Below are positions 1-32,473 of a stretch of 32,473 bases of DNA, piece by piece (position 1 is the stretch's first letter; each line of letters starts with the position of its first letter). This DNA comes from Roseateles toxinivorans. GTDB taxonomy: Bacteria; Pseudomonadota; Gammaproteobacteria; Burkholderiales; Burkholderiaceae_C. The stretch is taken from NCBI GenBank assembly GCA_945898095.1, contig CAMDHE010000049.1:1-32473 (forward strand), written 5' to 3'. The notes under the pieces were generated by a model that did no database searches, was not told the origin of the DNA, and saw only the letters and a program-made list of their open reading frames with translations. The position numbers were made by a program, and so were the translations under genes.

Positions 1-301
1 GGAGTTGCGCATCCGGCCTGGTTCGTGGCGCAGTATCACGCTGACGGGAAGACATATGTCGCCGCTAACTGGCGCTTTGACCTTGCAACTGCAATGGCCC
101 GATGGCAGCCTGGCAAGTTACAAGTTGGCTGAGCCTGGGCCATTCAGTCTGAAGTTGGCCCTGCCGGTAGCTACGGTTGGAGCGCATTGGAGATTGCCGA
201 TCCATGTGAACGGCGGGTTCGTCCCCAGTGAGCACCATGCAGGGTCGGGCGATAATCGACATCTAGCTTGCCTGATCGATGGCTTGCAACTGGATGAATG
301 A
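1..301 (+). CDS. C-terminal end of a polysaccharide-locus protein (5' partial)
   Basis: The reading frame is open at the left edge of the window and stops with TGA at 299-301, so only about the last 99 residues are visible. The TTG at position 5 is probably an internal leucine, since the frame continues upstream of it. The fragment is rich in beta-strand-like alternation and ends in a DNRHLACLIDGLQL stretch. That resembles the small C-terminal domain found after some glycosyltransferases and other exopolysaccharide proteins of Burkholderiales, but I cannot name the family firmly. Its neighbours on the same strand are a glycosyltransferase, a sulfotransferase-like protein and a methyltransferase, so a glycan-assembly role is the reasonable inference. 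The 3' end lies about 80 bp before a MITE-like element. Confidence 0.45.
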   Translation, partial: ELRIRPGSWRSITLTGRHMSPLTGALTLQLQWPDGSLASYKLAEPGPFSLKLALPVATVGAHWRLPIHVNGGFVPSEHHAGSGDNRHLACLIDGLQLDE

Positions 302-382
302 GCGCCTGATGCTGTGCTGATGAGCCGCGATGCGAGAAGGATGTGATTGAGCAAGACAATTGATCGGGGTCGAACCCTTCGG

Positions 383-554
383 GCTCGGGATGCCCTGCAT
401 AATGCAACGCGAGTTGGTGCAGCGCGGATCGGGATGGGATGCAAGGCGCATTTTGCGGCCAATAGCGCGTGCTATTGGCAAGAAATGCAACGCCGCAGAC
501 CGCCCGAGGCCGCGGTAGCACAAGCCGTGAGGGGTTATGCAGAGCATCCCTAGC
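383..554 (+). mobile_element. MITE-like element, copy A (172 bp)
   Basis: This is a 172-bp non-coding unit with imperfect terminal inverted repeats: GCTCGGGATGCCCTGCATAA at the left and the reverse complement of GCTAGGGATGCTCTGCATAA at the right. A near-perfect hairpin sits in the middle (GCCAATAGC at 458-466, GCTATTGGC at 471-479). The same 172-bp unit recurs in inverse orientation at 4499-4670. There is no transposase inside, so it would have to move in trans. No clear target-site duplication was found. The right end carries an ATG (537) that opens the frame of the next gene. Confidence 0.75.
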
Positions 555-590
555 GGCCAGAATAGGCAAGAATTGAGGCAAGTTTCATCA

Positions 591-2372
591 GTGGACTCGA
601 CCACGCGCATTTCGCCAATCGATGCAGTCCGCTTGTTGCGCCGTGATGTGGTTGCCGCCATCTCGGCCGGCAGCGATGGCGATGACGAACAGGCCTTCTT
701 GTTGTGGTGGTTGTTGTCGGGTCGGCGCGAATACCCGGCTGCGGCTATGGCAATGACCGAAGCGCAACGCCAGCGGTGCTTCGAGCCGTTGCCGGATTGG
801 CCAGTCAAGGGTGGATTGGGTCTGAACCGTTTGTTGCGAGCACTCTTCGCGTACAGGCCCGATCTTCCGCTCGCGTTTGATTTGTCATCGCCGGTGGGAT
901 ATTGGGATGCTCTGGCCTGGTTTTACGTCGTCGGCCTGCGCGAGCTGGGCTTGGAGACTTTGCTCGATTCCAAGACCCGTGCCGCGCTCGCAGGACCGGT
1001 GGTTTTTGAAGCTGCAGTCGACGAACAACCCAGTTGGTTGATGGTGCTGTTGTGGCGCCGTCAACCTGCGCTGCAACAAGCGCTAGATCTGAATACGCCA
1101 ACTGGGCGTGCTGGTTTGAGATCATGGTTCAGCCGGCTGGGGATCGAGCAATTTGGCTTGCAGGCCTTGGTTTCTGAGCCGGCGCCAGAATTGGTGAATC
1201 GGCGCCGCATCGCAGGGCAGGGCAATTCAAAAGAACGGACCTTCGGCGTGAATTTGATCGGGTTCGCTTTTGGCGAGCTAGGGATCGGCGAAGATCTGCG
1301 CATGGCAGCTCTTGCCTGTGAAGAGGCCGGTGTGCCGTTCAGGGTGTTGAATATCGACCCTGGCAAACATTTGCGCCAGGCCGACCGGCTTGTGGGATCG
1401 CATTGCACCGATGACGTTGCCGACTTGCCTTACTCGATCAACCTGTTCTGCCTGACAGGTTTCGACACCTTGCGGGTCTATGCCGAAAAAGGTCTGGATT
1501 TGTTCGAGGGGCGGCACAACATCGGATGGTGGCCTTGGGAGTTGCCAGTCTGGCCGCAGCGATGGAAGGCAGCCTTCACGGTGGTGGATGAGGTGTGGGC
1601 AGCCACCCGATTTACACAGAAGATGTTTCGTGAGGCGTGCGACAAGCCTGTCACGCTGATGTCCTTGCCGGTGAGTGTGGCACGCTTGAAGAAGGTGACC
1701 CGGCAATCGCTTGGCTTGCCAACAAGGCGCTTTTTATTTCTGTATGTGTTTGACTTCAACTCCTACCTTGCGCGCAAGAATCCGCATGCTGTGATTGAAG
1801 CGTTTCAAAAGGCATTCCCCGCTGAAGATGGCTCGGTCGGGCTGGTGCTGAAAACCATGAACAGCCGGGCCGACAGTGAAGCCTGGCATCAGTTCGTCGC
1901 TGTTTGCGCCGCAGACCCCCGTATATTGTTGCTCGACCGAACGTTGGACCGGGAGGTTGTGCTCGGGTTGGTTGATGCCTGCGACGCCTATGTGTCCCTG
2001 CACCGGTCAGAAGGCTTTGGCCGGACATTGGCTGAGGCGATGCTTCTGGGTAAGCCGGTGGTGGGTACGGATTTCTCGGGTAACACTGATTTCTTGACCA
2101 GCGAAACAGGCTATCCGGTCAAATGGACCAAGAGGACGGTGGCCGTTGGCGAGTATCCCTTCATCGAAGCAGAGGATGGAGCCTGGTGGGCCGAACCAGA
2201 TTTGGCGCATGCGGCGAGCCAATTGCGCGAGGCCTACGGCGCTGCGGGCAGCCCATGGGCCCTGCAGTTGCCTCAACAAATTGGCGAACAGTTTTCCGCG
2301 AAAGCGATCGGCTTGCGCATGCATGCCTTGCTGCGCCGGCGCTTCAATTCGCTGAAAGCGGTTGCGAGATGA
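591..2372 (+). CDS. family-4 (GT-B) glycosyltransferase
   Basis: A 593-residue glycosyltransferase that should transfer a sugar from an activated donor onto a glycan at the cytoplasmic membrane. The N-terminal 200 or so residues are a helical extension of unknown role. The catalytic part begins near residue 220 (FGVNLIGFAFGELGIG) and contains an NIGWWPWELP stretch typical of this type. The C-terminal nucleotide-sugar half has FDFNSYLARKNP and then HRSEGFGRTLAEAMLLGKPV near residue 470, the EGFG...E signature of GT4 enzymes. I chose the GTG at 591, preceded by GAGG at 575-578. The frame is also open from an ATG at 537, but that ATG lies in the terminal repeat of MITE copy A and its purine-rich stretch is only 2 nt away. 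Donor and acceptor cannot be told. Confidence 0.85.
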   Translation: MDSTTRISPIDAVRLLRRDVVAAISAGSDGDDEQAFLLWWLLSGRREYPAAAMAMTEAQRQRCFEPLPDWPVKGGLGLNRLLRALFAYRPDLPLAFDLSSPVGYWDALAWFYVVGLRELGLETLLDSKTRAALAGPVVFEAAVDEQPSWLMVLLWRRQPALQQALDLNTPTGRAGLRSWFSRLGIEQFGLQALVSEPAPELVNRRRIAGQGNSKERTFGVNLIGFAFGELGIGEDLRMAALACEEAGVPFRVLNIDPGKHLRQADRLVGSHCTDDVADLPYSINLFCLTGFDTLRVYAEKGLDLFEGRHNIGWWPWELPVWPQRWKAAFTVVDEVWAATRFTQKMFREACDKPVTLMSLPVSVARLKKVTRQSLGLPTRRFLFLYVFDFNSYLARKNPHAVIEAFQKAFPAEDGSVGLVLKTMNSRADSEAWHQFVAVCAADPRILLLDRTLDREVVLGLVDACDAYVSLHRSEGFGRTLAEAMLLGKPVVGTDFSGNTDFLTSETGYPVKWTKRTVAVGEYPFIEAEDGAWWAEPDLAHAASQLREAYGAAGSPWALQLPQQIGEQFSAKAIGLRMHALLRRRFNSLKAVAR

Positions 2373-2387
2373 TGCGCAGGACAAGCG

Positions 2388-2398
2388 GCTTGGGATGC
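2388..2398 (+). repeat. solitary 11-bp match to the MITE terminus
   Basis: GCTTGGGATGC, just after the glycosyltransferase stop codon, equals the outer 11 bases of the MITE terminal repeat. No second half follows. It could be the scar of a third insertion or a chance match. Confidence 0.25.
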
Positions 2399-2474
2399 AA
2401 GCAGCCTGGCAACTTCAGCAGGCTGAATTTGGATTTTTCGAATACTGTAATAAACGCAGTAGAAATATTAATTT

Positions 2475-4418
2475 ATGCTTGACAGAGAAAATTCTTTACC
2501 GAATCCTGATCCGGACAAGTTTCGTCGCTGCGTCATCCACATCGGCACCGAAAAAACAGGAACTACTTCGATCCAGAAATTCCTTTCGTCCAGCAGGAAA
2601 TCATTACAGGCTGAAGGCGTTATTTATCCGGCGAGCGCCGGATTACATGGGGGGAGTCAGTGGGAATTCGTGGCTTGTGCACATTCCAAGCCATGGATGA
2701 TGGATCTTGGAAAAAGATTTGAAATAAAATCTGCAGATGATCAGGCTGATTTTAAGAATAAATTCCACGAGCAACTAGAGAATGAGTTTAGATCGGTCAC
2801 GAGAAAAGATTTATTGATAATTTCTTCGGAACACTTTCACAGTCGCTTGCAAAGCATTGATGAAATAGAGAAGCTCAAGGTTTTTCTTGAGTCTTGGTGT
2901 TCGGAAATAAGGATATTGGCATATCTCAGGCGGCAAGATCGGGTTGCAGTGAGCTATTATTCGACCAAGCTCAAAGGAGGCGATCCTAATCCTGTGTTGT
3001 TTCCGAAGACGGCTCCAGGGAAGCTGCCGTATTATTTTGATTATCTCGAATTATATAATAGATGGTCGGCCGTTTTTGGGCAAGAAAAAATAGATATACG
3101 GTTGTTCGAATCCACTGAACTGATTGGTGGTGATCTATTGCACGATTTCTGTTCGTCAGTCGGGATTGAGCCTCGCGGTGCCTCAAGGGTGCCGAGGTTG
3201 AATCAGTCTTTGAATCGAGAGGGATTGGAGCTTGCGTTGGCGTTGAATCGGCAAGCGACAAATACAGCAGAAGAAAATGCATTAAAGTTGCACGCCGAGC
3301 TTATCGATTTTATTGCGAGGGAGTATTCGGGATATGGTGCTGTGGCAAGTCGACGCGAGGCAGTTGAGTTCTTGGAAAAATTCGCCGTGGGCAATGAACT
3401 TGTGCGCAGTCTGGCGATGCCTCACCGTGCTGAACCGTTGTTTGACAGCGATTTTTCATCTTATCCCGAGGAACTTGAACAGGTAGAACCGAAAAACCTG
3501 AGTGCACTGATGGAGGCAATCAAGTCTTGGCAGCGTCCAAGAGCGGATTTTGATGAGATTGGCTATCGCAAGGCCTACCCGGACGTGGATCGAGCTATCG
3601 CTGCCGGACGATTGAGTTCGGCTTGGCAGCATTACCAACTGCATGGGCGGCAGGAAGGGCGAAGGCCCAATGAATTTGCTGACCTGCAGCCTTTGAAAAT
3701 GGCCGAGACTGTCGATGATGCGCCGGTCCATCTGACCGATGGCGCGGGGAAGTTGGACAGTGAAACTTTTTTGTTCTGCACATCGTATATCGGAAATAAC
3801 AAGTCATTGAAAAATAGATATAAAAAATGGTATAAGCATTATAGGAGGATGACAAGTTATCCGATTTTTATTATCGATGATAAATCGCCATTTTCATTGG
3901 AGAATGCGGCGTGGATGAACTTCGACGCATCGAAAGTCGATCACTCGTTGGCCAATTTCCATACATTCAATACGCATCTGGGGCGCATCAATATACATAA
4001 TTTTCCTGGCTGGTTTCGAAGTTTTGTGCACTCCGTAGAAATAGCCCGAAAATTTAACTTCAAGCGTATCATTCATGTGGAATCAGATTTAATTATACTG
4101 AAGAGTAAAATGTTTGAAGAATTGTGCGAAATAAATTCAGGATGGAATGTTATTTGGTCCGCCAAATATAATATGCCTGAGACTGCAGTGCAGGTTATCT
4201 GCGAGGATCAGTTTGATTCTGTTTTGGATATATATGAAGATTATAAAAAAATGAACAAGGACGCGCAGGCAATTGAAACAATTCTTCCGTTCACAAATAT
4301 AATAAAAACTTATACTGGCGATAGATATGGCGGTGATAATATAGCGGTGGAAGATTATATGGATTATTATGCGCAATTTCCGGTGAACATGGAAATCGAG
4401 AAAAATTTATCTGACTAG
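2475..4418 (+). CDS. sulfotransferase-like / glycosyltransferase-like fusion protein
   Basis: A 647-residue protein with three visible parts. Residues 20-35 hold IHIGTEKTGTTS, matching the 5'-phosphosulfate loop of PAPS-dependent sulfotransferases; the region to about 300 has the matching fold features (SSEHFHSRL, YLRRQDRVAVSYYS). Residues about 357-397 carry the GYRKAYPDV...AWQHYQLHGRQEGRRP motif, a short element that recurs in bacterial glycan-synthesis and S-layer proteins. From about 430 to the end is a separate domain with HVESDLIIL near 534-542, which looks like a GT-A glycosyltransferase with an acidic ESD in place of DxD. A role in making and sulfating a surface glycan is inferred. 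The gene is clearly more AT-rich than its neighbours, with many ATA and AAA codons, suggesting transfer. The ribosome site before 2475 is weak. Confidence 0.7.
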   Translation: MLDRENSLPNPDPDKFRRCVIHIGTEKTGTTSIQKFLSSSRKSLQAEGVIYPASAGLHGGSQWEFVACAHSKPWMMDLGKRFEIKSADDQADFKNKFHEQLENEFRSVTRKDLLIISSEHFHSRLQSIDEIEKLKVFLESWCSEIRILAYLRRQDRVAVSYYSTKLKGGDPNPVLFPKTAPGKLPYYFDYLELYNRWSAVFGQEKIDIRLFESTELIGGDLLHDFCSSVGIEPRGASRVPRLNQSLNREGLELALALNRQATNTAEENALKLHAELIDFIAREYSGYGAVASRREAVEFLEKFAVGNELVRSLAMPHRAEPLFDSDFSSYPEELEQVEPKNLSALMEAIKSWQRPRADFDEIGYRKAYPDVDRAIAAGRLSSAWQHYQLHGRQEGRRPNEFADLQPLKMAETVDDAPVHLTDGAGKLDSETFLFCTSYIGNNKSLKNRYKKWYKHYRRMTSYPIFIIDDKSPFSLENAAWMNFDASKVDHSLANFHTFNTHLGRINIHNFPGWFRSFVHSVEIARKFNFKRIIHVESDLIILKSKMFEELCEINSGWNVIWSAKYNMPETAVQVICEDQFDSVLDIYEDYKKMNKDAQAIETILPFTNIIKTYTGDRYGGDNIAVEDYMDYYAQFPVNMEIEKNLSD

Positions 4419-4498
4419 TCATCCCAATCAAATAAATTTTTATTTTTGGTGTGATCGATTGGAAATTATTATTTCCAAGGACTATTTGACCGAAATGG

Positions 4499-4670
4499 GC
4501 TTGGGATGCTCTGCATAACCCCTCACGGTTTGTGATGGCGCGGCCTCGGGCGGTCTGCGGCGTTGCATTTATTGCCAATAGCACGCGCTATTGGCCGCAA
4601 AATGCGCCTTGCATCCCATCCCGATCCGCACTACACACACTCGCGTTGAGTTATGCAGAGCATCCCAAGC
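4499..4670 (-). mobile_element. MITE-like element, copy B (172 bp, inverted)
   Basis: This 172-bp element has a perfect 20-bp terminal inverted repeat, GCTTGGGATGCTCTGCATAA at 4499-4518 and its reverse complement at 4651-4670. The central hairpin is GCCAATAGC at 4574-4582 and GCTATTGGC at 4587-4595. Its reverse complement matches copy A at 383-554 along the full length, with scattered differences. It occupies most of the gap 4419-4701 between the AT-rich fusion gene and the methyltransferase. It holds no open frame of note. Confidence 0.78.
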
Positions 4671-4701
4671 GATTGGCCTGATATTCAAAGGAGATAAATA
4701 G

Positions 4702-5454
4702 ATGTTTTACGGCATTCCAACCAGCAGGTTGAACGAGATGCAGCAGGCGATGACAAGCCTTGCCGACATCTTCAAGGGTCAGTTTTACTCGAATGACATG
4801 CTGATCACGATCGGGCGCAATATGTCATTCAAGCGAGACAAGAAGTTCATGTCCAGCTTTTCGGCTGGGGCGAGCAGCGAGCAGGAGCAGAGTCTGTTGT
4901 GGCGCTTGCACACGTTGGCATGGGCAGCCAAGAATGCATTGAAAATCAAAGGCGACTTTGTTGAATGCGGAGTTTACAAAGGCTTTTGTTCAGGAGTTCT
5001 TTTTGATTACCTTGAATTTCAAGATCTTCCGCGCCAAGCCTATCTCTACGACACTTTCGATGGCTTGCCCGAGGAAACCTCAACCGAGGCCGAGCGGGTG
5101 GCATGGAATTACAAGCAGGATGACAAGGACGCGGTCTATCTGGCAGTTTGTGAAAAATTCTCGAAATTCGACAATGTTCATGTCGTACGCGGCACCGTGC
5201 CGGACAGTTTCAATCTGGCCGTCCCCGATGAAATTGCCTTCTTGCATATCGACATGAACTCGGAACAAGCCGAGATGCTGGCCCTTGAACATCTGTTCGA
5301 TAAAGTGACTCCCGGAGGCTTCATCGTTCTTGATGATTTCGGCTGGATGAGCAACAGGAACCAGATGTCGGCTGAACTGGCTTTCATGAACGAGCGCGGC
5401 CAACATGTGATGGAACTGCCAACGGGCCAAGGGCTGGTCATCAAGATGGCGTGA
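4702..5454 (+). CDS. TylF/MycF-type class I SAM-dependent methyltransferase
   Basis: A 250-residue protein of the macrocin O-methyltransferase (TylF/MycF) type, which methylates sugar hydroxyls using S-adenosylmethionine. The SAM-binding motif I is GDFVECGVYKGFCSGVL near residues 84-100. It is followed by YLYDTFDGLPEE, then HIDMNSEQAEMLALEHL and GGFIVLDDFGW, where the acidic residues match the metal and catalytic positions of the family. A good ribosome site, AAAGGAG, lies at 4688-4694 before the ATG. It stands just beyond MITE copy B and at the end of the polysaccharide block, so methylation of a surface sugar is the likely job. Its stop is only 23 bp from that of the opposite-strand ATPase. 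Confidence 0.85.
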   Translation: MFYGIPTSRLNEMQQAMTSLADIFKGQFYSNDMLITIGRNMSFKRDKKFMSSFSAGASSEQEQSLLWRLHTLAWAAKNALKIKGDFVECGVYKGFCSGVLFDYLEFQDLPRQAYLYDTFDGLPEETSTEAERVAWNYKQDDKDAVYLAVCEKFSKFDNVHVVRGTVPDSFNLAVPDEIAFLHIDMNSEQAEMLALEHLFDKVTPGGFIVLDDFGWMSNRNQMSAELAFMNERGQHVMELPTGQGLVIKMA

Positions 5455-5477
5455 TCAGCAATTCATCACCGGTCGAC

Positions 5478-6611
5478 TCAGGCCGCCAGACCGTTCAACC
5501 AGGCTGCAGCCGGCCGCAATTCGATCCGGCCGAGGTCTTGGGCATGGCGCAAATCGCGCAGCAACTGGGTGGCGCGGGCGGCTGGCCATTGATCGGCAAA
5601 CCTGACCAATGCCCGATGGGCTTTGGTGTCGCTGACTTTGCATTCGATCAGGTCGGTCAAGGTGTCGCCTTCGCTCAGGCAGAAGTCAACTTCGGCGTCG
5701 TCCTTGGTACGGATGTAATGCAGGCCGCATGACTTGCCTTGAACGTCCTGCTGCCATTCGACATGCTTGAGCAAGGCACAGGCGACCAGGTTTTCGTAGC
5801 GCAGGCCCGAGTCGCCCAGCACCAATCCGGTGTCAAAGAAATAGACCTTGGGTGCCTGCAGCGTGGCGCGGGCGATGTTGTGATGCCAGGGACGAACGGT
5901 AAAGACAATGAACAAGGCCTCCAGAATGTCGAGGTACTTTTTCAGCGTCACCGGAGACAGGTGAAGATCGCGCGCAATCGACGCCAGCGACAAGGGCGAG
6001 CCGACCCGGCTGCGCAGCATCTCGGCAAACAAGCGCATGCTGCTGACCTCGTGCAAGCGTGAGAATTCCAGTACATCGTTGCGGACCAGGCCGTCGAAAT
6101 ACTGGCGGCGCCAGCGCTCGGCGTCCTGGTTGGATACAGCCAGACAAGGTTCGGGGAAACCGCCGCGCTCGAGCAAATGAGTCATGGCCTGTTCAGGCGC
6201 AGCGCCGGTGAATTCGCACCATTCCCGCACCGACAGGGGATGCAAGCGCAATGCAAAAAATCGGCCGGCCAGTGAATCACCGCTTTGCCTGAAGGTATCG
6301 AGCCTGGCGCTGCCGGTCACCAGCAATTGCTGCCCGGCTGTGCGGCCGTCGTAAACACCCTTCAACCAGCTTTTCCATAGCGGCATCTTGTGGATTTCGT
6401 CCAACACCAGCAGCGGAACCCGCCGGTCCCAGGCCTGGTTTTCTATCAAGCGGCGGTCTTCGGCCACGTCATAGTTGAGGTACTGTCCTTTGCCTGATGC
6501 CTCGATCAACTGTTGGCTCAGCGTGGTTTTTCCGACCTGCCGGGGGCCGACGAGGAAGACCATTTTCTTGCCCAGGTCGAGGCTGATGCGATCATCCAGA
6601 TAGCGTTTCAT
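5478..6611 (-). CDS. AAA-type ATPase with DUF4143 domain
   Basis: A 377-residue member of the large ATPase family with an N-terminal AAA_14-like domain and a C-terminal DUF4143 domain. The Walker A motif is GPRQVGKTT at residues 22-30. Walker B is LLVLDEIHK near 65-73, and LLVTGSARL is the sensor-like segment. The middle has a winged-helix-like stretch (LASIARDLHLSPVTLKKYLDIL). Near 300-328 an EVDF...IECK pair resembles PD-(D/E)XK nuclease residues. The biological role of this family is unsettled; many members are patchily distributed, solitary genes like this one. The start is the ATG at 6609-6611, and a nested palindrome lies just upstream, suggesting self-control. Confidence 0.85.
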   Translation of the reverse strand: MKRYLDDRISLDLGKKMVFLVGPRQVGKTTLSQQLIEASGKGQYLNYDVAEDRRLIENQAWDRRVPLLVLDEIHKMPLWKSWLKGVYDGRTAGQQLLVTGSARLDTFRQSGDSLAGRFFALRLHPLSVREWCEFTGAAPEQAMTHLLERGGFPEPCLAVSNQDAERWRRQYFDGLVRNDVLEFSRLHEVSSMRLFAEMLRSRVGSPLSLASIARDLHLSPVTLKKYLDILEALFIVFTVRPWHHNIARATLQAPKVYFFDTGLVLGDSGLRYENLVACALLKHVEWQQDVQGKSCGLHYIRTKDDAEVDFCLSEGDTLTDLIECKVSDTKAHRALVRFADQWPAARATQLLRDLRHAQDLGRIELRPAAAWLNGLAA

Positions 6612-6679
6612 CCGACTATCTTACAGAATATTGAATAAAAGTCGCGACTTTTCGATATTTTTCTATCAAAAAGTCGGAT
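6610..6679 (-). promoter_or_regulatory. nested palindromic operator upstream of the DUF4143 ATPase
   Basis: A perfect 16-bp palindrome, AAAAGTCGCGACTTTT, lies at 6637-6652. It is framed by an outer inverted repeat, ATCCGACT at 6610-6617 and AGTCGGAT at 6672-6679, so the GTCGGA/GTCG half-site occurs four times in 70 bp. The stretch is AT-rich and sits at the start codon of the ATPase, the place expected for its promoter. A DNA-binding regulator, perhaps the ATPase itself through its winged-helix-like segment, is inferred. Confidence 0.55.
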
Positions 6680-6778
6680 TTATTGCTGACGCGGATCGAG
6701 CGCGTCGCGCAGGCCATCGCCGATCAGCTTGAATGACAACAGCAGCGCGAAGATCGCCAAGCCACCTACGAGACCGGA
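6680..6778 (-). pseudogene. C-terminal remnant of a DppC/OppC-type ABC transporter permease
   Basis: Read on the minus strand, this stretch encodes GLAIFALLLSFKLIGDG followed by LRDALDPRQQ and a TAA at 6680-6682. The ending GDGLRDALDPR is the well-known C-terminus of peptide/nickel ABC permeases of the DppC family. Upstream, at about 6778, the similarity ends; the frame runs on without a start into a TGA close to the end of the amidase gene. Only about 30 residues of a protein of some 280-300 remain. It is the downstream relic of the same operon as the amidase and the M20 peptidase fragment, suggesting that a peptide/amide uptake operon was deleted here. Confidence 0.65.
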
Positions 6779-6812
6779 CGCTGGCAGCTTGCCTGGCGCC
6801 GCTTGAAGAGCG

Positions 6813-8105
6813 TCATTCGTTTTTCAACCATTCATGCAGTTGATGGGCAAGCGCCAGCAGTGATTTGTCCTGGCCCCAGCGGCCGACCAGTTGCAGCCCG
6901 ATCGGCAGGCCTTGGCGGCCTTGGGTGAAGGGCAGATGCACGCAGGGCAGGCCGAGCAAGGTCCAGCCGCGGCAGAACACCGGGTCGCCGGTGGCGCTGA
7001 TGCCCGCAGGCGCCTCGCCGGTGGCGCTCGGCGCCAGGATCACATCGAAGCGGTCGAACAGCTCATCGGCCACGCGCTGCGCCGCAGTCGTGGCGACAAG
7101 ATCGCGCAGATGCTGGTCGCCGCCGATGGCCATGCCTTCATCGAACAGGGCCAGCAGCCTGGCGCTGAGTCGGTCCCGGTGCTGCACCCGCTCATGGCTC
7201 AAGGCCCGCGCCATCTCGAAAGCCATCACCGATTTTTGCAAAGCGACCAGGCCATTGAGCGCTGGTGGCAACTCGAGGTCGGCCAGGCTGGCATGAGGCG
7301 CCAGGCGCTTCACCGCCAGCTCCCAAGCCTGTCCCATATCAGCATCGGCGAGCTGCCATTCAGGCCCGCGGCATAGGCCGATGTTCGGTCTGAAGTCGGC
7401 TGGCAGGGCCTCGGGCATACGCATATCGCCGCTCAGCACCGCGCCGAGCAGGGTGACATCGCGCACGCTGCGGCCGAATCCGCCGATGACGTCGAGGGCT
7501 TCAGACAGGCTTTTCACCCCGGCGCGCGGCACCAGGCCGAGGCTTGGTTTGTAGCCGACCACACCGCAATAGGCGGCCGGCCGGATGATTGACCCGGCGG
7601 TCTGCGTGCCCAGCGCCAGCGGCAGCATGCAAGCAGCAACCGCGGCGGCCGATCCGCTCGACGACCCGCCGGGTGTATGCGGGCTGCCGGCCTGGCTGTG
7701 CGGGTTGACCGTGGGCCCGGGCTGGAAATAGGCGAATTCGGTGCTGACGGTCTTGCCCGGCAGCAAGGCGCCGGCCTCGCGGCATAACGCCACGACGGCA
7801 GCATCGGCCAGCGGTTGGTGCCCGGCATAAAGCGCCGAGCCATAGCCGGTTGGCATCCCAGTCGTATCGATCAGGTCTTTCACCCCCAGCGGCAGGCCAT
7901 GCAGCAGGCCGCGCAGCGGACCGGCGTCGAGCGCTCTGGCGTGCGCCAGCGCCGCGTCGGCGTCGAGATGGGCAAAGGCGTGGACCTCGGCTTCGCGCAG
8001 CTCGATCTGGGCTAGGCAGGCGCGCATCAGATCGACCGCGCTGATTTCGCGCCTCGCCAGCAGCGCTGCGGCTTGCCAAGCTTGCAACTGGTGCAGGTTT
8101 TTCAT
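6813..8105 (-). CDS. amidase-signature hydrolase
   Basis: A 430-residue amidase-signature enzyme that should hydrolyse a carboxamide to acid and ammonia in the cytoplasm. The Ser-cisSer-Lys triad is visible: Lys76 in PLGVKDLIDT, Ser148 in TPGGSSSGSAAA and nucleophile Ser172 in QTAGSIIRPA. The length is normal and the frame intact. I chose the ATG at 8103-8105, which overlaps the TGA of the M20 peptidase remnant (TGATG), rather than the adjacent TTG. That coupling shows it was the second gene of a minus-strand operon. Both operon partners are now broken, so its present expression and substrate are uncertain. Amide hydrolysis is secure; the specific substrate is not. Confidence 0.88.
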   Translation of the reverse strand: MKNLHQLQAWQAAALLARREISAVDLMRACLAQIELREAEVHAFAHLDADAALAHARALDAGPLRGLLHGLPLGVKDLIDTTGMPTGYGSALYAGHQPLADAAVVALCREAGALLPGKTVSTEFAYFQPGPTVNPHSQAGSPHTPGGSSSGSAAAVAACMLPLALGTQTAGSIIRPAAYCGVVGYKPSLGLVPRAGVKSLSEALDVIGGFGRSVRDVTLLGAVLSGDMRMPEALPADFRPNIGLCRGPEWQLADADMGQAWELAVKRLAPHASLADLELPPALNGLVALQKSVMAFEMARALSHERVQHRDRLSARLLALFDEGMAIGGDQHLRDLVATTAAQRVADELFDRFDVILAPSATGEAPAGISATGDPVFCRGWTLLGLPCVHLPFTQGRQGLPIGLQLVGRWGQDKSLLALAHQLHEWLKNE

Positions 8106-8325
8106 CAAGCGGTCCCGTTCCCGTCCTTGATCAGGTCCTTGAACAAGGTGGTGGCTTCAGCGATCCGGTCGACGCGGCAATATTCGTCGGTCTGGTGCGC
8201 CATCTCGGCTTGACTGCGCCCGAGGATTACCATCGGCGGGCCGCCGCGAGGCTGCCACGGAATTGATTGGCGTAAGGCATCAAGAAATTCTCGGTGAAAG
8301 GGAAATTGATAAACAACAGTGGCGA
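8105..8325 (-). pseudogene. truncated, frameshifted M20 (ArgE/DapE-type) peptidase
   Basis: The last 46 residues in one frame, GGPPMVILGRSQAEMAHQ then TDEYCRVDRIAEA, match the C-terminus of M20 metallopeptidases, where the AHQxDEYC segment carries a metal-binding His. In the normal GPG element the proline is replaced by Arg. Just upstream, the matching sequence appears in another frame (FPFTENFLMPYANQFRG, about 8257-8305), indicating a frameshift near 8250. The rest of the roughly 400-residue enzyme is gone. A longer frame up to 8476 is open but shows no family similarity. Its TGA overlaps the amidase ATG, so it once led the amidase operon. Confidence 0.65.
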
Positions 8326-8494
8326 TGGCGATTGTGGGGCCTTCCAACCCGGTTGGGTCAGACCAATTCTGGCGTTGCAAGTTCTGCGCCAACAACTCGC
8401 GTTCCCTTGCCGGGCGACAGTTACGGCAAGAAAGCATCGCCACAGCCAGGGGGAATGCACTAGGTTGATGCATCAATGCCCGCGATGGATGGCT

Positions 8495-9397
8495 TCAGGC
8501 CATCGGCGCAATGGCGCTGTCCGGGCGTTCGAAGACCTGGGCGAGGCAACTCAGGAATTCGGCGCACAAAGCCTGCTCGATGCGCTGGCGGGCATGGACC
8601 GAATAGACCCTGAATTCCACCGCCGGTTCGAAGCGGATTGCTTTCACCCGGGGCATCTGCAAGGTCCTGACCACCAGCGGGTTGACGACGCTGACGCCCA
8701 GGCCCATGCCTACCATCGTGCAGATGGTGGCCGCATAAGGCGTTTCGAGGTTCATGCGGCGGCTGCCAGGCTTGAATGCAGCGTCGACCTTGCTGCGGCT
8801 TTCGTCGCCGCTGGCCAGCGAAATGAATGATTCGCCGTCCAGATCCTTGGCCCTGATCAGTGGCTTCGATGCCAGACGGTGCTTTTCAGGAACGATGCAG
8901 AGTCCGTTTTCGCGGTACAGCAGCCGCTCCTTGACCTCTTGCAAATCGGGCACATAGGAAGCCAGACCGAAATCACAAAAACCGGAGGCAACCCATTTGC
9001 AGACTGTGGCCGAGTCGCTGGTGTGAACGCGGATCAGCACATCCGGGTGTGCGATGCGAAACGACTGGATCGCATGCGGCAGGACACCGATTGCCAAAGC
9101 CGGCGAGGCACCGATCCTGAGACCGCCCGTCCCCAAAGCCTTGATCGTGGTCGCAGCATCGCGGATATTGTGCAAGCCGACAAAGGTCCGCTCTACTTCC
9201 AAATGCAGGGCTTCTGCCTCGGGCGTTGGCACCAACCTGAGCCCGACCCTTGCGAACAGCTTGAGGTCCAGTTCGCGCTGCAACCTTGTGATCAGTCGGC
9301 TGATATTGGGCTGAGATGTATGCAGTTGTGCCGCCGACAAGGTCATCGACCGGGTCAGCATGACAGAGCGAAAGGCCTCGATTTGCTTGAAGTCCAA
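8495..9397 (-). CDS. LysR-type transcriptional regulator
   Basis: A 300-residue LysR-family regulator. The N-terminal winged helix-turn-helix spans residues 1-60 (FKQIEAFRSVML, SAAQLHTSQPNISRLI, LQRELDLKLFARV). The effector-binding domain runs from about 90 to 290 (TGGLRIGASPALAIGVLPHAI). The start is TTG at 9395-9397 with a GGGGTGA ribosome site just upstream. It is transcribed away from the lyase gene, with about 95 bp between the starts, the usual LysR arrangement. It therefore most likely controls the lyase/oxidase operon in response to the substrate or a pathway intermediate. The effector is unknown. Confidence 0.9.
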   Translation of the reverse strand: MDFKQIEAFRSVMLTRSMTLSAAQLHTSQPNISRLITRLQRELDLKLFARVGLRLVPTPEAEALHLEVERTFVGLHNIRDAATTIKALGTGGLRIGASPALAIGVLPHAIQSFRIAHPDVLIRVHTSDSATVCKWVASGFCDFGLASYVPDLQEVKERLLYRENGLCIVPEKHRLASKPLIRAKDLDGESFISLASGDESRSKVDAAFKPGSRRMNLETPYAATICTMVGMGLGVSVVNPLVVRTLQMPRVKAIRFEPAVEFRVYSVHARQRIEQALCAEFLSCLAQVFERPDSAIAPMA

Positions 9398-9457
9398 GAG
9401 ATCACCCCGGTCTGATGCTCCATATCAAAATTGCATGAAGCTTGAGAAAGTCGGTAT

Positions 9458-9486
9458 TTGACTGCATTTTCCTCGCTTGCGATACT
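9458..9486 (+). promoter_or_regulatory. sigma-70-type promoter of the lyase/oxidase operon
   Basis: TTGACT (9458-9463), a 17-bp spacer and GATACT (9481-9486) make a strong promoter match. The -35 lies inside GGTATTTGACTGCAT (9453-9467), a 15-mer found again at 15001-15015 before the dipeptidase gene. The expected transcript start is at about 9493, which coincides with the GTG start of the lyase. Confidence 0.6.
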
Positions 9487-9492
9487 GGTTTG

Positions 9493-11007
9493 GTGAACAA
9501 GTCAAAAGTAAGCCGCAGGCTGACCGAGTCCACGGCCCCCGAGGTGTGTGAACATATCTACGCGCCCCGCCTGGCGAGGGACTTTCCCTCGGGCTTTGAT
9601 TACCTCGGCGACATCAACCAGGCGCATCTGCTGATGCTGCACCGGGCGGGTCTGCTTTCTGATGAAGACGCATCCGGGCTTGCCCAGGCCCTGCTGCAGA
9701 TGGAAGCCGAGGGCGCCAGCGCGGTGCCGCTTGATCCGGCGCTCGAGGATGCTTACTTCAACTTCGAAGCCCAGCTGATGCGCTTGGCCGGGGCTCATCT
9801 GGGCGGCTGCCTGCACGTGGCCCGCAGCCGCAATGACATTCTGGCAACGCTGGACAGGATGCGGGCGCGCCAACTCGCCGTCAGCCTGATTGATGGTTTG
9901 TGTGCGGCCCGTTGCACCGCACTTGAGGGTGCGATCCGGCATGCGCATCTGGTCATGCCGGGCTATACCCATCTACAGCCGGCTCAGCCGATCACCTTTG
10001 GTTTTTATCTGCTGGGCCTGGCCGAAGCGCTCGGCCGGGACATCACGCGCATCCGGCAATTGCAAGCCGGTCTCGACCTTTGCCCGCTGGGCGCCGGAGC
10101 AATTGCCGGCACCTCGTTTCCGATCCTGCAGCAAGAAAGTGCCAGCCTGCTCGGCTTCAGCAAGGCTGCCACCCATTCGCTCGACGCCGTAGCTTCACGT
10201 GATTTCGCACTCGAATTGATGTCGGCAATGGCCATCGCCGGCATTGGTTCGAGCCGGATCGCCCAGGACTTCTATGTCTGGTGCACGCATGAGTTCAGTC
10301 TGGTGGATTTCCCGGACAGCGTGGCCGGTACCTCGAGCATGATGCCGCAGAAGAAAAACCCGGTGGTGCTTGAATATCTGAAGGGCAAGGCCGGCCATCT
10401 GGTGGGCCTGTTGATGGCCGCGATGGCGACGATGAAGGGCGTGAATTTCACCCATACCGGCGATGGCAGCCGAGAAACCATGCGCAGTTTATGGGAGGCG
10501 GGCGACGAATCGCTGCATGTCCTCAAGATGCTCGATCTGATCCTGCGCACGGCCATACCCAATGAAGAAGCGATGCTGCGTCGCGCCCGTGAGGATTTTT
10601 GTGCGGCCACGGATTTGGCCGATGCGCTGGTGCGAACTTCGGGCTTGTCGTTCCGCGAGGCCCACCATGTGGTGGGTGCCGTGGTCAGGTCTGCCATGAC
10701 CCGTTCGCTGGCTGCGCATCAGATCAGCTCGGAGATGGTCGACGAGGCCGCTTTGGCCCAGATCGGCCGACGTCTGGAGCTGGGCGATCAGGCGGTGCGC
10801 GATTGTCTGGACCCCGCCCGCAGCGTCAGCAGCAGAATATTTGGCGGCGGACCTGCGCCGGCCATCGTGCTGGAGCGAGCTGCCCTTTTGCTCAAGGAAT
10901 GCGCGCTCGAACAGCAGGCCAACCTTGAACGCAGCAATGCCTTCGCTCAGGCGCGATTTGAGCTGAAGCGATCGCTGCGCGCGCTGATCATCCCTGCCCC
11001 AGCTTGA
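9493..11007 (+). CDS. argininosuccinate-lyase-like C-N lyase
   Basis: A 504-residue member of the fumarase/argininosuccinate lyase superfamily, enzymes that eliminate fumarate from N-succinyl groups. HVARSRND at residues 108-115, PGYTHLQPAQP, and the flexible-loop signature GTSSMMPQKKN at 279-289 (catalytic Ser) are intact. It is somewhat longer than housekeeping ArgH. It is not beside arginine genes but first in an operon with a binding protein and an opine-oxidase-type dehydrogenase. A catabolic role such as that of EDDS lyase, a known relative acting on ethylenediamine-disuccinate, is therefore an inference worth testing. The GTG at 9493 opens MNKSKVSRRLTE, where family similarity begins. 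The longer frame from 9442 crosses the promoter and is unlikely. No ribosome site is visible. Confidence 0.82.
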   Translation: MNKSKVSRRLTESTAPEVCEHIYAPRLARDFPSGFDYLGDINQAHLLMLHRAGLLSDEDASGLAQALLQMEAEGASAVPLDPALEDAYFNFEAQLMRLAGAHLGGCLHVARSRNDILATLDRMRARQLAVSLIDGLCAARCTALEGAIRHAHLVMPGYTHLQPAQPITFGFYLLGLAEALGRDITRIRQLQAGLDLCPLGAGAIAGTSFPILQQESASLLGFSKAATHSLDAVASRDFALELMSAMAIAGIGSSRIAQDFYVWCTHEFSLVDFPDSVAGTSSMMPQKKNPVVLEYLKGKAGHLVGLLMAAMATMKGVNFTHTGDGSRETMRSLWEAGDESLHVLKMLDLILRTAIPNEEAMLRRAREDFCAATDLADALVRTSGLSFREAHHVVGAVVRSAMTRSLAAHQISSEMVDEAALAQIGRRLELGDQAVRDCLDPARSVSSRIFGGGPAPAIVLERAALLLKECALEQQANLERSNAFAQARFELKRSLRALIIPAPA

Positions 11008-11044
11008 CCCTCGCCCATCCCGCCACTGATCACAGGAGTTCCGC

Positions 11045-12019
11045 ATGAACACCATGACTTTTTGCAAAGCTGTTTCGTCCGTCCTGCTCTGCGCCGCAGG
11101 GAGCCTGGCATTCGCCCAGGACCTGCCGCCAGCGCCTATCAGGATGGTGGTCGGGTTCGCGCCCGGCGGGGCCAATGACGTCATCGCAAGACTCATTGCG
11201 ACGCCGCTGCAGGCACAGATCAAGTCGACGGTGATCGTCGAAAACAAGCCTGGCGGCGGCAGCACCGTCGCAACTGCCGAACTCGCGAAGGCGCCGGCGA
11301 CCGGGCAAATGCTGTTGCTCGGCTCTACAGGCGGTCAAGCAATCGCGCCAGCGATCTACGACAAACTTCCCTACGACCCGGTCAAGAACGTCCAGCCGGT
11401 CACGATGGTCGCCAAGTCGGCCATCGCCATCGTCGTCAACGATGCGTTGCCGGTCAAAAATGTGAATGAACTGATTGCCTATGCGAAGGCTAATCCCGGG
11501 AAACTGAACGTGGCTTCGCCAGGCAATGGCACCGGCTCGCACCTGGCGGCTGAGCTTTTCAAGAGCATGGCCGGTGTTGCCATGACCCATATTCCCTACC
11601 GTGGCGATGCGCCTGCGATGCAGGATGTGATGGGCGGTCAGGCCCAGCTGACTTTTGCCAGTCTGCCTTCCGCGATTGCCGGCGCACAGACCAATCGCGC
11701 CAGGATCATTGCGGTGACCAGCGCCAATCGCGTGCCGATGCTGGCCAGCACCCCGACGGTGATCGAATCCGGGCTGCCAGGTTATGAGGTGCTGACCTGG
11801 TACGGCGTCTTCACCACCGGCGGTACGCCGACGGCGGTCGTGAACCGTTTGGCTGCGGAAATCGGTCTGGTGCTGGCCCAAGCTCCAGTGCGCGAGGCGA
11901 TCAGCAAGATGGGCATGGAGGCCGCACCCTCCAGTCCGGAAGAATTCAGTCGGGTCGTCAACAGCGACATGGCCCGCTGGGGCGCGGTGGTGCGTTCAGT
12001 CGGCATCAAGGTGGACTGA
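11045..12019 (+). CDS. Bug/TctC-family periplasmic solute-binding protein 1
   Basis: A 324-residue tripartite tricarboxylate receptor (Bug) protein, which captures small carboxylates or amino acids in the periplasm. A signal peptide covers about residues 1-24 (cleavage after LAFA). The mature part begins with the typical PIRMVVGFAPGGANDVIARL, then IVENKPGGGS, HIPYRGDAPA and GLPGYEVLTWYGVF. A clear ribosome site, AGGAG, sits at 11035-11039 before the ATG. There are no TctA/TctB membrane partners in the window, as is common for these proteins in Burkholderiales. Its stop overlaps the next start (TGATG), so it is co-translated with the oxidase and probably binds the substrate of this pathway. 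Confidence 0.9.
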   Translation: MNTMTFCKAVSSVLLCAAGSLAFAQDLPPAPIRMVVGFAPGGANDVIARLIATPLQAQIKSTVIVENKPGGGSTVATAELAKAPATGQMLLLGSTGGQAIAPAIYDKLPYDPVKNVQPVTMVAKSAIAIVVNDALPVKNVNELIAYAKANPGKLNVASPGNGTGSHLAAELFKSMAGVAMTHIPYRGDAPAMQDVMGGQAQLTFASLPSAIAGAQTNRARIIAVTSANRVPMLASTPTVIESGLPGYEVLTWYGVFTTGGTPTAVVNRLAAEIGLVLAQAPVREAISKMGMEAAPSSPEEFSRVVNSDMARWGAVVRSVGIKVD

Positions 12020-13161
12020 TGGCCGATGCCGGCTTGAGCTCTGATTGCATCGTGGTTGGAGGTGGCCTGGTGGGCGCCTCGATCGCCTATGGCCTGGCGC
12101 GCTCGGGCGCCAGCGTGATCGTTCTTGACGAAGATGACAAGGCCTTGCGTGCCACCCGCGGGAACTTCGGCCTGATCTGGGTGCAGAACAAGGGCATCAG
12201 CATGCCGAGGTATTCGGCCTGGAGCCGGGATGCGGCCAGGCTCTGGCCAGGCTTTGCCGGACAGTTGTTGTCCGAGACCGGGGTCGACGTCAATCTGCAG
12301 CAACCGGGGGGCTTTTGCCTGTGCCTTTCCGAGGCCGAACTGCTCGAACGCGAGCAAAGCCTGCTTGCCATCCAGAAAGCCGTGAGCGGCGACTACCCCT
12401 TCGAAATGCTCGACCAGCAGGCGCTGCGCCAACGGCTCCCGGCGATCGGCCCTGAGGTTGTCGGCGCGAGCTTTACACCGATGGATGGACATGTGAACCC
12501 GCTCAAGCTCTACCTTGCTTTGCTGCAGGCCTGCCGGCAAATGGGTGTGCGGATCTGTCATGCCGCCCATGCCGGAAAGATCGAAACCTCGGATGACAAG
12601 GGTTTCCGCCTGAGTTGCGGCCCGGTCAGCTACCGGGCCGGCAAGATCGTGCTGGCTGCCGGGCTGGGTAACCGGGCCTTGGCCGAGCAGGTCGGCCTCT
12701 ACGCGCCGGTGGTGCCGACCCGAGGCCAGGTGCTGGTGACCGAGCGGCTGCGAAAATTTCTCGATTACCCGACCAACAAGCTGCGCCAGACGGATGAGGG
12801 CGCCGTGCATATCGGCGACTCGGTCGAGGATGTCGGCTTTGACGACCGCACCACCACCGATGTGCTGCAGTTCATGGCACGCCGCGCGGTCAAGTCATTT
12901 CCTTTGCTGCGGGATGTCAACTTGGTGCGTGCCTGGGGCGCATTGAGAGTGATGACGCCCGACGGGTTTCCCCTTTATGAGGAATCAATTCTTCACCCCG
13001 GCGCCTATGTAGTTACCTGCCACAGCGGCGTGACGCTTGCAGCCGCGCATGCGCTGCGGGTCGCGCCCTGGATTGCTGGCGGCTCGGTTCCAGCCGAGAT
13101 CAGCGAGTTCACTTCCGCGCGCTTCAGTCAGGGCCTGGCCCGTCCGATGTACGTCAATTGA
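12019..13161 (+). CDS. FAD-dependent amine/amino-acid dehydrogenase subunit (HcnC / OoxB / DadA-like)
   Basis: A 380-residue flavoprotein of the DAO family. The FAD-binding Rossmann motif is IVVGGGLVGASIAYGLA near residues 11-27, ending with the acidic VLDED at 35-39. Later segments such as VPTRGQVLVTE, RAWGALRVMTPDGFPLY and the C-terminal HSGVTLAAAHA match the D-amino-acid/opine oxidoreductase family. With the two following genes it forms the three-component set known from hydrogen cyanide synthase, octopine/nopaline oxidase and heterotrimeric hydroxyproline dehydrogenases. This subunit oxidises the C-N bond of the substrate. It overlaps the upstream binding-protein gene by one base and ends 6 bp before the [2Fe-2S] subunit. 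Confidence 0.85.
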   Translation: MADAGLSSDCIVVGGGLVGASIAYGLARSGASVIVLDEDDKALRATRGNFGLIWVQNKGISMPRYSAWSRDAARLWPGFAGQLLSETGVDVNLQQPGGFCLCLSEAELLEREQSLLAIQKAVSGDYPFEMLDQQALRQRLPAIGPEVVGASFTPMDGHVNPLKLYLALLQACRQMGVRICHAAHAGKIETSDDKGFRLSCGPVSYRAGKIVLAAGLGNRALAEQVGLYAPVVPTRGQVLVTERLRKFLDYPTNKLRQTDEGAVHIGDSVEDVGFDDRTTTDVLQFMARRAVKSFPLLRDVNLVRAWGALRVMTPDGFPLYEESILHPGAYVVTCHSGVTLAAAHALRVAPWIAGGSVPAEISEFTSARFSQGLARPMYVN

Positions 13162-13167
13162 GCCCTT

Positions 13168-13500
13168 ATGAGTGAAACCCCAGCCTTCAGAACCTTGTCG
13201 GGAACCGCAGCAAGCCGGGTCGAAATTTTCTTCGATGGCCGGCCGCTGCAGGTACCAGCCGGCCAATCGGTTGCGGCGGCCTTGCTGGTCGGGGGGGTGC
13301 AGATCTTCCGGGAGACGCCGGTCTCCGCAGCGCCGCGCGGCCCCTATTGCATGATGGGTGTCTGCTTTGAATGCCTGCTGGAAATCGATGGCCTGCAGAA
13401 CCGCCAGGCCTGCCTGACTACGGTGCGCGAAGGCATGAAAATCCGCACGCAAATGGGTGCGCGCATGCTCGCAGCCGGGGGAGTTGTTGATGCTGGATGA
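13168..13500 (+). CDS. [2Fe-2S] subunit (HcnA / small opine-oxidase-like)
   Basis: A 110-residue ferredoxin-like protein. The four cluster cysteines are Cys61, Cys66, Cys69 and Cys82 in CMMGVCFECLLEIDG...RQAC, the pattern of the small [2Fe-2S] subunit of HcnABC-type dehydrogenases. It should pass electrons between the two flavin subunits. It lies between them and overlaps the next gene by 11 bases, so the three are one translational unit. Confidence 0.88.
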   Translation: MSETPAFRTLSGTAASRVEIFFDGRPLQVPAGQSVAAALLVGGVQIFRETPVSAAPRGPYCMMGVCFECLLEIDGLQNRQACLTTVREGMKIRTQMGARMLAAGGVVDAG

Positions 13501-14872
13501 GCCGATCGACCTCGCCATCGTCGGTGCCGGGCCGGCCGGCATGGCTGCTGCCTTGACCGCGCGCTCGGCGGGTCGGTCGGTCGTGGTTCTCGACGAACAG
13601 GCCGCACCGGGCGGGCAGATCTATCGCTCGGTGACATCGGCAACGGCCGGGCGCTGCGATGTCCTGGGCCCTGACTATGCTGCCGGCCGCGAGTTGGCGC
13701 GTGACTTCGAGGCCAGCGGCGCGCGCCATGAATACGGCGCTGCGGTCTGGCAGGTCACGCCAGAGGGTCGGATCCATTACCTGCAGGCGGGCCAGTCCCG
13801 GATGATTGAACCCGGCAAGGTCATCCTTTGCACCGGCGCCATGGAGCGGCCCTTCCCCATTCCCGGTTGGACCTTGCCTGGGGTGCTGACGGCCGGTGCT
13901 GCACAGATCCTGCTCAAGACTGGCGATGTCGTGCCTGCCGATCCGGTGGTGCTTGCAGGTTGTGGACCCCTGCTGTACCTGCTCGCCTGGCAATATCTGC
14001 GCGCCGGTGTTCCCATCAAGGCCTTCATCGAGACGACGAGTGCGGCCGACTATCTGCGGGCGCTGGCGAAGTTGCCTGCTGCGTTGATTCAGTGGCGCTT
14101 GCTGGCCAAGGGCCTCAGCCTGAAAGCGGCGTTGCATAGAAGCGGCGTGCCGATTTTCAGTGGCGCCCGGAAGCTGAGGATCGCGGGCGGCAAATCAGCT
14201 GAGGCGATCGAATTCCGCGCAGGCAACCGGCAACACCGGGTCGAAGCGCGGGTCTTCTTGTTGCACCAAGGGGTGGTGCCGAATACCCAGATCACCTGGT
14301 CATTGCGCGCCAGCCATGTCTGGGATCAGGCGCAGCTTTGCTGGACGCCGCAGGCTTCAGTTGCTGGCGAACTGATCGGTTTGCCAGGCATCTTCATTGC
14401 CGGAGACGGTGCCGGCATCATCGGTGCCGAGGCCTCAATGCTGAGCGGCCGGTTGGCCGCGTTGGCCGCGCTGCGAGCGCTGCAGGGCAGCCATGGCGAT
14501 GCGCAATTCGAGAGTGAAGCCGCAGCCTTGTTGCGCGACCTGCGCCGCGCGACGGCAGCGCGGCCCTTTCTTGACGCGCTGTATCGGCCCAGAGCCGAAT
14601 TCCGGATTCCGGCAGATGAGGTCATCGTTTGCCGCTGCGAAGAAGTCACGGCCGGGGAAATACGCAAGCATGTCCGGTCTGGCTGCCTCGGGCCGAATCA
14701 GTTGAAGTCATTCACAAGATGCGGAATGGGCCCCTGCCAGGGACGGCAATGCGGGCTCACAGCGACCGAGATCATCGCCGCCGAACGTGGTATGGCGGCC
14801 AGTGAAGCGGGCTACCAAAGGGTGCGTCCGCCGATCAAGCCGATCTCGCTCGGCGAGCTTGGTGGGCTATGA
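13490..14872 (+). CDS. FAD/NAD(P)-binding oxidoreductase subunit with BFD-like [2Fe-2S] domain (HcnB / OoxA-like)
   Basis: A 460-residue flavoprotein. The FAD motif is AIVGAGPAGMAAALTA near residues 8-24, with APGGQIYR after it. LCTGAMERPFPIPGW is typical of the HcnB/OoxA family. GIFIAGDGAGIIGA is the second FAD contact. The C-terminal BFD-like domain has Cys381 and Cys383 (VCRCEEV), then Cys411 and Cys416 (RCGMGPCQGRQC), enough for one [2Fe-2S] cluster. The ATG at 13490 has GGGGGAG just upstream and overlaps the previous gene by 11 bases; the frame itself is open from a GTG at 13457. It completes the three-part dehydrogenase; its electron acceptor is probably the respiratory chain. Confidence 0.87.
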   Translation: MLDEPIDLAIVGAGPAGMAAALTARSAGRSVVVLDEQAAPGGQIYRSVTSATAGRCDVLGPDYAAGRELARDFEASGARHEYGAAVWQVTPEGRIHYLQAGQSRMIEPGKVILCTGAMERPFPIPGWTLPGVLTAGAAQILLKTGDVVPADPVVLAGCGPLLYLLAWQYLRAGVPIKAFIETTSAADYLRALAKLPAALIQWRLLAKGLSLKAALHRSGVPIFSGARKLRIAGGKSAEAIEFRAGNRQHRVEARVFLLHQGVVPNTQITWSLRASHVWDQAQLCWTPQASVAGELIGLPGIFIAGDGAGIIGAEASMLSGRLAALAALRALQGSHGDAQFESEAAALLRDLRRATAARPFLDALYRPRAEFRIPADEVIVCRCEEVTAGEIRKHVRSGCLGPNQLKSFTRCGMGPCQGRQCGLTATEIIAAERGMAASEAGYQRVRPPIKPISLGELGGL

Positions 14873-15009
14873 ACAGCGCGCCGAAAGTCATGCTGATTTT
14901 TTGCAGCCCTTGCTCGCGTCAAGCTGAACTGTTTCGGGCAGAACAGACCTCAAGACAGGCAGCGAACCCATACCGATTGAGTATCGAGCCACCCTCGCTT
15001 GGTATTTGA
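14869..15009 (+). other. short open frame coupled to the oxidase (possible gene remnant)
   Basis: An ATG at 14869 overlaps the TGA of the previous gene (ATGA) and opens a 46-residue frame beginning MNSAPKVMLIFCSPCS and ending with the TGA at 15007-15009. I recognise no family. The coupling suggests it is the start of a further operon gene whose body was lost, or a chance frame. It fills most of the 206-bp gap before the dipeptidase. Confidence 0.25.
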
Positions 15010-15035
15010 CTGCATGGAATTGCGAGCCATAGAAT
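15006..15035 (+). promoter_or_regulatory. promoter of the M19/Bug unit, sharing the lyase promoter sequence
   Basis: TTGACT (15006-15011), an 18-bp spacer and TAGAAT (15030-15035) form a likely sigma-70 promoter. Its -35 is embedded in GGTATTTGACTGCAT (15001-15015), identical to 9453-9467 at the lyase operon. Common control by the LysR regulator is inferred. Confidence 0.55.
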
Positions 15036-15078
15036 TGTTTCAAACCGCCAAAACTGATAATTTGAAGGAAACCCGGAC

Positions 15079-16095
15079 ATGAGCGATTTTTTCGCAGATG
15101 CGCAACGGATCATCCAGGATTCCATGGTCATTGACAGCCTGGGCGGGGCGGTGGTTCATCCCACGCCTTATGTTGCCGAGGGTACTTACGAGGAGAAGGT
15201 GCTTGGCTATGGCTGGAGCGCCATGAACGCCTGCCTGGTGTCCGAGCCCACCTATAACGGCACCTTCGATGAAGTTCTTAGGGCGATGTACGAGAACTTC
15301 CTTTACTTCGAGATGAGCCCGCAGGTGCGCCATGTCGAATCAGCCGCCGATCTGCTCGCGGCCAAGGCCGCAGGACAACTCGGCGTGTTCTTCGGCGTGC
15401 AAAGCGGCAGTTGCCTGCAGCAGGACAGCACCCGACTGCGCCTCCTGCACAAGCTGGGCCTGCGGGTCTTGCAACTGACCTATATGGAGCGCAACGCCAT
15501 TGGCGATGGTTGCCTGGAGCCTGCCAACCAGGGCCTCAGCCATTTCGGCATCCAGGTGGTGCGCGATTGCAACCGACTCGGCGTGCTGATTGACTGCTCG
15601 CATGTCGGCATCCAGACCACGCTCGATGCAGCCCGGCATTCTTCCCAGCCGATCGTGGTTTCCCACTCGGCGGTGCGCGCGCTGGCTGACAACCCGCGCT
15701 GCGTGACCGATGAGCAGATGCGCGCTGTCGCGGACAAGGGCGGCACAATCGGCATCACGCCTTATGCGCCCTTCATCCGCACTGACAGGCATCCGACGCT
15801 TGACGATTACCTCGAGCATTTCGACTACGCGATCGATCTGCTCGGTGACGATCATGTGACCGTGGCAACCGATATGTTCGATGGCAAGACCAAGGCCAAC
15901 TGGGCGACGCCCTGGTCTTACCCTGAGATCACGCGCGGCGCGCAGTACGGCAACCGGCGCGTCGAAGGCTTCTCGCACAAGTCGGATCTGGTCAACTTCA
16001 CCGCCGGTTTGCTGCGCCATGGCCATAGCGAGTCAACGGTCAAGAAGGTCCTGGGCGAAAACTTTTTGCGCGTGGTGACAGCAGTCTGGAAATAG
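15079..16095 (+). CDS. M19 membrane-dipeptidase-family protein with altered metal site
   Basis: A 338-residue protein of the renal (M19) dipeptidase family. Family landmarks are LQLTYMERNAIGDG, GLSHFGIQVVRDCNRLG, IDCSHV with His175, VVSHSAVRAL with His196, and VATDMFDG with Asp265 and Asp268. The usual N-terminal HxD metal pair is absent: the segment reads MVIDSLGGAVVHP at residues 16-28. The bridging Glu is Gln108 (FFGVQSGS). It may therefore bind only one metal or have a different reaction. A good AAGGAAA ribosome site precedes the ATG. It is followed 18 bp later by a second Bug protein and has its own promoter resembling that of the lyase operon. A hydrolytic step on a dipeptide-like substrate is possible but not shown. 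Confidence 0.8.
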   Translation: MSDFFADAQRIIQDSMVIDSLGGAVVHPTPYVAEGTYEEKVLGYGWSAMNACLVSEPTYNGTFDEVLRAMYENFLYFEMSPQVRHVESAADLLAAKAAGQLGVFFGVQSGSCLQQDSTRLRLLHKLGLRVLQLTYMERNAIGDGCLEPANQGLSHFGIQVVRDCNRLGVLIDCSHVGIQTTLDAARHSSQPIVVSHSAVRALADNPRCVTDEQMRAVADKGGTIGITPYAPFIRTDRHPTLDDYLEHFDYAIDLLGDDHVTVATDMFDGKTKANWATPWSYPEITRGAQYGNRRVEGFSHKSDLVNFTAGLLRHGHSESTVKKVLGENFLRVVTAVWK

Positions 16096-16113
16096 TCTGA
16101 AGACGGGGGAAGC

Positions 16114-17103
16114 ATGACGAAATTCATCAAGAGTTGCCTGGCAGGGCTGGCCCTGTCGGTATGCAGTCTGGCTGCGCAGGCGCAGACTGCGGGCGGATCG
16201 GCCTATCCCAACCGCCCGATCCGGATGGTCATGCCCTTTGCCGCCGGGTCAGGGTTCGACGCGATCGTTCGCATCACCTGCCAGAAGATGAGCGAGGAAC
16301 TTGGCCAGCGCATCATTGTCGACAACCAGGGCGGCGCGGGCGGCCTGATCGCTTCGATGGCTGTGGCCAAAGCCCCTTCCGATGGCTACACGCTGATTTT
16401 TCATTCGGTGTCGACTGCCGTGGTGTTGGCCGCGACCTATACCAATCTGAAGTACGAGCCGATGTCCTTCGTACCGATCTCGCTGATTTCGGATTACGCG
16501 CTGGTGATGGCAGTTCACCCTGACGTACCGGCAAAAACGGTGGCGGAATTCTCGGCCTTGCTCAAAGCCAAGCCCGAGTTTTACAGCTATGCATCGTCCG
16601 GCGTTGGAACCGGCCTGCATCTGGCCGCCGAGCTTTACAAGATGAACGCGGGTGTCGAGATCCAGCATGTGCCGTACAAGGGCACAGGTCCGGCCGAGCT
16701 TGACCTGCTGGCCGGGCGGACCCAAATGATGTTTGCAGCGGTTCCTTCTTTCGCAGGCAAGATCAATGCGGGCAGCTTGCGCGCTCTGGCGGTGACGACT
16801 TTGACCCGGTCACCAGCGCTGCCCGGCGTGCCGACGATGAACGAAAGCGGCCTGGCCGGTTACAACGTCCCGTTCTGGAATGGCATCTTTGCGCCGCCGG
16901 GAACCCCCAGGGCAATCGTCGACAAGATTGCCGCCGCTGCCGCGAAGGCGATGCGGGATCCGGACACCATGGCCAAGTTGAAGAACCTTGGCGCCAATCC
17001 GATTGGCTCGACACCGGAAGAACTCGACAAGTTCTGGAACGAGCAACTGGGGATCTACGTCAAGATTGCTGAAAAAGCCGGCGTGCGGATGTCGCCGCCC
17101 TGA
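16114..17103 (+). CDS. Bug/TctC-family periplasmic solute-binding protein 2
   Basis: A 329-residue Bug receptor with a signal peptide over about residues 1-24 (cleavage after LAAQAQ or LAAQA). The mature part starts PNRPIRMVMPFAAGSGFDAIVR, followed by IVDNQGGAGG, HVPYKGTGPAELDLLAGR and GLAGYNVPFWNGIFAPPGTP. GGGGGAAG precedes the ATG. It is only a distant paralogue of the first Bug protein in this cluster, so it may bind another ligand or another form of the substrate. No TctAB permease is present. Its gene ends the catabolic block; the next 70 bp hold no gene. Confidence 0.9.
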   Translation: MTKFIKSCLAGLALSVCSLAAQAQTAGGSAYPNRPIRMVMPFAAGSGFDAIVRITCQKMSEELGQRIIVDNQGGAGGLIASMAVAKAPSDGYTLIFHSVSTAVVLAATYTNLKYEPMSFVPISLISDYALVMAVHPDVPAKTVAEFSALLKAKPEFYSYASSGVGTGLHLAAELYKMNAGVEIQHVPYKGTGPAELDLLAGRTQMMFAAVPSFAGKINAGSLRALAVTTLTRSPALPGVPTMNESGLAGYNVPFWNGIFAPPGTPRAIVDKIAAAAAKAMRDPDTMAKLKNLGANPIGSTPEELDKFWNEQLGIYVKIAEKAGVRMSPP

Positions 17104-17173
17104 AGCCAACACTTTATTCAGCAGACCTGGCCACCCTGTCAATGGTTCAACTTGGCCTTGTTCCTGGCCCAGG

Positions 17174-17530
17174 TCAAACCAGCAGCGACTTGGCCAGCAT
17201 CGCATGCACGCCGCGATGGGTGTTGACGGTCTGGGTAACGCGGAAGTCGACCGCCAGGCTGCACAGCATATAAGCATCCTCGCGTGACAACCCTCCGCGC
17301 TCGCCGAGCAGCGCGATCATGTCGCGCAAGGCGATCGCCAGGCATTGATCGAGGTCGGGGTCCATGCCCATGGTGATCCAGTGGGTCGGCGTCTCGCCGC
17401 GCGGATAGGCCAGCGCCGGCGCTTCGCCCTGGCGTTTGTGCAAGGTCAGTTCGAACTCGCCACGCAAGGCCAGCAAGCTTTCGGGGCTGGCCTGACCTTG
17501 GCATGCATAGACCTGTTGCCGGTTCGAGCC
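17174..17530 (-). pseudogene. C-terminal remnant of an acetamidase/formamidase (FmdA/AmdA family)
   Basis: The minus-strand frame ending at 17174 encodes VYACQGQASPESLLALRG, then TPTHWITMGMDPDL and REDAYMLCSLAVDFRVTQTV, closing with GVHAMLAKSLLV. This is the C-terminal quarter to third of the acetamidase/formamidase family, enzymes that release ammonia from formamide or acetamide. An in-frame stop at about 17531-17533 ends the upstream side and no start is present. The typical protein is over 300 residues, so most is lost. The cut lies between the catabolic block and the mqsRA toxin-antitoxin genes, marking one edge of the toxin-antitoxin island. Confidence 0.7.
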
Positions 17531-17570
17531 TTACCGGCCCGACTTGAGGTCCGGCTTGCCTACGGATTCC

Positions 17571-17978
17571 TCAAGCGGCGCGAACCTCATCCAAGAGCTC
17601 CGGGTGGCGATCCAGCAGCCTGAGCAGTTTTACCAAGGCCAATGAAGGCTTGGTCTTGCCATTCTCGTAGCGCGAAAACGCATTGACGCCGCCGCCAAAA
17701 ATTTCAGCCGCCTCGCGCTGGTCGAGGGCGAGCTTCTTGCGTATTCCCGAGATGAATTCCGGGTCGACGATCGCAGCGTTGGTTTGCTTGTTGAAAGCCA
17801 TCATCAAAGCGCTGGTGCGAACCGACTCGGCCAGATCAAGTACGGCCTCATCACAGGCAGGGCAATAGTTGCCCACCACGGCCGGGAGGATGGTCGACTC
17901 TCCCTTGTAGCTGTAAGGCATGTCTCGGGTGTCAGGCACCAGTTTTGCGCCACCGCAGGCCGGGCATTTCATCTTCAT
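17571..17978 (-). CDS. mqsA: MqsA-type antitoxin and autorepressor
   Basis: A 135-residue protein matching the two-domain MqsA antitoxin. The N-terminal zinc-binding domain has Cys5, Cys8, Cys39 and Cys42 (CPACGG and YCPACDE), the spacing known from E. coli MqsA. The C-terminal half is an Xre-type helix-turn-helix (ISGIRKKLALDQREAAEIFGGGVNAFSRYENGKTKPS). It neutralises MqsR and binds the operon promoter. Its ATG overlaps the stop of mqsR by 4 bases, giving the usual toxin-first order of this system. It is read toward the formamidase remnant. Confidence 0.92.
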   Translation of the reverse strand: MKMKCPACGGAKLVPDTRDMPYSYKGESTILPAVVGNYCPACDEAVLDLAESVRTSALMMAFNKQTNAAIVDPEFISGIRKKLALDQREAAEIFGGGVNAFSRYENGKTKPSLALVKLLRLLDRHPELLDEVRAA

Positions 17979-18271
17979 AGCTCCTTGAACGACACGATCA
18001 GCACATCATCAACAACCGTGAGCTTCAGATAGATCTCGCCGGCTGAGGTGCGGGGTCGATACAGGTCTTGCCAAACCCGATGATCGCCATGCGTGGTCAT
18101 GCTCTTGTAAAAATCCGAAGGGACCAAAGCCTTGACGACGTCGACGATGGCGAGCATGTCAAACCCGATGGCCGCAGCGCCTACCAACGCTGACTTTGTT
18201 GCGCGAACTTTGCCTTCACCGGTCAGCCTTTTAACCACCGACAACTTGCAATGGGGACGCGCCTTCTCCAT
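17975..18271 (-). CDS. mqsR: MqsR-type mRNA interferase toxin
   Basis: A 98-residue protein that aligns with E. coli MqsR from its first residues (MEKARPHCKLSVVKRL) to its last (DDVLIVSFKEL), with SDFYKSMTTHGDHRVWQDLYRPR in between. MqsR is a RelE-fold ribonuclease that cleaves mRNA, mainly at GCU. The full length suggests it is functional. The ATG at 18271 begins only 7 bases past the -10 box, so the message is probably leaderless; no ribosome site is visible. Confidence 0.92.
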   Translation of the reverse strand: MEKARPHCKLSVVKRLTGEGKVRATKSALVGAAAIGFDMLAIVDVVKALVPSDFYKSMTTHGDHRVWQDLYRPRTSAGEIYLKLTVVDDVLIVSFKEL

Positions 18272-18277
18272 CGGCGA

Positions 18278-18306
18278 ATATTAACCTAGTTGGTTTAATT
18301 TCGCAA
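18278..18306 (-). promoter_or_regulatory. mqsRA promoter with MqsA operator in the spacer
   Basis: On the minus strand TTGCGA (18301-18306), a 17-bp spacer and TAATAT (18278-18283) form a promoter. The spacer region holds TTAACCTAGTTGGTTTAA (18281-18298), an inverted repeat of the form AACC-N5-GGTT. This fits the known MqsA operator pattern (AACCT...AGGTT), so MqsA binding would block RNA polymerase. Confidence 0.68.
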
Positions 18307-18308
18307 AT

Positions 18309-18387
18309 TGGACAAGGCTCAGCCGCTTCGCTTGCAGGCGGATCGATCCTTCGCTGGGCATAAACAGTCCGCAGGGACCGATTGCGC
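18309..18387. repeat. REP-like hairpin repeat, solitary unit
   Basis: One copy of the repeat found in tandem at 19030-19215: CGCTTGCAGGCGGATCG followed by AACAGTCCGCAGGGACC (18363-18379) and GCTCAG. It lies between brnA and the mqsRA promoter and may end brnTA transcription. Confidence 0.6.
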
Positions 18388-18723
18388 TCAGCGGTCGGGC
18401 TGGGTTTGTGCTTGCTTTTGGGTCTGCACCCAGCTTTTCAATGCATCGTTGATGCGGGTTTGCCAACCCGGCCCGGTTGCCTTGAATGCGTCCAAAACAT
18501 CCGGGTCAATACGCATATTCAGCGTCGGGCGCTTTACCGCCACGGCAGGCCTGCCTCGTCCTCGCTTGACGCTTGTCTGTTGCCAGTAGGCCGACGTGGC
18601 GGCGGCATCATTGGGGTCGTAGGGGCCATCGGCGGCGTTGTGGGTTATGGGCGCATCAGTAGCGGCCTCATGCTTGACACGCGCCCAATCGGTGGCCTTC
18701 GGCTTAGCGGATGTTTTTGACAT
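18388..18723 (-). CDS. brnA: BrnA-type antitoxin
   Basis: A 111-residue protein starting at the ATG at 18721-18723 (MSKTSAKPKATDWARV). The central stretch GRGRPAVAVKRPTLNMRIDP and the following DVLDAFKATGPGWQTRINDAL form the ribbon-helix-helix DNA-binding and dimerisation domain of BrnA antitoxins. It neutralises BrnT and represses the shared promoter. Its start lies inside the end of brnT (20-base overlap). A longer frame upstream exists but runs through brnT and is not the real start. Confidence 0.87.
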   Translation of the reverse strand: MSKTSAKPKATDWARVKHEAATDAPITHNAADGPYDPNDAAATSAYWQQTSVKRGRGRPAVAVKRPTLNMRIDPDVLDAFKATGPGWQTRINDALKSWVQTQKQAQTQPDR

Positions 18724-18982
18724 ACAGCGTTCTTTCCTGTTTGGATGCCCGGCGCATTGAGATAGCTCGTATCTCGTCGGGGTCGCGCAGCACATAAACC
18801 AGCACCAGCACCACGCCCACCGCTTCCACCAAGGCAATGTCAATCATCCGGGCCTCGCTGGTCTTGGCGGATTCCAGCGTCAATTTGTTGGGAGCATTGA
18901 AAACCAGCGGCGCATCGACCAGTGAAATTCCATGCTTTTCGATGTTGGCGCCGTCCTTGCCTGGGTCGAATGTGAATCGCAT
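18704..18982 (-). CDS. brnT: BrnT-type ribonuclease toxin
   Basis: A 92-residue protein of the BrnT family, RelE-like ribonucleases that halt translation. MRFTFDPGKDGANIEKHGISL at the N-terminus and IRAISMRRASKQER at the C-terminus are the family's conserved ends, the latter carrying the Arg, Ser and Glu residues expected. I chose the ATG at 18980-18982; the longer frame starts at a TTG that is the -35 box of the promoter. The gene is followed by overlapping brnA. Confidence 0.87.
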   Translation of the reverse strand: MRFTFDPGKDGANIEKHGISLVDAPLVFNAPNKLTLESAKTSEARMIDIALVEAVGVVLVLVYVLRDPDEIRAISMRRASKQERTLYVKNIR

Positions 18983-18992
18983 CAATGCATTT

Positions 18993-19021
18993 ATTGTATT
19001 GGCATCAATTTGAGGCGTCAA
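18993..19021 (-). promoter_or_regulatory. brnTA promoter
   Basis: On the minus strand TTGACG (19016-19021), exactly 17 bases, then TACAAT (18993-18998). The transcript would begin about 4 bases before the brnT ATG at 18982, leaving no room for a ribosome site. BrnA is expected to act here. Confidence 0.62.
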
Positions 19022-19029
19022 CCTCGCTT

Positions 19030-19210
19030 TCGCGACTCATGAACAGTCCGCAGGGACTGACAGCGCTCAGCCATCCTGCTTGCAGGCAGTCTGGCCTTCG
19101 CGTGTCATGAACAGTCCGCAGGGACTGTTCTCGGGCTCAGCCACTCCGCTTGCAGGCGGATCGGCCTTCGCCAGGCATGAACAGTCCGCAGGGACTGTTC
19201 ATGTCCACGC

Positions 19211-19215
<5 letters not shown>
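19030..19215. repeat. tandem array of three REP-like units
   Basis: Three units with a period of 68-70 bp. Each has a hairpin whose arms are AACAGTCC and GGACTGTT (hairpin cores at 19041, 19109 and 19179; the first unit lacks the last arm bases). The spacer contains GCTCAGCC, CGCTTGCAGGC and CTTCGC. A fourth unit stands alone at 18309-18387. The array separates brnT from the end of the efflux permease gene and could serve as a two-sided terminator. The type is the short dispersed REP family seen in many proteobacteria, inferred from form only. Confidence 0.75.
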
Positions 19216-20424
<1,209 letters not shown>

Positions 20425-20428
<4 letters not shown>

Positions 20429-21129
20429 GTTTGATCCTCGGCGCCGGGACGGCCGTCGTAGGCGACCCGCCCGTCCTTCAGCCGCACCAGCCGGCTGGCC
20501 TTCATCGCCACTTCAGGCTCATGGGTGACCAGCACGATCGTCAGCCCTTCTGAACGGTTCAGCTGCGCCAGGATCGCCAGCACCTCGGCGGTGGTCTGGC
20601 TGTCGAGATTGCCGGTCGGCTCATCCGCCAGCAGCAAGGGCGCCCGGTTCGCCAGCGCGCGTGCGATCGCCACCCGCTGCTGCTGGCCGCCACTGAGCTG
20701 ATTGGGCATGCGCTCACCGAATTCGCCCAGTCCCATCTGGTCGAGCAAGCCCTGCGCGCGCTGTTTGGCACCGACCCGGCCCAGCCCGCCATAGATCAAG
20801 GGCAGGGCCACGTTTTCCAGCACGCTCATGCGCTTGAGCAGGTTGAAGCTCTGGAACACGAAGCCGATTTCGCGGTTGCGCAGCTGCGCATGTTCGGCCG
20901 CGCTCAGGGTGCTGACATCGCGGCCCTGCAGCAGCAACTCGCCGCTATCGGCCCGGTCGAGCAGGCCCATCAAATTCATCAAGGTGCTCTTGCCCGAGCC
21001 ACTGACGCCCATCAAGGCCAGGTATTCGCCCGGCTGGACTTCGAGGTTGATGCCATGCAGCACCGGCGTCAGCAGATCGCCGCTGTAGTAGCCCTTGGTG
21101 ACAGCGTGCAAGCCCAGGACTGCGGTCAC
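20425..21129 (-). CDS. MacB/LolD-type ABC transporter ATP-binding protein
   Basis: A 234-residue ATPase that powers the neighbouring permease. Walker A is MGVSGSGKSTLMNL near residues 40-53, the Q-loop is FVFQSFNLLKRM, the ABC signature is LSGGQQQRVAIARAL, Walker B is LLLADEPTGNLD and the switch His is in VLVTHEPEVA. Overlaps of 4 bases on both sides tie it to the adaptor upstream and the permease downstream in one operon. Confidence 0.92.
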
Positions 21130-22340
21130 GGTCCGTCCTTCTTTTCCGGCTGGACGCGGCGCGTCACCACCGCGTCGCCACGCTTCAGATCACCCGACAC
21201 CAGTTCGGTGAAGCGCGTGTTCGAAATCCCGACCGTCACTTCATGCGCTTTCAACTGCTGGCCCTGGCCCAGCGTGTAAACGCGGAAAACCCGCGCGCCG
21301 TTGCGCAAGCTCGACAGCACGCCGTCGTCATCGGCGCGCGCAGTCTCGACGGCGGCGGCTGAAGCTGCCGCAGACGCTGCAGCCGCGGCGCTGGCGCCCT
21401 TGACCTTGAGCTCCTCTTCGTCGGGCTTGAAGCGCAGCGCCGCAGTCGGCAGGCGCATGGCTTGCGTTTTGCTCGCGACGACGATGCGGGTCTGCGCGGT
21501 CATGCCGGGCTTGAGCAGGCCGTCCGGATTGGCCACGTCGACGATCACCGTGTAAGTCACCACGCCCTGCGTATTCAAGGCATTCAGGCGGAACTGCTGC
21601 ACCTTGCCCTCGAACTCGCGCGCTGGGAAGGCATCGACCACAAAGCGCACCTGCTGGCCCTCGCGCAGCAGCCCCACATCAGCCTCGCTGACATTGGTCT
21701 GGATCACCATTTCACGCAGATCCTTGGCGATCAGGAACAGCTCGGGTGTCTGGAAACTCGCCGCAACTGTCTGCCCGACGTCGACGCTGCGCTTGATCAC
21801 GACACCGTCGACCGGCGCGCGGATCACCGAGTTGTTCAGGTCGGTCTCGACCGCGTCGAGCTGGGCGCGGGCCACGTCAAGGCTGGCAAGGGCGACCTCG
21901 GCCTCGCGCCGGCTCTGGTCGCGCTGCGGCGCGGCGATGAAGCCCTGCGCCAACAGCGATTGGCTGCGCTCGAGATTGCCGCGCGCAAAAGCCAGTTGCG
22001 CTTCCGCCGATGCCAGCTGGGCCTTGGCCTGACGCACGCGGGCCTGGAAATTGGCCGGATCCAGACGCAACAGGATCTGGCCTTTCTTGACCCGGTCGTT
22101 GAAGTCGACCATGCGCTCGGCCACCGTGCCGCTGACCGCCGCGCCAACCGTCACCGTCGTGACCGGCTGCAGATTGCCATTGGCCATCACGACCTGCGTG
22201 ATCGCGCCTTCATCGATGGCCACCGTGCGAAAACGCGGCACTTCGTTCTTGCCAGCGTTATGCCGACTCCAGGCCCACCAGCCACCTCCGCCAAGGACGG
22301 CCAATGCCAAGCCAAGCAGGGCAATCTTGCGTAGCTTCAT
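21126..22340 (-). CDS. MacA-type periplasmic adaptor protein
   Basis: A 404-residue adaptor (membrane-fusion protein) of the HlyD/MacA family. A single N-terminal membrane anchor lies at about residues 5-26 (IALLGLALAVLGGGGWWAW). A lipoyl half-motif follows (VVMANGNLQPVTTVTVGAAVSG), then a helical hairpin from about 100 to 165 and the beta-barrel domain. An Ala-rich low-complexity stretch near 320-335 (ASAAAAASAAASAAAVE) is unusual for the family and looks like an expanded linker. First gene of the efflux operon; it links the MacB-type permease to an outer-membrane factor not encoded here. Confidence 0.88.
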   Translation of the reverse strand: MKLRKIALLGLALAVLGGGGWWAWSRHNAGKNEVPRFRTVAIDEGAITQVVMANGNLQPVTTVTVGAAVSGTVAERMVDFNDRVKKGQILLRLDPANFQARVRQAKAQLASAEAQLAFARGNLERSQSLLAQGFIAAPQRDQSRREAEVALASLDVARAQLDAVETDLNNSVIRAPVDGVVIKRSVDVGQTVAASFQTPELFLIAKDLREMVIQTNVSEADVGLLREGQQVRFVVDAFPAREFEGKVQQFRLNALNTQGVVTYTVIVDVANPDGLLKPGMTAQTRIVVASKTQAMRLPTAALRFKPDEEELKVKGASAAAAASAAASAAAVETARADDDGVLSSLRNGARVFRVYTLGQGQQLKAHEVTVGISNTRFTELVSGDLKRGDAVVTRRVQPEKKDGP

Positions 22341-22514
22341 CGTCTTGCCTCTGATCTATCGTGGTATCGGATGCGGCCGATTATCAACCGGCCCGGCCGG
22401 CGGCGAGCAGAGTCGATACCTGATCGGCAACCCGCTTCAGCCTTGCCCGCTTGATTCACAGTTGATCTTGTCGTCTGGGTGCATCCAGCAAATGCATGGC
22501 TCGGTTTTCCTTGA

Positions 22515-22535
22515 AAATGACAGTTATTGTCATTT
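22515..22535. promoter_or_regulatory. palindrome upstream of parD (likely operator)
   Basis: AAATGACA (22515-22522) and TGTCATTT (22528-22535) are perfect inverted arms around a 5-base centre, 41 bp before the parD start. Ribbon-helix-helix antitoxins such as ParD bind such palindromes. The rest of the 236-bp gap 22341-22576 shows no gene. Confidence 0.5.
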
Positions 22536-22576
22536 CATGCCATGTTTGCTAGGCTAGGGCAAACAGGGGACCATCG

Positions 22577-22837
22577 ATGCAAAGTATGAACATTTCCCTT
22601 CCCGACCTGCTGAAGCAGTTCGTTGACGACCAGATTTCGACGGGGCGCTTCAGCAGTGTCAGCGAGTATGTGCGCGAGCTGATCCGCGCGGACGAGAAGC
22701 GCAAGGCCGAAGAGCAACTCGAGGCCAAGTTGTTGGAAGGTCTGACCGGTGCCGAAACTGCCCTGACGCCGGAAGACTGGACGTCCATTCGCAAGGAAGC
22801 CTTGGCCAGGATTGAAACAAGAAAACAAAAGGGCTGA
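22577..22837 (+). CDS. ParD-type ribbon-helix-helix antitoxin
   Basis: An 86-residue antitoxin of the ParD family. MNISLPDLLKQFVDDQISTG is the N-terminal strand and first helix of the ribbon-helix-helix domain, SVSEYVRELIRADE the second helix, and the charged tail from residue 40 on is the toxin-binding part. AGGGGA sits at a good distance before the ATG at 22577. It is full-length, but the toxin gene coupled to it (TGATG overlap) is truncated, so it may now serve only as a regulator or as an anti-addiction element against related modules. Confidence 0.88.
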   Translation: MQSMNISLPDLLKQFVDDQISTGRFSSVSEYVRELIRADEKRKAEEQLEAKLLEGLTGAETALTPEDWTSIRKEALARIETRKQKG

Positions 22838-22980
22838 TGCCGATGATCTCAAAGAGCGAGGCGGCGCGGCGCGACTTGGTCGAGCAATTCGTTTATCTCG
22901 CTGAAGTGGCCGGGCTGCATACGGCGGAACGTTTCCTTGTCAACTCAGAGGCCAGCTTCGAAGATCTGGCGCACCACTGA
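22837..22980 (+). pseudogene. truncated ParE toxin (47 residues)
   Basis: The ATG at 22837 overlaps the parD stop. The frame reads MPMISKSEAARRDLVEQFVY...GLHTAERFLVNSEASFEDLAHH and ends with TGA at 22978-22980. The pattern (S..A..DL...Y.AE......A.RF......F..LA) is the N-terminal half of ParE, which normally has about 95-100 residues. The beta-sheet and C-terminal half needed for gyrase poisoning are missing. The loss joins directly to the 5'-truncated DUF5655 gene, indicating one deletion event. Confidence 0.75.
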
Positions 22981-22999
22981 CGCTGAAGCATCCGCAAGT

Positions 23000-23842
23000 G
23001 GCGGGTACTCCACTGGCAAAACGCACGGTGGTCGCATTGACTCGCTGGGATTGGACGAAAACCATTGCCCAGTCATCCTTGAGTACAAGCGCTCGGTGGG
23101 TGAAAACGTCATCAACCAGGGCTTGTTTTATCTGGATTGGCTGATGGGCCACAAGGCTGAATTCAAGTTGCTGGTGCTGGACAAGCTGGGCGCTGCAGCG
23201 GCTGACGCCATTGACTGGAGCGCGCCGCGCGTGGTGTGCATCGCGGCGGACTTCACCAAGTACGACGGTCACGCGGTGCAGCAAATTGGCCGCAACATTG
23301 AGTTGATCCGCTACCGGCGCTTTGGGGATGATTTGCTGCTTTTAGAGTCGGCAAACGCGGGCAGTGACTCAAACGGCAAGGCCACAGCGGCCAAGTTGGC
23401 AAAGGCCAGCGCCAGCAAATCAGAGGCAGTGGGTAGCGCCGCTGCAACGCCAACAGACCCAAAGGGCGCCAAGGGCACGGGGTCCGACAAGTCGTTTGCG
23501 GAAGTTTTGGCCAACCTGCCAGAACCCATGCAGTTGCTATTGGCCTCCCTGGAGGATTACACCTTCTCCTTGGGCGATGACGTGCAACGCAAAGAGCTGC
23601 GGCTGTATGCCGCCTTCAAACGCTTGAAAAACTTTGCCACCGTCGTACTGCACCGCAAGAATTGCCTGCTGCTTTATCTGCACGTAGACCCCGCCACCAC
23701 ACTCCCGGTGTTGCCCAACGCACGCGATGTCACCAGCATTGGTCACTGGGGCACCGGTAACCTGGAAGTACCGATCACATCCCAGGCTGATTTGGCTGCG
23801 GTCAAGCCGTTCATCAACGCGGCGTATGAAGGGCGGGGCTAG
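23000..23842 (+). pseudogene. 5'-truncated nuclease-like DUF5655 protein
   Basis: From about 23000 the frame encodes YSTGKTHGGRIDSLGLDE followed by CPVILEYKRSVGENVINQ, the PD-(D/E)XK-like core (D...E.K) of a family whose members have some 50-60 residues before this point. Those residues are absent: upstream the frame runs into the remains of parE, and the only start available in frame is a TTG at 22937 inside that gene. The middle is an Ala/Ser/Lys-rich linker (about 23340-23500). The C-terminal part (EDYTFSLGDDVQRKELRLYAAFKRLKNFATVVLHRK) is the DUF5655 domain. A role in DNA metabolism or defence is guessed from the domain only. The 3' part is intact, so a shortened protein could still be made. 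Confidence 0.65.
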
Positions 23843-23980
23843 TCGGGCCATTTTCAATTACATCGCTATTTGGCCCGCGCGGTGCGGCAGTTGGGCGGGC
23901 TGACGCAATTTGTGTAAACAACCGCCCAGTGCGCTGACGGTGTAAATTCCGTTTGTCGTTTACCCATTGGATAGGTCGCC

Positions 23981-24187
23981 ATGCAAATCAATGAAATCAT
24001 TCAAGAGGCCCTGCGCCTGCCCGCCACAGCGCGGTTTCAGATCATTGACCAGCTCATGCAAAGTCTGGACAAGCCTGACCCTGAAATTGACCGCATCTGG
24101 GGTGAAGAGGCCGTGCGGCGACTGGCCAGTTTTGACGCTGGGCGCAGCAAAACCTATTCCCCCGAGGAAGTTTTTGGGCAAGATTGA
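23981..24187 (+). CDS. addiction-module antitoxin (TIGR02574-type)
   Basis: A 68-residue protein, MQINEIIQEALRLPATARFQ at the N-terminus, then IIDQLMQSLDKPDPEIDRIW and EEAVRRLASFDAG. This is the short alpha-helical antitoxin family that pairs with RelE/ParE toxins. The ATG at 23981 is the natural start. Its stop overlaps the toxin start (TGATG), so toxin synthesis depends on antitoxin translation. The 138-bp gap before it contains a GC-rich inverted repeat (TGGGCGG and CCGCCCA around 23892-23933) but no gene. Confidence 0.85.
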   Translation: MQINEIIQEALRLPATARFQIIDQLMQSLDKPDPEIDRIWGEEAVRRLASFDAGRSKTYSPEEVFGQD

Positions 24188-24486
24188 TGCAGGTTCGCTT
24201 TGCAGAGTTCGCCAAGCTCGAATTTGATGAGGCGCATGCTTGGTATCGAGCGATTCGCCCAGAGCTGGGCAGTTCGTTCTCGCAAGAGGTGCGCACCGCC
24301 ACCAAGCGCATCACCCACATGCCCCTGATGTACCCGCTGGAAATGGGTGACATTCGGCGCTGTGTGCTCAAACAGTGCCCCTACACACTGCGCTATGCCG
24401 TGCGGGGAGACTTGGTTCTCGTCGTAGCCGTGTCGCATCAACATCGCGCCCCGGATTACTGGGTGGATCGTAGTTCTGACGTTTGA
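24187..24486 (+). CDS. RelE/ParE-family toxin
   Basis: A 99-residue toxin of the RelE/ParE superfamily: VRFAEFAKLEFDEAHAWYRA is the N-terminal strand and helix, SSFSQEVRTATKRITHMPL the second helix, and RRCVLKQCPYTLRYAVRGDL...VVAVSHQHRAPDYW the beta-sheet with its typical end. The length is complete. The ATG at 24187 overlaps the antitoxin stop. Whether it cuts mRNA or inhibits gyrase cannot be told from sequence alone. Confidence 0.88.
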   Translation: MQVRFAEFAKLEFDEAHAWYRAIRPELGSSFSQEVRTATKRITHMPLMYPLEMGDIRRCVLKQCPYTLRYAVRGDLVLVVAVSHQHRAPDYWVDRSSDV

Positions 24487-24489
24487 CGC

Positions 24490-24642
24490 AACTTTACGGC
24501 GTGCAAACGTGAGGAGTTGGAAGCGGTGTTGCGGGCCAAGTTGCCGGATGTATTGAGCTATGCACAAAAGCGCAACCGGGTCAAAAACCTGCAGTTAGGC
24601 GGGCAACACTATTCGTGTTCAAACAAACATCCAATGCACTGA
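24490..24642 (+). pseudogene. C-terminal fragment of an unidentified protein
   Basis: Directly after the toxin stop and in the same frame lies CKREELEAVLRAKLPDVLSY followed by AQKRNRVKNLQLGG and a tail to the TGA at 24640-24642. The charged, helical stretch looks like the end of a real protein, similar to the C-terminal winged-helix tails of some ATP-binding or regulatory proteins, but I cannot name it. No start codon with a ribosome site is present. It is probably the edge of a gene cut by the events that built the toxin-antitoxin island. Confidence 0.4.
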
Positions 24643-24649
24643 CGTAGAA

Positions 24650-24666
24650 GCCCCCTGACCGGGGGC
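24650..24666. terminator. GC-rich hairpin, possible terminator
   Basis: GCCCCC (24650-24655), loop TGACC, GGGGGC (24661-24666). A strong short stem but no T-run follows, so intrinsic termination is uncertain. It separates the toxin-antitoxin island from the antiporter gene. Confidence 0.35.
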
Positions 24667-24736
24667 GACCTGACCAATAGTTGAAGCTTGGGTCAGCAAG
24701 GTCAGCGCAATTTGCAGTGACCGTTACGATCAAGCC

Positions 24737-26734
24737 ATGTTCAATGCGCTAGATCTGACTCTGCTGTACCTGATCGCCGCGGTGCTGGGCGTCGTGCTGT
24801 GCCGTTATCTGAAGCTGCCGCCGATCCTCGGTTATCTGGTCGTCGGGGTGCTGATCGGGCCGCATGCGCTGGCCCTGGCCGGCGATACCGCCAGCATCGG
24901 CTACCTGGCCGAGTTCGGCGTGGTCTTCCTGATGTTCGCGATCGGGCTCGAATTCAACCTGCCCAAGCTGCGCAGCTTGCGCCTGATCGTCTTCGGCCTG
25001 GGGACGCTGCAGGTGCTGATCACCATTGCCGGCACGATCGCCGGCCAATATCTGCTGAGCTGGCTGCTGCCACTGCTGGGCCAGAGCTGGCAGATGGACT
25101 GGAAGGGCGCGCTGGTGCTCGGCGCGGCCATGGCAATGAGCAGCACCGCGATCGTCGTCAAGCTGATGGCCGAGCGGCTAGAACTCGACAGTGAACATGG
25201 CCGGCGCGTGATCGGCGTGCTGCTGTTCCAGGACTTGGCGGTGGTGCCGCTGCTGGTGATGATCCCGGCCTTGAACAGCAGCCCTGCGGAGATGGCGCAG
25301 TCGCTGGCCTGGGCCGGCCTGAAAGCCATGCTGCTGCTGGCGCTGTTGCTGGTAGGCGGGCAGCGTTTGATGCGCTGGTGGTTGACTCTGGTGGCGCGGC
25401 GCAAGAGCGCCGAGTTGTTCATGCTGAACCTGCTGCTGGTGACGCTGGGCCTGGCCTGGCTGACCGAGCATGCCGGGCTGTCGTTGGCGCTGGGCGCCTT
25501 TGTCGCCGGCATCCTGATTGCCGAGACGGAATACAGGCATCAGGTGGAGACCGACATCCGACCCTTCCACGATGTGCTGCTTGGGCTGTTCTTCATCAGC
25601 ATCGGCATGAAACTCGACTGGCGGCTGGTGATCGAGCAATGGCATCTGGTGGTCCTGCTGAGCCTGCTGCCGGTACTGGCCAAGTTCGTCTTGATCGCCG
25701 GGCTGGCCAAGCTGTTCAAGGCCCCGACCGGTGTGGCCTTGCGCACCGGCCTTTACTTGGCGCAGGCGGGCGAATTCGGTTTCGTGTTGCTCTCGCTGGG
25801 GATGCAGAATCAGTTGCTCGCACCGCAATGGGGCAGCCCGGTGCTGGCCAGCATGGTGTTGTCGATGCTGGCCACGCCGTTCATGATCATGTTCAGCAAT
25901 CAGCTGGTGATGAAGCTGTCGAGCAGCGACTGGATGCTGCAGTCGCTGCAACTGACCAAGATCGCCAGGAAGTCGATCAAGGTCAACGCCCATGTGATCA
26001 TCTGCGGCTATGGCCGCAGCGGCCAGAACCTGGCGCGCTTGCTCGATGGTGAACAGATCCCCTATATCGCGCTCGACCTCGACCCGGACCGGGTGCGGCA
26101 GGCGGCGGCGGCTGGGCAAAGCGTTGTTTTCGGCGATGCCGCGCGGCTGCAGAGCCTGATGGCTGCGGGGCTGGCGCGCGCCAGCGCGGTCGTCATCAGC
26201 TATACCGACACGCCCTCGGCGCTGAAGATCCTGCATCTGGTGCAAAGTCATTCGCCGCAGGTGCCGGTGGTCGTGCGAACGATCGATGACAGCGACCTCG
26301 AGCGCCTGCGCGCGGCCGGCGCGACCGAAGTCGTTCCTGAAGCGATCGAGGGTTCGCTGATGCTGGCCAGCCATGCCTTGGTGCTGGTCGGCGTGCCGAT
26401 GCGGCGCGTCATCAGGCTGACCCGCGATGCGCGCGATGCGCGCTATGGCCTGTTGCGTGGTTTCTTTCACGGCGCCGACGACGACACGGTCGAAGAGATC
26501 AACCAGGCCAGGCTGATGTCGGTGACCTTGCCGACAGCCAGCCACCATGCCGGCTTGGCGCTCGGCCTGCTGGCCCTGCAGTCAATCGGCGTGACGGTGG
26601 TGTCGGTGCGACGCGCCAATGGTGCGGTGCTGCAGGCCGCCGAGCAGCTTTTGCTCGGCGCCGGGGACACCCTGGTGTTGTCGGGTCTGCCCGAGGCGCT
26701 GGCCCTGGCTGAAGAGCGGCTGTTGCAATCCTGA
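24737..26734 (+). CDS. KefB/KefC-type CPA2 cation:proton antiporter
   Basis: A 665-residue inner-membrane protein. About 12 hydrophobic segments fill residues 1-400 (LYLIAAVLGVVLCRYLKLP, LGYLVVGVLIGP, LGAFVAGILIAETEYRHQ). Next comes a cytosolic RCK/TrkA-N domain from about 419, with the nucleotide motif ICGYGRSGQNLARLL and acidic ALDLDPD. A TrkA-C domain closes the protein from about 570. KefB/KefC export potassium in exchange for protons, often gated by glutathione adducts. No KefG/KefF-type partner gene lies nearby, so whether it is glutathione-gated is open. The gene is monocistronic as far as visible, with a weak ribosome site. Confidence 0.88.
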   Translation: MFNALDLTLLYLIAAVLGVVLCRYLKLPPILGYLVVGVLIGPHALALAGDTASIGYLAEFGVVFLMFAIGLEFNLPKLRSLRLIVFGLGTLQVLITIAGTIAGQYLLSWLLPLLGQSWQMDWKGALVLGAAMAMSSTAIVVKLMAERLELDSEHGRRVIGVLLFQDLAVVPLLVMIPALNSSPAEMAQSLAWAGLKAMLLLALLLVGGQRLMRWWLTLVARRKSAELFMLNLLLVTLGLAWLTEHAGLSLALGAFVAGILIAETEYRHQVETDIRPFHDVLLGLFFISIGMKLDWRLVIEQWHLVVLLSLLPVLAKFVLIAGLAKLFKAPTGVALRTGLYLAQAGEFGFVLLSLGMQNQLLAPQWGSPVLASMVLSMLATPFMIMFSNQLVMKLSSSDWMLQSLQLTKIARKSIKVNAHVIICGYGRSGQNLARLLDGEQIPYIALDLDPDRVRQAAAAGQSVVFGDAARLQSLMAAGLARASAVVISYTDTPSALKILHLVQSHSPQVPVVVRTIDDSDLERLRAAGATEVVPEAIEGSLMLASHALVLVGVPMRRVIRLTRDARDARYGLLRGFFHGADDDTVEEINQARLMSVTLPTASHHAGLALGLLALQSIGVTVVSVRRANGAVLQAAEQLLLGAGDTLVLSGLPEALALAEERLLQS

Positions 26735-26821
26735 GGCCTTTGGGGCCGGTTGCCGCATGCGGGACAGACTGCGAGCCGCGCCTGCGCCACACTGGTTCTT
26801 CGTCATCGCCAAAGGAAAGCT

Positions 26822-28084
26822 ATGAACTTCGACTACAGCCCCAAGGTCCAGGAAATGCGCGAGCGCCTGCTGGCATTTTTTGACGCGCATATCTATCCGA
26901 ATGAGCGCCGTTTCTTCGAGGAGGTCGAAACCAATCGGCGTGCCGGCAATGCCTGGATTCCGTCCCGTTTGATCGAGTCGCTGAAGCCTCTGGCGCGCGA
27001 AGCCGGTCTGTGGAATCTGTTCCTGCCAATGTCGAGCCGGGCGCCCGAAGGGCTGTCGAACCTCGAATATGCGCCGCTGTGCGAGATCATGGGCCGGGTC
27101 AGCTGGGCCGCCGAGGTCTTCAATTGCTCGGCGCCTGACACCGGCAATATGGAAACCATCGAACGCTATGGCAGCGAGGCATTGAAGACCCGCTGGCTCG
27201 AGCCGCTGCTGCGTGGCGAAATGCGCTCGGCCTTCCTGATGACCGAACCCGAGGTGGCCTCCAGCGACGCGACCAATATCCAATGCCGGATCGAGCGCGA
27301 CGGCGATGACTATGTGATCAACGGCGTCAAATGGTGGTCTTCGGGCGCCGGCGATCCACGCTGCGCTGTCTATATCGTGATGGGCAAGACCGACCCCGAG
27401 GCCGGCCGCCATGTGCAGCAGTCGATGGTGATCGTGCCTGCGAATACGCCGGGCGTGACGATCCTGCGGCCGCTGTCGGTGTACGGCTATGACGATGCGC
27501 CCCATGGTCATATGGAAATCGCCCTGAAAAATGTGCGCGTGCCGGTCAGCAATCTGCTCCTGGGCGAAGGCCGTGGCTTCGAGATCGCCCAGGGACGGCT
27601 CGGCCCTGGTCGCATCCACCATTGCATGCGCTCGATCGGCGCGGCCGAGCGCGCGCTCGAGCTGATGTGCGAACGGGCGGTTTCACGCGTTGCTTTCGGC
27701 AAGACTTTGGCCCAGCAGACGGTGACGCAGGAACGCATCGCCGAGTCGCGCTGCAGCATCGAGCAGGCCCGCCTGCTGACGCTCAAGGCCGCCTACATGA
27801 TGGACACCGTGGGCAACAAGGGCGCCAAGGCCGAGATCGCGATGATCAAGATCGTGGCGCCCAATATGGCGCTGAAGGTCATCGATTGGGCCGTGCAGGT
27901 CTATGGCGGCATGGGCGTCAGCGATGACACCCCGCTGGCCCTGATGTGGGCGCATCAGCGCACCTTGCGCTTTGCCGACGGCCCGGACGAGGTGCACCGC
28001 AATTCGCTCGCCAAGCTCGAACTGGCGCGCTATCTGAAACTCCCCGGCGCCAAGGTGCAGATGCCGATCACCCGGGGCAGCTGA
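26822..28084 (+). CDS. acyl-CoA dehydrogenase (ACAD10/11-like)
   Basis: A 420-residue flavoenzyme that introduces a 2,3-double bond into an acyl-Co[20 protein letters not shown] is the conserved FAD/substrate segment, [14 protein letters not shown] and [19 protein letters not shown] follow, and the C-terminal [16 protein letters not shown] and [18 protein letters not shown] match the ACAD10/ACAD11 branch, where the catalytic base is acidic. AAAGGAAAG precedes the ATG at 26822; the frame is open further up but without support. It is followed by a reductase and a MaoC-type hydratase, so the three may act together on short- or branched-chain acyl-CoA. Confidence 0.9.
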
Positions 28085-28122
28085 ACTGGCGGCAAAATGC
28101 CGGTCTTCTGAAAGGTACGAAA

Positions 28123-29106
28123 ATGTTCAATGCAATCGTGATCGAGAAAGACGAAGCTGGCTATCGCGCTTCATTGAAGGCCGTCGATGAGGCTTCATTG
28201 CCGGAAGGCGAGGTCACAGTGCGGGTCGAATATTCGACCGTCAATTACAAAGACGGGCTGGCGATCACCGGCAAATCGCCGGTGGTGCGCAAGTTCCCCC
28301 TGAATGCGGGCATCGACTTCGCCGGCACGGTCGAGACCAGCGATGACGCTCGCTTCAAGCCCGGTGATCAAGTGGTGCTGAATGGCTGGGGCGTCGGTGA
28401 AACCCATTCGGGTGGGCTGGCGCAGAAGGCGCGCGTCAAGGCCGATTGGCTGGTGCCCTTGCCGGCCGGACTGACCACCCGGCAGGCCATGGCCATCGGC
28501 ACGGCAGGCTATACGGCGATGCTTTGCGTGCTGGCGATCGAGCGCCATGGCATCAAGCCCGAGTCTGGTGACATTCTGGTGACGGGCGCCAATGGGGGCG
28601 TCGGCAGCGTGGCGATCGCGGTCCTGACCAAACTCGGCTATCGCGTCGTCGCTTCGACCGGCCGGCCTGAAGAAGCAGAATATCTGCGCAGCCTCGGTGC
28701 TGCCGATGTCATCCGTCGCGATGAACTGTCGGCCCCGGGGCGTCCGCTCGGCAAAGAGCGCTGGGCCGGCGTGGTCGATTCGGTCGGCAGCCACACGCTG
28801 GCCAACGCCTGCGCTGCGACCCGCTATGGCGGCGCAGTCGCGGCCTGCGGTCTGGCGCAAGGGCTGGACTTCCCTGCCTCGGTGATGCCTTTCATCCTGC
28901 GCGGCATCACCCTCTACGGTATCGACAGCGTGATGGCGCCGCAGGCCAAGCGGCTCGCCGCATGGCAGCGTCTGGCGCAGGATATCGACTTGGCCAAGCT
29001 GGCTGCGATCACCACAGAGATCCCGCTCGCCGCGGCGCTGCAGGCAGGTGTCGACATCCTCGCCGGCCATATCCGCGGCCGCGTCGTCGTCAATGTCAAT
29101 GCCTGA
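28123..29106 (+). CDS. acuI: acrylyl-CoA reductase (AcuI/YhdH-type MDR oxidoreductase)
   Basis: A 327-residue zinc-free medium-chain reductase. The whole length follows the AcuI/YhdH family: [40 protein letters not shown], the NADPH site [53 protein letters not shown] and the ending GRVVVNV. AcuI reduces acrylyl-CoA to propionyl-CoA with NADPH, removing a toxic electrophile. The start at 28123 (ATGTTCAATGC after AAAGG) fits the family N-terminus. Six bases separate it from the MaoC gene downstream. Confidence 0.88.
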
Positions 29107-29112
29107 GCGTCG

Positions 29113-29556
29113 ATGAAAAAATATGCATTTGAAGATTTCCCGGTCGGGCAGGTACGCGAATTCGGTTCGCGCCAGGTCAGCAAGGAAGAGCTTCTGGCCT
29201 TTGCTGCAGCCTTTGACCCCCAACCCTTTCACCTCGACGAAGAAACCTCATCGCTGATCGGTGGCCTGTCTGCCAGCGGCTGGCATACCTGCGCGATGGT
29301 GATGCGAATGATGTGTGATGGCTATCTGCTCGACTCGACCAGTCAGGGCTCGCCGGGTATCGACAAGCTGCGTTGGCTGCGTCCGGTGCGGGCCGGCGAT
29401 ACCTTGCGCGTGCGTATGACCGTCCTTGAAGCCCGCCAGAGCAAGAGCCGCCCGCAGATCGGCTTGTTGCGCAGCGCCTGGGATGTCTTCAACCAGCATG
29501 ACGAGCTGGTGATGAGCATGGAAGGCTGGGGCATGTTCGGGCCTCGCGAGGGCTGA
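29113..29556 (+). CDS. MaoC-type (hot-dog) acyl-CoA hydratase/dehydratase
   Basis: A 147-residue hot-dog-fold protein. FAAAFDPQPFHLDEETSS carries the Asp and His of the hydratase-2 motif, and SGWHTCAMVMRMM and WLRPVRAGDTLRVRM are further family segments. It should add water to (or remove it from) an acyl-CoA thioester. It follows the AcuI reductase by 6 bases and the acyl-CoA dehydrogenase further up, making a small acyl-CoA operon. Exact substrate unknown. Confidence 0.85.
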   Translation: MKKYAFEDFPVGQVREFGSRQVSKEELLAFAAAFDPQPFHLDEETSSLIGGLSASGWHTCAMVMRMMCDGYLLDSTSQGSPGIDKLRWLRPVRAGDTLRVRMTVLEARQSKSRPQIGLLRSAWDVFNQHDELVMSMEGWGMFGPREG

Positions 29557-29666
29557 TGCAAGGGCAGCTGATGCCCCTGCTGCAGTATCGGCATACGCGG
29601 CTCCGAGTTCTCGGTCAGAATAGCGCTTCATCGCAACAGAGCAGGTTCAATGCTCAAGGGATCTAA

Positions 29667-30551
29667 ATGAAACGTTTTCTGATCGCTGCATCATTTGCAG
29701 TCCTCACTTGTTCGGTGTTCGCCTTGCCCAGCGCCGATGCGGTTCAAGCCCAGATCAGCCAGGGCAACTATCTGAAGGCCGAGGAGATGATGCGCGAAGT
29801 CGTCGCGGCCAAACCCGACAGTGCCAAGGCGCGTTATGTTTATGCCGAGCTGCTGGCGCACAACAAGCGTTTCGGCCAGGCGGTCGAAGAAGTCGCCAGC
29901 GCCAAGCGGATCGACCCGGCGCTGAAGTTCGCCCAGCCAGAAAAATTCAAAGCCTTCGTGCAGTTGCTCGAGCGCGAGCAGGCGGCTGAAAAGCGTGCCG
30001 TCTCGAACTTCGAGCCCGCTCCGGTAAAGCGCGAAGCGCCACCTGCCAGCAGCGGCTTGCCGAGCTGGATCTGGGCCCTCGGCGGCGGGGTTCTGGCCTT
30101 GATCCTCTGGAAGATGTTTACCGCCCGGCAGAAGCCACCGGTGCAGTTCCTGCCCCCTGCGCCTGGGATGCAGAACACGATGGCTCCAGCTGGCATGCCC
30201 CAGGGCTTTGGCGGTGGCGGTGGCGGTGGCGGCGGTTATGGGCCGGGCTATGGCCAGCCGCAAGGTGGCATGGGCAGCGGCCTGCTCGGCACCGGCCTGG
30301 CCGTGGCTGGCGGCGTGGCCGCCGGCATGATGCTGGAGAAAATGCTTGACGGCGGGCATGGCCAGGCGGCGAACCAGCAGGGCTCGCAGGGCCAGAGCAA
30401 TTACTCGCCGGGTCTGTTCGACGAAGCGTCAAACAGCGCTGCGAGCGAGCTCGAGCAGCGGCCGATCGACATGGGCACGGGCAGCGGCTGGGATTCTGGC
30501 GACAGTGGTGGCTCCTTCGACGGTGGCGGTGACTCGGGCGGCGACTGGTGA
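29667..30551 (+). CDS. exported TPR protein with membrane segment and Gly-rich tail
   Basis: A 294-residue protein of unknown function. A signal peptide covers about residues 1-19 (cleavage after SVFA). Residues about 25-100 form TPR-like helices (ISQGNYLKAEEMMREVVAAK, SAKARYVYAELLAHNKRFGQ). A transmembrane helix follows at about 134-151 (IWALGGGVLALILWKMF). The rest is low-complexity: a poly-Gly run near 185-195, a GLLGTGLAVAGGVAAGMML segment that could insert in a membrane, and a Gly/Asp/Ser tail ending in DSGGDW. Such Gly/Asp tails occur in envelope proteins of the TPM/YgcG kind, but no such domain is seen. AGGGA precedes the ATG. It overlaps the hydrolase gene by 4 bases. Confidence 0.75.
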   Translation: MKRFLIAASFAVLTCSVFALPSADAVQAQISQGNYLKAEEMMREVVAAKPDSAKARYVYAELLAHNKRFGQAVEEVASAKRIDPALKFAQPEKFKAFVQLLEREQAAEKRAVSNFEPAPVKREAPPASSGLPSWIWALGGGVLALILWKMFTARQKPPVQFLPPAPGMQNTMAPAGMPQGFGGGGGGGGGYGPGYGQPQGGMGSGLLGTGLAVAGGVAAGMMLEKMLDGGHGQAANQQGSQGQSNYSPGLFDEASNSAASELEQRPIDMGTGSGWDSGDSGGSFDGGGDSGGDW

Positions 30552-32002
30552 AGCCAAAGCGCCGTCATGGCGCCTGCCTGATCGTTGCAGTTGCCGCTTG
30601 GCTGACGCAAGCGGCTTTTGCCGGCACAGCTTGCCGGGTCGAGGGCATTCCGAACGAGTTGCAATGCGGCTCGATCCTGCGCCCGCTTGACCCGGCGCGG
30701 CCCGCTGGCCCGAAGATCGACATCCATTACCTCGTGGTGCCGGCTTTGGCGCGCAACAAGCAGCCGGACCCACTGCTGATACTGGCCGGTGGCCCTGGCC
30801 AAAGCGCCATCGCGGTGGCGCCTTTGCTCTTGCCCAGGCTGCAGCGCTTGAACAACCGACGTGATCTGGTCTTCATTGACCAGCGCGGCACCGGCCGATC
30901 GGCGCCGCTGCAATGTGCCGATGAAAGCCAGCTGCCGATCGCTCAGGCCCTGGACCCGGCGGCCCAGCTGCAGCGCTTGCGCCAATGCCGCGAGGACTTG
31001 AGCCTTCTGCCGCATGGCGATTTGCGTTTTTACACGACGACGCTGGCGATGCAGGATTTCGATGCATTGCGCCAGCAACTCGGCGCGGCAAGATGGAATC
31101 TGCTTGGTGCTTCTTACGGCACCCGCGCAGGGCTCGAATACCTGCGCCTGTTCCCGGACCAGGTGCGGCGCGCGGCGCTCGACGGCTTAGCGCCGCCCGA
31201 TATGGTTTTGCCAGCGAGCTTTTCGACTGATGGCCAGGCGGCACTCGAAACAGTTTTCAAGTCTTGCGAGGCTGAAGCCCGCTGCGCCGAGCTGTACCCG
31301 CGCTTGCGCCGGCAATGGGCGGCATTGCTGCAAAGCCTGCCGCGAAACATCGAGGTCAACAATCCGCTGACCGGCGTGCCGGAGCGCTTGACGCTGAGCC
31401 GTGATCTGCTCTTGCGAATGGTGCGCTCACCGCTCTATGCCCCGGCATTTGCAGCGGCGCTGCCGGCGGCGATTGCCTCCGCTTCTGCCGGGCGCTTCGA
31501 AGGCCTGATCGGGCTGTCCAGCGCGATCGGATCGGGCAAGGCAATGAAGCTGGCGATGGGCATGCATTTCTCGGTGATCTGTGCTGAAGACATACCACGC
31601 TTGAAGGGCGCCAGCGACCCGCCGGGTGGTGATTTTGGCAATGGCGATGCTCAGCTTTACAGCCAGGTCTGCAAGGAATGGCCGCGCGGCGAGGTAACGG
31701 CAGATTTCTACAGCATGGCGGCGGCCAAGTCGCCCGTCTTGCTGCTCAGCGGCGGCGCCGACCCGGTGACACCGCCGCGCCATGGGGAACGCGTGGCCAA
31801 GGCGCTGGGCCCGCAGGCTCGCCATATCGTCGTGCCGGCAGCGGGTCATGGCGTGCTCGGCTTGCCTTGCATGCGCGAGTTGCTGTTCCGTTTCATCGAC
31901 GCCAAACAGGACAGCGAAGCGTTGGCCCAGGATGCCAGTTGCGCGACCGGGATTCCGCGTCCTGGAGTTTTCACGCCGGTTCAGGGCGGAGCGAGCCGAT
32001 GA
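30548..32002 (+). CDS. exported alpha/beta hydrolase (TAP-like C-terminus)
   Basis: A 484-residue alpha/beta hydrolase with a signal peptide (about residues 1-25, cleavage after QAAFA). LLILAGGPGQSAI holds the oxyanion turn and FIDQRGTGRSAPLQC is the strand-turn typical of proline-iminopeptidase/tripeptidyl-aminopeptidase relatives. The nucleophile Ser is in LLGASYGTRAGLEYL (near residue 190). The C-terminal TAP-like domain has LLLSGGADPVTPP with the acidic residue and VVPAAGHGVLG with the His. It may cleave peptides or esters in the periplasm. The start is a GTG overlapping the preceding stop (GTGA), and its own stop overlaps the ATPase start (ATGA). Confidence 0.85.
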   Translation: MKPKRRHGACLIVAVAAWLTQAAFAGTACRVEGIPNELQCGSILRPLDPARPAGPKIDIHYLVVPALARNKQPDPLLILAGGPGQSAIAVAPLLLPRLQRLNNRRDLVFIDQRGTGRSAPLQCADESQLPIAQALDPAAQLQRLRQCREDLSLLPHGDLRFYTTTLAMQDFDALRQQLGAARWNLLGASYGTRAGLEYLRLFPDQVRRAALDGLAPPDMVLPASFSTDGQAALETVFKSCEAEARCAELYPRLRRQWAALLQSLPRNIEVNNPLTGVPERLTLSRDLLLRMVRSPLYAPAFAAALPAAIASASAGRFEGLIGLSSAIGSGKAMKLAMGMHFSVICAEDIPRLKGASDPPGGDFGNGDAQLYSQVCKEWPRGEVTADFYSMAAAKSPVLLLSGGADPVTPPRHGERVAKALGPQARHIVVPAAGHGVLGLPCMRELLFRFIDAKQDSEALAQDASCATGIPRPGVFTPVQGGASR

Positions 32003-32473
32003 TTGCGATCGACCACGTGGCCAAACAGTTTGTTTCGCGCAGCGGCGGCGCCTGGTACAAGCGTGCGACCCAGCAGATCGTCCATGCCGTGCAGGGCGTC
32101 AGCCTGCAGGCCGCCGACGGCCGCATCACCGGCCTGCTCGGCGCCAATGGCGCGGGCAAGACGACCACCTTGCGCATGCTGGGCGGCCTGTTCAAGCCTG
32201 ATGCCGGCAGCATCATGGTCGACGGCATCGTTGTGGCCGAACAGCCGCGGCTGGCCTTGGCGCGAATGGGCATTCTGGGCGACGCCCATGGCTTGTATCC
32301 GCGGCTTTCGGCGCGCGAGAACATCGTTTATTTCGGTCAGCTACAGGGCATGGACAAGCAGCATGCGAACGACCGTGCCGAGCAACTGGCGCGCCTGCTC
32401 GACATGAACGCGATCCTCGACCGCCGCGCCGAGGGCTTCAGCCAGGGCGAGCGGATGAAGACCTCGCTGGCAC
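31999..32473 (+). CDS. ABC transporter ATP-binding protein (3' partial)
   Basis: The first 158 residues of an ABC ATPase; the gene runs off the window. Walker A is LLGANGAGKTTTLRML near residues 48-63, the Q-loop region is MGILGDAHGLYPRLSARENI (His where Gln is common), and the signature FSQGERMKTSLA appears at the window end. The layout is that of NatA-type export ATPases. The ATG at 31999 overlaps the hydrolase stop by 4 bases, so the permease gene should follow beyond 32473. A CCxxK-like insert (SRSGGAWYKRATQQI) near residues 13-27 is a family-typical loop. Confidence 0.88.
   Translation, partial: MIAIDHVAKQFVSRSGGAWYKRATQQIVHAVQGVSLQAADGRITGLLGANGAGKTTTLRMLGGLFKPDAGSIMVDGIVVAEQPRLALARMGILGDAHGLYPRLSARENIVYFGQLQGMDKQHANDRAEQLARLLDMNAILDRRAEGFSQGERMKTSLA

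Follow-up and report, generated by a model that had tools for sequence, protein, structure and literature searches.

Genes of the locus and their constraint

In the window, that is, the whole 32,473-nucleotide stretch of Roseateles toxinivorans DNA that we analyzed, a gene for a LysR-type regulator (8495–9397, minus strand; PF03466 and PF00126) is divergent from a plus-strand gene for a fumarate-lyase-superfamily enzyme of a predicted non-ArgH clade (9493–11007; PF00206 and PF14698). The lyase reading frame opens at 9442, although orthologues begin at the codon aligned with 9493. It is followed on the plus strand by Bug/TctC binding protein 1 (Bug1, 11045–12019; PF03401, 216 bits) and by three adjacent dehydrogenase genes in the order beta-gamma-alpha: an OdhB/OoxB/HcnC-like FAD subunit with a DAO fold (12019–13161; PF01266, 198 bits), an OdhC/HcnA-like [2Fe-2S] subunit (13168–13500; PF13510, 100 bits) and an OdhA/OoxA/HcnB-like subunit (13457–14872, probable start near 13490; PF07992, PF17806 and PF04324). 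Further along the same strand are an M19-family amidohydrolase variant (15079–16095; PF01244, 260 bits), whose HxD and bridging-Glu positions are replaced, and Bug/TctC binding protein 2 (Bug2, 16114–17103; PF03401, 225 bits). A preliminary description of this DNA had named these genes, and the open reading frame translations and Pfam matches confirm that all are present, intact and of the families given there.

The left edge of the block lies beyond the limit set in that description, with an amidase-signature hydrolase (6813–8108, minus strand; PF01425, 232 bits) downstream of LysR in the same direction. Between the two lies a remnant of an M20 metallopeptidase (8105–8476, minus strand) comprising the C-terminal part only, of which residues about 78–118 match M20 C-termini. 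On the right, a truncated acetamidase/formamidase (17174–17476, minus strand) gives a weak match to PF03069 (13 bits, below the cut-off), and both sister species (L198 and L200) have longer copies, of 315 and 318 amino acids, at the same position. The cluster showed no permease gene. The lyase, Bug1 and dehydrogenase subunits probably form one transcript, as judged from gene layout: the gap from lyase to Bug1 is 37 nt, AGGAG stands ahead of the Bug1 ATG, and the Bug1 stop and DAO start share one base (TGATG, 12017–12021). The M19 gene starts 206 nt after the end of the dehydrogenase genes.

Compared with two sister species, in which the DNA of the block is about 95–96% identical, pN/pS is 0.00–0.23 for nine genes (amidase, LysR, lyase, Bug1, the three dehydrogenase subunits, M19 and Bug2), with values of 0.08–0.12 for the amidase, 0.00–0.02 for M19 and 0.12 for Bug2, whereas the M20 remnant has 0.44–0.67. 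The nine genes are under purifying selection across the window genome and its two sister species, and among the 18 species in the genus the full gene set is found only in these. Outside the genus, the sets searched, which included the best 80 of at least 586 related loci, yielded no neighbourhood of lyase, dehydrogenase trio and M19. The conservation of the gene set, for which a search had been proposed, holds for the two sister species and does not extend beyond them in these sets; by the yardstick of the preliminary description this tells in part against its reading, and the wider claim of a conserved neighbourhood was dropped.

Placement of the lyase and its partners

Against TIGR00838, the argH model of NCBIfam, the lyase reaches 365.7 bits (cut-off 279.5), and several annotated orthologues in its clade bear the label argH in public records. 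An ArgH gene elsewhere in the genome carries YNKDxQEDK, which we take to be the arginine-side motif of ArgH, whereas the window lyase has FTHTGDGSRE / FTHTGDGSRETMR in its place. This motif was found in 91 of the 122 lyase rows surveyed and in none of the 16 rows of the window lyase's clade. In a tree that took in 48 of the 122 rows, a split with support of 99/98 separates 20 rows, including the window lyase, from 28 rows that include ArgH and EDDS lyase; the ArgH group has support of 100/98 and the 16-row clade 89/74. Because the motif is missing, the enzyme stands apart in the tree and an ArgH with the motif is present elsewhere in the genome, we reject its identification as ArgH, and it is not the genome's sole candidate for that role, a possibility raised earlier. 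With these labels on its orthologues, what is probably a family of catabolic lyases goes unnoticed under the name of a biosynthetic enzyme. The superfamily catalytic motifs (SSxMPxKxN, TH and SRND) are kept as SSMMPQKKNP, YTHLQ and ARSRND, and by these motifs the enzyme is a predicted C–X lyase of the fumarase/aspartase superfamily in a clade outside ArgH.

The preliminary description had called the lyase argininosuccinate-lyase-like, and this agrees with our searches by sequence and by fold (predicted model, pLDDT 89.1), in which EDDS lyase is the top match and ArgH structures come next. The EDDS-type activity suggested there was not supported: EDDS lyase forms a 100/100 clade with L055 and L097 from which the window lyase is excluded, and the substrate-side residues Q159, D290 and Y320 of EDDS lyase (PMC12363623) are replaced by H177, V308 and H338 (521-aa numbering), so an identification as EDDS lyase was also rejected.

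The dehydrogenase fits the OdhBCA/OoxAB type in gene order and nearly all motifs, in keeping with the HcnABC/OoxAB-like enzyme of three subunits that had been proposed. OdhBCA is characterized by the order B-C-A, two ADP-binding motifs, a [2Fe-2S] motif in gamma and Arg-X-Trp in beta (PMC4575208), and the window translations have GGGLVG (GxGxxG) and RAW (Arg-X-Trp) in beta, C-X4-C-X2-C-X12-C in gamma and GAGPAG in alpha. In the alpha subunit, CRC and CGMGPC are 27 residues apart, as against the published C-X-C-X15~20-C-X4-C (PMC4575208), and Fer2_BFD passes the Pfam cut-off. Among 399 family genomes, the 12 nearest relatives of the trio adjoin other transporters, and neither a lyase of the window clade nor an M19 gene was found near them (8–18 kb examined each). 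None of the 15 further loci in the 16-row clade of the lyase shows Fer2 or OoxA relatives (7–25 kb examined each); in both sets of loci the neighbours are crude reading frame choices that miss some genes. Alphaproteobacterial clusters with the lyase contain DAO-type oxidases, identified by Pfam in L045 and L048 and by clustering in L049, and in Neoroseomonas (L052) a dehydrogenase trio and a more distant lyase lie about 3.5 kb apart.

Among the other neighbours, an asparaginase is found together with an MmgE/PrpD protein in the lyase clusters of Agrobacterium and Cereibacter. At L123 and L124 clade lyases adjoin an MmgE/PrpD protein, which in L123 matches IDS epimerase best among PDB entries; the MmgE/PrpD protein of L048 is closer to cis-aconitate decarboxylase, and at L038 an Asp/Glu racemase follows the lyase and Bug genes. 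SIS/PfkB genes also lie beside the L123 and L124 lyases; fructosyl-asparagine as substrate was rejected, with no SIS/PfkB among the scanned window proteins and no paper found in the open-licence literature. In several loci of Cupriavidus a Bug gene comes after the lyase, L043 and L130 have none beside the lyase, and L130 has a DcuC-type carrier. The Bug tree assigns neither Bug1 nor Bug2 to the lyase or the dehydrogenase unit.

In M19 enzymes the ligands of the binuclear metal site are HxD, Glu, His and His. Alignments of the window protein give DSLGG in the HxD region and Gln for Glu, with both SH motifs kept, and we read it as a variant predicted to be without part of the usual metal site. 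Ten relatives, 31–34% identical to it, are also without HxD and have both SH motifs; row L162 (24% identity, wrong reading frame) was left out of this alignment. A close orthologue was not found in the family or phylum genome samples, and a model folded without an alignment had a pLDDT of 35.7.

A candidate LysR operator

We describe here a new candidate operator/promoter, YATA-N9-YAT-N19-ATTTGAC, which sequence patterns predict to be the LysR target of the lyase regulon. Predicted operator/promoter 1 (9421–9467, plus strand) reads CATA-N9-CATG, N18, ATTTGAC (+TGCAT), with a -10-like GATACT beyond it at 9481–9486. Its architecture is common to lyase promoters of Cupriavidus and relatives, and the window LysR is 42–61% identical to the LysR genes upstream of the Cupriavidus lyase orthologues. 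With a matrix built from 11 other lyase promoters, operator 1 scores 37.0, compared with 7.8 for the best of 20 Markov controls. Predicted operator/promoter 2 (14969–15015, plus strand) reads CATA-N9-TATC, N18, ATTTGACTGCAT; it scores 13.5, the second-best value in the window, which five unrelated stretches in relatives' loci equal or exceed (13.5–20.1), and it matches at the anchors only, the pattern having been loosened (final G dropped) to include it. The 15-mer GGTATTTGACTGCAT is identical in both operators and has only two copies in the 4.7 Mb genome, before the lyase unit and before M19-Bug2. M19-Bug2, whose tie to the lyase unit had been proposed earlier and fits with this 15-base element, probably belongs to the same operator group, with a weak site.

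An initial promoter scan gave 2 sites against 2.1 expected by chance, and the reversed-pattern control gave 0 sites both in a set of 10 genomes or records and in one of 60. With identical sites counted once (a C. pinatubonensis plasmid recurs as L125, L191 and G835), there are 53 distinct sites, for which the downstream gene is a lyase in 47, an amidase-Bug pair in 3, an asparaginase in 2 (one a fragment) and M19-Bug2 in 1. This distribution implies that the lyase and amide hydrolases have an LysR-type operator in common; the amidase-Bug sites differ in inner sequence and their LysR is distant (24–29%). Lyase sites are present in 39 of the 60 Cupriavidus-group genomes scanned, and the pattern has no site in the other 21, a point against the regulon proposed below. 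A limited search of the open-licence literature found no description of this switch with the lyase gene set, its sole match being proteomics of another organism.

Proposed pathway, alternatives and known systems

The gene set, its constraint, the placement of the lyase outside ArgH and EDDS lyase, and the shared operator rest on computation. On balance we lean toward a LysR-controlled regulon that would import and catabolize an opine-like compound, an asparagine or aspartate substituted on nitrogen. The Bug proteins would hand the substrate to a putative tripartite tricarboxylate-type permease, and an amide hydrolase (the amidase and/or the M19 variant here, an asparaginase or amidase in relatives) would free the carboxylate to give an N-substituted aspartate, a step that we infer from the shared operators. 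The lyase, judging by family chemistry and motifs, would eliminate fumarate from this presumed substrate by C–N cleavage and leave an amine or amino acid, and the OdhBCA-like FAD/[2Fe-2S] dehydrogenase may oxidise the released amino or imino acid or directly cleave the parent secondary amine. The asparaginase and amidase partners point to N-substituted asparagine/aspartate over chelators or metallophores in particular. A bolder version, about which we are rather doubtful, is a widespread and undescribed non-oxidative route for asparagine-derived (succinamopine-like) opines, in which an amide hydrolase would yield the N-substituted aspartate, a dedicated ArgH-family lyase would release fumarate along with a free amino acid, perhaps in the D form, and an OdhBCA-type enzyme or racemase would act next, with a single LysR and a precise operator governing the route across much of Cupriavidus.

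It is unlikely that two unrelated catabolic modules with their own substrates lie side by side, one the lyase-Bug pair and the other M19-Bug2 with an amino acid/opine dehydrogenase of OdhBCA type: each is found elsewhere without the other, Bug1 could go with either and the operator before M19 is weak, but the Bug1 and DAO reading frames overlap, the two-copy 15-mer precedes both units, three species retain the block, and lyase clusters of other lineages have DAO-type oxidases or, in Neoroseomonas L052, the nearby trio. We regard as quite improbable a lyase whose substrates are aminopolycarboxylates of the iminodisuccinate or EDDS type, whether synthetic chelators or microbial metallophores. 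The rank of EDDS lyase by sequence and fold and the pairing of relatives' lyases with an IDS-epimerase-like protein fit such a role, whereas the exclusion from the EDDS-lyase clade, the H, V and H at its three substrate-side positions and the decarboxylase-like protein of L048 do not, and the number of Cupriavidus-group genomes with lyase sites, together with the asparaginase partners, suggests an older natural substrate.

The superfamily also has sulfur-compound members (XcbC/XcbD matches), and in Advenella an L-asparaginase and a putative argininosuccinate lyase, possible counterparts of the genes here, rise on mercaptosuccinate (PMC5373536). That the lyase frees fumarate from S-succinyl compounds or other adducts without nitrogen, e.g. 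2-succinocysteine, is nevertheless very improbable, as the asparaginase/amidase and amino-acid dehydrogenase partners would suit nitrogen compounds better. We give least credence to a second argininosuccinate lyase for argininosuccinate catabolism, for which the argH model score speaks but which has no arginine-side motif anywhere in its 16-row clade, stands apart from ArgH in the tree and has neighbours ill-suited to arginine catabolism.

For the favoured regulon of N-substituted asparagine or aspartate, the operator would be a cheap and sharp means to find further members and hence the substrate. EDDS lyase is already in use for asymmetric synthesis (PMC12363623), and a chelator as substrate would mean new C–N lyases for biodegradation and asymmetric synthesis. 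Were the substrate an opine instead, opine-like compounds would be consumed beyond Agrobacterium too, by bacteria that release fumarate from them and do not oxidise them.

Among known systems, the M19 structure 2i5g, whose gene is presumably PA5396, has the same Gln-for-Glu replacement as the window M19, and the ten M19 relatives are 2i5g-like, with a different operator context. Agrobacterium tumefaciens BY6 reportedly degrades iminodisuccinate with an epimerase and a C–N lyase; the likeness, by gene type only, is the MmgE/PrpD protein beside clade lyases in L123/L124, and unlike that pathway the window has no MmgE/PrpD among the 20 of its proteins covered by the Pfam scan. The need for both enzymes in IDS breakdown is given in the title of a reference cited in PMC7347537. 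EDDS lyase of Chelativorans sp. BNC1 (PDB 6g3d-6g3i) belongs to the same superfamily, with 31% identity to the window lyase in Foldseek, and its R112, N113, N288 and SSxMPQKKN loop are kept. The trio resembles OdhBCA, OoxAB and NoxAB (PMC4575208) in B-C-A order, FAD motifs, gamma [2Fe-2S] motif and Arg-X-Trp; it differs in being preceded by the lyase-Bug pair, in its longer alpha-subunit Cys spacing and in that neither an opine synthase nor RidA is among the scanned window proteins. The succinamopine catabolism region of pTiEU6 (PMC6733357) differs in oxidative cleavage and ABC uptake, the passage on it describing no fumarate-releasing lyase, and is similar in combining an opine dehydrogenase trio with a LysR, along with an asparaginase and, further on, mmgE.

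Organization and conservation of the cluster

The window corresponds to contig 49 in a genome of 4.7 Mb. At the left end of the cluster is an amidase gene (6813-8108, minus strand), and an M20 remnant separates it from a LysR gene (8495-9397, minus strand) that is divergent from a unit encoding a lyase, the binding protein Bug1 and the DAO, Fer2 and OoxA subunits of a dehydrogenase (9493-14872), in which a one-base overlap joins Bug1 and DAO. A second unit, M19-Bug2, occupies 15079-17103. The lyase probably starts at GTG 9493 and not at TTG 9442, because most orthologues begin at a MESK motif. Downstream are two toxin-antitoxin pairs, MqsR/MqsA and BrnT/BrnA (17571-18271 and 18388-19021), as well as an acetamidase/formamidase-like gene that is truncated here (17174-17476) and encodes 315-318 aa in both sister species (L198 16561-17508; L200 3634-4590).

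Within the genus, 3 of 18 genomes (this one and the sister species G801 and G803) carry both the lyase (98-100% identity, E<=1e-100) and M19 (99-100%, E<=1e-60). The block 6811-17470 shows about 95-96% DNA identity across the sister species and is split over two contigs in G803. For these comparisons, pN/pS is 0.08-0.12 for the amidase, 0.10-0.17 for LysR, 0.06-0.07 for the lyase, 0.04-0.09 for Bug1, 0.07-0.09 for DAO, 0.13-0.17 for Fer2, 0.20-0.23 for OoxA (one of its three comparisons spanning just 33 codons), 0.00-0.02 for M19 and 0.12 for Bug2. The M20 remnant, our internal control for the block, gives 0.44-0.67, resting on few changes.

Phylogenetic position of the lyase

A profile search located six PF00206 places in the genome. 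The lyase on contig C32, which shares 36% identity with the window lyase, carries YNKDxQEDK, the motif of ArgH. A further ArgH-like paralogue, on contig C99, adjoins a Bug gene (L041 8873-11377). We surveyed the motif in 122 rows (EDDS lyase, 24 selected lyases and 97 from other fetched loci) and found it in 91, with 0 of the 16 rows of the window clade carrying it. A tree built from 48 of the 122 rows places 20, including the window lyase, on one side of a 99/98 split and 28, including ArgH and EDDS lyase, on the other; support is 100/98 for the ArgH group, 100/100 for the EDDS-lyase group and only 89/74 for the 16-row window clade, and the program warned of long branches for L054 and G068b.

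Sequence searches and fold searches (the latter with a predicted model of pLDDT 89.1) alike return EDDS lyase as top match and ArgH structures second. The catalytic motifs are retained. Of six EDDS-lyase positions named in PMC12363623, R112, N113 and N288 are kept and Q159, D290 and Y320 are replaced by H, V and H, so the fumarate-releasing end is intact and the amine end its own. The protein is very probably a non-ArgH C-N lyase.

An operator shared by lyase and amide hydrolase genes

A promoter scan of 6700-17300 flagged two sites against 2.1 expected. Both contain GGTATTTGACTGCAT (9453-9467 and 15001-15015), which has exactly two copies genome-wide; allowing two mismatches, 0.03 copies are expected in the shuffled window, for a 15-mer chosen after being seen. 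The pattern YATA-N9-YAT-N19-ATTTGAC was derived by reading lyase promoters of relatives, and the final G of YATG was removed to admit the M19 site, so the M19 match is not independent evidence. Across 10 genomes or records the pattern gave 16 sites in 9 and its reverse 0, Acidovorax escaping because its promoter reads ATTTGCC. Sixty genomes of the genus of C. pauculus (G300) gave 47 sites in 39, with 21 lacking a site and 0 matches to the reversed pattern. Pooled, 53 distinct sites precede a lyase (47), an amidase-Bug pair (3), an asparaginase (1), the G068 asparaginase fragment (1; without a BLAST match in the site survey and identified from separate comparisons) and M19-Bug2 (1). Three Cupriavidus-group genomes have a LysR/amidase unit with a related operator (L188 4620-8045, L189 4580-8027 and L227), joined by Bug in the first two. 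Two Cupriavidus genomes contain the lyase twice, the second copy (L187 5438-6943; L190 5531-7075) having the same operator and a separate LysR gene of its own.

Scored with a matrix trained on 11 further lyase promoters, the window lyase site reaches 37.0, the M19 site 13.5, the C. pinatubonensis asparaginase site 51.4, the G068 fragment 33.2 and two amidase sites 17.7 and 12.9; the top score in 20 Markov controls is 7.8. The M19 score alone is unconvincing, because five unrelated stretches in fetched loci reach 13.5-20.1. The matrix also picks up, at 30.8, a site outside its training set, upstream of a Methylobacterium operon of PLP enzyme, ABC genes and lyase (L045 6335-11497). Sister species retain both window sites, though not the -10-like region that belongs to the M19 site. 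We consider it likely that M19-Bug2 belongs to the lyase regulon. From ATTTGAC to the lyase start there are 30 nt in the window (9462-9493) versus 49-76 nt at the 41 of 53 sites with a MESK-type start, which leaves scant room for a ribosome site, and the window message may be leaderless.

Partner genes and comparison with known systems

The lyase sits between LysR and Bug in Cupriavidus (L044, L046, L047, L125, L126), G262 (L037) and Acidovorax (L050). LysR lies downstream of the lyase in L038 and is present without an adjacent Bug match in L043; Caballeronia L130 has neither beside the lyase, with a DcuC-type carrier instead. Alphaproteobacterial clade lyases accompany amino-acid ABC genes (annotated in L123 and L124; by clustering in L045, L048 and L049). 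Other partners are asparaginase (L123, L124, L125; a fragment in L038, with PF00710 at only 1e-5), Asp/Glu racemase (L038), a DAO-type oxidase (L045, L048 by Pfam; L049 by clustering) and MmgE/PrpD (L048, L123, L124), whose best PDB match is IDS (iminodisuccinate) epimerase for L123 (1e-59) and cis-aconitate decarboxylase for L048. Agrobacterium L123 (3361-13441) and Cereibacter L124 (98-12603) combine asparaginase, ABC uptake, MmgE/PrpD and clade lyase with fructoselysine-kinase-like SIS/PfkB genes, a combination that hints at sugar-asparagine adducts being degraded via a lyase.

In an alignment, M19 and ten relatives from other genomes have lost the usual HxD and retain both SH motifs, and M19, like PDB 2i5g, has Gln for the bridging Glu; in M19 enzymes these positions are metal ligands. 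No M19 orthologue was found at E<=1e-70 in 398 other family genomes, and among the matches listed from a phylum sample (398 genomes including this one) none exceeds 41%.

Relatives of the DAO subunit at 52-61% (E<=1e-105) number 12 others in 399 family genomes. With a crude choice of ORFs, their loci contain OoxA in 12/12, DAO in 11/12 and Fer2 in 7/12; Bug precedes the trio in three, and a common gene set taken for an ABC transporter, by likeness to annotated L128, occurs in eight, with no transporter identified in L146. A small ORF occupies the RidA place in eight loci (RidA is annotated in L128, L129, L192 and L193). Neither M19 nor a lyase of the window clade occurs in any of the 12, one of which has an edge ORF matching the window lyase at 35%. 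Two Agrobacterium plasmids (L192 5063-15162; L193 5036-15152) carry MmgE/PrpD, amidase, ABC genes, trio and RidA, the beta (DAO-type) subunit being 53-54% identical to ours. No relative of Fer2 or OoxA clustered in any of the other 15 loci belonging to the 16-row lyase clade; Neoroseomonas L052 has a trio similar to that of the window (Fer2 54%, OoxA 47%, beta subunit 25%), separated by about 3.5 kb from a lyase that is more distant. On balance, we favor assigning the trio to the lyase pathway.

That operators precede two types of amide hydrolase gene in addition to the lyase suggests that amide hydrolysis comes before C-N cleavage. An N-substituted asparagine would be hydrolyzed to the N-substituted aspartate, which the lyase would split into fumarate and an amine; M19 would add a third hydrolase type for the first step, and the trio would oxidize the remainder after cleavage. 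The case for N-substituted asparagine/aspartate as the substrate class is evenly balanced. We found no description of the lyase clade, the operator or the gene combination in the open-licence papers searched. ArgH-like lyases with other substrates (EDDS, IDS) are already known, as is OdhBCA, and such a trio accompanies an asparaginase in succinamopine catabolism, according to PMC6733357. The window trio has the gene order and most motifs of OdhBCA as given in PMC4575208, and its alpha (OoxA-like) subunit has 27 residues from CRC to CGMGPC versus the 15-20 printed there.
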